From NCBI RefSeq assembly GCF_017114995.1, contig NZ_JABXKL010000101.1, positions 1 to 64,000 of the forward strand: a stretch of 64,000 nucleotides of DNA, given 5' to 3'. This DNA comes from Nostoc sp. NMS9 (GTDB taxonomy: Bacteria > Cyanobacteriota > Cyanobacteriia > Cyanobacteriales > Nostocaceae). Position numbers and translations under genes: made by a program. The notes under the pieces were generated by a model. It made no database searches and was not told where the DNA came from. It was given only the letters and a program-made list of their open reading frames with translations. Shown piece by piece: positions 1-64,000 of this stretch (its first letter is position 1; each line of letters starts with the position of its first letter).

Positions 1-31
1 CCCCTTTGGACATCAGTAGCACAGAAGTTTA

Positions 32-532
32 GTGCGGTATGGATTGCGGATGCATTTACCCCTCCCTGAGGAACAGGGCTACACTTGGTCTTGGTTCGAG
101 CAGGATGAAGATCAAAATTGGTCAGAAATTTCAATGATTGGAGAAATTAAGCGAGAAGTGTTTGTCAAACATATCCACCAAATTCAGTCACGCAGCCAAA
201 CCTTGGGAAATACAAACCAGAGTAGCCCACTCCAGAACCAAGACAAGGAACAGAATTTGAGTGGAGAAATAATTTGGGAACACCTGCTTAAGCGTGAGGT
301 AGGTTGGCTGACAGCAGAGAAAGATAGAGTGCTAGTAACGTCCTATGACAAGCGATCGCAACGCAAGCTTGAAGAACCTTATCAAAGATGGCAAAAACAT
401 ATTGAAACCGCGCTGGATGTATGTGCAGTAAAAATTCGTCCAGTGCAGATGGAGGCGGTTTTTGCCAAGCAGGAGTTACGAGAAGGTTGGCTCAAGTTGA
501 AGAAGACTGAACACCAAACCAACAGTTCTTGA
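32..532 (+). CDS. Hypothetical protein, possible C-terminal remnant of a larger gene
   Basis: A 166-codon frame opens with GTG at 32, because an in-frame stop lies at 17-19; an ATG at 50 is an alternative start. I do not recognise the family. The product is soluble, rich in Glu, Gln and Trp (WSWFEQDEDQNW near residue 19) and ends with a charged REGWLKLKKT stretch. No signal peptide or membrane segment is visible. It lies 74 nt upstream of a tail-collar protein on the same strand. With the DUF6603-like remnant after that, it may belong to a phage-tail or contractile-injection-type cluster cut by the window edge. That is inference from position only. Confidence 0.45.
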   Translation: MRYGLRMHLPLPEEQGYTWSWFEQDEDQNWSEISMIGEIKREVFVKHIHQIQSRSQTLGNTNQSSPLQNQDKEQNLSGEIIWEHLLKREVGWLTAEKDRVLVTSYDKRSQRKLEEPYQRWQKHIETALDVCAVKIRPVQMEAVFAKQELREGWLKLKKTEHQTNSS

Positions 533-606
533 ACTCATTTAAGGTTGTATTTCTCACGACTTAACGCTTTGCTGAATAGCCACTATTTAAAAATTAGAGT
601 CCTATC

Positions 607-2358
607 ATGTCTGACAGCATCCATCAAGAATTTTCACAGCAAAATCCTCTCTCCTTTGCTCTTTCCAATTTTCATGTGCGAGAGGATCGTAATCTTCTTT
701 ACATTAACGATAATCCTGATGACCTACGATTCAATTTAGAGATCAAAAATCTCTCCACCCAGGCAATCACGCTGAACAAATCTACTCAATCAGAGCTAGA
801 AGCCCCTAACCCTAACAATTATCATATAGAGCTTAAATTCAGACCTAACCAACTCTCCCAAATATCTCGCGAAAAGATTGATTTGAGTGAGGTGAGTAAA
901 GAGGGCTGGAGCATCAGCCGACCTTATGAAAATCGCGATCTCATCCTTTCGCTTTTTCTTCTCAAGCGAAAGGATGAGATCGTCATCGAAAAAGAAGGAA
1001 CTAAATTCATTACATTGACTGGTCTCGGCGCAAACTCTACTGACAGAGCAAGGGTTACTCAATTAGAGATCAACTATAAAGATTTCTATTTTGCACAGGA
1101 AAAATCTGATGAAAATGCTAACACACAACGAAGAGCTATTGACCCACAAACGCAGATAATCATTCTCACAGTTCTCAATTACTCCGGTAAAAGAGAAGCC
1201 AATTTAACTGTTACGTTTGCCTATGCACCAACCCTTCTCAATAATGGTTCGGATAGTGAACCGATCGTACTTCAGATTGTAAATACAGGGCAAGATTCAA
1301 TCACCTTAAACGAGAACTCAAAATTTGAACTCACAATTGATGTAGAAGGAGAGAGGGCAGAACCTTGGGCACTTGCCAAAAAAGATGAAGCAAAAACTTA
1401 TGATGTAGATATTGAACAAAAGCCAGGGAATTTCCTTCAAAGTCGAGAAAGCTGGATTATAGAAAAACCCATCGAGAGCCGAGAAGATCCGACCTGGGTC
1501 ATTAGACCAAATTTCGGTTTAAATCAAAGGAAAGAAGAGAGAGATACGAGTAAGGATTTCACCTTTAAACAGAATGAAGATTTCTTTATTAAAATAATCA
1601 ATCTTAAAAGCTCACTTCGTCCAGGGATTGGCAACTTGTATCTAGCCTATTACAACTTGCCAGGCTATATGGATAGAAAAAGAACGCTGAACGTGACGAA
1701 AACCTGTATTACTGAGCGGAAGGGAGGAAAAGATGCTGATGGACGGATTGGGATTAACAAGTATCCTGACTCTAAAACTCAACTAGATGTAAAGGGGAAA
1801 ATAGCGTCGGATTCCCTGGAGGTGAAGGGGGACGCGGTGGCAAATTCCCTCACGATCAACAATACCGTGAGTGCCAGAAAGTTTGAGGGGGAAGGTGCAT
1901 TTGTAACAGGCATGATTATTATGTGGAGTGGAGCAGCAGATGGAATTCCAGGAGGCTGGGCGCTGTGTAGTGGAGATAATAATACGCCAGATTTGCGCGA
2001 TCGCTTTATCGTATGTGCTGGAGAATTACACAAATTGAATGATAAAGGTGATCCCGATCGGCATAATCATTCAATTTCTGTCCCCTCAAAAGAAGTTAAT
2101 ATTTCAAGGAATGGAAGTCATAGTCACCGCTTTCCAACTGCCTGGTACAATCGTGATAACGCTACTCGAGAAGCAACATTTAGGAGCAACTTCAATGCTA
2201 TAGATAGAGGAAACGACAATATTGGTGACTCTTCTACACAAAGTAACGGCGATCACACTCACTCTGGAAATGTAAGTAGCTACACTCTCACCAGTGGTTC
2301 TAGTGAAGGTCTCAATCGACCAAAATGGTACTCTTTGTGTTTTATTATAAAAATTTAG
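607..2358 (+). CDS. Phage tail collar domain protein with N-terminal beta-sandwich repeats
   Basis: A 583-aa protein. The last ~150 residues (from about 436) carry a tail-collar module: a MIIMWSGAADGIPGGWALCSG-like opening, then NTPDLRDRFIVCAG. This is followed by several His pairs (RHNHS, SHSHRF, DHTHSG) of the kind that bind metal in trimeric tail-fibre tips. The N-terminal 400 residues contain two related beta-rich segments (about 20-190 and 200-365), each with a 'LxIxNxxxxxITLN' pattern, probably a duplicated beta-sandwich. It is likely a structural or receptor-binding part of a phage-tail-like particle. No signal peptide is seen. Residues about 375-430 (KTQLDVKGKIASDSLEVKGD) resemble the linker before collar domains. 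The role is inferred from the family. Confidence 0.75.
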   Translation: MSDSIHQEFSQQNPLSFALSNFHVREDRNLLYINDNPDDLRFNLEIKNLSTQAITLNKSTQSELEAPNPNNYHIELKFRPNQLSQISREKIDLSEVSKEGWSISRPYENRDLILSLFLLKRKDEIVIEKEGTKFITLTGLGANSTDRARVTQLEINYKDFYFAQEKSDENANTQRRAIDPQTQIIILTVLNYSGKREANLTVTFAYAPTLLNNGSDSEPIVLQIVNTGQDSITLNENSKFELTIDVEGERAEPWALAKKDEAKTYDVDIEQKPGNFLQSRESWIIEKPIESREDPTWVIRPNFGLNQRKEERDTSKDFTFKQNEDFFIKIINLKSSLRPGIGNLYLAYYNLPGYMDRKRTLNVTKTCITERKGGKDADGRIGINKYPDSKTQLDVKGKIASDSLEVKGDAVANSLTINNTVSARKFEGEGAFVTGMIIMWSGAADGIPGGWALCSGDNNTPDLRDRFIVCAGELHKLNDKGDPDRHNHSISVPSKEVNISRNGSHSHRFPTAWYNRDNATREATFRSNFNAIDRGNDNIGDSSTQSNGDHTHSGNVSSYTLTSGSSEGLNRPKWYSLCFIIKI

Positions 2359-2418
2359 TTGCCTCAAGACAAGCTAATTTTATCTACTAAAACTGGGATT
2401 AATTGCCTGGTTCTACAA

Positions 2419-2584
2419 CTGACTTTTCCCGTTAAGTCGTGGAACATCGAAATAGCAAGAGTTTTACACTCTATTGTATTGTCAATTAATTGAGATTAAT
2501 GACAATGAATCACCAGAGAATAAAACTTTGGGATAGAGGTATAGTAAGCGATCGCTCCGTCAAGGAGATAACGGGAAAAGTCAG
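2419..2584. repeat. MITE-like element with 16-bp perfect inverted ends
   Basis: CTGACTTTTCCCGTTA at 2419-2434 is repeated as its exact reverse complement at 2569-2584. The 134 nt between them have no ORF but include an internal hairpin around 2483-2510 (ATTGTCAATTAAT...ATTAATGACAAT). The intergenic stretch 2359-2811 holds nothing else recognisable apart from an AGGAG ribosome site before 2812. Size and termini fit a non-autonomous IS derivative. The parent IS is not identified. Confidence 0.45.
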
Positions 2585-2811
2585 GTTCTAAAAGTATGCC
2601 TCGATCGATTGTCTTGTTGCGAATTCAAAAAACCTGCAAAGTATAACATGTTGTGGCTCTTCTCACTCAATAAGGTTTAAATTTTTCGAGGTTTTCAGAG
2701 ATTCATGAAAACTTGATTGTGTATTCTCAAAGTGACGAAATGAGACCTGAAACGGAAACTTTAGATGGCACTAAAAACAACCAAGACAGATAAAAACTGG
2801 TAGGAGTAGCT

Positions 2812-3724
2812 ATGAGCAATTCACCCTCACTAACTCTTGGTTTTCAAGCAGAACTTACTCTGAGCGAGCGACCAACTTCTCTTCTCCTGGTTGTTGAAAC
2901 TGACCCTGCTTCCAAAAAACAAAAAGTCTACCTTATCCTTCAGCAGCGGCGATTTGAATTTTCCACCCTTTTTACTTCTACAGGCTTATTTGCGGGGTTT
3001 ACCGCTGCCTACCGGAATGAAACTGGTGATTCTATCAATATTGCAGAACTCATCAGTGATCTTATTCCTAGCATCGCCGATCAACTGCCCACCGGGTTAG
3101 CATTCTCTCTTCAGCAAGTTTTCCTAGCTTATCAAAAGGCTCCCGATTCAGATACAAACAAACCCCAAGCATCCCCTACCTTTTTAGTGGGTGGCTACAT
3201 TGGGACTCAATATCAACCTCGCTGATTTGCCCCTCATCGGCGATAAACTCCCTACTGACTTCACCCCCCGCATCAATGGCCTCCAAATTCTCTATGCCTA
3301 TCAAGACATCTTTGCAGAGTTAGTCAACACCCTGAAACTACCGCAGGGTCTTTCATTACTGCCCGTCTCTTCCAGTAAAGAAGAGAAAACAGAAAAGCCT
3401 CCTGCCTTGCACTCAGGACTATATCTGAGTGCTAACCTGACTTTGGAAAAAACCCCGCAATGGGTCACTTTACCCCTCTCCCGCAGCAAAAAAAACAGGT
3501 CTAGTGCTGCCTCTTCTCAAACGGCTCAAATTACCAATACTACAAAGGCTGACGCTACCACACAGGAGTCTGAGATATCAATCTCAAAAAGTGAGCAAAA
3601 CCCTAAAAACGAAAAATTCAAGGCATTAGCCCAGGCTCCTCCTAACGTAGATGACACTATTACCTGGATTGACGTCAACAAAAAGCTGGGCCCCCAGTTA
3701 TACCAACGTACTCCCCAGTATTAG
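2812..3724 (+). pseudogene. DUF6603-like large protein, N-terminal remnant with a frameshift
   Basis: Two overlapping frames read as one protein broken by a +1 shift between about 3190 and 3225. The first (2812-3225, preceded by TAGGAG) ends in GGYIGTQYQPR. The second resumes as LGLNINLADLPLIGDKLP and runs to 3724. The 'ADLPLIGDKLP' segment and the closing 'WIDVNKKLGPQLYQR' resemble the N-terminal part of very large DUF6603-type proteins found near phage-tail-like clusters. Those proteins continue for many hundreds of residues, whereas this copy stops at once (PQY*). It is therefore both frameshifted and truncated. Family assignment is from memory of motif style, so moderate. Confidence 0.5.
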
Positions 3725-4500
3725 AGTTGGCGGTAGAACTACTTGAAGGAACTTGCATTGTTCAATTTGCTGTTGAGAAAACATAAAACTCTTCAGACTG
3801 GAGTTTAGACTAGTTCGCGCTGCGAAACTGGCGAGACAATAAGTAAAAAGTACTATTAAATAGTAAAAATAAAAAGTAATACGGAGAGTAATAGTGCCCG
3901 CGAGATAAATTATATGAAAATTCAAATATTGGGAAAAGAAATTAATGGTGATGAAGTGATTTATCGCTAATTATAAAATATTAATTTAGTTACCATTTCT
4001 AGCTTGAGAAACTAAGCATCGACTGATAACAGTCAAATTATGAGCGATTATTCCCCAGCGCACCCAACTTTTAAATCCCATATCTCCTCTATACAAACAA
4101 CGTTGGAACCCAAAGCATCTTTTCATTTATTTTTGCAAAATTGGGATGCTCCCGGGCGATGGGCTACGCCCCACCGTAGGCGATCGCTTTACTTTTAGTC
4201 TCAGAGATTCCGAATGTTGCGATCGCAGAACAGTATGGTTTGAATCTATACCCCCAAGCTGTGACATTAACAAGTGGTGTAATGCGGCATAACTTGAGCG
4301 CTAGTTCAGTTTTTTTCTCAAATTCTGGATCTTGTTTGCCTTCTGTTAAAGAATTGGTGTGCTGATATAACTCTATATCTACAGGACTTACGCAACTGGC
4401 ACAAGTCCTTTGGTTTCTTTTAATGAGCGCTTGTAGCTCCTGACTACAGCCATAATTTTCTGATCTAGTCTGAGCAAATACCATTAGAAAAGGTGGAATA
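3725..4500. other. Intergenic region without a supported gene
   Basis: AT-rich non-coding sequence. It contains a GGGCTACGCC-type cyanobacterial repeat with a HIP1 site near 4150-4190, and a short inverted AGGACTT...AAGTCCT pair around 4384-4410 that resembles the ends of the MITE at 51749-51840. A reverse-strand frame across 4164-4538 overlaps the repeat and has no family features; I do not count it as a gene. Confidence 0.4.
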
Positions 4501-4737
4501 ATGACTAAACCATCCTCTAAGCACAAAAAAGCCACCACTAGCTCTACACATGAGGATATCTCCCAGCAAGTAGATCCCTCTTTAGCAACAATTACAGTTA
4601 CTGCCGTTGAGGTCGAAGAATTAAGCGAGGCAGAACAAAGCGATCGCCTGCAGTTGGAGAGGAAAGTGGAGCGGGCGTTTTTTGAAGCGGGGAAGGCCCT
4701 GGCGGAATTACGCGATCGTCGACTATACCGCTCCAGC
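4501..4737 (+). pseudogene. ParB/DUF3102-like plasmid-type protein, 5' fragment
   Basis: The frame starts ATG at 4501 and reads 78 codons before foreign sequence. Its conserved part, ERKVERAFFEAGKALAELRD then RRLYRSS, matches the N-terminal signature of small cyanobacterial DUF3102-like proteins, which normally continue into a 'THxTFEEYCRDRFGF' segment and a DNA-binding region. Here the match ends abruptly at RLYRSS. The codons that follow are the reverse complement of an unrelated gene start (next entry). The open frame to 4791 is therefore a chimera. Members of this family are common on plasmids and integrated elements. Confidence 0.55.
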
Positions 4738-4797
4738 GATAATATACTGAATCTTCTGCAACCAATCGGGAGTTTTGGGACTATCAGGTAGATTCAT
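4738..4797 (-). pseudogene. Cytochrome P450 (CYP110-like) N-terminal scrap
   Basis: Reading leftward from an ATG at 4797, the sequence gives MNLPDSPKTPDWLQKIQYII before diverging into a stop. Cyanobacterial CYP110-type P450s characteristically begin M-LP-GP-TP-WLQ-IQYI. Only about 20 codons survive, ending exactly where the DUF3102-like gene on the other strand begins, so a recombination junction lies near 4735-4740. The P450's own upstream region may continue to the right of 4797. Confidence 0.5.
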
Positions 4798-4981
4798 AGT
4801 GCTGAAGTTGATTTCTAAATTGAAACCTGTAAATAATTCTTGGTTAAGACTATACTAGTCTGCAAAGTTCTGGTTGACCGACAAAAGTCTGAGTACAAGA
4901 ATTATCTAGTGATGAAACTACCACCCTGTAAACATTTCGCCAATACAGCCAACGATTTGAGGGAAGAAGAAAACTTTTGAG

Positions 4982-5327
4982 ATGATAAGTCCAATGGCAA
5001 TGAGAAAGGAACGCTCTCAAATCCGTTCTCCGATTGTACTGTCTCGCTTGTGTTTAGTGTTGGCGATCGCAACGCTTTACAAAACGCAACAAGTCGTTGC
5101 TTCTGGTCTTTGCCGTCAAGCGGACTGTCATGGGCAACGGGGCAGTAGCTATCTCTTTCCTTAGTTGGGAGTGGTTTAAGGGTTGCTTGCATCAGGGTTG
5201 GGTATATTTTCATTCATTACAACTTTCTGGTATACCTGATCCACAACCTGCGATCTCTTCACGCAAACAGGCTCAACAGCCTTACGAAAGAGAGTTTACG
5301 ATCAAGTCACACTGCTATGCTACTTGA
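4982..5327 (+). pseudogene. IS4-type DDE transposase, C-terminal remnant
   Basis: Two frames combine into a transposase tail. The first gives RLCLVLAIATLYKTQQVVASG (around 5038-5108). The second gives VKRTVMGNGAVAISFLSWEW, then an FKGCLHQGW segment and a PDPQPAISSRKQ stretch, up to the stop at 5327. Cyanobacterial IS4-like transposases end in this way: 'LAIATLY...G..R..VD.HWQRGLSYFQIGWRW' followed by 'PDPEP'. The required frame change falls near 5105-5115. The catalytic core is missing. It lies in a scrapyard of truncated genes between 4.5 and 5.5 kb. Confidence 0.5.
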
Positions 5328-5337
5328 GTTTTGTCAG

Positions 5338-5505
5338 TCAACCAGGTAGTCCCGCTTTAACATGATTGAAGTTTGCCCTTGTTAGATTAGCCCTAGTAAA
5401 ATCCGTCCCTCGGATATCTGCATAACTAAAGTTTGCCCCAGCCAGGTTTTGACCTTTTAGCTTCTTCCCTGGCAGCCGACAGACATGGTTGCTGGTGATG
5501 GGGTG
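5338..5505 (-). pseudogene. Pentapeptide-repeat protein, C-terminal fragment
   Basis: On the reverse strand the frame reads LKGQNLAGANFSYADIRGTD, then FTRANLTRANFN, and stops at 5338-5340. That is several A(N/D)(L/F)XX pentapeptide units followed by a short tail (HVKAGLPG). There is no in-frame start codon before the match ends near 5505, so it is a 3' fragment. Pentapeptide proteins fold as right-handed quadrilateral beta helices; no specific role can be assigned. Sequence from 5506 to 5893 holds no gene. Confidence 0.55.
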
Positions 5506-5561
5506 CTGAGTAAGGAAATCTGGGGATGGAGAAAGTAGCGATCGCTAGGTGGAGCGTAATG

Positions 5562-5760
5562 AAGAGGGTGTAGGGGATAGGGTGTAGGGTGTAGGAACCC
5601 CATAATTAAAATCAGGGGTTTCAAACATGGACGCTGATTTGATCGCACTACGTGCCTCAAAAATCTTCCTTTTTCTTTTTCCATATTTAAAAATAGGGGC
5701 AAGTACTAGTTGGGTGTGGGAGAATTGTTCTTTCCCTACACCCCACACCCTTCTTGGTCA
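5562..5760. repeat. Short-tandem heptamer-like repeats (GGTGTAG) and opposite-strand counterpart
   Basis: GAGGGTGTAGGGGATAGGG, then GTGTAGGGTGTAGG at about 5566-5596, and the complementary CCCTACACCCCACACCC near 5733-5750. These are short-tandem-repeat arrays of the kind common in Nostocales intergenic DNA. The two blocks face each other and could fold back, but no gene lies between them. Confidence 0.5.
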
Positions 5761-5893
5761 TCCCCTCCTCAATTGATTCTCACGAGTGATTACCGAAAGC
5801 GCTGCTGATGTGGGCTATTGGAGTGATGAATGGTATGTTGTTTATTCAAGTTAATCAGAATAATATACCTCGATTAAGAACAGGAAACTTAAA

Positions 5894-6997
5894 ATGAGAA
5901 TTTTTGTTCCAGGCCGTCTTTGTTTGTTCGGAGAACACAGCGATTGGGCAGGAGAATATCGCAGTGTTAATCCTCTGCTCGAAAAGGGCTACACCTTAAT
6001 TGTTGGTACTAATCAAGGAATTTATGCCTCGGTCAAACCTAATTCTACTGAATTAATTATTCGTACTTCTCTCAATGATGGCAGGAGTTATGAACCGTTG
6101 AGATTACCTATGGAATCTAATACCCTGAAATGCATAGCGGCAAAGGGTGGTTTTTTTAGTTATGCTGCTGGTACAGCTTATCAATTTCTGACTCACTATG
6201 GTGTCGGCGGACTTGAGGTTGATAATTATCTAACCGACTTACCCATCCAAAAGGGATTATCTTCGAGTGCTGCCTTTTGTGTTCTCATTGCTCGGTCTTT
6301 TAATCGTGTGTATGACTTGAAGATGACAATTCGTTCAGAAATGGAGTTTGCCTATCTGGGAGAAAGAAGCACTCCTAGCCTTTGTGGCCGTATGGATCAG
6401 GCTTGTGCTTATGGAAATCGCCCAATATTGATGATATTTGATGGTGAAAAAATTGACCTACTCGAATTGAAAGTGAGTGAGGATTTGTTTTTTGTGATTG
6501 TCGATCTCGGCGGTAGCAAAAACACACAAGAAATACTAAGACAATTGAATCAGTGTTATCCTTTGGCTACTAATTCTCTTCAGCAAAATGTCCAAAAATA
6601 TTTTGGTTCTATTAGCTCTGAAATTACCCAGGCAGCAGTTGAAGCAATACAACTCGGAGATGCCCAACTTCTTGGAGCTTTAATGACAAAAGCCCAAGCG
6701 GAATTTGATCGGCACGTAGTTCCGGCTTGTCCCGATCAATTAACTGCAAAAAAGCTACATCTGCTTCTTCATCACGAGCCACTTAAGCCTTATATCTTCG
6801 GAGGAAAAGGCGTAGGTTCTCAGGGGGATGGCACTGCACAACTGATAGTTAAAAATCAAGAGAGTCAAAGAAAAGCTATCGAAATTATTAAGCGTGATTT
6901 TCCTCAAATGCAAGCATTACAGTTAACTATTTCAAGACTACCAACTCCTATGATTGACTTAGCTGAGGACAAAAAGCAGTATGGGGATGTTTGTTAA
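5894..6997 (+). CDS. GHMP-family sugar kinase (galactokinase-like)
   Basis: A 367-aa soluble kinase. GHMP motif 1 is LFGEHSDW (residues 11-18). The phosphate-binding motif 2 is LPIQKGLSSSAAF (about 118-130), and GRMDQACAYG follows near 170. The glycine-rich motif 3 is an atypical FGGKGVGSQGDGTAQLIV near 302. The family transfers ATP phosphate to a sugar anomeric or side-chain hydroxyl. The substrate here cannot be read from sequence, and the divergent motif 3 suggests it is not a standard galactokinase. It is closer in layout to glucurono-, arabino- or heptose-kinase-like members. The neighbouring small genes do not reveal a pathway. It has normal length and looks intact. Confidence 0.75.
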   Translation: MRIFVPGRLCLFGEHSDWAGEYRSVNPLLEKGYTLIVGTNQGIYASVKPNSTELIIRTSLNDGRSYEPLRLPMESNTLKCIAAKGGFFSYAAGTAYQFLTHYGVGGLEVDNYLTDLPIQKGLSSSAAFCVLIARSFNRVYDLKMTIRSEMEFAYLGERSTPSLCGRMDQACAYGNRPILMIFDGEKIDLLELKVSEDLFFVIVDLGGSKNTQEILRQLNQCYPLATNSLQQNVQKYFGSISSEITQAAVEAIQLGDAQLLGALMTKAQAEFDRHVVPACPDQLTAKKLHLLLHHEPLKPYIFGGKGVGSQGDGTAQLIVKNQESQRKAIEIIKRDFPQMQALQLTISRLPTPMIDLAEDKKQYGDVC

Positions 6998-7037
6998 AAT
7001 ACCACCAGTCCCCTAAATTAAACGAGACATACAGCTT

Positions 7038-7265
7038 ATGATTACTCAAATGATGGTTCAACCCTCATTCTGGGTAGATTCTGGAATCAAACTCAGTAAA
7101 GTTAGGGACATACATTTGTTTAAATTTACTGAAGAATTACAGTCTCGACTCGAAGAATTGTCTGAGAAAAAGAAAGCTGGATTGCTAACAGGAGAGGAAG
7201 ATGCTGAATTGGCAGGCATATTGGAACTGTTTTGCTTCCTGTGGATGAGACTCTATTCTCACTAA
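7038..7265 (+). CDS. Small conserved cyanobacterial protein of unknown function
   Basis: 75 aa with ATG at 7038, 40 nt after the GHMP kinase and possibly co-transcribed. The central stretch (FTEELQSRLEELSEKKKAGL, then LTGEEDAELAGILEL) is a Glu/Lys-rich helix-turn-helix hairpin, probably a coiled-coil pair. This matches a widespread family of small cyanobacterial proteins with 'LQ-RL-EL-EK---G-LT-EE--EL'. These are sometimes annotated as antitoxin-like, but no toxin partner is adjacent. No signal peptide. Confidence 0.55.
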   Translation: MITQMMVQPSFWVDSGIKLSKVRDIHLFKFTEELQSRLEELSEKKKAGLLTGEEDAELAGILELFCFLWMRLYSH

Positions 7266-7371
7266 AGGGCTTGTGATGCTAAATGTCAATTATTTCTAGT
7301 TTCTTCTGATTATTTCATTGTTTTTGTATTAAGGATAGGTCTCTTGCTTAATGCCAAAATCATTATGAAAA

Positions 7372-7680
7372 GTGCCTCCGCAGCAAACGGGAGAAAACCA
7401 AGTCTCTGGTGTTGAAGTGAAAGGTTCCGACCAAGGTGATTGTTCCGCCGCACCTGTGCCAAATCCTGAAAAGTGGTCGCATAAGGTGATCGCTGCAAGA
7501 TCACGTATGCAGAAACTCAAAGTTGCGGCGAATTCGGCGCAGAATCCGGACTTTGACTTTTTGTATGAGTGCTGGAATGATGATCCGGCACTTGTGATCG
7601 CGATCAAGAAGTTGCTGGCGAAGTTTCCGCAGTCGGGGATTGTGATTGTGGATGGGGTACTGGTGAATTGGGAGGGTTAG
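7372..7680 (+). CDS. Conserved hypothetical protein
   Basis: 102 aa starting GTG at 7372; the nearby ATG at 7365 is in another frame. The first 40 residues are low-complexity and Pro/Gly/Ser-rich. The C-terminal half (DFDFLYECWNDDPAL, AIKKLLAKFPQSG, IVIVDGVLVNWEG) is compact and looks conserved. I do not recognise a named domain. It uses GATCGC-rich codons like its surroundings. It may belong to the plasmid- or element-type gene set that litters this region. Confidence 0.45.
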   Translation: MPPQQTGENQVSGVEVKGSDQGDCSAAPVPNPEKWSHKVIAARSRMQKLKVAANSAQNPDFDFLYECWNDDPALVIAIKKLLAKFPQSGIVIVDGVLVNWEG

Positions 7681-7693
7681 CGCGATCGCCATT

Positions 7694-7843
7694 TCAACTA
7701 CTAGCATATTCCAGCACTCGTTCCCACTCCCATCGCCACACTGTCTCTACCAGTATTTCCTTGCCGTTGGTGAATTGGATAAATTCTTGCCCATAGTCAT
7801 AAAACACATCAGTAACTAGCCGATGGGAGAGTGGTGTGAGAAT
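7694..7843 (-). pseudogene. Unidentified gene, 3' fragment
   Basis: On the reverse strand an open stretch of about 48 codons ends at 7694-7696 with protein-like composition (RLVTDVFYDYGQEFIQFTNG, VETVWRWEWERVLEYASS). An in-frame stop lies immediately upstream and there is no start codon, so it is a remnant. It overlaps nothing else. Family unknown. Confidence 0.35.
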
Positions 7844-8302
7844 CTAATGAGGTTGTTTATCAATAGTTATCTCGAGTAAAGGAGAGTTGTGTATATCTCC
7901 CAGAGTGAGGCAGTGGCGATTGAGATAAGTGGTTTAGTTTATAAAAATAATACTATTAATATAGTTAGTACCGAAAAGGGGACTTGAGCAACTTTCCGTA
8001 GAATTTCGCAGGTGTAAATCTTCAAAAACGTGTATAAAGGTACGAGTTTCGGACACAACTGTGTCCAGTAGTGGGTTATGTGCTAAAGGTTGAAGCTACT
8101 GCGTTTGGTTGTTCCTATCCTACGGGAACTTTTAAAAGAAAGGCGGATGTAAGGTATGAAATGCCAGAGGTAGTTCTGTTTTTTTCTCATATTTTATCCC
8201 TCAATCCCGCACAACAGGTAATGACGCAAGTTCCGCAAAGAGTAACACCACCGCCCAGACAAAGACTCATAACTTGAAGTACACCGTTATCAGGAAAACA
8301 TC
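7844..8302. other. Intergenic region without a supported gene
   Basis: AT-rich DNA with no recognisable coding sequence. A 68-codon frame at 8071-8277 has unprotein-like composition and no ribosome site, and I do not count it. The last 30 nt form the leader of the gene starting at 8303. Confidence 0.35.
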
Positions 8303-9034
8303 ATGAGCCAAACCTTAATTACGCAAGAGTTCGGAATTATCATTGCCGCGAAAAATCACAAACCCACTATCCTGAATCCAGATTTTCTCAAATACAGTGG
8401 CATCGTCCCGACTGAATGGGAATTGGCTCGTCAACCGATATATACCCAAAGCGTATCCCAAGTCGCCTTTACCAACGGCATCGTTATAATAGCTGAACCA
8501 ACACGAGTTATGTTCATAGAAGCGATTGAAAACAAAGCAGTAGAAGAAATCGCTGTGGCAGCTATTGCTAAAAAATATGTTGAAGCCTTACCCAATGTCG
8601 AGTATGAAGCTGTAGGTATTAATCCAAGAGGCTACGTTGCTTTTGAAAAAGAGCAAGATGCAGCCCGTTTATTCATAACAGAAACGCTATTATCTGCGGG
8701 TACATGGCAAGAAGTAGGGACTGCACCTGTACGAGCAACACTGAATTTAGCTTACACCTTGGAGCGCGGGCTATTTTACCTGAGTGTAAATGAAGCAGCA
8801 CTACGGAATCCAGACGAAACAAGTACCCCAATTGTGTTGTTCAGTGGTAGTTTTAGCTACGAAGTCAAGAGTGAAACTGTACTGGAACGCAAGAGCAGCA
8901 TACATCTTGCTCTTGATAATTGGCAAGTAGACTTATCAGCTTACCAAGAAATTATTAGCAATAAATTTTTGGGCAAAACTAGTGAAGACAGAACTGTGGT
9001 ACAAAATGTATTTGCCACCAGTGCTGCTGTTTAA
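8303..9034 (+). CDS. Conserved cyanobacterial protein of unknown function
   Basis: 243 aa with ATG at 8303 behind a purine-rich leader (CAGGAAAACATC). The protein has an even alpha/beta composition without signal peptide or transmembrane segments. It has features such as GIIIAAKNHKPTILNPDFLK at the N-terminus, GINPRGYVAF near 108 and a RATLNLAYTLERGLFYLSVN region near 150. It resembles intact hypothetical proteins found widely in cyanobacteria, but I cannot attach a domain name. It stands alone, with long non-coding DNA on both sides. Confidence 0.6.
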   Translation: MSQTLITQEFGIIIAAKNHKPTILNPDFLKYSGIVPTEWELARQPIYTQSVSQVAFTNGIVIIAEPTRVMFIEAIENKAVEEIAVAAIAKKYVEALPNVEYEAVGINPRGYVAFEKEQDAARLFITETLLSAGTWQEVGTAPVRATLNLAYTLERGLFYLSVNEAALRNPDETSTPIVLFSGSFSYEVKSETVLERKSSIHLALDNWQVDLSAYQEIISNKFLGKTSEDRTVVQNVFATSAAV

Positions 9035-9861
9035 GTCAAAAATGGGAAGAAGGCAAGAGGCAGGAGCTAGAAACCCTTTATATCCCCATTGGGATTATGC
9101 ACGGAGCTGATGACGATATTGTTAAGCCCCAGTCTTGGGTAAAAACATGATTCTGGCAAGCACAATCTAACTTTGACTATATTGTCACCGCCATCTTGGC
9201 TGTGTTGACTATGTTGACTTTAGGCTACTGTTTATTCTCATACTTTTGAAACTTGACGAAATAATGAGGGTTTCAGCCATCGTTTTTGGGAATTTCCATT
9301 ACAACCACAAGCGATCGCTCTTAAGCCCATCCACAACAGAGGTGTTTGAAAGGTAGATTAGACTTGTCCGTAAATTTATAATCGAGTCTGTACAAGGGTT
9401 TTCAACGCTACTTGTATATCTTAATCAACGTAGAAAGAAGGCTTTGATATAGTTAATGATAGTTTAAAAGCAAAAAATAGGATTTTCAAATTTTGTGTTC
9501 CAACAAAATTTATTATGCTGTATAGTCTGCAAAAGCTAGATATGGTAAACATCAAGAGTAATAAAGTTAAAATTTTATATCCTATCTTTATGCAAAATTA
9601 ATTTTTGGACAGGTCTATTAAAAGCTAATTTCGGCGGATTGCATTCCCAAGGGAAAATGAAGGGCTAGTAAGGCTTTTGGAAAACAGGCTAGCTTCAGTT
9701 TCCTAGTTTCGCGTTAACACTATAAATTCTGCGAACCAGCAATATTCATCGTGACATCATTGGTTAGATTTCTTTTGTCTAGTTTTCTCCAAAATTTCCC
9801 TGTAGCTTAATCAAAATCTTTCTTGCTTTTATTCTTAATTTCTCAGTTTTAAAAGTAAAGT
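9035..9861. other. Long leader/intergenic region upstream of the giant RTX gene
   Basis: About 830 nt with no intact gene. A reverse-or-forward scan shows one membrane-like scrap at 9160-9249 (AQSNFDYIVTAILAVLTMLT, then a stop at 9247), without a start codon. A common cyanobacterial repeat tail (GTCTGTACAAGGGTT) is at about 9385-9400; the same repeat occurs inside mutL. The last 300 nt are AT-rich and probably contain the RTX promoter, but I cannot place -35/-10 boxes confidently. The RTX ribosome site is weak (AAAAGTAAAGT). Confidence 0.4.
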
Positions 9862-12800
9862 ATGACATCCTCTATCTCGCCCTTCCAACTGCTCACCGAA
9901 AACTCCCTTGTTCTTGATGTAAACTCTCTGGATGCTCTAGAACAAGCTATATTAACTACTCAGCAACAATTGCAGAGCTTTGCCCAAAGCCCTAAGTTTG
10001 AGCTACTAATGCAGGTGGCTTTTGGAGGTCAGGTGCAGCCAGATCAGCTACAGCAGGCTTGGATTAGAGGAGACTTTCAGCAACTTCCCCGTATTGAAAT
10101 TTGCTTATCAGCTACAATTAATGGACTAAATGGCGGATATGTAGCAGCCAATAATACTATTTATCTAGCTGAAGAATTCCTACGCAGCCACATCGACAAA
10201 CCCGAAGCGATCGCTAGTTTAATATCTGAAGAAGTTGGACATTTTCTCGACCAACAGGATGGCATAGATGCCCCTGGTGATGAAGGAGAAATTTTCTCTA
10301 ATTTGGTTCGAGGAATAGTCCTAAATCCTCTTCAAATCCAGCAGATTCAGCAGCAAAATGATAATTTTGCTGTTAGCCTCAACGGACAAATAGTAAATAT
10401 AGAAGCTTCTGGAAGCTTAAGTGAATCTACCGTCAGAGAAATCCGAGATAACTTGGATCGAGTTCTCGCAGGTATTCAAGACACTTTAGATAGTCAGTTA
10501 CTCAAAAATTCTGTTATTAGAGCAATTTTTGGCGATCGCTTAGAAAATAACCCTCTAATTGAGCAAATAGATAGTCTTCGACAAAAACTCCAAACCATTA
10601 ATATCAAGAGTTATTCTGCTCAAGAATTAGTGACTGAGTTAAATGCTCAAGTTCTTCAAGGTACTGGAGCTAGTCTTAGCTATAACCAAAATAATGACAA
10701 ATTTACTTTCAATTTTAGCAAGACTGAATCAAATAATTTAGGTTTTAATAGTAATCTAGGTCTTGCCAATGTTGGATTAAACTTATCAGGAACTGCAAGT
10801 TTAACCGCAACTTTCAATAGTGCCATTGATTTTAGTGTTGGTTCAGGAACATTTATCCTAAATCCGAATGCTGGGAAAGAATTTTCCTTCAATTTAACTA
10901 CAAAAAATAACGGTAACCTGGTAGGAAAGCTAGGTTTTCTTGACGTAAATGCTGCTAATAATGGGGCAGCACAAGCCTTATCTAGTAACTTTAGTCTAAA
11001 TGCAGATATCAACAGTAGAGGCTTACTAGAAGGTATTACTCCCACAGCAAATCTCAGTTTAAATTCTCTAGTAACCCTCAGTGGTGGTCAGTATTTACCA
11101 AATTTTACAACTAATTTAGTCTATAATTCCAACAATTCTAACCTAGCTTTTAATGATGTTAAAGTAGGTTTGGGTTCCCTTTTCAAAACAGCTAGTCCCT
11201 TTATTAAAGATGTTAAGGGAGTTGTAGATAAATTCGATCCGATTCTTGACTTTTTAAATCAACCATTACCTGTAATTGATAAATTTGGACTTAAATACTC
11301 TATTTTAGATTTAGCCCAAAACCCTGTTATTAAAGCTTATTTTTCTCAAGTTTCAGGGCTTCCTCCTATTGATACTAGCTTTATTAACAGTATTAATAAG
11401 CTCAATACTTTGATCAAAAAAGTAGATGGATTAACAAATTCCGGATATTTTAGTATTGGAGGATTCAATGTAACTAATACAGGTCAAATTGTAAATAATA
11501 CGACCAATAACAGCGCTAATTCCAAGGCTACCAGTTTAATTGGTGAATCTTTCTTTACTTTGCCTATTCTGAATAATCCGACATCAGCATTTGAACTATT
11601 ATTAGGCAATCCTAATATTGATTTATTCAGATTTACTGTTCCGGGTTTAAATGTCAATGTAGGCGGGATGCTTACTTTCCCAATTTGGGCTACTCCACCT
11701 GTATCTGTTGGCTTTGGAGGTAGTATTGGTGCAACTATTCCCAAAACAACCTATGGGTTTGATGCTACAGGATTACTAAAGTATAGAAATAGTGGCAGCT
11801 TTGATAATATCTTTGAAGGATTATATCTCTACAGTAAAGATCCAACTACAGGCAAACGACCGGGGCTAGAGTTAAATTCCAAATTATTCTTGGATATTAA
11901 TGCTGGTATTAGAGGTATTGCTAGTATCGGTGGTGAAGCTTATATTAAAGGACTAATTAATCTTGCCCTCAACGACCCCAATAATGATGGCAGAATTCGC
12001 TGGTTAGAAATTAAAAATAATTTTAATCAAGGTTTTTCTTCTCTATTTGATACCTCTGTTAATGTTTCAGCCGGAGCAAATATTTACATCGAATATCCAA
12101 CGTATAAACCATCTAAGTGGTTCTCAGGAGAAGTCTTTGAACGAGAGAATATTTATGAATTTGGCCCTATTCCTATTCCAGGTTTGCAGTTTGGTTCTAA
12201 GCCTTCCTCTCGCCCAGTAGTTTCCCCCAGTCTTGCGGTTCTTAATAACGGGCAATTGCGCTTAAATATTGGCACTTATGCAGCTGCCAGAACTAATAAT
12301 AAAGGCGATGTAGGCGAGGTATATAACCTAACACTAGGAGGAGGGAAAGTTATTGTTACTGGCCCCACCAAAGGTCAAGAAAAGGAAGAATTTTCTGGAG
12401 TTAACCGCATTTTAGGTAATGCCAATAAAGGAAATGATAACCTAAATGCTTCTGGCTTAAATATTACCGTTGAATTTACAGGCGGAGTAGGTCGAGATAC
12501 CTTAACAGGAGGAAATCAAAATGACTCCTTAATAGGAGACGAAGACAATGATATCCTCTCAGGTAATGGGGGTAATGATACCCTCACGGGTGATGGTGGG
12601 GATGACCAACTTGACGGGGGTACAGGAAATGACATTCTTAAAGGTGGTGAAGGTAGCGATCGCCTATATGGACAAGCAGGAAATGATAGCCTTTTAGGTA
12701 GTATTGGCAGCGACTTACTCGAAGGCGGTGCAGACAACGATACTCTAGATGGGGGCTTAGATCAAGATACATTAATTGGGGGAGATGGTGCTGACAGCCT

Positions 12801-15800
12801 GTTAGGTAGTGCAGGGGATGATCTTTTACAGGGAGAAAATCAAAATGACACCCTTGATGGAGGTTATGGGCAAGATACCCTTGATGGTGGCGAAGGGGAG
12901 GATATCCTTAAGGGCGGTCAGGGAGATGACTGGCTCAAAGGTCAAGCAGGAAATGATTTTCTCGCAGGTGATGAAGGAAAAGACTACTTAGAGGGCGGAG
13001 TCGGCAATGATACTCTTGAGGGAGGTTTAGGAGATGATACTCTTCTTGGCAATGAAGGAATAAACACTCTCAGGGCTGGTGATGGCAACGACATCCTAAT
13101 TGGCGGTAACGCTCAAGACTATTTGTATGGAGACGCAGGAAACGATAACCTACAAGGGAATAGTGGCAATGATAGCCTAGAGGGAGGTTTAGGAGATGAT
13201 GTCCTCCTTGGCAGTGCAGGAATAGACACTCTCAGGGGTGGCGATGGCAACGATATCTTAATCGGTGGTGAAGATCAAGATTATTTGTATGGAGACACAG
13301 GAAACGATAACCTACAAGGGAATAGTGGCACTGACAGCCTAGAGGGAGGCTTAGGAGATGATGTCCTTCTTGGCAATGAAGGAATAGACACCCTTAAGGG
13401 TGGCGATGGCAACGATACTCTTAGGGGAGGTGAGGATACAGACTACATTTATGGAGACACAGGTAACGATTTCTTAGAAGGCAATAGCGGTGATGATGTC
13501 TTAGAAGGTGGCACAGGTAATGACATCTTGTTTGGTGGAGAAGGAAGCAACATCCTCAGAGGACAAGATGGTAATGATACTCTTGTAGGTGGCGATCGCA
13601 AAGACTACCTTTATGGAGATGCAGGTAACGATTTATTACAAGGCAATAGCGGTGATGATGCCCTAGAGGGCGGGACAGGTGATGACGTCTTGTCTGGTGG
13701 AGAAGGAAACGACACCCTCAGAGGGCAAGATGGCAACGATATCCTCAGAGGAGAAGATGGCGATGACATCCTAGAAGGGGGTTCTGGCACGAATACCCTT
13801 ATGGGTGAATCTGGTAGAGATAGACTGATTGGTGGAGAACTCAACGATCTACTGCTAGGCGGTACTGGAAATGATACCCTAGAAGGCAATCAGGGTGATG
13901 ACCGTCTTTATGGACTTTATGAAAATGACATTCTCGACGGAGGTATTGGTAAAGATACCTTAATCGGAGGTGGAGGTGACGATCGTCTCTACGGTGGGGA
14001 CGATAATGATACACTCCGAGGAGATGGACAAGAAAACGATCCTCTCTTGGGAGGCAAAGATACCCTAGAAGGGGGTAAAGGAAATGACATTCTCTGGGGA
14101 GGTGAGTTAGATGACATCCTCAAAGGACAAGAAGGCGATGACACACTCTCTGGGGAAACGGGCAACGATATCCTAGATGCAGGAGCCGGAACTGACTCCC
14201 TTGATGGCGGAGAGGGTAACGATACCCTGACGGGTGGTGCAGAAGACGCAAGTAAAGACTACCTTTATGGAAAGGCAGGGAATGATTCCTTAACAGGTAA
14301 CGCTGGTGATGACGAACTCTACGGAGGCAGTGGTGAAGATACACTCTCCGGTGATGATGGCAAAGATACCCTCAAAGGAGAAGATGGCAATGATACCCTC
14401 ATAGGGGGACTGGGAGGTGATAGCCTCTCTGGGGGAGCGGGAGATGATGTCCTCAAGGGGTATCTGCTAGAACTCAAAACAGAAATTGCCAATAACGATG
14501 GTAACGATACCCTAGATGGGGAAGATGGCAATGATGAGCTTTGGGGCAGTGATGGAAATGATTCGCTGATTGGTGGCGCAGGCAATGATATTCTCTACGG
14601 GGATGATTCTGATAATCCATTAGTAGACACCAATCCCAATAGTCCTGCCCCTTATGGCAAGAGAGGAAATGATACCTTAGAAGCGGGTGCAGGTAATGAT
14701 ACCCTGTATGGTGGTTTAGGAGATGATGTTCTTAAAGCCGGATCGGGGTTTGATCGCCTTTATGGTGGACAGGGTAATGATACGCTCTATGGCTATAACG
14801 GAGCAAACAAAACATCAGATGATGGCGTTGTCTTTGTTTTTAGCCCTGGTTCTGGTACAGATACAGTCTTTGACTTTAATATTACGAAAGATACGAAAGA
14901 TGTTATTTTCTTAACGGGTGGACTAAGTGCCAGTTTTATCAAATTTGAAGAAACACAGGAAACAGTACAGGGTCAATTAAAATCTGTTACTAAACTAATT
15001 GACCTCGACACTGACCAAGTTTTGGCGAAATTTATTGGCGTAACAGCGGAGCAGATTAGCAATAGAATTGACGAGCAGAATGTACCGCCAGACCGCTTAG
15101 AATTTAGCAGTAAGAAACCGATTTACGCTAAAGACGAAACTATCAGCCTTGTTGATGCTCAGGTACGAGATCCTAATGGAGCCAACGACGTTGAAAAGAT
15201 AGACTTCTGGCTGCAAGATCCAACTGGTGCATGGAAAGATTTGCGAGATGTCGGACTTACAGGAGTCAAGTATGGCAATGCTGATTGGGGTGATTTTGAT
15301 AAAGACGGTGATTTAGATGTTTTAGTGACTGGTTACACCTCCAAAGTCAGAAGTCAAGGGCAATCAGATCAAGTTTTTGATCTCGTTCCAGTTAGCAAAC
15401 TCTATCGCTACGACAAATCAAGTAATCAGTTTGTTGAAGTTTTCAATTTAAGTAATGTCAAAGGTAATTTTGATATAGTTCAAGGGCTTACCTCACCCCT
15501 TGCTCAACTTTATGATGGAACAATTACTTGGGGAGATATTGAAGGAGATGGAGATTTAGATATCTTCCAAACAGGTAGTGATGTCGCTGGAGGTTTTGGC
15601 ATTGTTAAGATTTATCGACAAAATACCACTGGTAATTTTGATGCACCGATTACTATCTCCCTGTCTCAAATCGTCAATAAAGAAGTAAATTGGGGCAAAT
15701 TTGACAGTGATAATGTCCTCGATTTGATGATCGAGCAGAGAATTTATACAGGACTCGATTTAACCACTGCGGCCTTTGGACAGAATACCTTACCTTACTT

Positions 15801-18800
15801 ACCTTCACTAGACCCCCACAATATTACTCCTGGAAATCTTATAGTTACTATTAATGGAAATCTATCAACAGTCAAAATTTCAGGAAATAATTTAACCTGG
15901 GAAGTAAACAAAGAGATTTATTTCTACAATGCCAGTATTAGTGGTACTCCCATCAAACTGACTAATAATAATTACGATGATTTATCTCCACAGATTTCTG
16001 AGAATAACGTAGTTTGGCAGGGCTACGATGGAAATGATAATGAGATTTATTTCTACAATGCCAGTATTGGTGGTACTCCCATCAAACTGACTAATAATAA
16101 TAACGATGATTTATCTCCACAGATTTCCGGGAATAACGTAGTTTGGCAGGGTTATGATGGAAATGATAATGAGATTTACTTCTACAATGCCAGTATTGGT
16201 GGTACTCCTATCAAACTGACTAATAATAATTACGATGATTTCCCTCCACAGATTTCCGGGAATAATGTAGTTTGGCAGGGTTATGATGGGAATGATTATG
16301 AGATTTACTTCTACAATGCCAGTATTGGTGGTAATCCCATCAAACTGACTAATAATAATTATGATGACTTCTTGCCACAGATTTCCGGGAATAACGTAAT
16401 TTGGCACGGCTACGATAACCCTTTTGCTCGTGATGAGATTTACTTCTACAATACCAGTATTGGTGGTACTCCCATCAACCTGACTAATAATAATTACAGT
16501 GATTATTATTCACAAATTTCCGGAAATAACGTAGTTTGGCAGAGCTACGATGGGACTGATGCTGAAATTTACTTCTACAATGCCAGTATTGGTGGTACTC
16601 CCATTAAACTGACTAATAATAATTACGATGATTTCCCTCCACAGATTTCAGGGAACAACATAGTTTGGAATGACGGTTATAGCAATCAAAAATTATTTTA
16701 CAACGGTAGGAATATCTTCCAGGTTACTAACCCTGATTTTCAGTATAACTTTTCTCAAATATCTGGCAACAATATCGTTTGGACTCGCTCATCTGGGAGC
16801 AATTATCAAATTTATACTAAAGATATCTCAAAACTGGGGTTAAGTTCCAATGATTGGAGCGATTTTGATGGAGACAATGATCTCGACTTTGTTCAGACAG
16901 GTTATGACCTAAATGGTGTTCCTTATACCACAGTTTTTGAGAGACAACCTAATTATTCTATAGCGGATTCACTAACCAATCTCACTGGTGTTGGAGACGG
17001 TAAAGCTGTTTGGGGAGATTACGATCAAAATGGCAAGAAAAATGACATTCTTCTGAGTGGTAGAACATCAGATGGAAGTACCGTTACTAAGATTTATAAG
17101 CTTAATGTTACTTTTCCAATTGTTAATGGCATAACTGTTAAGCAAGTAACTCCAGAAGAAGTCCCAGTTCTTTTAGCGCAAGATACTAATAATAACGGAA
17201 TTTTAGATCCTGAAGAACGTAGTAATCTTACTTCCCTGACTGGAATTTATCAAGGGGATATTAGCTGGCAAGATTTTGATGGAGATGGAAAATTAGATAT
17301 TCTCCTAACAGGTTTTACAGGACAAACTCGCCGTACTGCTGATGGCAAAAATGTTCCTATTCCAGTTACTAAGGTTTATCAATTAAAAGATGCTACTGCT
17401 GGGATTTATTTTGATGCCAATATTAATCTGAGTGGTGTTGCCAATAGTTCCGTTAAAGTTGAAGATTTTGATGGGGACGGTAAGAAAGATTTATTAATTA
17501 CTGGTGAGGATATTTTTGTCCGTCCAGAAGACCAAGCGCAGTTGTCTTCACCACAGATGGAAGGAGGCAATCCTACCACAACTGTTTATCGCAATGTTTC
17601 TAGTAATGGACAGATTAAATTTGTCAATCCCATCTTTACTACTAACGAACAAGATAAACGTTGGGCAAACTTTAACTATCAATTTGAAAGTAGCAATCTG
17701 ACCCAACCAGGTGTCTATCAACTCAAAGGAATTGCCTATGACCATCCTACTGGGGGATTGGAATTAGTTCCAGGGTATGGTGAGGCGGCTTCTCTAACGA
17801 CTCTGCAAGGAACAGCAGGACAAAATATCTTTGCCATTGGTAATAAAACCCGGAATTTTTACAACACAATTATCACAATTGAGGGCTTTAACCCTAACCT
17901 CGACCTGCTACAACTCTACAATAATCAGGATGATTACTCTATAACTGCAAGTGGAAATGATACTCTTGTTAAAGTAAATCCTGATAGACAAGCTTATCTT
18001 CAAACTCCAAACCTTCAGGTAATACTTAAAGGAGTCAAGAAGGATGCGATCGCTTTAAGTAATAACTTCAAACAAGGAAATGTCATCTTTGCAGACCCAA
18101 AACGGGATGAGAGCGAAAGCGTCAAGTTTGTCATAACGAATAATGGTGACAAGAATGCTAATAATCTTGTTGCTTCCAATGCCTATGTGATAGATGGTTA
18201 TCGAGTAGAGCAAAATGAGCTGCAATCAGACCCACTGAATAAATTGGGAGTTTTAGCTGGTGGGGATGCAAATGATAACCTCTATGGCAGCCAAAGCCTC
18301 ACTGATACTAAAGATGGAGTATTAGTAACCTATCTGGATGGTGGCGCAGGCAATGACTTCATCAGAGGTAGTAATCTCAATCTTGATAGCATTGGCAAAC
18401 CTGTTACAGATGTTCTATTGGGTTGGGAAGGAGATGACAACCTACAAGGCTTACAAGGGCGTAATTACTTAGATGGCGGTAGTGGAAATGATTTCTTAGT
18501 CGGTGGTTTGAATAGTGATACTCTTGTAGGTGGACAGGGTAACGATACCCTTAATGGCGGGGGAGGAGTGGATATTGCTTCCTATGCAGATTCTCCCGCA
18601 GGTGTGACAGTCGGTCTAGTAGCAGCAAAAGCTACTAATGATGGCTATGGAACTGAAGACATTTTTATTAAAGCAGGTACTTTATCGACTGTTGAAAATG
18701 TCAGTGGCTCAAATTATGGAGATAGTCTAACAGGAGATAACCAAAATAACCTCATCTTAGGGTTAGCAGGTAATGACACTCTCAGTGGTGGTATCGGCAA

Positions 18801-21800
18801 TGATACTTTAGACGGCGGTACGGGTGTTGACATGCTAGAGGGTGGAGACGGCGCTGATACTTTAATTAGCGGTGGTGGCGCGGATAATCTCAAAGGCGGT
18901 GCAGGAGTAGATACTTATATTGTTCGCGCTAATCTGCTTACCCTGGAACAAGCCTTTGCTGCTTTGGGTGGTAACTACAAAACACGGGGTAGTGTTACTG
19001 TCAAGCTTAACAGTCAGGATAAATCTATTACATGGGAGATGTTCCGAGTTTGGTCAGATCCCGATCGCTGGAGCGATCGCCAGGTGCAATGGGAGAAATA
19101 CCGAGCGATCGGGCTAGAACCAGACCCCTTGCTGTATGAAAAAGCTAAAACAGATCCTAAACAAGGATGGTTGCGACAATCCCTTGCTGGTACACAAATC
19201 GAAGATCAAGGTGGCGAAGATACTCTCATCATCGCTTCTGATGCTCCCCTCTCAAAAACTGGTCTTAATGCTGGCAAAATTGGTTTTTATCAGTCAGGAA
19301 ATGATTTAATTCTTGACCTTAATAAAGATGGTGCACCTAATGTACAAGATGACCTCACCATCAAAAACTTCTTTGATGGAAATGCAGGCGGTACAGGTAG
19401 CATTAGCACAATTCGCGTTTCTGGCTTAGAAGCAACCTATTACGCATTAACAGATGCTACGAATTTTAATCAACCTGTTATCACTCGCATCGATCCGACA
19501 ATTAATTTCAACTGGGGAAATCAAGCTCCCACAGCACTGAACAAACGCAGCGATAACTTTGGTGTTATTTGGCAAGGCTTCCTCAAAACAAATGCCACAG
19601 GAAGCTATAAATTTAAATGGAATATAGACTCAGACGATCCTGCTGGGACTCAAAAAGTTCGACTTTTTATTAACAACACTCAAATTACAGACTTCAGCCA
19701 AACCTTAAACTTAAGCGCCAACCAAGAATATAATCTGCGCTTAGAATATGTAGAAAAAACAGGTAATGCTCAGATTGAACTTCTGTGGTCAATTAATAAT
19801 TCTGACTTTCAAATAATTCCAGAAGAACAATTGTTATCTCCTCAAACTATTGGTGCAGCAGATATTCTCAATACCAATAGTGGTTTTACTCCTGTTTTAT
19901 CTCTAGACGCACAAAACTTGAATATTTCCACTACAAAAGGTTGGAATAGCTCTGCTAGTTTTGGCGATTATGACCAAGATGGAAATCTTGATTTTCTAGT
20001 GGTTGGGCACGATGAATACGGTAATGGAACTACGCGTATTTATCACAATACTGGCAACTTTATTAATCCAGCAGAAACATATACAGTTTCTTTGGAATTA
20101 ACTCAGTTTGAACGGTTTAATACTGCTGTTTGGGGAGACTACAACAACGATAATTATTTAGATATTTTAGCGACTGGAAGCGATACAGTTCTTAATCCTA
20201 CTACTGGTCAAGCTGAAACAAAATATCAGGTTAAAGTATTGCTAAATCAGAACGGTCAACAATTTACCGAACTTCCTCTTCCTATTAGTGGTTTATCAAA
20301 TCAGAAGTTTAATAGTTTAGTCCAAGCTAACTGGGTAGATTTTGATAATGATGGCAAATTAGATATTGTTTTCACTAACGACAACCAAATTAAACTATAT
20401 TTTGCTAACAATAATCAACAATCAATTTCTACTAATGTTAGTAATGGGAAGATTACCTTAGGAGATTTGGACAACAATGGTTATGTTGACATCGTTCTAA
20501 CTGGAAAATCTTTAGGTTCAAATTCATGGACTCCTACTGGTATGCAATCCCTAACTACCAGTAGTCCAAACAATAAATATTATCAAGAGTTCACTTTTGC
20601 ACAAATAGACTTTGACCCGTCTGCTACTACAAAAGGGTTTATAGATAAACATTTATATCAAATCAGTTTATCCTCTACTGAGTTTGATACTTATTTAGAA
20701 ATCATTGATGACCAAGGCAAGGTTTTTGCATCTGATGATGACAGTGGAGAAGGGTTAAATTCTTTATTCTCTTTTGAATACGACTCTAAATATGCTGGTT
20801 ACAAAATTCGAGCAACTAGCTATGCACCTGATACTAAAGGGCAATTCCAACTATCAGTTAAAGAAATTAATGATACTGTCCAAATCTTAAAAAATACAGG
20901 AAACTCGTTTACATCCTTACCTCAGCAATCTCTGAATATTTATGGTGCAGAAACGGCAGCCTTAGGTGATTATGACTTAGATGGAAAACTAGACCTAATT
21001 ATCACAGACCAAGACCGAACTAAGGTTTATCAAAATCGCACAGATGTAGCGAATCAAGGTAATATTTACTTTAGCGAATTTATTGGGCGAACCTTAACAG
21101 GACAATTAATTAATAATTCAAATTTAAACAATCCTTTGCGTTCAGGCAGTTACTACAAATCCTACGCTATTACTGATCTTGTTAATGATGCTAACAAAGC
21201 GCAGGTAGTTGAACTGAATTTAATTGCAGGCTTTGATACGTACCTACAAATTGTTCAACCGGATTCTACTGCTACATCTGGCTACCGACTAATTACTTAC
21301 GATGATGATAGTGGCGAAGGATTAAATTCTCTCTTGCGCTTCAACTACACTCCAGACTTAAAAAATGCCCAAGTCTGGGTAACAAGTTTTAGTTCTGGTA
21401 TCACAGGTTCTTATAACCTATCTGTAGGCGGAATTGGCTTATCTAATAGCGTTAATGGAGCTACGTCTTGGGGAGATTATGACAATGATGGAGACTTGGA
21501 TGTTGCCCTGAGTGGATTAGGAGACAATGGTTCATTTACTAAAGTCTTCCTCAACCCTGTGGTTAGTCCTACCATCAGTCAAACCTTTAGCGAACAACCC
21601 GCTTTCCTACCTGGACTACAAAATGGTTCTACCGCTTGGGGAGACTACGACAGCGATGGCGACTTAGATTTGTTACTAACGGGGACATTAGGCACTACAG
21701 GACAGCCATTTGTCCAACTGTATCGTAATAACACCTTTGATCCTATTCAAAACAGTGGAACACCGAATCTACTTCCTACTGCTCCTGTGTTCGCTCAAGT

Positions 21801-24800
21801 ACGTCAAGTTGATACAGTTCTTTTATTCCGTTGGTTTAACTTAGATGAAGGGGCAGAACCTTATACCTACAACCTCCGCATAGGAACTACCTCAGGTGGT
21901 ACAGATGTGCTGTCTGCTCTTGCAGATAGTGAAGGCAAGCGGACAGTTGCCCAGATAGGAAATGCAGGCTATGTCTCTACAAAGGCACTTAATATTAGTA
22001 ATTTTGCCAAGGGAGTCACTCACTACTGGAGCGTACAGTCAATTGACAACAGTTTAGCTGGTTCTGCTTTCTCTGAAGAGAGTTCTTTTACCACAAGTCC
22101 TTTTTCTTCTCTATCAGCAGGCGTAACAATTTCTCCTCCGACTCTCTTACTTACCAAAGAGGCAGGAGACTCAGCAAGTTTTAGCATCCGCCTTAACAGT
22201 CGCCCTACTCAAAATGTAGTACTAGAGTTTACTAGTTCCAACTCTACTGAAGGACAACCATCGGTTCCTAGCCTTACCTTTACCCCAGATAACTGGAATG
22301 TAATCCAAAACTTAATAGTAAAAGGGATTGACGATACTTTAGATGATGGAGATATCAACTACGCTCTCCAAACTACCGTAAAAAGTACTGACCTAACTTA
22401 TAATGGTTTGCCTATTTCTCAGATAAATATTGTTAACCAAGATAATGATGATGTTATCAACCGAGTTAGTGTAGCTAGCGATGGAACTCAATCTAATAAT
22501 AGTAGTATTTCTTCTACGCCTAAAATTAGTGCCAATGGAAACTATATTGCTTTTACTTCCAACGCCAATAATCTAGTTTTAGATGATACCAACAGTAAAC
22601 AAGATATCTTTGTTTATGACCGGACTACAAAACAAACAACCCGCGTTAGTTTAGCTAGTAATGGAACTCAATTCTTTAATGATAGTTCTAGTCCTAGTAT
22701 TAGTGCTGAGGGGGTGTCTATTGCTTTTGTAACTTATAATTCCTATCTAAACTCTGATAGGCTAGTTATAGCTTCAGATGATATATCTGTCTATAACCGG
22801 ATTACAGCGCAGACGACCCGAATAAATACAGCTACTGATGGCAGCAGAGCTAATGGTCGCAGTTTTAATCCTAGTATTAGTGGTGATGGCAATTATATTA
22901 CTTACACATCTGCTGCTAGTAACTTAATTCTAAATGATACTAATAGTGCAGATGATATATTTGTCTATGACCGTAATATCGGACAGACAACCCGTGTCAG
23001 TATAGCTAATGATGGGACTCAGGCTAATGCTAGTAGTTCTTTGGCTAGCATCAGTGCTGATGGACGCTACATTGTTTTTCAGTCTAATGCTGACAATTTA
23101 GTTTCTAATGATACAAATGCCAAAACAGATATCTTTCTCTACGATCGCACAACTCTAAATATAACTAGAATTAGTGTTGCTAGTGATGGCACTGAAGCTA
23201 ATGGGAATAATTTTGGGGCTAGCATTAGTGCTGATGGTCGCTATATTGCCTATTCGTCTGCGGCAAACAATCTAGTTGCCAATGACAACAATAATACATC
23301 TGATATTTTTGTTTATGACCGTGATACAAAACAAACAACTCGGATCAGCATAGCCAGCAATGGCACTGAAGGTAATGCAAGTAGTTTTAGCCCTAGTATC
23401 AGTAGTGATGGGCGTTACATAACTTATATCTCTGCTGCTAGCAATCTAGTTGCTAATGACACTAATTTTGAAAACGATACATTTGTCTATGACCGGAATA
23501 CACAACAGACTACTCGTGTTAGCATAGCCGGCAATGGAACTCAAGCTAATTCTAGTAGTTCAAGTCCTAGTATTAGTGCTGATGGTCGCTATATTGCTTT
23601 TGACTCCTTAGCAAATAACTTAGTCTCTAATGACACTAATAGTAATCGAGATATTTTTGTCTACGATCGCAGTTCAACTTTTAACATAATTTCTCCAAAT
23701 CTAGTTCAGGGTTCTTGGGTAGATTTCGACAATGATGGCGATTTCGATCTCTTAAGTCCTCTTAGTACTGACCTCATCCTCTATCGCAATCAAAGCGGAA
23801 ACTTTACTGCTGTTAAAAACTTTGGCAATGCTTCCCAAGGTTCTTGGGCAGATTACGACAATGATGGCGATTTCGATCTCCTTGTTATCCAAAATAACCA
23901 AGCCAACCTCTATACCAATCAAAATCAAACTTTTAGCTCATCCATTTATCTCGACTGGACGAATCAAGGACTTTGGGCAGATTATGACAGAGATGGCGAT
24001 CAAGACATTATTCTTCTAGGTCGTTCTCAAACTGGAACAGGAACACGTCTGCTTCAAAATAACCTTGGTATTTTTAGCGAACAATCAATATCTGCAAGTC
24101 TAATCAGAGGCACGAGTGCAGTAACAGCAGATTATGACCATGATGGCTGGCTAGATTTAGCGATTACAGGTGACAGTGGAACAAAGATTTATTTGGGTAG
24201 TGCCAATGGCTTTAAGGAATATGTCAATCAAATTTCCGGTGCTTACACCACCATTACCCAAAAAGATTACGATAACGACCAAGACTTAGACCTCTTCTTC
24301 TCTAACGGCACAGGAATTAGCCAAATCCTGCAAAATGATGCTTTCAATCGCAATACTGCCCCCATTGCACCTACTAATTTCCAAAGCACAGTTAATGATA
24401 CAAGTGTTATCTTTCAATGGAATGGGGCGACTGATGACCATACCGCAACTTCAGGACTTAGCTACAATCTGCGGATCGGAACGGCATCTGGTCAAGGGGA
24501 TATTTTCTCGAATGTAGGCACGGTTAATGGCCAAACCATTCAACTGCCAACGGGTAACGTCGGTCAAGGTGTTGGACAAGCTAATGGCGATCGCACTTGG
24601 ACATTAAAAGGACTTGCACCTGGGCAATACTACTGGAGTGTGCAAGCTATTGATGGCAGTCTTGTTACTTCGCCTTTCTCCAGCGAGCAGTCTTTTAGCA
24701 TCGCTGCACCTCTGCCACCTGTACTGCCTACTCCTAACGTAACAGTAACATTTAATCTATCCAGCCAATCTGTCTATGAAGGAGACAGCGGGCCAAAATC

Positions 24801-27800
24801 GTCAGGTGTTACAGTCCGGTTGTCCCAAGCTAGCACTCAAGCGATTACCGTAGATTACAGTGTTTACAAGTCCGCTTCAGATACAGCAACACCTGATGAA
24901 GACTTTCTGCCTCAAGTGGGTCAGATTACCTTTGATCCTGGTGAAATTTTCAAAACAATTAATTTTATCGTTCAGGGAGACACTATCCCTGAAGACACTG
25001 AAACCTTTACCATTGCTCTGCAAAATCCCATTAATGCTCAACTAGTACCTAACCAAGACCAAGCAACTTTCTTCATCTATAGTGAATTCAGTGATGGGGC
25101 GATCGTTTTACCCGATCTACAACTACTGCAAATATCTAGCCCCAACACCGCTCAACAAATCCAAACCATTGATGTTGGTTGGACGCTCCAAAATATCGGT
25201 TCTGGAGGAAATCCACAGAATCAATATGGTACATACATCTACCTCTCTGCTGACAAGCAACTAAGCCAGGACGATCAATTCTTAGGAGTTAACTGGCAAC
25301 TTCTTCCCTCTGCTGGTCAAACCCAAAGCGGTACTCAGTCTATTACCATTCCTCAGCAGGTAAATAGTGGCAATTATTACCTTCTCATAACTAGCAATCC
25401 CGAACAAGAACCTAGAGAAAATAACGCTTTCAACAATACACTTAGTCGTCCTATAAGTATTACCCCCACTACTCTACCAGACTTGGTATTGTCAACCGTT
25501 TCCTATTCTGGTAATCCAACCCCTGGCACGGCTATCTCAGTTACAGGAACAGTCAGTAACACTGGCACAGTCGCAGCTCAAGCTGGTTGGCAGATAATGG
25601 GCTATTTCTCCGCAGATACCGCGCTAGATGCCAATGATATTTCTTTAGTAGCTAATTCTCCTGTTACCAACTCACTCCTAAATGCTGGTGCTACCACATC
25701 CGTCAGCAATCAATTTACTTTACCTACTACTAGCTTGAGTCAAGGGTATCTGCTGTTTAACCTTGTTCCAGCCAGTGGCAATTACGATGTAGATATCAAA
25801 AACAATATCTTAGCCAAGCCAATTACTCTTCTTTACACCAGTCAACCTCAAATCTCTTTCAATGCTTCTCTACTTAGCATTATGGAAGATGGCAGCGAGC
25901 AATTGACTTACACCTTCACTCGTACTGGCTCCCTAAGTAACCCATTAACTGTTAACTTTACTGTATCGGGAACGGCTCAATTTAATACCGATTACACCCA
26001 ATCAGGAGCAACTACCTACAGCGCTACAGAAGGTAGCATCACTTTTGCCGCTGGCTCTAATACAGCCGTTCTTAGCCTCAGCCCCAAAGCCGATACTACG
26101 GCAGAATTAAATGAAACCATTACTCTAACTCTCAACCCCAGCAGTAACTATATTTTAGAGACAACGACCCCAGTTACTAACACGGTTATCAATGACGATT
26201 TACCTCTCAACGATAACTTTACTGATGCATTTACTTTAAGCGGTTCCTTTGTCACTACCACTGGCGCCAATCGTCAAGCTACCAAAGAAGTTGGCGAACC
26301 CGTCCTGTTAAACGATACAACTGGTAATTCTGTTTGGTGGGAGTGGACTGCCCCCGTCTCTGGCAAGGTGCAAATCTCGACTGATAGCAGTAATTTTGAT
26401 ACCCTACTAGGAGTCTTCACTGGAACCAGCGTATCTGACCTAACTCTAGTAGGTCAAGACGATGACTCTGGTGACGGGGAAGCTAGTGTAGTAACTTTTG
26501 ATGCCGTTGCTGGAACTTCTTATCGAATTATGGTAGATGGGGTCGAGAATAATACAGGGAATATTACCCTCCATCTCCAGTTACTCCAACCTAGCCTCAG
26601 TATTGCTAATGTTACCGTCTTGGAACGGGATACTGTGAGTGAAGCCACTGTCACCGTTACCTTAGACCAGCCTAGCAACGAAGATATTACTGTTGCCTAT
26701 ACCACTAATAACGGGAGTGCGATCGCTTCCCAAGACTATACCTCTACATCTGGTACTCTCACCTTCGCTGCGGGAGAGACGAGTAAAACGATTAATATTC
26801 CGATTTTGGCTGATGCTGTGACAGAGGCGGACGAAAATTTTACCCTCAACCTCTCCACCATCACTAGTAACGTTCAGATTCCCAACGCAACTATCCTAAT
26901 TACGATTAAAAATCCAGTTAAGGCTAATGTCAGCACTACTTTGGCAGCAACAGACAATAACCTGTTACTAATTGGTTCTGCTGCTATTAATGGTACTGGA
27001 AATAGCGCAGATAACATCATTCTAGGCAATTCAGGCGACAATATCTTAGATGGAGGCAACGGTAATGATACCCTTGATGGAGGAGACGGTAATGATACGC
27101 TGATTGGGGGATTAGGTGGCGATCGCTTAGACGGCGGAGCAGGTATCGATACCGTCAGAGAATCAGCCGATGTTAATTTCATCCTCAGCGATACCCAACT
27201 CCAAGGCTTAGGCGTAGATGCTCTCAATAACATTGAGCAAGCTGACTTGACTGCCGGAACAGGTAACAATATTCTAGATGCTTCCGCCTTTAGTGGTAAC
27301 GCTATACTCAGTGGCCAAGCAGGGGAGGATCTGCTGATGGGTGGGCTTGGCAATGACACCCTCAACGGGGGCGAGGGCAATGATATCCTCAGTGGAGGAG
27401 CAGGCAATGACAACTTAATAGGCGGTTTAGGAGACGATCTCCTGGTAGAGTTAGGCGATCGCAACTTTACCCTGACTAATACCCAACTCAGTGGCAATGG
27501 TACAGATACCTTAGATGGCATTGAACGGGTGAATCTCACTGGAGGAGATACAGACAATATCCTCAACGCTTCTGGCTTCACTGTCGGCTCTGTCCTGCTT
27601 AGTGGTGGTGCAGGCAATGATATCCTCAGTGGTGGTGCAGGCAATGATACACTTGATGGTGGCAGTGGCAATGATACCCTTAGCGGTGGAATAGGAGACG
27701 ATGTTTATGTTGTAGATAGCTCCGCCGACACAATTATAGAAAATGCTGGGCAAGGCACAGATACCATTTTCTCCTCTTTAAACTTTAGTCTCTCTGCCTT

Positions 27801-30800
27801 ATCTAATGTAGAAAACTTAACTCTGACTGGAATAGATCATCTCAGTGTCACTGGTAATAGTAACCCCAACCAAATAATCGGTAATGCGGGTAATAATAAC
27901 TTAACAGGTGGAGCAGGCAATGATACCCTTGATGGCAAAGCAGGTGTAGATACTGTCGTTGAATCAGGTGATGTAAACTTTGCCTTAACTAATACTCAAC
28001 TTACAGGCAATGGTACAGACACCCTCAGTAATATCGAACAGGCAGACTTAACTGGAGGCATTGGAGATAACCTTCTTGATGCCTCTGCCTTTAGCTTGGG
28101 CGATGTTATCCTCAATGGCGCGATCGGAAATGATACCCTCAAGGGTGGAACGGGTGACGACATCCTCACAGGAGGACTGGGCAATGACAGCTTTGATGGT
28201 GGAGCAGGTATTGATACAGTGGTTGAATCAGGGAATATCAACTTTACCCTGACCATTACTCAACTTAGTGGCAATGGCACAGACTCCCTCAGTAATATCG
28301 AACGGGTTAGACTGACTGGAGGAACCAGTAATAATCGCCTTGATGCCTCTGCTTTCACTGGTGATGTCACCTTAGATGGTGGCGGTGGTGCAGATCAACT
28401 CCTTGGTGGAACTGGTAATGATACTTTTATTGTCCATAACACTGGGGAAAGTATTACAGATAATGGTGGCACTGATACAGTTGTTGCTAATTTTACCTAC
28501 ACTTTGGCTAGCTTGCCCAATATTGAAAACCTGATCCTTAGTGGTAATGGCAGTATTAAGGGTACTGGTAACAACGCCAATAACATCATTACAGGTAACT
28601 TGGGTGATAATGTTCTCAATGGTGCTGCGGGTAACGATACTCTGATTGGTAGCGGTGGCTATAACACCTTAATCGGCGGTTTGGGTGATGATATTTATCA
28701 AGTAGATAACACCACCGAGATGATTACCGAGTTAGCAGGTGAGGGCATAGATACAGTGGTAGCTTCTGTAAGCTTCTCCTTAGTTGCCCTTACCGAGGTG
28801 GAAAACCTAACCATAATTGGCTTCAGCAACTTGCAAGCTACTGGTAATGCCAGCAACAACTTAGTCACAGGCAACTTTGGCAATAATATTCTTGAGGGTG
28901 GTGCGGGTAACGATATTCTTAACGGAAGTGCAGGAATTGATACCTTACAGGGTGGTACAGGGGATGATACTTATGTTGTGGATACAACAACCGACATTAT
29001 CACGGAGAATACGGGAGAAGGGACAGACACCGTACAATCTTCTGTCAGCTACGAACTCGGCAACAACGTAGAAAACCTTATTCTCACTGATACAGCCAAC
29101 ATTAACGGAACAGGTAACGCTCTTAATAACTCGATCGCAGGCAATAGTGCCGCTAATATCCTCAACGGCGGGTCAGGTATCGATACCCTGCTTGGCGGCA
29201 ATGGCAACGATACTTATATTGTCGATAGCACCACAGACACAATTACAGAAACGGCAACCGGAGGCATTGATACTGTAGTCTCCTCTGTTAACTACAACCT
29301 GGGTGCAAACTCGAACTTGGAGAACCTGACCCTAAGTGGCAGTGCAGTTAGTGGTATCGGCAACGAACTCAACAATGCGATCGCAGGCAATGCTGCTGCC
29401 AACACCCTCATCGGTGGAGCCGGGAATGATACCTTGATTGGTGGCGGGGGGTCTGATAGTCTGAGCGGTGGTATAAATAATGATACTTATGAGTTAGTTG
29501 CGGCAACAGCTGCTGGCAGCCAAATTCAAGATCAAGATGGCACTGGTACTCTTAATCTTGCAGGCGTTATTCTCTCTCTGGCAGGATTAGCTGCTGGTTA
29601 TACTGGACTTGCTAAAGTCAGTACCACACTATTTATAGATATCAACGCTGATGGCATCGCCAATGTCACTAATGACCTGTCGATTTTAGAGTTTTTCTCT
29701 AGTAGTGACAACACAGCTGGTTCTGGCTTCCTGGAAACTGTAGATAATCTCAAAGGAACCGACATCCTCAACTTTTTCAAACCTAGTGGGTTGAATCTTG
29801 TTGGCACTGACAACAACGATACCCTTACTGGTGCTTATACTGATGACACTCTTTCTGGAGGCAAGGGGAACGATAAGCTCTATGGTATGAGTGGAAACGA
29901 TACCCTTGATGGTGGCATTGGAAATGATTCTTTGGATGGTGGCACAGGCAATGATCTTCTTAAAGGTGGTATAGGCAATGACAGTTATACCGTGGACAGC
30001 ATCGGCGACACTATCATTGAGGAAGTCAATGCAGGTACAGATTTGGTGTACTCTTCTGTCAGTTGGCTATTGGGAGCTAACCTAGAAAACTTGACACTGA
30101 GTGAAAGTGGGGTAATCAATGGTACTGGCAACAGCCTCAATAATATCCTCACCGGAAATACTAGCGCTAACATCTTGAGTGGAGAAGATGGCAACGATAG
30201 CCTGATTGGTGGTTCAGGCAATGACACCTTGTTCGGTAGTGCAGGCGATGACACCTTGGATGGAGGTTTAGGAGCGGATAGTCTCAGTGGTGGAGTTGGC
30301 AATGACATTTACACCGTAGACAACCTCAGCGATACGATTACTGAAGGCTTAAATGCAGGCACAGATTTAGTTAATTCTTCGCTGAGTTGGGTGTTGGCAG
30401 ATAATCTGGAGAACTTGACTCTGACTGGAACCGGAGCAATCAATGGTACTGGTAACAGCCTTAATAACATCCTGACGGGAAATACTGGTGCTAACACGTT
30501 GAGAGGAGAAGATGGCAACGATAGCCTCTTTGGTAGCTCAGGTAATGACAGCTTGTTCGGCGGTGCAGGCGATGACACTTTGGATGGAGGTGTAGGGAGT
30601 GACAGTCTTAATGGTGGAGTCGGCAATGACATTTACACCGTAGACAACCTGAACGATAGTATTACTGAAGGCTTAGATGCAGGCACAGATTTAGTTAATT
30701 CTTCGGTAACTTGGGTGTTGGGAGCTAACCTGGAAAACTTGACACTGACTGGAAGTGGGGTAATCAATGGTACAGGCAATAGCTTCAATAATTTCCTCAC

Positions 30801-31587
30801 CGGAAATACTGGCGCTAACATCTTGAGTGGAGAAGATGGCAATGACAGCTTGTTCGGTGGTTCAGGCAATGACAGCTTGTTCGGCGGTGCAGGCGATGAC
30901 ACTTTGGATGGAGGTGCAGGGACTGACAGTCTTAATGGTGGAGTTGGCAATGATACTTACACCGTAGACAACCTGAACGATAGTATTACTGAAGGCTTAG
31001 ATGCAGGCACAGATTTAGTCAAGTCTTCGGTAATTTGGATGTTAGGAGCTAACCTGGAAAACTTGACACTGAGTGGAAGCGGGGCAATTAATGGTACTGG
31101 CAACAGCCTCAACAATATTCTGACTGGAAATACTGGCGCTAACATCTTGAATGGAGAAGATGGCAACGATAGCCTGATTGGTGATTCAGGCAATGACAGC
31201 TTGTTCGGCGGTGCAGGTGACGATCTCCTGAGTGGTGGAACTGGTCGAGATGTATTAACTGGTGGAACTGGTCGAGATAGCTTGTACCTGACTGATACGC
31301 GCACTGGAGGCTATGATATTATTGCTGATTTTACTGTTGGAGATGATACGCTTTTCATTTCCAAGGCAGAATTCGGACTTAGCCAATCTCAAAACACTTC
31401 TCTTGAGGCTAGCTTATTTCGACTTGGTGCTAGTGCTACAACAGCAAGCGATCGCTTCATCTACAATCAAACTACGGGTAACTTGTTCTTTGATAAAGAT
31501 GGACTTGGTGGTACAGCACAAGTTCAAATAGCCCAGTTCTCGAATCAGGTAATGCTTACTAATGCAAATATTACTGTGATTGCCTAA
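9862..31587 (+). CDS. Giant secreted multidomain RTX (hemolysin-type calcium-binding) protein
   Basis: 7,241 aa, uninterrupted. Approximate layout by residue: 1-860 N-terminal region with EEVGHFLDQQ near 128, no Sec signal; 873-1645 RTX nonapeptides (GGxGxDxLx); 1800-2400 FG-GAP/VCBS calcium-loop units (DFDKDGDLDVL) interrupted by six 43-45-residue propeller-like repeats (2018-2280); 2795-3020 RTX; 3190-3325 PA14-like; 3350-3960 more FG-GAP and two PPC-like domains; 4195-4610 seven 58-residue propeller-like repeats; 4960-5075 Calx-beta; 5080-5325 two CARDB-like; then Calx-beta, PPC-like and Calx-beta; 5710-7145 RTX, ending with four 108-residue repeats. The last 100 residues (DRFIYNQTTGNLFFDKDG) are the usual end of type I-secreted RTX proteins. 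It is likely exported unfolded and folds with Ca2+ as a surface or matrix adhesin. No dedicated type I exporter is adjacent. Confidence 0.9.
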   Translation: MTSSISPFQLLTENSLVLDVNSLDALEQAILTTQQQLQSFAQSPKFELLMQVAFGGQVQPDQLQQAWIRGDFQQLPRIEICLSATINGLNGGYVAANNTIYLAEEFLRSHIDKPEAIASLISEEVGHFLDQQDGIDAPGDEGEIFSNLVRGIVLNPLQIQQIQQQNDNFAVSLNGQIVNIEASGSLSESTVREIRDNLDRVLAGIQDTLDSQLLKNSVIRAIFGDRLENNPLIEQIDSLRQKLQTINIKSYSAQELVTELNAQVLQGTGASLSYNQNNDKFTFNFSKTESNNLGFNSNLGLANVGLNLSGTASLTATFNSAIDFSVGSGTFILNPNAGKEFSFNLTTKNNGNLVGKLGFLDVNAANNGAAQALSSNFSLNADINSRGLLEGITPTANLSLNSLVTLSGGQYLPNFTTNLVYNSNNSNLAFNDVKVGLGSLFKTASPFIKDVKGVVDKFDPILDFLNQPLPVIDKFGLKYSILDLAQNPVIKAYFSQVSGLPPIDTSFINSINKLNTLIKKVDGLTNSGYFSIGGFNVTNTGQIVNNTTNNSANSKATSLIGESFFTLPILNNPTSAFELLLGNPNIDLFRFTVPGLNVNVGGMLTFPIWATPPVSVGFGGSIGATIPKTTYGFDATGLLKYRNSGSFDNIFEGLYLYSKDPTTGKRPGLELNSKLFLDINAGIRGIASIGGEAYIKGLINLALNDPNNDGRIRWLEIKNNFNQGFSSLFDTSVNVSAGANIYIEYPTYKPSKWFSGEVFERENIYEFGPIPIPGLQFGSKPSSRPVVSPSLAVLNNGQLRLNIGTYAAARTNNKGDVGEVYNLTLGGGKVIVTGPTKGQEKEEFSGVNRILGNANKGNDNLNASGLNITVEFTGGVGRDTLTGGNQNDSLIGDEDNDILSGNGGNDTLTGDGGDDQLDGGTGNDILKGGEGSDRLYGQAGNDSLLGSIGSDLLEGGADNDTLDGGLDQDTLIGGDGADSLLGSAGDDLLQGENQNDTLDGGYGQDTLDGGEGEDILKGGQGDDWLKGQAGNDFLAGDEGKDYLEGGVGNDTLEGGLGDDTLLGNEGINTLRAGDGNDILIGGNAQDYLYGDAGNDNLQGNSGNDSLEGGLGDDVLLGSAGIDTLRGGDGNDILIGGEDQDYLYGDTGNDNLQGNSGTDSLEGGLGDDVLLGNEGIDTLKGGDGNDTLRGGEDTDYIYGDTGNDFLEGNSGDDVLEGGTGNDILFGGEGSNILRGQDGNDTLVGGDRKDYLYGDAGNDLLQGNSGDDALEGGTGDDVLSGGEGNDTLRGQDGNDILRGEDGDDILEGGSGTNTLMGESGRDRLIGGELNDLLLGGTGNDTLEGNQGDDRLYGLYENDILDGGIGKDTLIGGGGDDRLYGGDDNDTLRGDGQENDPLLGGKDTLEGGKGNDILWGGELDDILKGQEGDDTLSGETGNDILDAGAGTDSLDGGEGNDTLTGGAEDASKDYLYGKAGNDSLTGNAGDDELYGGSGEDTLSGDDGKDTLKGEDGNDTLIGGLGGDSLSGGAGDDVLKGYLLELKTEIANNDGNDTLDGEDGNDELWGSDGNDSLIGGAGNDILYGDDSDNPLVDTNPNSPAPYGKRGNDTLEAGAGNDTLYGGLGDDVLKAGSGFDRLYGGQGNDTLYGYNGANKTSDDGVVFVFSPGSGTDTVFDFNITKDTKDVIFLTGGLSASFIKFEETQETVQGQLKSVTKLIDLDTDQVLAKFIGVTAEQISNRIDEQNVPPDRLEFSSKKPIYAKDETISLVDAQVRDPNGANDVEKIDFWLQDPTGAWKDLRDVGLTGVKYGNADWGDFDKDGDLDVLVTGYTSKVRSQGQSDQVFDLVPVSKLYRYDKSSNQFVEVFNLSNVKGNFDIVQGLTSPLAQLYDGTITWGDIEGDGDLDIFQTGSDVAGGFGIVKIYRQNTTGNFDAPITISLSQIVNKEVNWGKFDSDNVLDLMIEQRIYTGLDLTTAAFGQNTLPYLPSLDPHNITPGNLIVTINGNLSTVKISGNNLTWEVNKEIYFYNASISGTPIKLTNNNYDDLSPQISENNVVWQGYDGNDNEIYFYNASIGGTPIKLTNNNNDDLSPQISGNNVVWQGYDGNDNEIYFYNASIGGTPIKLTNNNYDDFPPQISGNNVVWQGYDGNDYEIYFYNASIGGNPIKLTNNNYDDFLPQISGNNVIWHGYDNPFARDEIYFYNTSIGGTPINLTNNNYSDYYSQISGNNVVWQSYDGTDAEIYFYNASIGGTPIKLTNNNYDDFPPQISGNNIVWNDGYSNQKLFYNGRNIFQVTNPDFQYNFSQISGNNIVWTRSSGSNYQIYTKDISKLGLSSNDWSDFDGDNDLDFVQTGYDLNGVPYTTVFERQPNYSIADSLTNLTGVGDGKAVWGDYDQNGKKNDILLSGRTSDGSTVTKIYKLNVTFPIVNGITVKQVTPEEVPVLLAQDTNNNGILDPEERSNLTSLTGIYQGDISWQDFDGDGKLDILLTGFTGQTRRTADGKNVPIPVTKVYQLKDATAGIYFDANINLSGVANSSVKVEDFDGDGKKDLLITGEDIFVRPEDQAQLSSPQMEGGNPTTTVYRNVSSNGQIKFVNPIFTTNEQDKRWANFNYQFESSNLTQPGVYQLKGIAYDHPTGGLELVPGYGEAASLTTLQGTAGQNIFAIGNKTRNFYNTIITIEGFNPNLDLLQLYNNQDDYSITASGNDTLVKVNPDRQAYLQTPNLQVILKGVKKDAIALSNNFKQGNVIFADPKRDESESVKFVITNNGDKNANNLVASNAYVIDGYRVEQNELQSDPLNKLGVLAGGDANDNLYGSQSLTDTKDGVLVTYLDGGAGNDFIRGSNLNLDSIGKPVTDVLLGWEGDDNLQGLQGRNYLDGGSGNDFLVGGLNSDTLVGGQGNDTLNGGGGVDIASYADSPAGVTVGLVAAKATNDGYGTEDIFIKAGTLSTVENVSGSNYGDSLTGDNQNNLILGLAGNDTLSGGIGNDTLDGGTGVDMLEGGDGADTLISGGGADNLKGGAGVDTYIVRANLLTLEQAFAALGGNYKTRGSVTVKLNSQDKSITWEMFRVWSDPDRWSDRQVQWEKYRAIGLEPDPLLYEKAKTDPKQGWLRQSLAGTQIEDQGGEDTLIIASDAPLSKTGLNAGKIGFYQSGNDLILDLNKDGAPNVQDDLTIKNFFDGNAGGTGSISTIRVSGLEATYYALTDATNFNQPVITRIDPTINFNWGNQAPTALNKRSDNFGVIWQGFLKTNATGSYKFKWNIDSDDPAGTQKVRLFINNTQITDFSQTLNLSANQEYNLRLEYVEKTGNAQIELLWSINNSDFQIIPEEQLLSPQTIGAADILNTNSGFTPVLSLDAQNLNISTTKGWNSSASFGDYDQDGNLDFLVVGHDEYGNGTTRIYHNTGNFINPAETYTVSLELTQFERFNTAVWGDYNNDNYLDILATGSDTVLNPTTGQAETKYQVKVLLNQNGQQFTELPLPISGLSNQKFNSLVQANWVDFDNDGKLDIVFTNDNQIKLYFANNNQQSISTNVSNGKITLGDLDNNGYVDIVLTGKSLGSNSWTPTGMQSLTTSSPNNKYYQEFTFAQIDFDPSATTKGFIDKHLYQISLSSTEFDTYLEIIDDQGKVFASDDDSGEGLNSLFSFEYDSKYAGYKIRATSYAPDTKGQFQLSVKEINDTVQILKNTGNSFTSLPQQSLNIYGAETAALGDYDLDGKLDLIITDQDRTKVYQNRTDVANQGNIYFSEFIGRTLTGQLINNSNLNNPLRSGSYYKSYAITDLVNDANKAQVVELNLIAGFDTYLQIVQPDSTATSGYRLITYDDDSGEGLNSLLRFNYTPDLKNAQVWVTSFSSGITGSYNLSVGGIGLSNSVNGATSWGDYDNDGDLDVALSGLGDNGSFTKVFLNPVVSPTISQTFSEQPAFLPGLQNGSTAWGDYDSDGDLDLLLTGTLGTTGQPFVQLYRNNTFDPIQNSGTPNLLPTAPVFAQVRQVDTVLLFRWFNLDEGAEPYTYNLRIGTTSGGTDVLSALADSEGKRTVAQIGNAGYVSTKALNISNFAKGVTHYWSVQSIDNSLAGSAFSEESSFTTSPFSSLSAGVTISPPTLLLTKEAGDSASFSIRLNSRPTQNVVLEFTSSNSTEGQPSVPSLTFTPDNWNVIQNLIVKGIDDTLDDGDINYALQTTVKSTDLTYNGLPISQINIVNQDNDDVINRVSVASDGTQSNNSSISSTPKISANGNYIAFTSNANNLVLDDTNSKQDIFVYDRTTKQTTRVSLASNGTQFFNDSSSPSISAEGVSIAFVTYNSYLNSDRLVIASDDISVYNRITAQTTRINTATDGSRANGRSFNPSISGDGNYITYTSAASNLILNDTNSADDIFVYDRNIGQTTRVSIANDGTQANASSSLASISADGRYIVFQSNADNLVSNDTNAKTDIFLYDRTTLNITRISVASDGTEANGNNFGASISADGRYIAYSSAANNLVANDNNNTSDIFVYDRDTKQTTRISIASNGTEGNASSFSPSISSDGRYITYISAASNLVANDTNFENDTFVYDRNTQQTTRVSIAGNGTQANSSSSSPSISADGRYIAFDSLANNLVSNDTNSNRDIFVYDRSSTFNIISPNLVQGSWVDFDNDGDFDLLSPLSTDLILYRNQSGNFTAVKNFGNASQGSWADYDNDGDFDLLVIQNNQANLYTNQNQTFSSSIYLDWTNQGLWADYDRDGDQDIILLGRSQTGTGTRLLQNNLGIFSEQSISASLIRGTSAVTADYDHDGWLDLAITGDSGTKIYLGSANGFKEYVNQISGAYTTITQKDYDNDQDLDLFFSNGTGISQILQNDAFNRNTAPIAPTNFQSTVNDTSVIFQWNGATDDHTATSGLSYNLRIGTASGQGDIFSNVGTVNGQTIQLPTGNVGQGVGQANGDRTWTLKGLAPGQYYWSVQAIDGSLVTSPFSSEQSFSIAAPLPPVLPTPNVTVTFNLSSQSVYEGDSGPKSSGVTVRLSQASTQAITVDYSVYKSASDTATPDEDFLPQVGQITFDPGEIFKTINFIVQGDTIPEDTETFTIALQNPINAQLVPNQDQATFFIYSEFSDGAIVLPDLQLLQISSPNTAQQIQTIDVGWTLQNIGSGGNPQNQYGTYIYLSADKQLSQDDQFLGVNWQLLPSAGQTQSGTQSITIPQQVNSGNYYLLITSNPEQEPRENNAFNNTLSRPISITPTTLPDLVLSTVSYSGNPTPGTAISVTGTVSNTGTVAAQAGWQIMGYFSADTALDANDISLVANSPVTNSLLNAGATTSVSNQFTLPTTSLSQGYLLFNLVPASGNYDVDIKNNILAKPITLLYTSQPQISFNASLLSIMEDGSEQLTYTFTRTGSLSNPLTVNFTVSGTAQFNTDYTQSGATTYSATEGSITFAAGSNTAVLSLSPKADTTAELNETITLTLNPSSNYILETTTPVTNTVINDDLPLNDNFTDAFTLSGSFVTTTGANRQATKEVGEPVLLNDTTGNSVWWEWTAPVSGKVQISTDSSNFDTLLGVFTGTSVSDLTLVGQDDDSGDGEASVVTFDAVAGTSYRIMVDGVENNTGNITLHLQLLQPSLSIANVTVLERDTVSEATVTVTLDQPSNEDITVAYTTNNGSAIASQDYTSTSGTLTFAAGETSKTINIPILADAVTEADENFTLNLSTITSNVQIPNATILITIKNPVKANVSTTLAATDNNLLLIGSAAINGTGNSADNIILGNSGDNILDGGNGNDTLDGGDGNDTLIGGLGGDRLDGGAGIDTVRESADVNFILSDTQLQGLGVDALNNIEQADLTAGTGNNILDASAFSGNAILSGQAGEDLLMGGLGNDTLNGGEGNDILSGGAGNDNLIGGLGDDLLVELGDRNFTLTNTQLSGNGTDTLDGIERVNLTGGDTDNILNASGFTVGSVLLSGGAGNDILSGGAGNDTLDGGSGNDTLSGGIGDDVYVVDSSADTIIENAGQGTDTIFSSLNFSLSALSNVENLTLTGIDHLSVTGNSNPNQIIGNAGNNNLTGGAGNDTLDGKAGVDTVVESGDVNFALTNTQLTGNGTDTLSNIEQADLTGGIGDNLLDASAFSLGDVILNGAIGNDTLKGGTGDDILTGGLGNDSFDGGAGIDTVVESGNINFTLTITQLSGNGTDSLSNIERVRLTGGTSNNRLDASAFTGDVTLDGGGGADQLLGGTGNDTFIVHNTGESITDNGGTDTVVANFTYTLASLPNIENLILSGNGSIKGTGNNANNIITGNLGDNVLNGAAGNDTLIGSGGYNTLIGGLGDDIYQVDNTTEMITELAGEGIDTVVASVSFSLVALTEVENLTIIGFSNLQATGNASNNLVTGNFGNNILEGGAGNDILNGSAGIDTLQGGTGDDTYVVDTTTDIITENTGEGTDTVQSSVSYELGNNVENLILTDTANINGTGNALNNSIAGNSAANILNGGSGIDTLLGGNGNDTYIVDSTTDTITETATGGIDTVVSSVNYNLGANSNLENLTLSGSAVSGIGNELNNAIAGNAAANTLIGGAGNDTLIGGGGSDSLSGGINNDTYELVAATAAGSQIQDQDGTGTLNLAGVILSLAGLAAGYTGLAKVSTTLFIDINADGIANVTNDLSILEFFSSSDNTAGSGFLETVDNLKGTDILNFFKPSGLNLVGTDNNDTLTGAYTDDTLSGGKGNDKLYGMSGNDTLDGGIGNDSLDGGTGNDLLKGGIGNDSYTVDSIGDTIIEEVNAGTDLVYSSVSWLLGANLENLTLSESGVINGTGNSLNNILTGNTSANILSGEDGNDSLIGGSGNDTLFGSAGDDTLDGGLGADSLSGGVGNDIYTVDNLSDTITEGLNAGTDLVNSSLSWVLADNLENLTLTGTGAINGTGNSLNNILTGNTGANTLRGEDGNDSLFGSSGNDSLFGGAGDDTLDGGVGSDSLNGGVGNDIYTVDNLNDSITEGLDAGTDLVNSSVTWVLGANLENLTLTGSGVINGTGNSFNNFLTGNTGANILSGEDGNDSLFGGSGNDSLFGGAGDDTLDGGAGTDSLNGGVGNDTYTVDNLNDSITEGLDAGTDLVKSSVIWMLGANLENLTLSGSGAINGTGNSLNNILTGNTGANILNGEDGNDSLIGDSGNDSLFGGAGDDLLSGGTGRDVLTGGTGRDSLYLTDTRTGGYDIIADFTVGDDTLFISKAEFGLSQSQNTSLEASLFRLGASATTASDRFIYNQTTGNLFFDKDGLGGTAQVQIAQFSNQVMLTNANITVIA
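15913..16690 (+). repeat. Six tandem ~129-bp coding repeats inside the RTX gene
   Basis: Units begin at 15913, 16042, 16171, 16300, 16435 and 16564 (spacing 129, 129, 129, 135, 129). Each encodes a blade-like EIYFYNASIGGTPIKLTNNN segment followed by QISGNNVVWQGYDGND. Nucleotide identity between neighbouring units is very high, which indicates recent expansion or gene-conversion-like homogenisation. They most resemble beta-propeller blades. Confidence 0.85.
22462..23690 (+). repeat. Seven tandem ~174-bp coding repeats inside the RTX gene
   Basis: The later units start at 22993, 23167, 23341 and 23515, exactly 174 nt apart; earlier ones are slightly irregular. Each encodes a 58-residue PD40/TolB-like blade: RVSIASDGT, then SISADGRYIAFxS, then DIFVYDRNTQQTT. 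Seven blades would close one propeller. These copies are more divergent than the 129-bp set. Confidence 0.85.
29985..31304 (+). repeat. Four tandem 324-bp coding repeats at the RTX C-terminus
   Basis: A 108-codon unit (period 324 nt) repeats from about 29985 to 31304. Each unit holds GNDIYTVDNLNDSITEGLDA, then an ENLTLTG-GAINGTGNSLNN segment, then four RTX nonapeptides. The antisense strand carries a long open frame in register with each unit, which is a by-product of the repeat and not a gene. High identity suggests copy-number variation between strains. Confidence 0.85.
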
Positions 31588-31805
31588 TCAATACCTTAGC
31601 CAAAATAAGAGGATGAAAAGAGAGGGACGATGTAATAGAGTTATTGTCTTCGCATAAATTTCCAAGCTTGGGTGCGATCGCAAGCTTTGAAGAGATAGGG
31701 CTGCCGTAGTAGAGTTATTGTCTCTCACAACGACAACTCAAAACCCACAAACAGCCCATGCCCGACATTTTATCACTGTTACAATGCCTCCTGCCGCAGA
31801 TAGGA
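31588..31805. other. Intergenic region with a 17-nt direct repeat
   Basis: No gene. A near-identical stretch (TA[AG]TAGAGTTATTGTCT) occurs at about 31633 and 31699, and an imperfect inverted pair surrounds a HIP1 site near 31662-31690. I see no clear rho-independent terminator for the RTX gene. Confidence 0.4.
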
Positions 31806-31917
31806 GTAAATATAGCGAAGCTGTCACCAGGGGCAAGATAGCCTGAAAGTACTGCTATGAATGACTTTCAGACTATAAGCTTCTCAGATATACTAACATT
31901 AGTATTTTTAGACACAT

Positions 31918-32130
31918 TCACCCCGTCTCAATTGGCAACCTAACATTGAGATCCAAATGAAAAGTACCATAGGGATTAACGTGACCCCAAATTAAAGGCG
32001 AAAGCGCCCGCAAATCTTCCAACTTCATCAACTTCATCCATTGTGATTGGGACAAAACCTGCTGAATCATTGTAGAAATTCTGGCAGTAAAAATTGCATT
32101 TGCAACACACGCATAGCATTACGTAATTGT
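31918..32130 (-). pseudogene. Tn3-family transposase (TnpA), C-terminal remnant
   Basis: On the reverse strand the frame gives IQQVLSQSQWMKLMKLEDLR, then ALSPLIWGHVNPYGTFHLDL, then NVRLPIETG and a stop at 31918-31920. The 'L-LSPLIW-HVNPYG-F-LD' ending is the hallmark of the TnpA C-terminus in Tn3-family transposases. No start and no catalytic domain remain; upstream the frame is preserved only to about 32130. It ends 67 nt inside the left inverted repeat, the usual place for tnpA. Confidence 0.6.
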
Positions 32131-32170
32131 TCTTTCTGAATAAAATAACGTTGAATCCCTTGCTAGTTAC

Positions 32171-32590
32171 GTGTCGCGGCTCAGGAAGAAACTCAATTTA
32201 ACTCAGTTTGAGTTGGCAGATGCTGCTGGTATACATGGACGCTCTGTCGGGAAAATTGAGCGGGGACTTACGGTCAAAATTAATTGTAGGACACTTCAAG
32301 GGTTAGCGATCGCGCTTGGCGTGCCTCAAGAATATTTGGATGCTGTGATCAAGGGTGAGGAAGTATCTCAGGTTAGAGGGGTTAAGTTTTGTCCCCAATA
32401 TTGGAATCCTGGCGCTGCGGTTGACCCTATGTGGGGTCATGTCAAAGCAAAGTTTTGTTATCTGTGCGGTACACCGATTCGAGCTAACTGCGCGAATTGC
32501 GGTGAATTGGTGTTGTCTTTAAGACACCGATTTTGTCCAATTTGTGGCTGTGCTTATAAAACGCCCGTCAAACCCGCTAAAACCCAATGA
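32171..32590 (+). CDS. XRE-type HTH protein with C-terminal double zinc ribbon
   Basis: 139 aa, probable GTG start at 32171. Residues about 3-60 are a Cro/C1-type helix-turn-helix (LRKKLNLTQFELADAAGIHG ... IERGLTVKINCRTLQGLAIALGV). The C-terminal half has four Cys pairs: CPQYW, CYLCGTPIRANCANCGE and CPICGCAY, typical of a zinc-ribbon or double-zinc-ribbon module. It is likely a DNA-binding regulator, carried as cargo between the inverted repeats of the Tn3-type remnant. The start codon sits directly after the decayed tnpA, so its promoter may have been created by the rearrangement. The first helix may be truncated at the N-terminus. Confidence 0.6.
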   Translation: MSRLRKKLNLTQFELADAAGIHGRSVGKIERGLTVKINCRTLQGLAIALGVPQEYLDAVIKGEEVSQVRGVKFCPQYWNPGAAVDPMWGHVKAKFCYLCGTPIRANCANCGELVLSLRHRFCPICGCAYKTPVKPAKTQ

Positions 32591-32638
32591 TGAACTATTT
32601 TTTCTCAAACCTAGATTCCACAATACTTTCAGGCTATC

Positions 32639-32851
32639 TTGCCCCTGGTGACAGCTTCGCTAGATTTACGCCAGAATACGGTTGATATGTCGTTGGCTAT
32701 CCAAACGTTAATGTCACAGGGAGAATTGATTCCCATGCGACACCTTGCTGCTTTGAGTCCATACATAACAAGACGTATCAAAAAATACGGTGATTATGTA
32801 GTTAATTTACATAATATTCCCCAACCAGGGAAAACGCATCTTATTTACTAA
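32639..32851 (+). pseudogene. Second Tn3-family transposase C-terminal fragment
   Basis: 70 codons open across the right inverted repeat: LDLRQNTVDMSLAIQTLMSQ, then MRHLAALSPYITRRIKKYGD and YVVNLHNIPQP. The 'L--LSPYIT--IK-YGDY--L' ending is the TnpA C-terminus of a different Tn3 subgroup from the one at 31918, and it points the other way. Its upstream part is missing. The Tn3-type element with inverted repeats therefore appears to have inserted into, or recombined with, another tnpA. No usable ribosome site; not expected to be functional. Confidence 0.5.
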
Positions 32852-33080
32852 TAAAAACTAAAAGAGATTTTAACCTGACATAGATAATTGTAAAAATTGA
32901 TAAAGTTATAAATAAAATAAATCAATTATTCCCTTAAAACATGGATTATATTATCTCCCCAGGAATCACTATTTATTAATAGTAAATATCTTCAATGAAT
33001 AAGTGTATACAAGTATGTTTATCTAGGGGAAAAGTTTCACTTTTCCGCAAAATTCCAAATTCAAGTTTTGCTATATTAGT

Positions 33081-33806
33081 TTAAGCTAACGCTAAAACTC
33101 TTGCTAAATAGTTATCATCCATCGCGGCGAGAAACTGTTTATTTTTTATTCCGCGTTTCACACGCTTCTCTTTACCTAAAAGATTGACTGCAATCTGCCG
33201 CAATACAGCAAAATTCTGTGGAGCATTATTTTTTCTAATCCGACATTCATCTTCTCTTAAAGCGACATCTAATACCCAATGCAATGAATTCTCAATTCCC
33301 CAATGACTGCGAACATAGTTAGCAAATTTCCGAGCATTTTCCTCAATACTACTAATGAAATAACGAGTCTCCACCGTTGTATTTCCATCTTCGGAGCGGA
33401 CGGACTCTACCATGCCAATACTATTAAAATTTGTCCAAACTGAATCAGGGTCAAGCCGAGATTTAATTCCAGATAACATCACGTAGTGGCGAATTTCATG
33501 ACGACCATGCCCTGTTTCTTCTGTTTTATACGTGCTATGTTGAAGCTCTTGAAAACCTGTGCTTATCTCTAACTTAAATAGTTTTTCTACCTCCGCATAC
33601 AGATTACCTTGGTTCTTTTTTAAGGTAATTACGTAATCTGCATTTTGCTGTGTAATTAACTTCACTATCTCTTTCTGGCACCCGATTGCATCAATCGTTA
33701 CAATACATCCAGCTAATTCTAAAACCTTTAATAGTTCTAGAATTGCTGTAATTTCATTTGAGGCAATTGTGATTTTGGGCTTGAGTTTCACAGGCTGTGG
33801 CTTCAT
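33081..33806 (-). pseudogene. ISAs1-family transposase, 5'-truncated
   Basis: 241 codons on the reverse strand. The conserved part begins at SNEITAILELLKVLELAGCI and includes VTIDAIGCQKEIVKLI (DDE first half), YVITLKKNQGNL, ETGHGRHEIRHY, YFISSIEENARKFANYVRSH and WGIENSLHWVLDVALREDEC, all hallmarks of ISAs1-family transposases. Full-length members have roughly 110-130 further residues at the N-terminus. Here the first few codons (MKPQPVKLKPKITIA) are foreign, so the IS is truncated next to the CRISPR-transposon vestige. The intergenic sequence from 32852 to 33080 holds no gene. Confidence 0.75.
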
Positions 33807-33867
33807 TTTACTTTGAGAATGAGAATATCATGGTCGAGCGATGCCTGCGGCGGGCTACGCCTACGCA

Positions 33868-33940
33868 CAAGCGCGGATACTCCTGAAGTTGTTCGTTTCG
33901 CCATCACTCAACCGATACAAAGCCCCATCAGGAACTTCTG
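33868..33940 (+). ncRNA. Vestigial Cas12k-type (V-K) tracrRNA 3' portion
   Basis: GCGCGGATACTCCTG at 33871 and then ATCACTCAACCGATACAAAG near 33903-33922 follow the order and spacing I recall for the 3' half of type V-K tracrRNA (GCGCGGAT..., then ATCACCCCCGATCAAGG). Stem complementarity looks eroded. The 5' part is replaced by a cyanobacterial GCGATGCCTGCGG repeat at about 33838. It precedes the CRISPR repeat on the same strand, as in V-K elements. Assignment rests on memory of the family and on context. Confidence 0.45.
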
Positions 33941-34061
33941 ATACAAGTCTTGCACAATACCTCACTTAACCAGCTTGATAGTTTCTTTGTACCACTTTGT
34001 CAAAATTTAGATGCGTTTGCCCTGAGGAAAAATGAGACTTTGCATGATAATACTTTTTTAC

Positions 34062-34191
34062 GTTTCAAAAGCATTCCTAGCTAGAGATGGGCTGAAAGAA
34101 AACTCTGAAAATTGACAATTTTTTTGGGGAGAGTTTTACAAACTTCTCTTAAAAATAGGTGGGTTGAAAGATTGGTAAAAGTCATGGAATT
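34062..34191 (+). CRISPR. Mini CRISPR array of a type V-K transposon with a delocalised homing spacer
   Basis: A 37-nt repeat (34062-34098; begins GTTTCAAAAGCATTCC, ends GATGGGCTGAAAG) has the same length, ends and roughly three-quarters of the bases of the V-K repeat I recall (GTTTCAACAACCATCCC ... GGTGGGTTGAAAG). A 35-nt spacer follows (34099-34133), then a degenerate 37-nt repeat (34134-34170) that keeps only the conserved 3' end AGGTGGGTTGAAAG. The next spacer starts at 34171. Its first 21 nt are identical to the last seven codons of mutL (34429-34449, opposite orientation). This layout, a weak last repeat and a short self-matching spacer beside the transposon end, is that of a homing crRNA. 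Confidence 0.8.
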
Positions 34192-34309
34192 CTTGGACTA
34201 ATGGGACAAAAACTTGTCAACTTACAGCAATTTTCATTTCTTTGAACCACAAATCCTCATATAGTGGTAAGAGGATGTTTGAAAAGTTATCCAGACTGTC
34301 TAATGAACA

Positions 34310-34388
34310 CTAATTTGTCAATGCGGACATTTATCTGTCAATATGGACATTAATTTCTCAACGCAGACAAATAATTTGGCAAACGACA
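34310..34388 (-). mobile_element. Right end of a type V-K CRISPR-associated (Tn7-like) transposon
   Basis: Read inward on the reverse strand, TGTC boxes start at 34388, 34369, 34349 and 34329 (steps 19, 20, 20). The inner units follow TGTCnnnnTTGAnAnATnAA. Such arrays are TnsB-binding repeats at the ends of Tn7/Tn5053-like elements and CASTs. The outermost base at 34388 lies 61 nt beyond the PAM-proximal edge of the mutL protospacer. The element body lies to the left. The 5-bp target duplication should be CCATT (34389-34393). No matching left end was found in this window. Confidence 0.8.
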
Positions 34389-34452
34389 CCATTTTTACAG
34401 CTATTATAATGTATTGCCAAAAACATCAAATTCCATGACTTTTACCAATTAC
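34389..34452 (-). other. CAST attachment site: mutL 3'-end protospacer, GTA PAM and spacing
   Basis: On the mutL strand the order is GTA (34452-34450, a GTN PAM), a 21-nt protospacer covering codons IGKSHGI (34449-34429), the mutL stop (34428-34426), then 37 nt of non-coding DNA to the transposon end. The 61-nt distance from PAM edge to insertion point is within the 60-66 bp rule known for V-K elements. Insertion downstream of the stop codon leaves mutL intact. Confidence 0.78.
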
Positions 34453-36144
34453 CCAATTACGCCGGAAAAACCGAGCTAAAGCTGATTCTTCTAAGGATAG
34501 ATAAATTGGGCGTCCGTGGGGACAGGTGCGGGGGTTGCGAGTGCGTTGCCAATTATCTAAAAGTGTCTGCATTTCTTGTTGATTCATCGGTGTACCGTTA
34601 CGAATGGCACTGCGACAGGCGACAGCTACTTGGGCTGTTTGTAAATCGCCTCCCCAACTAAGTTCTAAAATTGCTTCTGCACAGTCGTCTCGCTGCTGCA
34701 AAGGTGCGGGGATATTACGGACTGCCCAAAGTTGTTCGCCAAAGGGTTCTATTTCTAAACCGATGCGTTGCAGTTGCGATACTTGCGCTAGCGATAATTG
34801 ATAAAGAATTATTGGCGGTTCGACGGGTACAAGTTGCCAATCATCGCATAATTGTTCATACAAAACTCGCTCATGGGCAATGTGCTGTTCTACTAACCAC
34901 ATACCACCTGAATGTTCCGCCACAATATAAGTGTTGCTAACTTGAGCGACAGCTTTTAAGGAGTTAGGAGAGACGCGATTAATCGCGTCTGTACAAGGGT
35001 TGGGATTTTGAGGATTGAAATTGTAACCACCTTTGGCTTCTGCGGCTTTGAGTAATTTACTAACTCGTGTTGTGTGAACAGCTTCTTTGAGATTGCTAGA
35101 AGAGATGCTGAGTGCTTGGTTAATTGCTTGGGTAATTTGCTCTTGCCAATAAATGATTTCGTTGAGGTAAATTTCTGTTTTTGCTGGATTGCGATTCCAG
35201 TTAATTTGATCGGGGGAAATGGCAAGATGTAAGAAACAAATTGGATAGCGATCGCGCGGTAATGTTCTGTGAAATGCTGATAATATCGTTTGCTCTAGTT
35301 CCGGTGTCTTCACCATCCTGCCGTTAATGGCTACACGTACCCAATCTGGACGATGACGATGACAGCGATCGGGTAATCCTACCACTAAATTTAGTGCAGA
35401 GTGCTGAGTGAGGAGTGAGGAGTTAGGAGTTAGGAGTGAGGAGTTTAGTGGGTTGGGTATTTCGAGTTTTACTTCCTGCAAGTCACCTTGTCGCACTTGC
35501 GGTAAAATCTGCGGTAGCAACTGCCCAGTTGTGGCAGCGGGACAGATGGTGAACCATTGACGGTCATTTTGCCAAATCTGCCAGGTGACGTGCGGATGAC
35601 AAAGGGCGATTTGTTGAATTGCGGCTTGCACAGCTTTCATTTGCTGTGCTGTTGTGGGTAATCCCTGACGACGAGATGAGCAATTACCAAAAAGATGGGA
35701 AACTGTAACTACTGTACCAGGTGCGATCGCAGTTGCTTCAATTTGTACAACTTTCCCGCCATCGCCATAAATTATCCGCCATCCTAATTTTCCACCCAGA
35801 GGACGACTCAAAATTTCCAAATCTGCCAGAGTCGTTAAACTGTGCAACGCCTCACCACGAAACCCTAAACTGTTAATTTTCCACAAATCAGCACTAGAGC
35901 GAATTTTACTAGTGCTGTGGGCTGTGGCTGCTTGTTGCAAATCATCTAGGTTCATTCCACAACCATTATCTGCCACACGAATTCGCCATTGCTGCGGCCA
36001 CAGAGAAACCACAATTCGCGTTGCACCTGCGTCTAGGGAATTTTCTACCAATTCCCGCACCACAGAAGCTAAAGAGTCGATTACCTCTCCAGCTGTAATG
36101 AGATATACGACTTCTGTTGGTAGAGCTTGAATAGTAGATGCCAT
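34426..36144 (-). CDS. mutL: DNA mismatch repair protein MutL
   Basis: 572 aa. The N-terminal GHKL ATPase has the expected motifs: ELVENSLDAGATRI (about 31-44), DNGCGM near 59 and GFRGEAL near 94. The C-terminal dimerisation/nuclease region has EQHIAHERVLYE (about 424; an E replaces the usual leading D of DQHAxxE), CRSAIRNG (about 511) and the metal-site CPHGRPIYLSL (about 541). MutL couples MutS mismatch recognition to strand incision. Two repeat-derived insertions sit in the flexible linker (LNSSLLTPNSSLLTQHS near 232-250; CTDAINRVSPNSL near 381-394). The 3' end is the homing target of the adjacent CRISPR-transposon vestige. Start ATG 36144 gives MASTIQALP, normal for cyanobacteria. Confidence 0.92.
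   Translation of the reverse strand: MASTIQALPTEVVYLITAGEVIDSLASVVRELVENSLDAGATRIVVSLWPQQWRIRVADNGCGMNLDDLQQAATAHSTSKIRSSADLWKINSLGFRGEALHSLTTLADLEILSRPLGGKLGWRIIYGDGGKVVQIEATAIAPGTVVTVSHLFGNCSSRRQGLPTTAQQMKAVQAAIQQIALCHPHVTWQIWQNDRQWFTICPAATTGQLLPQILPQVRQGDLQEVKLEIPNPLNSSLLTPNSSLLTQHSALNLVVGLPDRCHRHRPDWVRVAINGRMVKTPELEQTILSAFHRTLPRDRYPICFLHLAISPDQINWNRNPAKTEIYLNEIIYWQEQITQAINQALSISSSNLKEAVHTTRVSKLLKAAEAKGGYNFNPQNPNPCTDAINRVSPNSLKAVAQVSNTYIVAEHSGGMWLVEQHIAHERVLYEQLCDDWQLVPVEPPIILYQLSLAQVSQLQRIGLEIEPFGEQLWAVRNIPAPLQQRDDCAEAILELSWGGDLQTAQVAVACRSAIRNGTPMNQQEMQTLLDNWQRTRNPRTCPHGRPIYLSLEESALARFFRRNWVIGKSHGI
34966..35002. repeat. Interspersed palindromic repeat inserted in mutL linker
   Basis: GAGACGCGATTAATCGCGTC (34970-34989) is a perfect palindrome followed by TGTACAAGGGTT. 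This is a widespread cyanobacterial intergenic repeat; its tail also occurs near 9385. Here it is in frame and encodes the NPCTDAINRVSPN segment of the MutL linker. Confidence 0.65.
35398..35452. repeat. Heptamer tandem repeat inside mutL linker
   Basis: GTGAGGAGTGAGGAGTTAGG and further AGTTAGGAGTGAGGAG units: about six copies of the 7-mer GGAGT[TG]A, in frame. They encode the SSLLTPNSSLLTQHS segment of MutL. Short-tandem-repeat insertions of this kind are common in Nostocales intergenic DNA but unusual inside a housekeeping gene. Confidence 0.75.
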
Positions 36145-36351
36145 AAATTATAGTTTATAGCTTCTGGGCGCAGGGGAAGTGAGGGGGGATGAGATGTACA
36201 ATAAATTGTTGACGTGGTAGCATTCATAGCGAGCTACCAATTCCAAATTAGTATTATACGCTTACTTACTAGAAAATTGATTCTCTAGCTCATAGCAAAA
36301 GATTCTGCTCGTTGTCAAAGCCAATATTCTTTTATAGTAGAGGTCTTAACA

Positions 36352-37008
36352 ATGACACTGCGATCGCATAGTATATGTCTTGTCCCGCTAATTTTCTCTT
36401 TAGTTAGTGTGGGTGCGAGTCCGGCAAAAGCGATCACCCAGACTATTTATCCATTTGATGTAGTATACAACACGGAAGTCACCCTCACACCTATCCCATC
36501 GACCAACGTATCAAAAGCATTTGTTTCAGGCTTTAATTCTGATGCGCCTTACGGTCTGACTAACTTTTTAAGCATAAATAACTACAGCCGAATTGATCCC
36601 AATACTGGTAAGCTCGTATTCTTTCAAGATCCAGCAAAATTTGGTTTACAAGGCTTGCCAAGCGGCAGAGATGAGTTTTTTGGCAGTGGCGATGATAAAT
36701 TATTTGGCAGCAGTAGCGCTACTGCTTCATTTGACTTTATCAACCGCAAATTAGTAGGTTCTGGTACTATAACTATCACTGGTGGTGCAGGCAGGTTCAG
36801 CGATGCTACAGGCATATTTAACTTTAGTGAAATTGAGTCACTCGAGCAAGATCCAACTGCTCCCTTGAAAGGTCAAGCTTTTTTGAGTGGTTCCTTCCAG
36901 ACACCGCAGAAAACTCCAGAACCAAGAACTAATGCAACACTATTCGGTATATGTGTAATTGGGATTGGTTTGATGTTACGTCGACCTTACCTTGAAGCTA
37001 GTGGGTGA
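36352..37008 (+). CDS. PEP-CTERM sorting-domain exported protein
   Basis: 218 aa, ATG at 36352. An N-terminal signal peptide (residues 1-28: LVPLIFSLVSVG core, ASPAKA cleavage site) precedes a Gly/Ser/Phe-rich beta-type domain with FFGSGDDKLFGSSSATASFD near 110 and GSGTITITGGAGRFSDATG near 142. The C-terminus is a PEP-CTERM anchor: TPEPRTNATLFG, a hydrophobic helix and a terminal RRP. Such proteins are exported, processed by exosortase and linked to the envelope or exopolysaccharide. The intact N-terminal, central and anchor parts support a real gene. The closest neighbours are divergently (mutL) and convergently (deaminase-like) oriented, so it is probably monocistronic. Confidence 0.75.
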   Translation: MTLRSHSICLVPLIFSLVSVGASPAKAITQTIYPFDVVYNTEVTLTPIPSTNVSKAFVSGFNSDAPYGLTNFLSINNYSRIDPNTGKLVFFQDPAKFGLQGLPSGRDEFFGSGDDKLFGSSSATASFDFINRKLVGSGTITITGGAGRFSDATGIFNFSEIESLEQDPTAPLKGQAFLSGSFQTPQKTPEPRTNATLFGICVIGIGLMLRRPYLEASG

Positions 37009-37019
37009 ATTCTGGCATT

Positions 37020-37050
37020 CACAAATAATATTAACAAAATATTATTTGTG
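37020..37050 (+). terminator. Hairpin, possible bidirectional terminator
   Basis: CACAAATAATATT and AATATTATTTGTG (13 perfect bases, 5-nt loop) form a strong AT-rich stem directly after the PEP-CTERM gene. There is no long U-tract on either side. A separate imperfect repeat follows (ACCACAAATAAACGCC ... ATCTGTGGTTT, about 37092-37134), typical of cyanobacterial intergenic DNA. Confidence 0.5.
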
Positions 37051-37267
37051 CGATAGGTTCAGCAAAAATCCGAATCAGCGAAAAGAGAACCACAAATAAA
37101 CGCCGATAAATTATCTGCGTGCATCTGTGGTTTAATCTCTAAAACATTGGCTTTTGCCAGATATGTCTTGTGCATTACAGCTTTCTCTGCAGCATCATAA
37201 AAAAGCACAGATTGCAACATTAATTAACATTAAATCACCTTACTTTCTGCCTACTTCTAGCTGGTCG

Positions 37268-38317
37268 TTAATTACTATCTCTTGCTGCCAAAATTTTAGG
37301 TGGTTCAGGTTTGAGCAAACCGTTCAACAGCGATGCAGGAGGTTGACTGTAAGGCCAAGCAAAAGCATGACGGAAAGCTGCATCTTGACAAGCTTGTAGT
37401 TGTTCAAAACTAATAATGTTGTAAGTCAAGAGATTCTCATACTCAAACGGTAGACGCACATTGTGCAATCCAGCATTATCAGTACAGATAGCGATATCAA
37501 CCCCAGCATCAAGACAACGGTCAAAAACTAATTTCAGTTGACGTATATCCTGCAAAGTTCCAGTTTTTAGGTAAGTTGTCGGACAAACCTCCAAACATTG
37601 TCCGCGTCTAGCCACATCATTAAGTAGTTCTGGATATAGTAGGGGAATTTGAATGCCGTGACCAATTCGCATCAAATATGGTAACAGTTCTGGGTAACAA
37701 CTAGCGGTGGTTTCATATAGATGTCCTGTGGTGTTAACGCCCAGCGATCGCGCATAATCATATAAGCTAATCCATTCTTCTAAGCGTTCAGCGTAACTAC
37801 TACCACCTCCCGCTACATCTACTGCACAGACATACTGTTTATTTTGCGCCGCCAAATCAACAATCGCCTTGTTCACCTGATATGGTAGGCGCGTGTGCAT
37901 ACAGAGAATTTGGCTAGTAACAATCGGATATTCTGGCTGGTGGCTGGCAAGTCCTACTACTCGCACAATTTCTGCCATCTTGTCAATTCTTTCGGATTGA
38001 CTCAGATGCTCAGGTGTCCGCAAATAAGGAGTGTAGCGCAGTTCCAGATAAGCCAAATTTTCAAATATGTAAGCACCCCGCACCAAGCGATAGATAAAGT
38101 AAGGCAAAGTCTCCACAGTTTGCACGCTTTCTACCAGGGTGTGTAATTCTAGATACTCATCTAGGGTGTTACGTGGGCGGGTATAAAAATCTTCAAAATC
38201 TGAATAGTCAGCAAAGCGGGAAATTAACTCCGTAGAATGTCGCTCGAAATATCGCCATAAAACTCGTGGTACGACGGAGCCGCCTAGATGTCTATGTAAT
38301 TCAGCGTATAAAGCCAT
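37268..38317 (-). CDS. Adenosine deaminase-like amidohydrolase
   Basis: 349 aa from the chosen ATG at 38317 (MALYAELHRHLGGS); an upstream ATG at 38362 would add 15 residues unlike the family start. The metal-site His pair is ELHRHLGGS (family HLHLxG). HLYE occupies the place of the catalytic HAGE, and RIGHG carries the second catalytic His. The C-terminal CTDNAG keeps the metal Asp (D of family TDDP), but the following Asp is Asn. It is probably a divergent adenosine or aminodeoxyfutalosine-type deaminase of the metal-dependent TIM-barrel class. The substrate is uncertain because of the D-to-N change and the altered HAGE. No signal peptide; single gene. Confidence 0.75.
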   Translation of the reverse strand: MALYAELHRHLGGSVVPRVLWRYFERHSTELISRFADYSDFEDFYTRPRNTLDEYLELHTLVESVQTVETLPYFIYRLVRGAYIFENLAYLELRYTPYLRTPEHLSQSERIDKMAEIVRVVGLASHQPEYPIVTSQILCMHTRLPYQVNKAIVDLAAQNKQYVCAVDVAGGGSSYAERLEEWISLYDYARSLGVNTTGHLYETTASCYPELLPYLMRIGHGIQIPLLYPELLNDVARRGQCLEVCPTTYLKTGTLQDIRQLKLVFDRCLDAGVDIAICTDNAGLHNVRLPFEYENLLTYNIISFEQLQACQDAAFRHAFAWPYSQPPASLLNGLLKPEPPKILAARDSN

Positions 38318-38362
38318 AGTGATATTTTTAGGTAAAAATTTCAATGATTGTAACAAAAACAT

Positions 38363-38703
38363 CGAGAGAAAAATCTTCCATCAAAAAAATTTAGCTCTAA
38401 CTTCTTTGGAGTAGAGGTTTCCCTTCATCTGAATTTCAACAAATACTCCAACCGAGAAACTGCACAAACGATTTGGTGGCTTGGAATTAGATAGGGTTGA
38501 GAGCAACAGATAAATTTCTGCCTCCTACCTCTACACTAGTATTTGCAGTATGAATAAACTTGACATTACCAAGATTAAATTGATAGCATTGATATCCTTA
38601 ATTTTTGTGCTATACTAAAAGAACATTGCTATTGTCAAGCGAGTCAGATATAGCAATATATTTTTCCTTTAACAAAGCAAATTCCTGGCAAGGTTGGTAT
38701 TAA
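38363..38703. other. Intergenic region, likely promoter area of the 38704 gene
   Basis: AT-rich sequence with no supported gene. A TATACT box (about 38611) lies upstream of the small gene starting at 38704, and a TATAGCAATATA stretch at 38650. Nothing else is recognisable. Confidence 0.35.
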
Positions 38704-38913
38704 TTGAAAATTCAAGCGTTGGAAGTCAAGGCTGGCGATCGGATTATTGCTTACTGCAACAATAAAATGCAAACCTGCAAGGTAAAACGCATTTTAGATC
38801 CAGGTCAAGCTAATATCACACTATCAGTATTCACCTCTGAGAATTATCGGGGTTGCTCAGTTTCATCTATAGTCCGCTTCCAAAGCAACGCCTTAGTTGA
38901 TTTGGTAAGTTAA
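38704..38913 (+). CDS. Small conserved cyanobacterial protein
   Basis: 69 aa, TTG start at 38704 (TTGAAAATTCAAGCG), since no ATG or GTG fits the conserved beginning. The product (KIQALEVKAGDRIIAYCNNK, CKVKRILDPGQANITLSVFT) looks like a compact beta-barrel of SH3 or OB type. Similar small proteins occur in many cyanobacteria, but no function is known to me. The protein has two Cys residues in the first half. It is isolated on both sides. Confidence 0.5.
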   Translation: MKIQALEVKAGDRIIAYCNNKMQTCKVKRILDPGQANITLSVFTSENYRGCSVSSIVRFQSNALVDLVS

Positions 38914-39276
38914 AAACCAAGTAAATATTCAAGCTCAAAAATATTTCTAGCTATTGTCCAGCCTCAAACTGGACAAAATTTTTGTTGTAGGTGCGATGCC
39001 TGCGGTAAATGCTCGCCTACGCACATATAAATTCGTTAATTGTGGCTAGATGATTTTTGTGAAAATGCAAAGCGCCATTTAGTTATTGGTAAACTGTTCC
39101 AGATATAATTTGCATATCTAAATTTAATTAAAATATTGTGGGGTGGACAATGTTCGGCTGACTTGTACTGAGCGTTATTAAAGTAGCGCTGATGCTAAAG
39201 TCTTGCCCGCCCTAATTATGCAAGTTAAAGGTGGAACAGCTTATTGCTAAACTTACCTTTCAGTTGATGGCTTTTT
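38914..39276. other. Intergenic region with interspersed GCGATGCCTGCGG-type repeat
   Basis: GTGCGATGCCTGCGGTAAAT near 38992 with CGCCTACGCAC is a copy of the same palindromic repeat seen at 33835-33868. A GGGTGGACAATGT ... GCCCGCCCTAA pair lies at about 39145-39215. No gene is supported. Confidence 0.4.
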
Positions 39277-39588
39277 TCAGTTCTTTTTCACATCACGAGC
39301 CATATTAAGGTAGTAGTCATCAAGTTTGGCATTAGAACGACGGCGGTTAGTGGCAGGAATTTTACCAGTGTTATCCCGATTCGTTTGAATTGGCTGTTTA
39401 ACTGAAGCTTGCTTTATGCCTTGCACCTGATCAGATTCCAAGAAATAACCAGACTGAGAGAATCCGAAAAGCTTGGCAAAAAAACCAAATAAATTTCCGA
39501 AAAAATTAGAAATACTTTGGAATAAAACACCAAACAAGCCTTCAAAACGAAGGAACAAGTTCCGAATAATTTGGGTTAGACGAAGCAT
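39277..39588 (-). CDS. Conserved cyanobacterial protein with N-terminal amphipathic/membrane helix
   Basis: 103 aa. The first ~45 residues are very hydrophobic and Phe-rich (LFLRFEGLFGVLFQSISNFF, GNLFGFFAKLFGFS), probably one membrane-associated helix. The second half is polar and basic (ANRRRSNAKLDDYYLNMARDV type). Similar short proteins occur in heterocystous cyanobacteria, sometimes mis-annotated as dehydratase. The function is unknown. The reverse strand has a reasonable AGGTGC leader. No neighbour on the same strand is close enough for an operon. Confidence 0.55.
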   Translation of the reverse strand: MLRLTQIIRNLFLRFEGLFGVLFQSISNFFGNLFGFFAKLFGFSQSGYFLESDQVQGIKQASVKQPIQTNRDNTGKIPATNRRRSNAKLDDYYLNMARDVKKN

Positions 39589-39686
39589 AACAGCACCTTC
39601 AATGATTGCCTATTATCATTGTGACTCAATTTGGATTCGGGAATTGGTGATATGGCAAAAATCTACCAGTAGGTAGGTATAGCTCA

Positions 39687-39792
39687 ACTAGTACAGCACG
39701 GCGGAAGTAAACCACCCATTTCAAATCAATGAAACGCTTACGCTGTATTCATTTTTAATTTTTAATTTTTAATTCCGCCTTGCGGTACTAGT
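39687..39792. repeat. MITE-like element with 20-bp inverted ends
   Basis: ACTAGTACAGCACGGCGGAA at 39687 and its near-perfect reverse complement (TTCCGCCTTGCGGTACTAGT, ending 39792) bound an 86-nt centre with tandem TTTTTAATT repeats. I recall this as a frequent Nostocales intergenic repeat. It has no coding capacity. Confidence 0.6.
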
Positions 39793-39848
39793 ACTTAAGT
39801 TTGATATGGCAATTGCCGATCGCTCCGTCCGATCAATTCCCACAGCCC

Positions 39849-40739
39849 CTACTTTTCCTGAACCAGCAAAACCGACTTCACAGGACGCTTGATAGAATTT
39901 CCCTCCAAATCAACCTTCCCGTAAAAGGTTTTCCCATTGTAATAAAGCGAAGACGAACTTCCCCCATCCAGATTCATCGCTTGATCGGCACCAAGAGTTT
40001 TCATCAAATCAGCTAATGCTGGCAAAGATATTCCAGAGTTCGCGGGAGCCAAGGGTTTTTGAGCCACCATAACTAAAATAACGCTGCCATCACGGGTGAT
40101 ACCTACGGCAGTTCTGGCATTGCGTTGGTTGCTGCCAAGCGCATCTCGTTTATTGACATTGTCTACAAAGCCCTCTTTTTCTAAGGTGAGTTCTGGTAAT
40201 AGGCGTGGGCCAGCACCTATAGCATCAACTAACTGACAACCTGCTGGTGGTGACTGACTGTGTAGGGCAATGGAATAGCGAATAGTTTGCCCGCATAAGT
40301 AGCGACGGAATTCTGTGCGATTGAATATTTGACCCAAATAAGATTTTAAATTGGGATTGTTCACCAGCCGCTCGTTTTCCTTGGGATCGGCTATCAACTT
40401 TCCTTGTCGGACAACATAAGATGTAGTTTTTTGGTTGGCTGGGTCAAAAAAGCCTGCATTCAAAATAGCCACGGCTTGATGCTTTTGGGCAAATTCCTCT
40501 ACAGTGGCTACCTTCTGTGATAGTGCAGGAGTCACCAAAAATTTGCTATTAGCTGGAATCAACACAATGTGAGCGATGCTTTGGGGCAAAGTGCGATCGA
40601 AATAGCGGATAGTTTTTGGTGGTGAAGCCGCAATAGTGGGTATTGACGGTGTTGAAAAACGCAAATTAAACCACAACACCATTGCCAAACTAATTAATAT
40701 CAAAGCCAGTAGTTTGATTTTTCTCACTTTTAAACTCAT
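39849..40739 (-). CDS. Phosphodiester glycosidase (NAGPA) domain protein
   Basis: 296 aa. A single N-terminal transmembrane/signal segment (residues 9-27, LLALILISLAMVLWFNLRF) precedes an extracytoplasmic domain with AILNAGFFDPANQKTTSYVV near 95, the NARTAVGITRDGSVILVMVA strand, and LGADQAMNLDGGSSSSLYYN near 250. The NLDGGGS(S)-type motif defines the phosphodiester glycosidase (DUF2233/NAGPA) family. Human NAGPA removes GlcNAc from mannose-6-phosphate diesters; bacterial members are thought to act on cell-wall or exopolysaccharide phosphodiesters. The substrate here is unknown. Monocistronic and intact. Confidence 0.8.
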   Translation of the reverse strand: MSLKVRKIKLLALILISLAMVLWFNLRFSTPSIPTIAASPPKTIRYFDRTLPQSIAHIVLIPANSKFLVTPALSQKVATVEEFAQKHQAVAILNAGFFDPANQKTTSYVVRQGKLIADPKENERLVNNPNLKSYLGQIFNRTEFRRYLCGQTIRYSIALHSQSPPAGCQLVDAIGAGPRLLPELTLEKEGFVDNVNKRDALGSNQRNARTAVGITRDGSVILVMVAQKPLAPANSGISLPALADLMKTLGADQAMNLDGGSSSSLYYNGKTFYGKVDLEGNSIKRPVKSVLLVQEK

Positions 40740-40885
40740 TTGCAGTTAGATCAAAAAAGTTGATTTAGTTGATTTAATTAAAATACTTTAAGCTGAATAT
40801 AAGCAATTAACTTTAATTACTCCCGGTTCGCCCATTTTTTAGGGAGTTAGGAAAAGTATACCGAAGGGCATATTCCCAAAAAGAC

Positions 40886-41158
40886 TTGATTAGGTATATG
40901 TTCGCAACTATGGCTACTGAACCCATAATTACAAACAAAGGAGTCGATGATATACCTATACTTCTAACTCAAATAGAGCGTATAGGCGTACAACCGCTAA
41001 TCGATAAAAACTTCCGACAGACGGAAATTTGCAAGATAATTTTCAAAAAGTTAAGAGACAATATCTTGCTAGGCCTTATCAACCAGTGTTTACTTGCTTT
41101 ATGCCGCATTTATGCAACGCCTAAAATCGCTTTTTACGCCAATTTAACTTTAAAATAA
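40886..41158 (+). pseudogene. IS1634/DUF4277-type transposase, N-terminal fragment
   Basis: About 60 of the 90 codons match the DUF4277 N-terminal domain of cyanobacterial IS1634-type transposases: EPIITNKGVDDIPILLTQIE, then RIGVQPLIDKNF. The family would go on with a 'WVTVWLTHILSEADHRL' segment and a DDE core. Here the reading continues into unrelated residues (RQTEICKIIFKKLRDN) and stops at 41158. It is a degraded insertion sequence left end. Confidence 0.6.
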
Positions 41159-41272
41159 CTAAATTATCTAGATTCAATAGAATATGAATAGAGTTATCTT
41201 CAAAGAATATCAAGGAATAAAATATGTGCGCTATTGAATTGCGAAGTAGAAAACCAGTATCTTGCAATTGTC

Positions 41273-41290
41273 CACAGAGGTGTCTGTGGC
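41273..41290. promoter_or_regulatory. Small inverted repeat in the sigma-gene leader
   Basis: CCACAG-AGGTGT-CTGTGG is a perfect 6-bp inverted repeat about 50 nt upstream of the sigma-factor start. It could be an operator or a transcript hairpin. I cannot assign it to a known regulator. Confidence 0.3.
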
Positions 41291-41336
41291 TTTAATAGTT
41301 GCTTAAGTTCGGATCAATTTAAATTTTTAACTGCTT

Positions 41337-42527
41337 ATGCGTCCTCGTCAAAAAATTATCGAGATGTTCTCAACCTTCGTTGAGTTGGAAGGAGACAGAT
41401 TCAGCAAATGGTTGATTGATATCAAACTGCATCGAAATATTCAAAATTCCTTGGAGTCATCACCATTCGTCCCTAACTCAGAAAATTTTTGGGCGTTACA
41501 TTGGCACAAGTGCTGGCGAGAGGAATCTAATAGCCTTGCTAGAATGCATTTATCTGCTTATTTACAGGAACCAAATTATTGGGCTGCTAAAAAAACAATT
41601 GCCAAATTTACAAATGGTCAACATAGCCTAGGAGATTATTTTCAAATGGCGAATGCTGAACTTGAAACAATTCTCAAAAATTTTAATCTAGAAAAATGCT
41701 CTAACTTAAAAGCCTATGCTACTATGGCAGTTTCCAGTCGGCTAAAAGATATTTTACGCCAACGCAAAGAAGCTGATATTTGCACAAATTGGGCATTGTT
41801 ACGCAAAGTAAGCAAAAAGCAGTTATTAGAAGCTCTTGCTCAAGCTGGATTATCACCTATTCTAATTGCCCAATATCGACTCGCCTGGACTTGTTTCAAA
41901 GAACTGTATGTTCAAAACCAACCAGGTGGCACAAAGTCACTACCAGAACCAGAACCCCAACTTTGGGAAGCTATTGTCAACCTCTACAACCGTGAACGCC
42001 AAAATCAGTTAACTCAACCTACTCCACAATGCACGAGAGAGAAAATTGAACAGTGGTTAACCCAGACAGCTGTGTACGTGCGTGGTTATCTCTATCCACC
42101 TGTTAGTTCTCTAAATTTAGCGATATCAGAAGATGACTCTACAACGACTTTTGATTTGCCAGATCCATTCTCTGACTCATTAATAGCACAGATGATAGCC
42201 CAAGAGGATGCCCAAAACCAACAAAATCAACAATCTCAGATTGAAGCTGTTTTGTTAAAAACTTTACAAACTTTTGAGGCAAAAACCCAGGAAATACTTA
42301 AACTTTACTACCAACAGGGGTTGACTCAGCCACAGATTGTAAAACGTCTACAAATGAGTCAGCCTACCGTTTCTCGCCGACTGCTCAAAGCTAGAGAATT
42401 AATGCTAGCAGCGTTGATCCAATGGAGTCAAGATACGCTTAATATTTTTGTGACTTCCAACCTAGTTAATGATATGAGTAGTGCTTTGGAAGAATGGTTG
42501 AAAGTCAAGTATGGGGAATCTCGCTGA
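41337..42527 (+). CDS. Group-type sigma-70 family RNA polymerase sigma factor
   Basis: 396 aa. Residues about 40-120 contain the degenerate sigma region 2 (NFWALHWHKCWREESNSLAR, QEPNYWAAKKTIAKF). The C-terminal region 4 is clear: AKTQEILKLYYQQGLTQPQI, then QMSQPTVSRRLLKARELM (about 318-360), a standard helix-turn-helix. It belongs to the divergent sigma factors that head cyanobacterial clusters with DUF1822 and CHASE2/CHAT genes. Overlap with the following gene depends on the start chosen there (17 nt, or a 28-nt gap). The long central part is variable. The leader has a small inverted repeat at 41273. It probably directs transcription of its own cluster; that is inference from co-location. 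Confidence 0.75.
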   Translation: MRPRQKIIEMFSTFVELEGDRFSKWLIDIKLHRNIQNSLESSPFVPNSENFWALHWHKCWREESNSLARMHLSAYLQEPNYWAAKKTIAKFTNGQHSLGDYFQMANAELETILKNFNLEKCSNLKAYATMAVSSRLKDILRQRKEADICTNWALLRKVSKKQLLEALAQAGLSPILIAQYRLAWTCFKELYVQNQPGGTKSLPEPEPQLWEAIVNLYNRERQNQLTQPTPQCTREKIEQWLTQTAVYVRGYLYPPVSSLNLAISEDDSTTTFDLPDPFSDSLIAQMIAQEDAQNQQNQQSQIEAVLLKTLQTFEAKTQEILKLYYQQGLTQPQIVKRLQMSQPTVSRRLLKARELMLAALIQWSQDTLNIFVTSNLVNDMSSALEEWLKVKYGESR

Positions 42528-42555
42528 CATTATCAAAGATAAGAAGGTAGTAAAA

Positions 42556-43761
42556 ATGACTTCCGCTTTTACAGAACCGCAGGAACTCTTGTTAGAAATA
42601 TCACCATCATTACAGACAAGTTCTTGGCAAGAAAGCCAAATGTACGCCACACCTAGCAGTCGCTGGCGTGCTTACATGAATCAAATTTGTCTTCATGGGT
42701 TTCTGAATTGGGTAAAAGCTGAATATGTTCCAGAAGCAAGTATCTGGCACAGTTCCCCTGGTATTCCTGCTTTTTGGGAATTTGTCAATGGCACAGCAAT
42801 TTTGTTAAAGGAAAAGCGAATTGTTTTAATTCCCAGCGAGGCAATTGATGATAGCGAGTTAGAAGTTCCTCAAGAATGGGTAGACATACCCAGTTGGGCA
42901 GCAGACTATTATTTAGCAGTACAAGTCACACCAGATGGCGAGTGGGTAAGAATTTGGGGCTACATAACCCATCAAGAACTTAAATCACTAGCAGACTATG
43001 ACCAAGTAGATAGGACTTATTGTATAGATGCACGGCACTTAATTAAAGACCTGAATGCTTTTTGGATGACCTACCAATTTTGTGGAACAGAGGAGATGAA
43101 AGCGGAGATCGCTCCACTACCAGAATTATCGACTGTTCAAGTAGAAAATATTGTGCAACGGTTAAGTAATTCCTCTGTAACATTTCCTAGACTTGCAGTG
43201 CCATTTACAACCTGGGGAGTGCTATTAGAAAATGAGCAGTGGCGGCAGCGTTTGTACCAAGAAAGGCTGCGATATCTACGAGGGGCTGCGCCTACGCAAT
43301 TTTCAGAAGTACAAGTGAATCTCAGTCGTTGGCTGGAGCAGATTTACGATGCTTCTTGGCAAGCTATAGAGACTTTTTTTGAACCAAACTCTAGTAGCCT
43401 AGCTTTTAATTTCCGCACTTCTCCCGGGTTAAATGCTGCCGCTATCAAACGCGCCAAGCTGATTGACTTGGGAATGGAAATAGAGGCTCAAAAAGTTGTT
43501 TTATTAGTTGCCTTAATACCAGAAGCTAAGCAACAAGTTAAGATTCGCGTGCAGCTACATCCAGCTTGTAATCAACCTTACCTACCTACTACTATTAAAC
43601 TAGTTTTACTTTCAGATCAAGGGGAAATACTTCAACAAGTACAAGCAAGAATTCAAGATATTTATGTGCAGTTGAAACTCTTTGATGGGAAAGTGGGAGA
43701 ATGTTTTAGCATCCAGGTTACTCTTGATAGTTGCAAGATTACAGAAAATTTTGTGATTTAG
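42556..43761 (+). CDS. DUF1822 family protein
   Basis: 401 aa from ATG 42556 (MTSAFTEPQELLLEISPSLQ), preceded by AAGGTAG and matching the family's usual start; an ATG at 42511 would extend it into the sigma gene. Typical DUF1822 content: WRAYMNQICLHGFLNWVKAE (about 40), the WVDIPSWAADYYLAVQVTPD region, WVRIWGYITHQELKS, then a variable middle and a C-terminal KLIDLGMEIEAQKVVLLVAL segment. The function of DUF1822 proteins is not known. They are almost always paired with a sigma factor and CHASE2-type sensors in filamentous cyanobacteria, as here. A GGGGCTGCGCCTACGC repeat is embedded at about 43281-43300. Confidence 0.8.
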   Translation: MTSAFTEPQELLLEISPSLQTSSWQESQMYATPSSRWRAYMNQICLHGFLNWVKAEYVPEASIWHSSPGIPAFWEFVNGTAILLKEKRIVLIPSEAIDDSELEVPQEWVDIPSWAADYYLAVQVTPDGEWVRIWGYITHQELKSLADYDQVDRTYCIDARHLIKDLNAFWMTYQFCGTEEMKAEIAPLPELSTVQVENIVQRLSNSSVTFPRLAVPFTTWGVLLENEQWRQRLYQERLRYLRGAAPTQFSEVQVNLSRWLEQIYDASWQAIETFFEPNSSSLAFNFRTSPGLNAAAIKRAKLIDLGMEIEAQKVVLLVALIPEAKQQVKIRVQLHPACNQPYLPTTIKLVLLSDQGEILQQVQARIQDIYVQLKLFDGKVGECFSIQVTLDSCKITENFVI

Positions 43762-43874
43762 TTATTAAGAGCCATACTGAACAGGTTTTCTAAGAGGATG
43801 TTTTAAAAGGGTCTTGTGTTCTCATAATTACCACATCAAAGCATCTTTATGTTTAGTAAAAGTCCACTTAACTT

Positions 43875-46256
43875 ATGAGTAAGCTAGTTGTCTTCAGCTT
43901 CTTGGGAGGAGATTTAAATCAAGGATTTCCTGTTGTCACGGCTCAACTTTGGTGTCATAACCAATTTGTACCCGTGAAATTAACAGGGAGTCTGCCAGCA
44001 GCACCAGAACTAAGCGAACTCTACCGCAGATGGCAGTTACTCTATGCAGCAATTCATCAACGCCTGCGTAGCAATCAACGTATAAAAGTACATTCGCAAG
44101 ACATAATAACCAATATTTCTGTCAATGACTTCGATGAAATGTGTCAACAGCTACAAGTAAATATCAATGCTTGGTTGAAATTTGAGTCATTTCAGAATAT
44201 TGAACGGCAGTTGCGAACTTTACTCAGTCGTAATGATGAAATTAGAGTGATTTTTGAAACAAATATAGTTCTACTGCATCGCTTGCCTTGGCATCTGTGG
44301 CATTTTTTTGAAGATTACCCTAAAGCGGAATTAGCTTTGAGCAATCATGAGTATGCATCTCCTCAGGTATTACAAAAATCTCCCACAGGTAAAGTCAAAA
44401 TTTTAGCAATTCTAGGCAACAGAGTTGGTATTGATATTGATAAAGACGCCTCTTTATTACAAAGTTTAACAGATGCCCAAACCACGTTTCTCGTCGAACC
44501 AACACGGCAAAAACTTGACGAGTATCTCTGGAATCAGGATTGGGATATTCTATTTTTTGCCGGACATAGCGCTAGTATTGCTGACGGAGAGATGGGAGAA
44601 ATTTGCATCAATAAAACAGAAACTTTAGCAATTTCGCAGTTGAGAAATGCACTTAAGGCAGCAATTAGACGTGGTTTGAAACTGGCAATTTTCAATTCTT
44701 GTGACGGAATTGGTTTGGGACGAAATTTAGCTGATTTAAACATTCCCCAAATGATTGTCATGCGGGAAGGAGTACCAGATTTAATAGCACAGGAATTTTT
44801 AAAAAACTTTCTTACCGCCTTTGCAGATAGCAAACCATTTTACTTAGCTGTGCGAGAAGCGCGAGAAAGACTTCAAGGACTGGAAAATGAATTTCCTTGT
44901 GCCAGTTGGTTGCCAGTTATCTGTCAAAATCCCACAACTGTTCCTACTACGTGGCAAGAACTGTGCGGGAATTTTGCTGATACTGAATTTGTAGGTGAAG
45001 TTTCGACAAAGGGTAAAATTGCGGCACCAAAATCTAAACTTTGGACTGTGCTACTTAGTATTTTTATTGTGGCTGTTTCAACAGTAGGTTTGAGATACTT
45101 TGGAGCCTTTGAAAAAGTTGAACTGCAAACTTTTGATCAAATGCTACGGCTGCGACCCAAGGAAGACCCAGATCCAAGGTTGATAATTGTAGAAATAACT
45201 GAAAAAGATATTCAATCTCGACAAGAAAAAACGCTAGGGTTGAAATCAATTTCAGATAGTACTTTAGCAAGATTACTTAAGCAATTACAAAAGTATCAAC
45301 CGCGAATTATTGGATTAGATATTTATAGAGACTTTGCCGATCCCCCAAAGAAATTAAATCCAATACAGGTTACTACTGAACTTAGTAAAGAGAATGTTGT
45401 TGTTGTCTGCAAAAGCCGCGATCGTAAATATGACCCCCAAGGTGTTAAACCTCCGAAAGAAGTACCTGTAATACGTCAGGGTTTTACGGATGCAATTCAA
45501 GACCCAGATGGTATCGTCCGTCGCCAAATTTTAATGATGGCGCAAGAACCTTCTTCGACTTGTACAACACCTTATTCGCTCTCGTTGCAATTAGCTGCTC
45601 GTTACTTATCTTACGAAAATATTCAACCTAAATTTAATGAAGATTATGTACAGTTTGGCTCTAAAGTATTTAAACGCTTAAAACCTAGTCGCAGTGGTGG
45701 CTATCAACAAGAAGTTGATTTAGGCGGAAATCAAATACTTGTCAATTACCGTAATACCAATTATTTAAGAGTTTCCCTTGAAGATATATTGAGCGATAAA
45801 GTTAATCCTGAGCTACTGAAAGATAAGGTAGTTATCATTGGAGTGACAGCTAACACTGTCAGCGATACTTGGTCAACTCCCTACAGTAGTGCACAGCAAG
45901 ATTACCAAGAAATACCAGGCGTATTTATACAAGCGCAAATGGTTAGCCAAGTTTTGAGTGCTGTTTTAGACCAACGTCCAATTCTTTGGGTTTTGCCTTA
46001 CTGGGGCGATATTCTCTGGATATGCGGCTGGTCTGTAGTTGGGAGTCTGATTATTTGGCGGGTGCGATCGCTTTCACATCAGAGATGCGCCATCTTTGTG
46101 ACAGTTGTCATATTATATGGAGTTTGTGCGATCGCTCTTTTAAAACAAGGGCTATGGTTGCCATTTATTCCTTCTGCCTTTGCCGTGGTTGCAAGCGGTG
46201 TTGTTGTAGTGTTGATTCAACGCCGTCGGAATTTTTCACGATTCCACAACCCTTAG
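43875..46256 (+). CDS. CHAT caspase-like protease fused to a membrane CHASE2 sensor
   Basis: 793 aa. The first ~350 residues form a CHAT-type peptidase: His in DILFFAGHSAS (about 229) and Cys in LAIFNSCDGIGLG (about 276). A transmembrane helix follows (LWTVLLSIFIVAVSTVGLRY, about 385-405). Then comes a CHASE2 sensory domain on the outer side (DPDPRLIIVEITEKDIQSRQ; DPDGIVRRQILMM; LKDKVVIIGVTANTVSDTWS). Two to three helices close the protein from about 697. CHASE2 is thought to sense an extracytoplasmic signal, and CHAT proteases cleave partner proteins. The 113-nt gap to DUF1822 supports one operon with the sigma factor. The target of the protease is unknown. Confidence 0.8.
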   Translation: MSKLVVFSFLGGDLNQGFPVVTAQLWCHNQFVPVKLTGSLPAAPELSELYRRWQLLYAAIHQRLRSNQRIKVHSQDIITNISVNDFDEMCQQLQVNINAWLKFESFQNIERQLRTLLSRNDEIRVIFETNIVLLHRLPWHLWHFFEDYPKAELALSNHEYASPQVLQKSPTGKVKILAILGNRVGIDIDKDASLLQSLTDAQTTFLVEPTRQKLDEYLWNQDWDILFFAGHSASIADGEMGEICINKTETLAISQLRNALKAAIRRGLKLAIFNSCDGIGLGRNLADLNIPQMIVMREGVPDLIAQEFLKNFLTAFADSKPFYLAVREARERLQGLENEFPCASWLPVICQNPTTVPTTWQELCGNFADTEFVGEVSTKGKIAAPKSKLWTVLLSIFIVAVSTVGLRYFGAFEKVELQTFDQMLRLRPKEDPDPRLIIVEITEKDIQSRQEKTLGLKSISDSTLARLLKQLQKYQPRIIGLDIYRDFADPPKKLNPIQVTTELSKENVVVVCKSRDRKYDPQGVKPPKEVPVIRQGFTDAIQDPDGIVRRQILMMAQEPSSTCTTPYSLSLQLAARYLSYENIQPKFNEDYVQFGSKVFKRLKPSRSGGYQQEVDLGGNQILVNYRNTNYLRVSLEDILSDKVNPELLKDKVVIIGVTANTVSDTWSTPYSSAQQDYQEIPGVFIQAQMVSQVLSAVLDQRPILWVLPYWGDILWICGWSVVGSLIIWRVRSLSHQRCAIFVTVVILYGVCAIALLKQGLWLPFIPSAFAVVASGVVVVLIQRRRNFSRFHNP

Positions 46257-46280
46257 TTGAATAAAATTTTCCTTTACAAC

Positions 46281-46421
46281 TGATATCATGTCCGCCAAAT
46301 CACCCATAATAAAAGAACCCCACCCCCAACCCCTCCCCGCTTGCGGGGAGGGGAGCTAAAGCGCAGCTTTTGCGGGGTGGGGTTCCGGTTATTATGGTTA
46401 ATTACCCGGACATCATATGAA
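46281..46421. repeat. Long inverted repeat with internal GC hairpin (MITE-like or terminator)
   Basis: GATATCATGTCCG at 46281 pairs with CGGACATCATATG near 46406-46420, and AATAAAAGAACCCCACCCC pairs with GGGGTGGGGTTCCGGTTATT. Inside is the perfect CCCTCCCCGC/GCGGGGAGGG stem. The total length is about 140 nt. It comes right after the CHAT-CHASE2 gene and may also end its transcript. No coding content. Confidence 0.55.
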
Positions 46422-46626
46422 ACATAACCGTCAGATGAATCAAATGACTGCCAGTAGCTATAACTCAATAAGTGCCCACACCACGGTAATTGCAATAAAG
46501 CAACTGGTGCAAGATGTGAGTTTTGAGTTATCTAGTCAAACTCTAGAGGGCAGCGTAAACCGCGTTATTCAAGTGGTCAAAAAAGGGACTAAAAAATTGA
46601 AAAAATGGCTCAAAAAGTCTGCTTAA
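46417..46626 (+). CDS. Small protein with cationic amphipathic C-terminus
   Basis: 69 aa if it begins at ATG 46417; ATGs at 46435 and 46444 are alternatives, the first being inside the repeat arm. The N-terminal 25 residues are polar. The last 22 (VVKKGTKKLKKWLKKSA) are strongly basic and could form an amphipathic helix like that of antimicrobial or membrane-binding peptides. It lies between the CHAT-CHASE2 gene and the convergent exporter genes. No double-glycine leader is visible. It may be a real small gene, but coding evidence is limited to the composition. Confidence 0.35.
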   Translation: MKHNRQMNQMTASSYNSISAHTTVIAIKQLVQDVSFELSSQTLEGSVNRVIQVVKKGTKKLKKWLKKSA

Positions 46627-46743
46627 TCCTTTCGTCATCCTCAATTTTGAGCTTCTTTCATCACCTCAGCTTTGCTGAGTCAATTTGTCTTTAGTCTAAC
46701 ATCCTTCCCCTGCCCCCTGCTAAGAGATCAAGAGCCTCTTCGG

Positions 46744-48246
46744 TCACAAATCTGTCATTAACCTTGCCTTGCGAAGTACAAATTGCAGTACAGTTTCTTC
46801 GCGGGTAATAATATCAACTCTGCCATCCATACCCAATTGAATTTGACATTTCTTTGTACTGCGACCTAAAGCAAGTTTCTCTGGCTCAATTGTGACTTCG
46901 TAAAAAGCACCTACAGCAGTTGCTTTTGGAATAGAGTTCGTATCAGCATCTGCATCGTTTTTTTGGGAACTAACAGCATCAGGAGAAATCGCTTTGACAA
47001 CACCATTGAGAGTACCGTAATCAGGATAAGCACAAGCACTAACTCGCATTTGCACCTTTTGACCGACTTTTATCTTACCTTTTTCCTCAGAACCGACAGC
47101 TGCTTTGATCACTAAAGGTGCATGACTAGGAACAATTTGGACAACTTCCTCCCCAGCCCGGAGAGTTTGACCAGGGTTTCTCAAATTGAGCTTGGAAATA
47201 ATACCATCGGCTGTAGCGGTAATAGTAGTTTGCTTCAGGTCAATTTCGACTTGCTTGAATTCGCTAGTATCGCGCTCTAATTGTTTTTCCGTTTCAATTT
47301 TCTGTTTGAGAAGTTCTTGAAGTTCTCTTTCTAACGATGCTTTATTTACTTCCCCAGAAGCTTTTTCTTGAGCAATGCGTTCAGTCGCCATTGCTACCTC
47401 TGCATTGCTTGGGTTGAGGGCTACTTGAGTGCGATCGCGTTTAGCAATAGCCCCATTAACAGCTTGTTTTAGCCGTTCATTTGTTTTTTCTTGGGCTTTA
47501 TAAGTAGCTTTTTGCGCCTGTACAGCTTGTTCCTGCTGTTTCACAGCCAACTGTACTTCTTCAAGTTGATCGCGCGATAATGCCCCTTGTTTGGCAGCAC
47601 TGTCATATCGGTTCTGCTTTGATTTCGCTGCTCCTAAAGCAGCCTCAGTCGCATAGAGATTAGCTAGTGCTGATTGTAACTGTGCTTGCCCTGCATATAA
47701 TTCTTCTTGAGCCATTTTGACATTGGCTTCTGCTTCTTGGAGTTCACTGATACTGGTAATCTTTTTGTCTTGATGATCGCGATCGCGTCCCTGCAATTCA
47801 GCTTTAGCAGAGGCGATAGTCCGATTAGTGCGATCGCTTTCGGCTCGAATTTGACTATCGATTGCATTAATTTGCGGAACGGTTTGAATTAGTTGTAACC
47901 TAGCTTGTTGAATATTGGTTTGCAACTGGTTTTTTTTGGTTTGCAGTCGAGAGTCATCAATAGTGGCAATTCTATCTCCTTTTTGCAGTGTTTGATTTTC
48001 TTTGACGTAAATCTGCATTACCTGTCCTTCTGTCGCCGCCTGTACAATTGGCAATTCACCCGCAGGACGGACAACAGCTTGACCAATGACCGTAACTTTA
48101 TATTTAACAACCGAAGCCACAGGAACAGCTAACGACAAGGCAAACACGATAAATAGTCCGCCAAATGTAGTCCAACGACTAATTGGTGGGAGAAACTCGT
48201 TGTCTTGAACTAAGGGTAAAAAATTTGTTTGAGACTTACTAATCAT
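46744..48246 (-). CDS. HlyD-family membrane fusion protein of the C39 exporter
   Basis: 500 aa. A short cytoplasmic tail and one transmembrane helix (about 28-50, FGGLFIVFALSLAVPVASVV) are followed by the first half of a lipoyl/barrel (PAGELPIVQAATEGQVMQIY). A long coiled coil runs from about 90 to 340 (SRLQTKKNQLQTNIQQARLQ; ATERIAQEKASGEVNKASLE). Then comes the second half (ADGIISKLNLRNPGQTLRAG; EEKGKIKVGQKVQMRVSACA). It is a typical periplasmic adaptor that bridges an inner-membrane ABC exporter and an outer-membrane channel. It lies 38 nt after the ABC gene in the same direction, so the two form an operon. No TolC-like gene is in the window. The KNDADADTNSIPK insert in the last third is somewhat unusual. 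Confidence 0.85.
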   Translation of the reverse strand: MISKSQTNFLPLVQDNEFLPPISRWTTFGGLFIVFALSLAVPVASVVKYKVTVIGQAVVRPAGELPIVQAATEGQVMQIYVKENQTLQKGDRIATIDDSRLQTKKNQLQTNIQQARLQLIQTVPQINAIDSQIRAESDRTNRTIASAKAELQGRDRDHQDKKITSISELQEAEANVKMAQEELYAGQAQLQSALANLYATEAALGAAKSKQNRYDSAAKQGALSRDQLEEVQLAVKQQEQAVQAQKATYKAQEKTNERLKQAVNGAIAKRDRTQVALNPSNAEVAMATERIAQEKASGEVNKASLERELQELLKQKIETEKQLERDTSEFKQVEIDLKQTTITATADGIISKLNLRNPGQTLRAGEEVVQIVPSHAPLVIKAAVGSEEKGKIKVGQKVQMRVSACAYPDYGTLNGVVKAISPDAVSSQKNDADADTNSIPKATAVGAFYEVTIEPEKLALGRSTKKCQIQLGMDGRVDIITREETVLQFVLRKARLMTDL

Positions 48247-48284
48247 AAGCTATAAATATCTCTAAAATGTCTAATAAACATTAA

Positions 48285-50477
48285 CTAATTCCGAAAATTT
48301 AACGAAGATTTCAACCCATTATTATCAGAATAAATCTCATCAAGAAAGCTTAAATGCTCTCCAGGAATATGACGTAATTCTTCTGAAGTTCCTTGAATTT
48401 TTAAGCGCCCATCTGCAAGCAACACAATCCAATCAGCCCTTTTGATTACTTGAGGACGATGGCTAATCATAATTGTGGTTTTACCTTGACGGTGATTAAC
48501 TAATCTATCCAAAACTTGAGTTTCACTTACTGGGTCAAGAGCGCCTGTGGATTCATCTAAAATTAATATAGGTGGGTCAGTCACAATTGCTCTAGCTATA
48601 GCTAATCTCTGCCTTTGTCCACCAGAAAGATTTGCACCAAATTCGCCTAAAACAGTTTGATATTTATCGGGTAATTTACTAATAAATTCATCTGCACCAG
48701 CAATATGGCAAGCTTTGACTATCTGCTCAAAACTAATGTTGGGATAACTGAAGTGAAAATTATCCACAATCGAACGACTCCAAAAATGAGGTTCTTGGGG
48801 AACTAATACTACTTGCTGTCGCAAACATTCTAAAGATAAGTCTTGCTGATTATATAAGCCATAACGAATATTACCGGATTGAACTTGATATAAACCAGTA
48901 ATTAATTTGCCAAGAGAGCTTTTACCACAGCCAGATTGACCGATTAAGGCTATTACTTGACCACCATGGATAGTTAAAGAAAAATTTTCTAACAGGTCAG
49001 TTCTACCAGCATGGTGAAAGTTAATTTGAGAACAAATAATATCTGCGTTACCAGGAATTTCTGCCCAAGGTTTTTTAAAGTCATTTTCATCTTCTGGGGT
49101 AGCATCTATCACTTCTGTCAAGCGTTGAACGACAATTTGAGCAGTGATAAATTGATCGATTAGCCCGACTACTGACGATAAAAACCCAAGAAAGCTGCCA
49201 CTCATACCACTGTACGCCAGCAGTTGACCGATGGATAATGTCTGATTAATCACCAAGCTAGAACCTAGCCAGAGTATGCCAATACTCGTCAATTTGGAAA
49301 GAATACTCGTGACTGTGCTACTGTAAAGCCCCAACTTCATCGTAGTCCAGCCTAAGTTAGCAATGCGACCAAAATTTGTCTGATACTCTTGCCAAGCTTG
49401 AGGAGTTGCTTGGGTGGTTTTGAGGACTTGAACACCGCGAAAGGTTTCGACTAAAAAGCCTTGATTTTCCGTACCTTTAACGATGAGGCTGCGGGTTTTC
49501 TGGCGTAAGGCGGGAAGAAAAAGCAGGTTAACTCCTGTGACAATGATAAAAGCTGCGAGGGAAGCTAGAGTAAGTTCCCAACTATAGAAAAGCATGAAAC
49601 CCAAGGAAACCAGAGCCACAAAAAATTGACTGGGTAAACCAAGGACAATTTGAGAAACGAGATTATTGATGGTATTAACATCAGCAATCCGACTAACGAC
49701 TTCCCCACTGCGACGTGCTTCAAAATATGAGAGGGGTAAACGCAACAGTTTTCGGCCGTATTCTAGAATTAGCCCGTATTGCAACCGTTGACCAAAATGA
49801 CCAATCAGGTGAGCTTGTACCAAACCTATGGCACTTTGAATTAGGTTCATAGCAATGACGCCAATTGCTACTGTTGTTAGCAGTTGGGTATCTCCTCGTA
49901 CTAGCACGTCATCGGTGAGGAGTTGCATCATTAAAGGGGAGGCGAGGGACAACAGCCCGATCGCAAAGTTGATGGCGATCGCCTGAATCAGAAGGTTACG
50001 ATAGGGGAAGATCCGGGCAATGAAGCGTCCAAAACCGCCAATTTGATCTTCTGATTGCTGATAGAAGCGGCTGTCGTCTGGCATCAGCAGCAACATCACA
50101 CCATTACTCCAACCCGCCATTAACTCTTTTAAGGTGAGATAACGGATACCAAATGCGGGGTCAGAGATAATACATTTTTTGCCTTTTAGTCCGTAAAATA
50201 CCACCCAGTGGTAGCCTTTCCAGTGAATGATCGCGGGTAAGGGAACTTCATTTAATTTCTCAAGTAGTTCTGGAGTGGCTTGGACTTGACGAGCATGGAA
50301 TCCTAGAGTTTCTGCTCCCCGTCTTAAACCTAACAAGGTAGTTCCCCGCGAACCTGTGCCTACTGCTTCTCGCACGCGGTTGAGGCCAAAGGTGCGTCCG
50401 TAATGTTTGGCGACTGTGGCAAGGCTTGCTGCACCACAATCTTCTTCACTGTGTTGCAATATGCTGTGGTATTTCAT
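48285..50477 (-). CDS. C39 peptidase-containing ABC exporter for double-glycine leader substrates
   Basis: 730 aa with three parts. The N-terminal C39 peptidase has the catalytic Cys in EEDCGAASL (residue 14), His in KGYHWVVFYG (about 91) and Asp in SDPAFG. The transmembrane domain is at about 160-450. The ATPase has Walker A GQSGCGKSS (about 509), signature LSGGQRQRLAIARA (about 622), Walker B ILILDES (about 639) and an SHRP switch His. Such transporters cut the leader after Gly-Gly and export the mature peptide or small protein. Nearby on the same strand are three crystallin-like genes whose products carry a GG leader, plausible cargo. The first sits 261 nt upstream. Degenerate extra copies of the peptidase domain follow at 51.4 and 52.8 kb. 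Confidence 0.88.
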   Translation of the reverse strand: MKYHSILQHSEEDCGAASLATVAKHYGRTFGLNRVREAVGTGSRGTTLLGLRRGAETLGFHARQVQATPELLEKLNEVPLPAIIHWKGYHWVVFYGLKGKKCIISDPAFGIRYLTLKELMAGWSNGVMLLLMPDDSRFYQQSEDQIGGFGRFIARIFPYRNLLIQAIAINFAIGLLSLASPLMMQLLTDDVLVRGDTQLLTTVAIGVIAMNLIQSAIGLVQAHLIGHFGQRLQYGLILEYGRKLLRLPLSYFEARRSGEVVSRIADVNTINNLVSQIVLGLPSQFFVALVSLGFMLFYSWELTLASLAAFIIVTGVNLLFLPALRQKTRSLIVKGTENQGFLVETFRGVQVLKTTQATPQAWQEYQTNFGRIANLGWTTMKLGLYSSTVTSILSKLTSIGILWLGSSLVINQTLSIGQLLAYSGMSGSFLGFLSSVVGLIDQFITAQIVVQRLTEVIDATPEDENDFKKPWAEIPGNADIICSQINFHHAGRTDLLENFSLTIHGGQVIALIGQSGCGKSSLGKLITGLYQVQSGNIRYGLYNQQDLSLECLRQQVVLVPQEPHFWSRSIVDNFHFSYPNISFEQIVKACHIAGADEFISKLPDKYQTVLGEFGANLSGGQRQRLAIARAIVTDPPILILDESTGALDPVSETQVLDRLVNHRQGKTTIMISHRPQVIKRADWIVLLADGRLKIQGTSEELRHIPGEHLSFLDEIYSDNNGLKSSLNFRN

Positions 50478-50660
50478 TGTTCAATGATTAAAGAAAGTAA
50501 ACAGTGAATAGTTATCAGTCAAAAGTGAATAACTACTAACTGAGTTATTGATATTCTTAAAGTAACTTATAGCTAAATACTGTTAATACTATCTGAGAAA
50601 TGTATACTCTAAGGTGGCTTTACCATTGCCTAAAATCCCTCTATCTATCATGTAGGATAG

Positions 50661-50786
50661 TTAAATCTATCCTACACGATAGAGTGAACTTATACTGTCG
50701 TTTGAAATATCCCCTGGGAGACTAGAGTATAGTTAAATCTATCCTACACGATAGAGGGAACTTACACTGTCGTTTGGAATACCGGA
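50661..50786. repeat. 72-bp tandem duplication of the crystallin 1 gene 3' end
   Basis: AGTTAAATCTATCCTACACG recurs at about 50659 and 50731 with a 72-nt period, and each copy goes on with ATAGAG[TG]GAACTTA[TC]ACTG. The upstream copy encodes the last codons of crystallin 1 (NDSVSSLYRVG). The other copy is an extra, non-coding tail downstream of the stop that would read NDSISSLYRVG. A partial third copy (CATGTAGGATAG) lies at 50648. Confidence 0.65.
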
Positions 50787-51107
50787 ATTAGGAACAAAAG
50801 AGTATAGTCCTGGTCCGAGAGTGGTCTGATAAACCCCAAATCCAGCGTCTCGATAGAAGTTCCATGTACCCCGAATAATGGCAATAGATGAGGTTAGATC
50901 GTTGAAATCATTACCAACGTAGGCAACACCATCATTTACTGATGCATTAACATTCAGAGGATTACCGCCGCCGAAGTTTATATCTCTATACAAAATTACA
51001 TCTGGGTCGTTGCTCCCAGTAAAGGCTACACCACCACTACAGGTAGCAGCATGTTCATCGTCAAGTTCCATGATGGTAGAAATTGCTTCAAAGCAGTTCT
51101 TTTTCAT
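50739..51107 (-). CDS. Beta/gamma-crystallin-like protein 1 with double-glycine leader
   Basis: 122 aa, with AGGAG 7 nt before the ATG. The leader is MKKNCFEAISTIMELDDEHA followed by ATCSGG; cleavage after GG (residue 26) would release a 96-residue crystallin-type domain. Mature part: VILYRDINFGGG, then NDFNDLTSSIAIIRGTWNFY and GPGLYSF, ending NDSVSSLYRVG. The (Y/W)-RDxxFGG and NDxxSS motifs are the crystallin Greek-key and calcium-site signatures. It is likely exported by the adjacent C39 transporter. The two copies at 52.0 and 53.3 kb differ in their leaders. The two-domain gamma-crystallin layout is not complete here; one domain plus its flanks is seen. Confidence 0.75.
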   Translation of the reverse strand: MKKNCFEAISTIMELDDEHAATCSGGVAFTGSNDPDVILYRDINFGGGNPLNVNASVNDGVAYVGNDFNDLTSSIAIIRGTWNFYRDAGFGVYQTTLGPGLYSFVPNSGIPNDSVSSLYRVG

Positions 51108-51418
51108 TTTTTTCTCCTAATTAAGTGTGAATACTTCTTTTTTGGCGTTGTCAGCTAATCGGCATTTAAGTAAGTCTGCACGGTAAAACCAAGGTATGTT
51201 GAGTTTTGTAAAAAGCCTGGAACGATTCTATAAGCTCTTTCCTGACTTTATACTTCGTTACATAGGTTGATTTTTTAACACCGACTTACTTAAGTTGCAT
51301 AAAAGTAGGGCTGAAGCCCTGACTACGCTACAAATGCACAGAAGCTGATTATGTAATATCTTACCACTTTAGTCTGTAACATGTTACCACTTTAGATAGA
51401 TATTTGATTGATAAGAGC
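51108..51418. other. Intergenic region upstream of crystallin 1
   Basis: No gene. The sequence holds the promoter region of crystallin 1 and a 12-nt direct repeat TTACCACTTTAG at about 51361 and 51385. It ends at the GATCGC site where the duplicated block begins. Confidence 0.35.
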
Positions 51419-51419
51419 G

Positions 51420-51730
51420 ATCGCTTTGAGCTAGAATTTGACTCGTAAAATACCACCCAGTCGTAGCCTTTCGAGTGAATGATGGCAGGCAAGGGAACTT
51501 CATTTAATTTCTCTATTAGTTGTGCGGTGGCTTGGACTTGACGAGCATGGAATCCCAGACTTTCTGCTCCCCGTCTCAAACCTAGTAGTGTGGTTCCCTG
51601 CAAACCTGTGCCGACTGCTTCTCACACGCGGTTGAGAGTAAAGGTGCGTCCGTAGTAGTTTGGCAAAAGTGGCTAGGCTTGCAGCACCACAGTCTTCCTG
51701 ACTGTGTTGGAGAACAACCTGATATCTCAT
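51420..51730 (-). pseudogene. C39 peptidase fragment 1 (frameshifted)
   Basis: From ATG 51730 the frame reads MRYQVVLQHSQEDCGAASLA TFAK and then shifts; another frame continues as TTLLGLRRGAESLGFHARQV, QATAQLIEKLNEVPLPAIIH, SKGYDWVVFYES. This is the peptidase domain of the 48.3-50.5 kb exporter. It has at least one frameshift near 51660 and the catalytic His is replaced by Asp (GYDWVV). It ends next to a HIP1 site (51417-51424). The transmembrane and ATPase parts are missing. It is not functional as a protease. Confidence 0.75.
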
Positions 51731-51748
51731 GGTAAAATTAAATATCTC

Positions 51749-51840
51749 AGGACTTACGCAAACAATAGCTGAAAAGAATGATTTTTATGTAGGGGCAATT
51801 CATGAATTGCCCCTACCGCCTGTACTTTTACGTAAGTCCT
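51749..51840. mobile_element. MITE with AGGACTTACG/CGTAAGTCCT ends
   Basis: AGGACTTACG at 51749 and CGTAAGTCCT ending at 51840 are inverted ends, with a perfect 28-nt palindrome (GTAGGGGCAATTCA and its complement) inside, at 51789-51816. The parallel duplicated block at 53.1 kb lacks the element (TATCTATATCTATG at the corresponding place). Its presence here is therefore a late insertion, and the other copy is a natural empty site. Confidence 0.7.
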
Positions 51841-52011
51841 ATATCTATGAAAAAATAAGGGGCGAAAGCAACCTCGCCCCTAAGAACTGGGAGAAAAAGC
51901 GTTACTCAGCTAAAAGCGAAGGTAAGAACGTTTTTTCTCTTTTGGTTTTCAGGACTTAAGTTTCAAGAATCACAATAGATGAGATCGGATCGTTGAAAGT
52001 GTTAGCTCAAC

Positions 52012-52356
52012 TTACCCGATCCTCTCGAAGGATGAGATTGAATCATTAGGAAGTATACCCAGACCAATATTTGGATAACGTCCTGGTCCTAAATCGGCAG
52101 AAACACCGCGAAATTGAGAATCTGTCCAGAATCTCCAAACACCCGCGTTGACTATAATCGAGGTAACACGGTCATTTACATCGTTGCCCACATTTCCAGT
52201 ACCCTCGTTTGTCTGCACTAACGGCTTCCCAAAATTGTCGTCATTGAAGAGTTCCAAATCAGCACCGCCAGAAATAGCAGCAGCACTTTCATGGGAAAGG
52301 TCTTGCACAGCTTCGATGCTGTAAAAGTCTTGGGTTTGGTTGTTGATGTTAGACAT
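52012..52356 (-). CDS. Beta/gamma-crystallin-like protein 2 with double-glycine leader
   Basis: 114 aa. A CAGGAG ribosome site lies 8 nt upstream of the ATG. The leader MSNINNQTQDFYSIEAVQDL continues to SHESAAAISGG (residues 1-31). Cleavage after GG leaves an 83-residue domain: ADLELFNDDNFGKP, VGNDVNDRVTSIIVNAGVW, RFWTDSQFRGVSADLGPGRY, NDSISSFERIG. The FxDxxFxG and NDxxSS motifs mark a crystallin-type calcium-binding fold. It is nearly identical to crystallin 3 and arose by the 1.1-1.4 kb tandem duplication. It probably shares export by the C39 transporter. It lies alone on the reverse strand, with its promoter in the region that also holds FHA sequence. Confidence 0.75.
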   Translation of the reverse strand: MSNINNQTQDFYSIEAVQDLSHESAAAISGGADLELFNDDNFGKPLVQTNEGTGNVGNDVNDRVTSIIVNAGVWRFWTDSQFRGVSADLGPGRYPNIGLGILPNDSISSFERIG

Positions 52357-52425
52357 TGTTTTTCTCCTGAGTTTCAGATTGTGTTTAAACTGAAGGTTAA
52401 GCTTGTTTGCCTTTCCTCTGATTCT

Positions 52426-52610
52426 TAATTGGTAGCAGTGATTGAATTTTATTCACTGTCGGAAATCAGAGTTATTTCCAGCTTGCTAACCTTACTGATT
52501 CTTAATTGGTAGCAGTGACATGATTCTATTCACTGTTGGGAATCAGGCGTTTTTGGCTGGTTTTCCCTTCTAATTTTTAATTGGTAGCAGTCACATGATT
52601 TTATTCACTT
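52426..52610. repeat. Three tandem ~65-bp units with AATTGGTAGCAGTGA boxes
   Basis: TTAATTGGTAGCAGTGA[CT] at about 52426, 52501 and 52578, each followed 10-13 nt later by TTATTCACT or CTATTCACT. CAGTGA and TCACT form an imperfect inverted box in every unit. The duplicated block at 53,695 has only one such unit. They lie in the divergent region between a crystallin gene and the FHA (or FHA-fragment) start, so they may be regulatory. Confidence 0.55.
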
Positions 52611-52723
52611 GATTCAGTAATGCCAATTTGGTAATATCCTCTCTTATGCATAAGTTGATTGTCCTGATACCTATACTCAATTAAGGCTTCCAAGCTGAAT
52701 TTCCTTTTCTATAGGAGAGTGCA

Positions 52724-52794
52724 ATGTCTTTTAAAGCTATGCGTTTGGACTGGTTGCAAGGTCTAGGAATTGCAATTGGAAGTGCGATCGCTTT
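52724..52794 (+). pseudogene. FHA exoprotein gene, 5' fragment
   Basis: ATG at 52724 with the leader TAGGAGAGTGCA opens MSFKAMRLDWLQGLGIAIGS, the same as the intact FHA gene at 53839. It then joins, at a GCGATCGC site (52784-52791), onto the reverse-complement sequence of the C39 fragment and stops. The fragment marks the border of the duplicated unit. Confidence 0.75.
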
Positions 52795-52799
52795 GATCT

Positions 52800-53096
52800 C
52801 GAATTTGACTCGTAAAATACCACCTAGTGGTGCCCTTTTGAGTGAATGATCGCGGGCATTGGAACTTCATTTAATTTCTCTAGTAGTTCTGCGGTAGCTT
52901 GGACTTGACGAGCATGAAATCCTAGAGTTTCTGCTCGCCGTCTCAAACCTAGTAGCGTGGTTCCCCGCGAACCTGTGCCGACTGCTTCTCACGCGCGGTT
53001 GAGAGTAAAAGTACGTCCGTAGTATTTGGCGACTGTGGCTAGGCTTGCTGCACCACAGTTTTTCTCACTGTGTTGGAGAACAACCTGATCTCTCAT
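52800..53096 (-). pseudogene. C39 peptidase fragment 2 (internal stops)
   Basis: From ATG 53096: MRDQVVLQHSEKNCGAASLA then TVAKYYGRTFTLNRA followed by a stop. Another frame carries TTLLGLRRRAETLGFHARQV and MPAIIHSKGHH*VVFYES. It is the second decayed copy of the exporter peptidase domain. Its terminus (VFYESNS) is identical to that of fragment 1, so the truncation preceded the duplication. It is dead. Confidence 0.75.
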
Positions 53097-53284
53097 GGTA
53101 GAATTAATTATCTATATCTATGAAAAAATAAGGAGTGAAAGCAACCTCGCCCTTAGGAACTGGGAGAAGAAGCGTTACTCAGCTAAAAGCGAAGGTGAGA
53201 GCGTTTTTTCTGTTTTGAATTTCAGCACTTAAGTTTCAAGAATCACAATAGATGAGATCGGATCGTTGAAAGTGTTAGCTCAAC

Positions 53285-53623
53285 CTACCCGATCCTCCAG
53301 AAGGATGTGATTGAATCACTAAAACCGAGACCAATATTTGCATAACGTCCTGGTCCCAAATCGGCAGAAAGACCCCGAAATTGAGAATCTGTGAAGAATC
53401 TCCAAACACCCTCGTTGACTACAATCGAGGTAATACGGTCATTTACATCGTTGCCCACATTTCCAGTACCCTCGTTTGTCTGCACTAACAACTTCCCAAA
53501 ATTGCTGTCATTGTAGAGTTCCAATGCAGCACCGCCAGAAATAGCAGCAGCAGTTTCATAGGAAAGGTCTTGCACTAATTCGATGCTGTAAAAGTCTTGG
53601 GTTTGGTTGTTGATGTTAGACAT
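53285..53623 (-). CDS. Beta/gamma-crystallin-like protein 3 with double-glycine leader
   Basis: 112 aa. The leader MSNINNQTQDFYSIELVQDL continues to SYETAAAISGG (31 residues). The mature domain is ALELYNDSNFGKLLVQTNEG then VGNDVNDRITSIVVNEGVWR, RGLSADLGPGRY, SDSITSFWRIG. It differs from crystallin 2 at scattered positions, mostly in surface-type residues, and lacks two residues before the last strand. The same ribosome site and upstream sequence as crystallin 2 are retained. Calcium-site Asn/Asp/Ser residues are kept, so it may be functional. Export by the C39 transporter is likely. Confidence 0.72.
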   Translation of the reverse strand: MSNINNQTQDFYSIELVQDLSYETAAAISGGAALELYNDSNFGKLLVQTNEGTGNVGNDVNDRITSIVVNEGVWRFFTDSQFRGLSADLGPGRYANIGLGFSDSITSFWRIG

Positions 53624-53838
53624 TCTTTTTCTCCTGAGTTTCAGATTGTGTTTGAACTGAAGGTTAAGCTTGTTTGCCTTGACTCTGATTTTTCATTGGT
53701 AGCAGTGATTGAATTTTATTCACTTGATTCAGTAATTCCAATTTGGTAATATCCTCTCTTATGCATAAGTTGATTGTCCTCACACCTATACTCAATTAAG
53801 GCTTCCAAGCTAAATTACCTTTTCAATAGGAGAGTGCA

Positions 53839-56800
53839 ATGTCTTTTAAAGCTATGCGTTTGGACTGGTTGCAAGGTCTAGGAATTGCGATTGGGAGTGT
53901 GATCGCCTTTTATGCAAATATCTCAGTTGCCCAAATCACTCCAGACGGGACTCTGCCAAATAATTCCAACGTCACATTAGAGAACAACACCTTCAAAATC
54001 ACCGGAGGAAGTCAAGCAGGGGGTAATCAGTTTCACAGCTTTAAAGATTTTTCTGTTCCCACTGGCTCGGAGGCATTTTTTAACAATGCTGCAAACATTC
54101 AAAACATTATTAGCCGAGTCACAGGAACGTCTATCTCTAATATTGATGGTTTAATCCGAGCCAACGGCACAGCTAACCTGTTCCTAATTAATCCCAATGG
54201 TATTATCTTTGGTGAGAATGCTCGGTTAAATATTGGTGGTTCATTTTTTGCCACATCTGCCAATAGTATGAAATTTGCTGATGGATTTGAATTTAGTGCA
54301 AAAAATCCTCAATCTACACCTTTGTTAACTATTAATGTCCCTATTGGTTTGCAATTTGGGAGCAATGCTGAAAGTGTTTCGGTGAGGGGGTCTAATCTGC
54401 AGGTAAATCCTGGTAGGAGTTTAATACTTGTTGGCGGCAATGTGAGCATGGATCGTGGTCAGCTTGTAGCTCCTTCGGGAAGTGTGGAGTTGGGGGGAGT
54501 AGCAGGAGAAAGCACCGTCGGACTTTTTTCTAACGGGGATTTCCTTGGTTTGAATTTTCCCCAAGGAGTGCCACAAGCTGATGTGTCTCTTACCAATCAA
54601 GCTGAAGTGAATGTACTTGCAAGCAATGGTGGTAATATTGCTATCAATGCAGCAAATTTGAATATATCGGAGGGAAGCCAACTGATCACAGGAATTTCAG
54701 GCGCTGGTTCATCCACAACTCAGGCGGGAGATATTAAAATTAATGCCACTGGGATAGTTGCGATCGCAGACAGCAGCAATATTTCCAATCAAGTGCTAGA
54801 GAACGCTGTGGGCAATAGTGGAAATATTAATATCAATGCTGATTCACTTTCTCTGAGCAATAACTCTTTTCTAGCTGCCAGTACCAATGGACAGGGAAAT
54901 GCAGGCAACGTCACTATCAATACCAGGTCACTTTCAGTTTTTGAAGACTCTTATTTGGCAGCCAGCGCCAATGGAGAGGGAGATGCAGGGAATATAACTA
55001 TTAATGCCCCCGATACTGTCTCCTTCAATGAAGGAAGCCAGGCTTATACTGACGTCACAGTCAAAGGTAATGGAGGTGATATCAATATCACCACTGGTTC
55101 ACTTTTTGTTACCAATAATTCTTTCCTCGCTTCTAGCACCAAGGGAGATGGTAATTCGGGAAATATAACCATTAATGCTCGCGATGCCATCTCATTAGAT
55201 AGAGGTTGGGCTTACACCGATGTTGGGGAAAACGGTAAAGGTCAAGCAGGCAACTTTAACATTATTAGTGATTCGCTTTCTTTAACAAATGGTGCTCAGC
55301 TGGATGCCAGTACTAAAAATGACGGGAATGCAGGTAATATTACTATTGACACTGGCTCACTTTCCTTAACAAATGGCTCTATACTTAGTGCCAGCACTTT
55401 GGGAGTAGGAGATGCGGGTAATATCAGCTTCAGCACAGGGTCATTTTTCGTCACAAATAACTCTCAAGTGACTGCCAGTACTTCGGGAGTAGGAAAAGCA
55501 GGTGATATAACCATCAATACAGACTCGCTTTCTGTCGCTAATGAATCTTTCTTAGCTGCCAGCGCCAATGGACGGGGAAATGCCGGAAATATCACTATTA
55601 ATGCCCGCGATACAGCCTCCTTGGAGAATGGAGCGAAAGTATATACTGATGTTAATCAGCTTCCTGGTGATACCACACAAGTAGAAGGTAATGGAGGCGA
55701 CATCAAAATTACTAGCGGGTCGCTTTCGTTAACGAATGGCGCTCAATTAATTTCCAACACCCAAGGTGAAGGGAATGCAGGCAGTATAACCATCGATACT
55801 GGCTCGCTTTCTGTCGCTAATCAATCTTTCTTCACTGCCAGCGCTAATGGACAACAAGGAAACGCAGGGAATATAAATATTAATGCCCGCGATCGCGTAT
55901 TGTTTGATCTGGGAGGTCAAGCATATACCAATGTGACGACCAGAGGCAAGGGAGGCGACATCAGCATTAGTACAGGATTACTTACCGTAAGCAATGGTTC
56001 TAAGCTTAATACTAGCACTTCCAGAGTAGGAGATGCGGGTAATATCACCTTCAGCACAGGGTCATTTTCGGTAACAAATAACTCTGAAGTGACTGCCAGT
56101 ACTTCGGGAGTGGGAAATGCAGGCAATATAACCATCAATACAGACTCGCTTTCTGTCGCTAATGAATCTTTATTAGCTACCAGCGCCAATGGACGGGGAA
56201 ATGCCGGAAATATCACTATTGATGCCCGCAATAGCGTCTCATTGGAGAATGGAGCGAAAGTATATACTGATGTCAATCAGGTTCCCTTCAGTGATACCAC
56301 ACAAGTAGAAGGTGATGGAGGTGACATTAAAATTACTAGCGGGTCACTTTCCTTAACGAATGGTGCTCAACTAGTTGCTAGTACTAAAAATCAGGGGAAT
56401 GCAGGTAATATTACTATTGATACTGGCTCACTTTCTGTCGCTAATGAATCTTTCTTAGATGCCAGAACCAATGGACGGGGAAATGCAGGTAATATTACTA
56501 TTGATGCCCGCAATACCGTCTCCTTCGAGAATGGAGCCAAAGTATATACTGATGTTAATCAGCTTCTTGGTGATACCACACAAGTAGAAGGTAATGGAGG
56601 CGACATCAAAATTACTAGCGGGTCGCTTTCCTTAACATATGGCTCTCAAGTGACTGCCAGTACTTCGGGAGTGGGAAATGCAGGCAATATAACCATCAAT
56701 ACAGACTCGCTTTTTGTAACTAATGAATCTTTCTTAGCTGCCAGCGCCAATGGACGGGGAAATGCCGGAAATATCACTATTGATGCCCGCGAAACCGCCT

Positions 56801-58992
56801 CCTTCGAGAATGGAGCTAAAGTATACACTGATGTTAATCAGCTTCCTGGTGATACCACAGAAGTAGAAGGTAAGGGAGGTGACATCAAAATTACTAGCGG
56901 GTCGCTTTCCTTAACGAATGGCGCTCAATTAATTTCCAACACCCAAGGTAAAGGGAATGCAGGCAGTATAACCATTGATACTGGCGCACTTTCTGTGACT
57001 AGTAAATCTTTTTTAGCAGCCAGCGCCAATGGAGAAAATGGAGATGCTGGAAATATCACTATTAATGCCAGCGATCGCGTATTGTTTGATCAAGGTAGCG
57101 CATTCAGCAACGTTGGAATCTGCTCATTAATTGCCGTTGGCTGCACCCTAAGTAATAACACGATAAAAGGCAATGGAGGCAATATTAGTATCAAAGCGCC
57201 ATCTCTCCAGTTAATCAACGACTCTTTTTTAGCTACTGGAGTGGGTGACGACAATAATTTGGAGAAGAAAGTAGAGGGAAATGCTGGCAAGATATCAATC
57301 GATCTCAGGGATGGTTTATCTTTAGACCAGAGCTTTATCACGACTACACTTTTTGCTAATGGGAAGGGCGAAGCCGGAAATATAGATATCCAAGCAGGAT
57401 TTGTCTCCTCTGATCAATCTTTGATATCTGCTAGCACTCAAGGACAAGGAAATGCTGGCGGGATTTCTGTGGAGACTATGGGTGCAATTTCCCTGGCTGA
57501 TAGTGACATCTCTACTGCCGTACAAAAAGGGGCAACTGGAGATGCTCAAGGGATTAATATCACAGCCCAATCACTCTTATTAACAGATGGCGCTCAACTG
57601 AATACAGTCACATCAGGAGAAGGAAAAGCTGGTAATATCCTCATCAATACAACAGATAAAGTTAGTGTATCTGGGACTAATACAACAGTGGCTCCCACCG
57701 ACCTTTTTCAAAACAATATTCCACCCAGATTCAATTCTCCTCCACAGTTCGTAGATGCAGTATCGAGCGGCATATTTACCAGCACCAATTCCTCTGGAGT
57801 TGGCGGCAATATAACAGTGAATACAAATACATTTAGTATTTCCAAGGGCGCAGTTGTAGATGCCAGAACTACAGCCAGTGGAATAGGGGGAGCAATTAAT
57901 ATCAATACGAATACAATTGATGCAACGTCGGGTGGACAACTGACTGCAATCACATCTGGTAGTGGGCGTGCGGGTAGCATCACTCTTAATGCCACTGACA
58001 GTGCGACAATAACAGACAGCGATCCAACTTACTTGGCTCGACTTGCTCAATTCGGCGCTGACAATATCGATATATATGGCAAACCGAAAGTAGGCAATCA
58101 AGGTGCAGCCAGTGGACTAACTGTGAGCAGTGTTGGTTCGGGAAGTGCAGGTGATCTCACAGTACAGGCTGACTCTATCTATCTTAACAATGGTGCAAAA
58201 ATAAGCGCTGACACTACAGGAGGAGGTGGAGATATCTTTCTCAACTCGCCTCTACTATTATTACGTCGAGGTAGCAGCATAACCACTAACGCCAGTGGTT
58301 ATGATATCAGTGGTGGTAACATCACAATTGATAACAAAAATGGCTTCATCGTTGCTGTTACCAAGGAAAATAGCGATATTAGAGCAGATTCTGCGAACTT
58401 CCGTGGCGGGAATGTCACCATCAAAAATATTGCAGGGATCTTTGGTATCCAGTCCCGAAATGAGCCTTCGCTAAACACAAGCGATATCACCGCCACAGGC
58501 GCAACTCCTGATTTGAGCGGCAATGTGCAAATCAACACACCTGATGTAAATCCTAGTAACGGCTTAGTCGAACTCCCAATTAATCTAGTTGATGCTTCTA
58601 GGCAAATTTCCAATGCCTGCACTCCTGGAACTCGGCAATTCCAAAATACATTTGTAGCAACAGGACGCGGCGGACTACCCATGAGTCCCACTGAACCATT
58701 ACAAGATTCAAGTACTGTGTCTGCGTGGGTGAAATTAAGATCAAAATCAGAAAACTTGGCAAATACAACTACTCAGGCACAACCAACAGCAGTTTCAACT
58801 ACTCCCATTGCTGCTACAATTCCAATTGTGGAAGCTTCTAGCTGGGTAATCGATCGCAATGGAAATATAGAACTAGTAGCACAAGTTCCTCAACTCAACC
58901 CCCACAGCCCTTGGCAAACACCTGCTTCCTGTCCTGTATCTCAGGGAGGTGTGAAATATGGCAAAACTTCAGCTGCCAAAGCGAGTCGTTAG
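53839..58992 (+). CDS. Filamentous hemagglutinin-type TPS exoprotein (beta-helix adhesin)
   Basis: 1,717 aa, RBS TAGGAGAGTGCA. The signal peptide (1-31, LGIAIGSVIAFYANISVAQI) is followed by the two-partner secretion domain to about 165 (GGNQFHSFKDFSVPTGSEAF; NLFLINPNGIIFGENARLNI; GGSFFATSANSM). Residues about 260-1340 are beta-helix repeats of the 'GNAGNITINxxSLSVxNxSF' type, with very similar ~180-200 nt copies between 55.4 and 57.0 kb. The C-terminal WVIDRNGNIELVAQVPQLNP is typical of cyanobacterial FHA proteins. It is likely exported to the cell surface by an Omp85-type TpsB, which is not in this window. It overlaps the following gene by 35 nt (GTGAAATATGGCAAAAC), pointing to coupled translation. 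Confidence 0.85.
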   Translation: MSFKAMRLDWLQGLGIAIGSVIAFYANISVAQITPDGTLPNNSNVTLENNTFKITGGSQAGGNQFHSFKDFSVPTGSEAFFNNAANIQNIISRVTGTSISNIDGLIRANGTANLFLINPNGIIFGENARLNIGGSFFATSANSMKFADGFEFSAKNPQSTPLLTINVPIGLQFGSNAESVSVRGSNLQVNPGRSLILVGGNVSMDRGQLVAPSGSVELGGVAGESTVGLFSNGDFLGLNFPQGVPQADVSLTNQAEVNVLASNGGNIAINAANLNISEGSQLITGISGAGSSTTQAGDIKINATGIVAIADSSNISNQVLENAVGNSGNININADSLSLSNNSFLAASTNGQGNAGNVTINTRSLSVFEDSYLAASANGEGDAGNITINAPDTVSFNEGSQAYTDVTVKGNGGDINITTGSLFVTNNSFLASSTKGDGNSGNITINARDAISLDRGWAYTDVGENGKGQAGNFNIISDSLSLTNGAQLDASTKNDGNAGNITIDTGSLSLTNGSILSASTLGVGDAGNISFSTGSFFVTNNSQVTASTSGVGKAGDITINTDSLSVANESFLAASANGRGNAGNITINARDTASLENGAKVYTDVNQLPGDTTQVEGNGGDIKITSGSLSLTNGAQLISNTQGEGNAGSITIDTGSLSVANQSFFTASANGQQGNAGNININARDRVLFDLGGQAYTNVTTRGKGGDISISTGLLTVSNGSKLNTSTSRVGDAGNITFSTGSFSVTNNSEVTASTSGVGNAGNITINTDSLSVANESLLATSANGRGNAGNITIDARNSVSLENGAKVYTDVNQVPFSDTTQVEGDGGDIKITSGSLSLTNGAQLVASTKNQGNAGNITIDTGSLSVANESFLDARTNGRGNAGNITIDARNTVSFENGAKVYTDVNQLLGDTTQVEGNGGDIKITSGSLSLTYGSQVTASTSGVGNAGNITINTDSLFVTNESFLAASANGRGNAGNITIDARETASFENGAKVYTDVNQLPGDTTEVEGKGGDIKITSGSLSLTNGAQLISNTQGKGNAGSITIDTGALSVTSKSFLAASANGENGDAGNITINASDRVLFDQGSAFSNVGICSLIAVGCTLSNNTIKGNGGNISIKAPSLQLINDSFLATGVGDDNNLEKKVEGNAGKISIDLRDGLSLDQSFITTTLFANGKGEAGNIDIQAGFVSSDQSLISASTQGQGNAGGISVETMGAISLADSDISTAVQKGATGDAQGINITAQSLLLTDGAQLNTVTSGEGKAGNILINTTDKVSVSGTNTTVAPTDLFQNNIPPRFNSPPQFVDAVSSGIFTSTNSSGVGGNITVNTNTFSISKGAVVDARTTASGIGGAININTNTIDATSGGQLTAITSGSGRAGSITLNATDSATITDSDPTYLARLAQFGADNIDIYGKPKVGNQGAASGLTVSSVGSGSAGDLTVQADSIYLNNGAKISADTTGGGGDIFLNSPLLLLRRGSSITTNASGYDISGGNITIDNKNGFIVAVTKENSDIRADSANFRGGNVTIKNIAGIFGIQSRNEPSLNTSDITATGATPDLSGNVQINTPDVNPSNGLVELPINLVDASRQISNACTPGTRQFQNTFVATGRGGLPMSPTEPLQDSSTVSAWVKLRSKSENLANTTTQAQPTAVSTTPIAATIPIVEASSWVIDRNGNIELVAQVPQLNPHSPWQTPASCPVSQGGVKYGKTSAAKASR

Positions 58993-61582
58993 ATTTGCGG
59001 TAACTCCCGTAGTCCTATTTACTCTTGCTGTTTTCCTGACTATTATTCCTAGCACATTTGCTAAACAACAAAAGACAAATTCACCAAACGGGTTTCACAT
59101 TCAAATCAATAAACCCCCAGCCACAACACCACAGCAACTTCTTGAGCAAGGAGAAGCACTTTATCAAGCTGGGCGCTTTCCTGAAGCCGTAATTATTTTA
59201 CAACAAGCTGTCCGTACCTATCAACGAGAAAACAATAACCTCGCACAAGCCGCAGCGCTGACTAACCTCTGTCTTGTATACCAGAAACTCGGCTCGTGGA
59301 AAGAAGCTTATGCAACTATTGACAATAGCTTAAATTTACTTGGCTGGGATCAGATAAATCAAAAGTTAAATGTCAAGAATCCAAAATCTGAATTGTTAGA
59401 AATTCTTGCACAAACTCTAAATATTCAGGGCGAATTGCAACTAGCACTGGGACAAACTGATGCATCTTTTCAAAAATCACAACAAGTAGAGCAAATCTGG
59501 AAGAAATTAGGTGATACTGCTGGAGTAACGCGCAGCCGGATTAACCAAGCACAAGCCCTACGAGTTGATGGTTTTTACCGCCGTAGCTTGGATATATTGG
59601 AGGAAGTATCCAAACAGTTACAAGCTCAACCTGACTCAGTTGTAAAAGTAATAGCTTTGCGATCGCTTGGTAATGTTTTACAACAATTAGGCGAACTTGA
59701 GTTATCCCAGAAAAACTTACAACAAAGCTTAGAAATCGCTCAACGTCTGCAACTGCCTCTAGAAATTAGTTTGACGGAATTTAGTCTCGGTAATACTGCT
59801 AGGTCGTTAAGTAATATTAAAGGTGCGATCGCTCATTATGAAAACGCTGCCAAAATTGCACCAAACCCTCTGATCAAAGTTCAAGCCCTGATTAATCAGC
59901 TGAGTTTGCTGGTCGAAAACGAACGGATTACTGAAGCAAAGTCATTAATACCCACAATCCAATCTCAATTCCCCAATCTGCCTACCAATCAAGCCGGTAT
60001 TTATGCACGGATCAATTTTGCTCAGAATTTAACCACAATTGGTAACATAAAAGACATTGCAGAGATTCTGGCAACTAGCGTTCACCAAGCCAAAATAATC
60101 GGTGATGAACGTGCCGAATCCCATGCACTGGGCAGCTTGGGAGAAGTTTACGAGCAGAACCAACAATTGCAAGAAGCACAGGATTTGACGCAGCAAGCGT
60201 TGTTTATGGCTCAAAAAATTGATGCCTCAGATATAGCTTATCGCCTTGAGTGGCAGTTAGGACGCTTGCTCAAAGCACAGGGAAATATGCCAGCAGCCAT
60301 ATCTGCTTATGATGCTGCTGTAACAACTCTTCAGTCTCTTCGCAGCGATTTAGTTGCGGTTAATCGAGAGGTACAGTTCAATTTTCGCGATCGCATAGAA
60401 CCTCTTTATCGGCAGTCTGTAGAGTTGATTTTACAAGAGAAAGGACAAGGAAAACCAGATTTAGATAAAGCACGTCAGCGAATGGAAGCCTTGCAAGTCG
60501 CAGAACTCGACAATTTTTTCCGAGAAGCTTGCTTGAGTAACCAATTTGTGGCGTTGGACAAAGTAGTAGACCGCGACAACCCGAATACTGCTATTTTCTA
60601 CCCGATTATTCTAGATAATTATTTAGAAATTATTATTAAACTTCCCAATCAAAGATTGATCCATAAAACTTCTAAAGTCAAACGTCAGCAAGTAGAGCAA
60701 ATTATTACAAAAATACGAGAGACAATAGTCGAACCTGATGCTAATCTGCAATTTAAAGCAGTTTCTCAACAGCTTTATAACTGGTTAATTAAACCAGTTG
60801 AAACAGACCTCCAAAATGGGAAAGTTAATACTCTAGTCTTTATTCCAGATGGGTTGCTGCGAAATATACCGATGTCTGCATTGTATGATGGCAAAGAGTA
60901 TTTAGTCCAAAAATACTCTATAGCTATTAGCCCTGGACTGCAACTATTTACTCCCAAACCTTTAGCACACAAAAAATTAAATGCCCTGCTTGGAGGACTA
61001 TCACAACCACCCAAAAATGAAAAGTTTGCACCACTTCCCAACGTTAAGATTGAACTGAAATTAATTCAGGAATCAGGCGTATCGACAACTACATTATTGG
61101 ATAAAAATTTTACCAGTACAAATTTAGCAAAAACTATTAACACTCAAGCTTTTAGAGTTGTTCACTTGGCAACTCATGGACAATTTAGCTCTAAAGCAAA
61201 AGACACTTTTATCCTAGCAGCTGATGGACGCATCAATGTGAGTGAATTAGATAGTTTGCTTAAAAGTAGAGAGCAAAAACTAACAGAACCAGTTGAATTA
61301 CTTGTTTTGAGTGCTTGCGAAACAGCAGTAGGAGATAAGCGAGCTGCATTAGGATTAGCAGGAGTTGCCCTGCGTGCTGGTGCGCGGAGTACTTTAGCCT
61401 CCCTATGGCAAATTGGCGATAACTCTACAGCTTTATTTATTGAGGAATTTTACCGCCAGTTAGTGACTGGTAAAACTACGGCAGAAGCTTTACGCTTTGC
61501 TCAATTAAAATTACTTGAAGCTCCTGAATATAACCGTCCGATGTACTGGGCACCCTACGTTATAGTTGGTAATTGGTTGTAG
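58958..61582 (+). CDS. TPR-CHAT protease-like protein
   Basis: 874 aa. The N-terminal signal/membrane segment is RFAVTPVVLFTLAVFLTIIP (about 10-30). TPR-like helical repeats follow to about 500 (LLEQGEALYQAGRFPEAVII; IEILEEVS-type units; AESHALGSLGEVYEQNQQLQ). The C-terminal CHAT domain has the His in VVHLATHGQF (about 730) and the Cys in LVLSACETAVGDKRAALGLA (about 787), then ARSTLASLWQIGD and RPMYWAPYVIVGNW. CHAT proteins are caspase-like cysteine proteases. In filamentous cyanobacteria they are often encoded beside FHA genes. The 35-nt overlap suggests that FHA and CHAT act together, possibly in cleavage or release of the surface protein; that is inference. Confidence 0.85.
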   Translation: MAKLQLPKRVVRFAVTPVVLFTLAVFLTIIPSTFAKQQKTNSPNGFHIQINKPPATTPQQLLEQGEALYQAGRFPEAVIILQQAVRTYQRENNNLAQAAALTNLCLVYQKLGSWKEAYATIDNSLNLLGWDQINQKLNVKNPKSELLEILAQTLNIQGELQLALGQTDASFQKSQQVEQIWKKLGDTAGVTRSRINQAQALRVDGFYRRSLDILEEVSKQLQAQPDSVVKVIALRSLGNVLQQLGELELSQKNLQQSLEIAQRLQLPLEISLTEFSLGNTARSLSNIKGAIAHYENAAKIAPNPLIKVQALINQLSLLVENERITEAKSLIPTIQSQFPNLPTNQAGIYARINFAQNLTTIGNIKDIAEILATSVHQAKIIGDERAESHALGSLGEVYEQNQQLQEAQDLTQQALFMAQKIDASDIAYRLEWQLGRLLKAQGNMPAAISAYDAAVTTLQSLRSDLVAVNREVQFNFRDRIEPLYRQSVELILQEKGQGKPDLDKARQRMEALQVAELDNFFREACLSNQFVALDKVVDRDNPNTAIFYPIILDNYLEIIIKLPNQRLIHKTSKVKRQQVEQIITKIRETIVEPDANLQFKAVSQQLYNWLIKPVETDLQNGKVNTLVFIPDGLLRNIPMSALYDGKEYLVQKYSIAISPGLQLFTPKPLAHKKLNALLGGLSQPPKNEKFAPLPNVKIELKLIQESGVSTTTLLDKNFTSTNLAKTINTQAFRVVHLATHGQFSSKAKDTFILAADGRINVSELDSLLKSREQKLTEPVELLVLSACETAVGDKRAALGLAGVALRAGARSTLASLWQIGDNSTALFIEEFYRQLVTGKTTAEALRFAQLKLLEAPEYNRPMYWAPYVIVGNWL

Positions 61583-61621
61583 AAGTCTAGGCTTATAGAT
61601 ACTTTACTGGATATAAAATTA

Positions 61622-62461
61622 TTAGCGGATTGGTAATTTTATTAGGGGCATCATAGCCAGATTATCCAAATTGATTGATTGCAATAAACTTTGCCAATCT
61701 TTTTCAATAGATGGATCATTATAATTAGAAATGCGTATTTGTGCTAGCATATTTAAAGCGTCAAACCAAATCCCTTTTTCAGCATAGATTATAATCTTTT
61801 GTCGAGGCTCCTTTGCGGCTTCTAATTGTTGCATAACACGCTCATCTAAATTGATTCTTTTAATGTCCCCTTCTACATATACAGGAATACTTCCTGTCTC
61901 TTGGTTACAATGTACTTTTAAATACCAACGATATGTCTTATCTACTTCTAATGAAGCAGTACTAGGGAGAGAAATACCAATGATACTTGGCTCTGAAGGT
62001 AGGGCGATCGCATTTCTATAAACATTATTTTCGGCGCTATCTTGTAAGCTAAATTCAGCGCTTGAGTTAGACAAATCCTTAGTGTAGGGGATATAAAACC
62101 AAAACGTAGGCCGTTCTAAAGTGGTTAGTCCCTCTACAGTCCCGATAATTGACTTGTTTGTCTGTTTGCCAACCTTTTGTTCCTCTTGAAATGGTACTAA
62201 GGCAGTGAGCGGGGTTGAAACCGCAGGGCAATTATCTCGACTACCCATTCCTGCTCTACGCCCAGATACAGGACTTAATGGAGCAGGTGCTTTTGGCAAA
62301 ATAAAAACTGGTCGAGAAGTAGGTTGTTGAGGTGAAGCAGGTGTTTTAACTGGTTGTGCAAGCTGTTTATTAGTAATTGGTTGTTTAGTTTGATCTGTTA
62401 CTTGTGTTGAATATTGAGTAGTACTGCTCAAAATCAGAGCAGTTGTTAAGATCCATTTCAT
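61622..62461 (-). CDS. DUF928 domain protein
   Basis: 279 aa, convergent with the CHAT gene (39 nt between stops). A short signal peptide (1-19) leads into a disordered Pro/Thr/Gln-rich stretch (PVKTPASPQQPTSRPVF). The DUF928 domain follows from about 115: LERPTFWFYIPYTKDLSNSS, AEFSLQDSAENNVY, LEVDKTYRWYLKVHC and a helical C-terminus. The family is found in filamentous cyanobacteria next to FHA, CHAT, CHASE2 and DUF1822 genes. The function is unknown; exported location is likely. No cysteine protease motif. The surrounding island makes a role in envelope signalling plausible. Confidence 0.8.
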   Translation of the reverse strand: MKWILTTALILSSTTQYSTQVTDQTKQPITNKQLAQPVKTPASPQQPTSRPVFILPKAPAPLSPVSGRRAGMGSRDNCPAVSTPLTALVPFQEEQKVGKQTNKSIIGTVEGLTTLERPTFWFYIPYTKDLSNSSAEFSLQDSAENNVYRNAIALPSEPSIIGISLPSTASLEVDKTYRWYLKVHCNQETGSIPVYVEGDIKRINLDERVMQQLEAAKEPRQKIIIYAEKGIWFDALNMLAQIRISNYNDPSIEKDWQSLLQSINLDNLAMMPLIKLPIR

Positions 62462-62509
62462 TGACTTAACAGGTACGATTTTTGATTGTTGCTATCGTCA
62501 TCATAAAGG

Positions 62510-62728
62510 TTAACGTAGCATTTGGTTAAATTGATCATCACCATTTTTGGACGCGATCGCATTTTTCCCTAGCGATACAAACTGGCGATAATCCTTGTCT
62601 GTGTGAATGTGGGGCTTGAGTGGCAACGTACCTCTGAGCCACAACAAGTTGTTGCGTCTGTAGATTACTACCCTTGTTCCCAAAAATCTCTGAAGGCTTT
62701 GAAAACAAGCCTTTAACGCCCAAGACAA
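62510..62728 (-). pseudogene. Tyrosine integrase, N-terminal fragment
   Basis: On the reverse strand the frame (TTG at 62728) reads MSWALKACFQSLQRFLGTRV, VIYRRNNLLWLRGTLPLKPH, THTDK-type and QFVSLGKNA. Cyanobacterial site-specific tyrosine integrases start with 'RVTIYKRSDRLWLRGTLPPKP' and 'RQxISLG'. The fragment stops after about 60 codons at 62510 and lacks the catalytic domain. It begins 38 nt from a tRNA-Cys 3' fragment, as expected for an integrase at its attachment site. Confidence 0.55.
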
Positions 62729-62765
62729 AAGGGCTTGAAAACCCTGTAGTGCTTATATTTCTTAG

Positions 62766-62810
62766 AAGGCGGCACCCGGATTTGAACTGGGGGTGGAGAT
62801 TTTGCAGACC
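62766..62810 (-). tRNA. tRNA-Cys 3' fragment, attachment-site footprint
   Basis: On the reverse strand GGTCTGCAAAATCTCC (anticodon GCA and its stem) runs on to the T-arm CCAGTTCAAATCCGG and the acceptor GTGCCGCCT. This is the 3' half of a cyanobacterial tRNA-Cys. The 5' half (GGCGGCAT...) is absent, so it cannot be an active tRNA. It is an att-type duplicate left by an integrative element; the integrase fragment follows at once. Confidence 0.7.
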
Positions 62811-62844
62811 TCAAATAACAACGCATTTACAGGCATTTTAAAGT

Positions 62845-63012
62845 TTATAACTCTTGCAAAAGTATTTTGTGGATTGTGCTAGTTACAGCTTTAGAAGAAC
62901 CAATCAACAAATGTTTGAGTGGTTCTTTACCTTGCACAGTCTGAAACTCGCTTGGACTATTGACTGCTGCATTTGATTCTTCGACGCTGGATAAAAAGCT
63001 TTGAGTAATCAT
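62845..63012 (-). CDS. Small cyanobacterial protein, shortened
   Basis: 55 aa, ATG at 63012 with an ACCT-AACAG leader. Residues about 31-51 (LKHLLIGSSKAVTSTIHKIL) match a family of small cyanobacterial proteins with 'LKHLLLGS-KAV--TIH-LH-LGYA' that normally go on with a WSPLLPT-type tail. Here the protein stops at KILLQEL, just before the tRNA fragment, so it may be truncated by the integration. The function of the family is unknown. Confidence 0.45.
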   Translation of the reverse strand: MITQSFLSSVEESNAAVNSPSEFQTVQGKEPLKHLLIGSSKAVTSTIHKILLQEL

Positions 63013-63072
63013 AATTCACCTAACAGAGGTGGGAATAACTATGACACACAATAAAGCTCATGTTGTCACCAT

Positions 63073-63461
63073 GACAATTAAATAATGCACTGATGACAAC
63101 TAATCATTACAGTTCGTGTCTTGTTTGCGCCGTCGTTTTCTTGCCCATATCTCTCTGAGGTGGGCAGGTTCATTTTCAAATTGAATCCACAGAGCATGAA
63201 TTTCCGCTAGTCGGCGTTTGTCAGATTCTGAGGGTTCCCGACGATGCTCACCTTGGGAAAACCAATGCGCTATTGTGCTTTTAGAACGACCACACAATTC
63301 GGCAAGTTCTTCGTAGTTGACAGCCCAATGCTTTAGGAATTCTTCAGGCTCCATTTTGATAGCAACCTTAGCTTTGTAAACCTCAAACAGTTCCCAGTGT
63401 CTGCGAGTGGGTGTTTTGGCTGCAATCATAGCGACAACTTTAATAATGCACGGGTGACAAC
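63073..63461. repeat. 28-29-nt direct repeats bracketing the 63100-63429 gene
   Basis: GACAATTAAATAATGCACTG-ATGACAAC (63073-63100) and GACAACTTTAATAATGCACG-GGTGACAAC (63433-63461) are near-identical direct repeats. The first ends exactly on the stop codon of the HTH gene, and the second lies 3 nt upstream of its start. A perfect TTGTCA-CCA-TGACAA palindrome at 63063-63077 overlaps the first. Confidence 0.6.
63100..63429 (-). CDS. Small helix-turn-helix protein
   Basis: 109 aa. Residues about 33-66 form a helix-turn-helix (LKHWAVNYEELAELCGRSKS, TIAHWFSQGEHRREPS); the C-terminus is strongly basic (REIWARKRRRKQD). There are many similar small proteins in cyanobacterial genomes. The gene is bracketed by near-identical direct repeats, one abutting its stop codon and the other just upstream of its start. 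The upstream copy, at the place of promoter or ribosome site, could be its own operator. It is probably a DNA-binding regulator. No strong ribosome site can be seen because the repeat occupies its place. Confidence 0.55.
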   Translation of the reverse strand: MIAAKTPTRRHWELFEVYKAKVAIKMEPEEFLKHWAVNYEELAELCGRSKSTIAHWFSQGEHRREPSESDKRRLAEIHALWIQFENEPAHLREIWARKRRRKQDTNCND

Positions 63462-63628
63462 ATATAGAGCTATCATACCGAGAATAAGCGATCGCAGTTT
63501 CTATGTTAGCGATTAAATATCAAGCATTCCCAGGTTATATTGCAAGTTTTTTAGCTCAATTTCAATACATCATCCAGTTTTAGGGGAATGAAAACTGCGA
63601 TCGCACAGAACATATTCTGCCTGAAATC

Positions 63629-63650
63629 AAAAAAGGCGATCGCCTTTTTT
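63629..63650. terminator. HIP1-centred hairpin with T-run
   Basis: AAAAAAGGCGATCGCC followed by TTTTTT is a perfect 22-nt palindrome with A and T runs on either side, the layout of a bidirectional rho-independent terminator. Between 63462 and 63759 nothing else is recognisable apart from HIP1 sites and the leader of hsdM. Confidence 0.6.
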
Positions 63651-63759
63651 CTGTCTAAGGTGCCTCTCGCTGGTTTCTGCTCAACTTGGTAGCTCACTGA
63701 GTGGTAGTAACATACAAACTATCCTATGATGAGTAGATTTGGTAATCTGATGTCTGACT

Positions 63760-64000
63760 ATGGCTGCTAACACTACTGACCTAGAGAAACGTTTATGGGA
63801 AGCAGCGGATGAGTTACGCGCTAACTCCAAGCTAAAGTCCAGTGAGTATTCCATCCCGGTACTGGGGTTAATTTTCTTGCGTTACGCTGATTGGAAATTT
63901 ACCCATGCTGAGGAGGAACTGAAAAATGCAGGTAGTAAAAGACGTGGGATTACCAAAGCAGACTACCAAGCAAAGGGAGTAATGTATTTGCCTGATGCTG
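63760..64000 (+). CDS. hsdM: Type I restriction-modification methyltransferase subunit, N-terminus (cut by window end)
   Basis: 80 codons are visible from ATG 63760: [74 protein letters not shown]. The '[30 protein letters not shown]' start is that of HsdM, the N6-adenine methyltransferase subunit of type I restriction systems. The SAM-binding (GxG) and NPPF motifs lie beyond the window edge. Together with the integrase scrap and tRNA fragment it suggests a horizontally acquired defence island beginning here. Confidence 0.85.

Follow-up and report, generated by a model that had tools for sequence, protein, structure and literature searches.

A probable type V-K homing crRNA matching the 3' end of mutL in a CAST remnant of Nostoc sp. 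NMS9

The window, by which we mean the whole 64,000-nt stretch of DNA analysed, carries mutL on the minus strand and, beyond the stop codon of that gene, a short remnant of one end of a type V-K CAST that is abutted on its other side by an IS. The features of the locus are the following.

32826..34024, no strand assigned: IS with 21-nt inverted ends, abutting the CAST remnant
33081-33806, minus strand: DDE_Tnp_1 transposase ORF inside the IS
34025..34388, no strand assigned: left (CRISPR-side) end remnant of a type V-K CAST, delimited by relatives' alignments and empty sites
34062..34098, plus strand: second-to-last degenerate CRISPR repeat (29/37), separated by 35 nt from the one that follows
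34134..34170, plus strand: degenerate repeat (24/37), the putative R* of the homing crRNA, ending in AGGTGGGTTGAAAG
34171..34191, plus strand: putative homing (anchor) spacer, 21 nt, equal by sequence identity to the mutL 3' end
34306..34388, minus strand: transposon end, read from the sequence, with TGTCG at 34388 and TnsB-like boxes at 34381, 34361, 34341 and 34321
34389..34393, no strand assigned: presumed 5-bp target duplication, CCATT on the plus strand, the other copy of which was not found
34426..36144, minus strand: mutL, 572 aa, the putative attachment gene, left intact
34429..34449, minus strand: protospacer, mutL codons IGKSHGI, by sequence identity
34450..34452, minus strand: PAM GTA, read from the sequence, a valine codon of mutL

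The match between the CAST remnant and the gene beside it is exact. Positions 34171-34191 are the reverse complement of 34429-34449, identical at 21 of 21 nt, and correspond to the final seven codons of mutL (IGKSHGI), a gene whose call is supported by Pfam (MutL_C, DNA_mis_repair and HATPase domains). The spacer starts immediately 3' of GTTGAAAG, the last base of which is 34170, and the protospacer abuts the mutL stop codon TGA (34426-34428). On the mutL strand a GTA PAM lies 5' of the protospacer (34452-34450). The first-pass annotation, made from the sequence alone, had reported this identity, its start after the conserved repeat end and its finish at the mutL stop, and each of these points was borne out. 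It had also judged coincidence very unlikely. Since the chance of 21 fixed bases at one site is about 2e-13 (arithmetic) and the same arrangement recurs in relatives, we agree and reject a chance match.

Compared with the 37-nt repeat of complete relatives, the repeat that precedes the spacer agrees at 24 of 37 positions, with the best other sites in the window reaching 23, and the repeat before it agrees at 29 of 37. The score of 34134-34170 alone is thus near background, and it is the conserved 3' end and the relatives that lead us to count it as a repeat. The two repeats are spaced by one normal unit (37 + 35 nt), so that the homing unit resembles a decayed array tail. In an alignment of six copies, the spacer and the 3' end of the repeat are invariant, the sole exception being one base in one relative (G044). 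Two further candidates, an RNA recognised by Rfam in the window and unusually stable folding in the crRNA region, were rejected (none at gathering scores; z of -1.1, not notable).

Homing of V-K elements by a separate truncated crRNA, mostly to tRNA genes, is known (from the parts of PMC11406308 and PMC9938897 used here), and the anatomy given in the section used of PMC9938897 comprises a truncated repeat, an anchor spacer of about 17 nt, a GTN PAM and 46-82 nt to the left end. The window copy has the degenerate repeat followed by a short spacer (34134-34170 and 34171-34191), and its protospacer, which has a GTN PAM, is located immediately beyond the left end. It departs from the description in that the target, usually a tRNA gene, is mutL; the source says 'usually', so tRNA genes are not exclusive targets. 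No tRNA gene was found in the 64,000-nt window, and a tRNA target within it was rejected on that ground.

The terminus of the transposon end, TGTCG, starts at 34388 on the minus strand, and behind it come four TnsB-like boxes at intervals of about 20 bp; the end lies 61 bp past the mutL PAM, within the published 46-82 nt, and shares homology with the ends of complete elements. The outer boundary of the element, 34388, is fixed by two empty mutL sites (L027 and L028), whose alignment with the window runs to exactly 34389. A 5-bp target duplication is a trait of Tn7-like elements, and CCATT directly outside this boundary would be one copy of it. On the inner side, alignments of the elements of four relatives (G012, G026, G036 and G044) with the window begin at exactly 34025. 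The IS at 32826-34024, whose 21-nt inverted ends are 86% complementary and around which no flanking duplication was seen, directly abuts this point. Because CAST sequence stops at 34025, at the adjoining IS, we regard the window copy as a remnant; its length in the window is 364 bp. About 35 nt within it (34215-34251) recur with 88-95% identity on six other contigs of the same genome, and this dispersed repeat is also present in many relatives.

No match to Cas12k, TnsB or TnsC was found on the contig of the window, so the copy does not have the Cas12k and transposase genes that a CAST carries inside, and it is classed as a V-K CAST-derived remnant, not as a CAST. Elsewhere in the genome, the single near-full Cas12k (contig C39) has an in-frame stop, and matches to TnsB are partial at two contig starts and otherwise weak; contig breaks may account for part of these partial matches. 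Neither the far end of the element nor TnsC was matched in the genome, in searches run without a positive control. Given the contig without Cas12k, TnsB or TnsC, the stop in the C39 gene, the partial TnsB matches and the unmatched TnsC, the window copy is probably immobile. As read from the sequence, the rest of the element may have been lost through an IS-adjacent deletion that left a relic. Much of the host DNA that lies 3' of mutL in the empty site L028 sits on another contig of this genome (C45), a placement that fits rearrangement.

The evidence for what the element once was comes from its relatives. In one of them (G026) a complete type V-K CAST of 17,890 bp adjoins mutL and is flanked by TCTGT at both ends. 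Its guide is the same 21 nt, it has four repeats with at most 4 substitutions each, and its genes are those for Cas12k (NF038191, 991 bits, no stops), a divergent MerR, type I restriction, TniQ, TniB/TnsC and TnsB. A second complete element with the same plan, 27,566 bp long, lies beside mutL in Nostoc linckia z4 (G012); its Cas12k scores 977 bits to NF038191 and has no stops, and its 5-bp flanks, which are simple repeats, are not identical. In both elements rve/Mu-transpos_C, TniB and TniQ follow one another at the far end, and a MerR_1 regulator is divergent from cas12k. With Cas12k, TnsB-TnsC-TniQ, 37-nt repeats and the divergent regulator, these complete relatives resemble known V-K CASTs, and they are also alike in the truncated repeat and short spacer near the left end, the GTN PAM and the 46-82 nt spacing (as given in the portions consulted of PMC9938897 and PMC11406308).

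The distance from PAM to end is 63 bp in G026, 64 bp in G012, 62 bp in G044, 58 bp in G048 and 50 bp in G036. The first-pass annotation had proposed looking beside mutL in related cyanobacteria for elements that end about 61 nt past the PAM; such elements were found at 58-64 bp, the complete ones with Cas12k. It had named the lack of any V-K element beside mutL as an observation that would speak against it, and the elements of G026 and G012 exclude this. Its broader claim, that the unit is a delocalised homing crRNA that targets mutL, is supported by the relatives, while the window contig itself has no match to Cas12k, TnsB or TnsC. Near the intact mutL and CAST remnant of G044 there are further decayed pieces of mutL, one of which has a 3' end of its own (L167, G044:C250:49897-50292).

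We then considered how widely the guide occurs. The guide pattern was matched in 10 of 217 genomes of the family, and the guide is present in 7 of the 217, namely in 6 of the 53 genomes of the genus of the window (its own included) and in one genome (G299) of another genus, g11. The remaining matches (G313, G081 and G314, each with 3 mismatches) share one common 26-nt match in open frames of 321-327 codons that belong to another gene and were excluded from the count as they are not repeat-spacer units. The order was sampled with 388 genomes, of which 71 belong to the family; matches were found in the genome of the window, G036 and G532. The last is the only match among the 317 sampled genomes outside the family (2 mismatches) and was not counted, having ATTGGTAAAAGGGTCGG after GGTTGAAAG and no continuation into mutL. 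The guide was found neither in plasmids nor, by exact match only, in viral contigs, sets from which records near the genome of the window are possibly absent.

Ends occur at mutL more widely than guides. In the fetched DNA, mutL has a V-K end next to it but no guide at three loci with strong resemblance (L023, L024 and L044) and at two with weak resemblance (L025 and L026); in genus g11, such ends lie 61 bp past the mutL PAM in G299, G111 and G159, again without a guide in the DNA fetched there. We scanned 79 of 80 mutL loci, leaving out one (L094) with no stop within the fetched DNA. Over 3.0 million positions on both strands, 5 sites score at least 19/23 to known ends and all 5 fall 58-64 bp past a mutL PAM, a result that is partly circular because the reference ends were picked after some of the loci had been seen. 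All 23 copies of the 21 nt in the fetched loci that have no preceding GTN PAM come after GGTTGAAAG; they represent fewer than 23 distinct places, as several fetched loci overlap. The same 21 nt beside unrelated repeats, which the first-pass annotation had listed as contrary evidence, was thus found in none of the fetched loci.

We next compared the guides with host genes. The PAM position is a GTN valine codon in 79 of 79 mutL loci. Of 128 mismatches to the spacer of the window across these loci, 124 are at third codon positions; the match is perfect in 16 of the 79 loci over 21 nt and in 25 of the 79 over the first 17 nt. The mutL of the window shares 94-95% identity with the mutL of several Nostoc and of one Desmonostoc. 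The first-pass annotation had proposed checking whether the spacer covaries with the mutL 3' end of each host, and this check supports its reading, with exceptions. In G299 the guide and the mutL of the same genome both read ATTGGGAAAAGTCATGG, with GGG, a change at a third codon position, where the guides of genus g1 have GGT. This guide is on a different contig from the mutL, and the 3 kb fetched around it showed no recognisable transposon end. Against strict covariation, the guide of G012 mismatches its host mutL at position 15 (CAT versus CAC) and that of G044 has one mismatch to its host mutL, at position 16. The agreement among the guides of genus g1 is not independent, owing to shared ancestry.

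Closely related elements carry guides to other targets. In a Cas12k tree of 11 sequences, some of them partial, the mutL-guided G012, G026, G036 and G048 group with two elements (G023 C32 and G044 C164). The anchor spacers of these two have a 17-nt match in a tRNA-Arg gene, next to a GTG PAM, and their Cas12k proteins are 93% and 94% identical, respectively, to that of G026. That elements with such similar Cas12k carry tRNA-Arg guides indicates that the address of this group switches; the inner forks of the tree are weakly supported, so it does not give the direction of the switch. As a positive control from the genome of the window, C39 has a truncated repeat followed by a 14-nt match to tRNA-Ala with a GTA PAM. 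For another element (G023 C48) an 18-nt match with a GTT PAM was obtained beside tRNA-Val, and for G028 C13, G028 C450 and G048 C135 no anchor target was recovered. The guide-bearing element of G036 (L183, contig C16) lies beside tRNA-Val (gac) and not beside mutL, and the mutL of that genome bears a different V-K end; it is possible that the C16 element landed by means of the guide of another element. In the genome of the window, V-K end boxes on C30 (L014:11600-11920) lie next to tRNA-Arg (ccg), a Cas12k fragment is located close by, and no anchor spacer was recovered there.

We interpret 34134-34191 as most probably encoding a V-K homing crRNA whose spacer would direct insertion 61 bp past the GTA, beyond the mutL stop (a reading from sequence to which we give a probability of roughly 0.93). 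Cas12k together with TniQ, TnsC and TnsB would have used the anchor crRNA to recognise mutL, and the element would have inserted downstream and kept mutL intact. A later IS-adjacent deletion may then have removed the interior of the element, leaving a copy that would now be immobile. We also think it likely, with less assurance, that a V-K lineage docks at the protein-coding mutL in at least two genera, reading it in frame with a valine codon as PAM and with almost all host variation at third positions, and that the homing crRNA works as an address label that can be exchanged, for either mutL or tRNA-Arg.

Other readings of the locus were weighed. The spacer could be a piece of mutL captured by recombination or gene conversion, with no role in targeting. 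It is general knowledge that mobile elements can acquire flanking host DNA, and both the window and four relatives (G012, G026, G044 and G048) have the guide at a short distance from mutL. However, the match starts exactly 3' of GTTGAAAG, comes with a GTN PAM and is conserved in the 17.9- and 27.6-kb elements; near-identical elements have a 17-nt tRNA-Arg match at the equivalent place, also with a GTN PAM; and the guide copy of G036 is away from mutL. Capture is therefore, in our view, very improbable. The window copy might also be a working mini-element mobilised in trans by other V-K machinery, given that one end and an intact guide remain and that G044 has a similar copy beside mutL on a contig without a Cas12k match. 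The searches of the genome, run without a positive control, found neither the far end nor TnsC, the Cas12k gene of C39 is interrupted by an in-frame stop, the closest matches to TnsB are partial ones at contig starts, and the interior of the element ends at the IS, all of which makes mobilisation in trans very unlikely.

A TnsD-like protein selector, not an RNA, could direct the element to mutL in the manner of TnsD at glmS, and TnsD systems do typically insert directly behind the end of a conserved gene. Yet the only TniQ in the 10 ORFs scanned in G026 and the 8 in G012 is short (168-169 aa), a matched guide is present, and all V-K CASTs are without an additional TniQ/TnsD for attachment sites, according to the part consulted of PMC11406308. 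We give this alternative hardly any weight and retain a homing crRNA as the means by which mutL is probably recognised.

The mutL elements can be placed among known systems. Prototypic Tn7 at glmS inserts just past the end of the conserved gene and leaves it intact, as the mutL element appears to do, and type I-F3 CASTs have protein-coding targets such as guaC and yciA. The latter, with a multi-subunit Cascade effector and a TnsA-type transposase, are a separate lineage that differs in both effector and transposase. They are similar in having a dedicated guide to a conserved chromosomal site, whereas Tn7 differs in that its target is read by the protein TnsD and not by RNA (both points from the portion used of PMC11406308). 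In contrast to known V-K CASTs, the target here is the 3' end of the protein-coding mutL, the guide identity extends over 21 nt where 17 is usual, and the window copy is a truncated remnant.

The first-pass annotation had suggested that mutL is new as an attachment gene, and mutL as a V-K homing target may indeed be new: it was not found as such in the literature searched, which did not cover the main attachment-gene surveys. The review already lists 'various conserved genes' among V-K homing targets, so that homing to conserved genes other than tRNA genes is allowed for and at most mutL as the target may be new (PMC11406308, as far as the text consulted goes).

If the reading is correct, RNA-guided transposons gain a docking site in a coding sequence, with a PAM locked in by the protein sequence, and guide drift and wobble tolerance become open to testing. 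Closely related elements with mutL and tRNA-Arg guides would permit the direct study of attachment-site switching, and the natural pair of mutL site and guide might serve to bring DNA into Nostoc at a safe site.

Two other observations concern the DNA on the far side of the IS. A 36-nt stretch at 32627 occurs inverted at 31813, flanking a gene with HTH and double zinc-ribbon domains (32171-32590), and 31813-32662 is perhaps a small mobile unit. Further upstream, a single plus-strand ORF of 7241 aa (9862-31587) has RTX calcium-binding repeats and FG-GAP, PA14 and Calx-beta domains, and lies outside the CAST element as far as seen.
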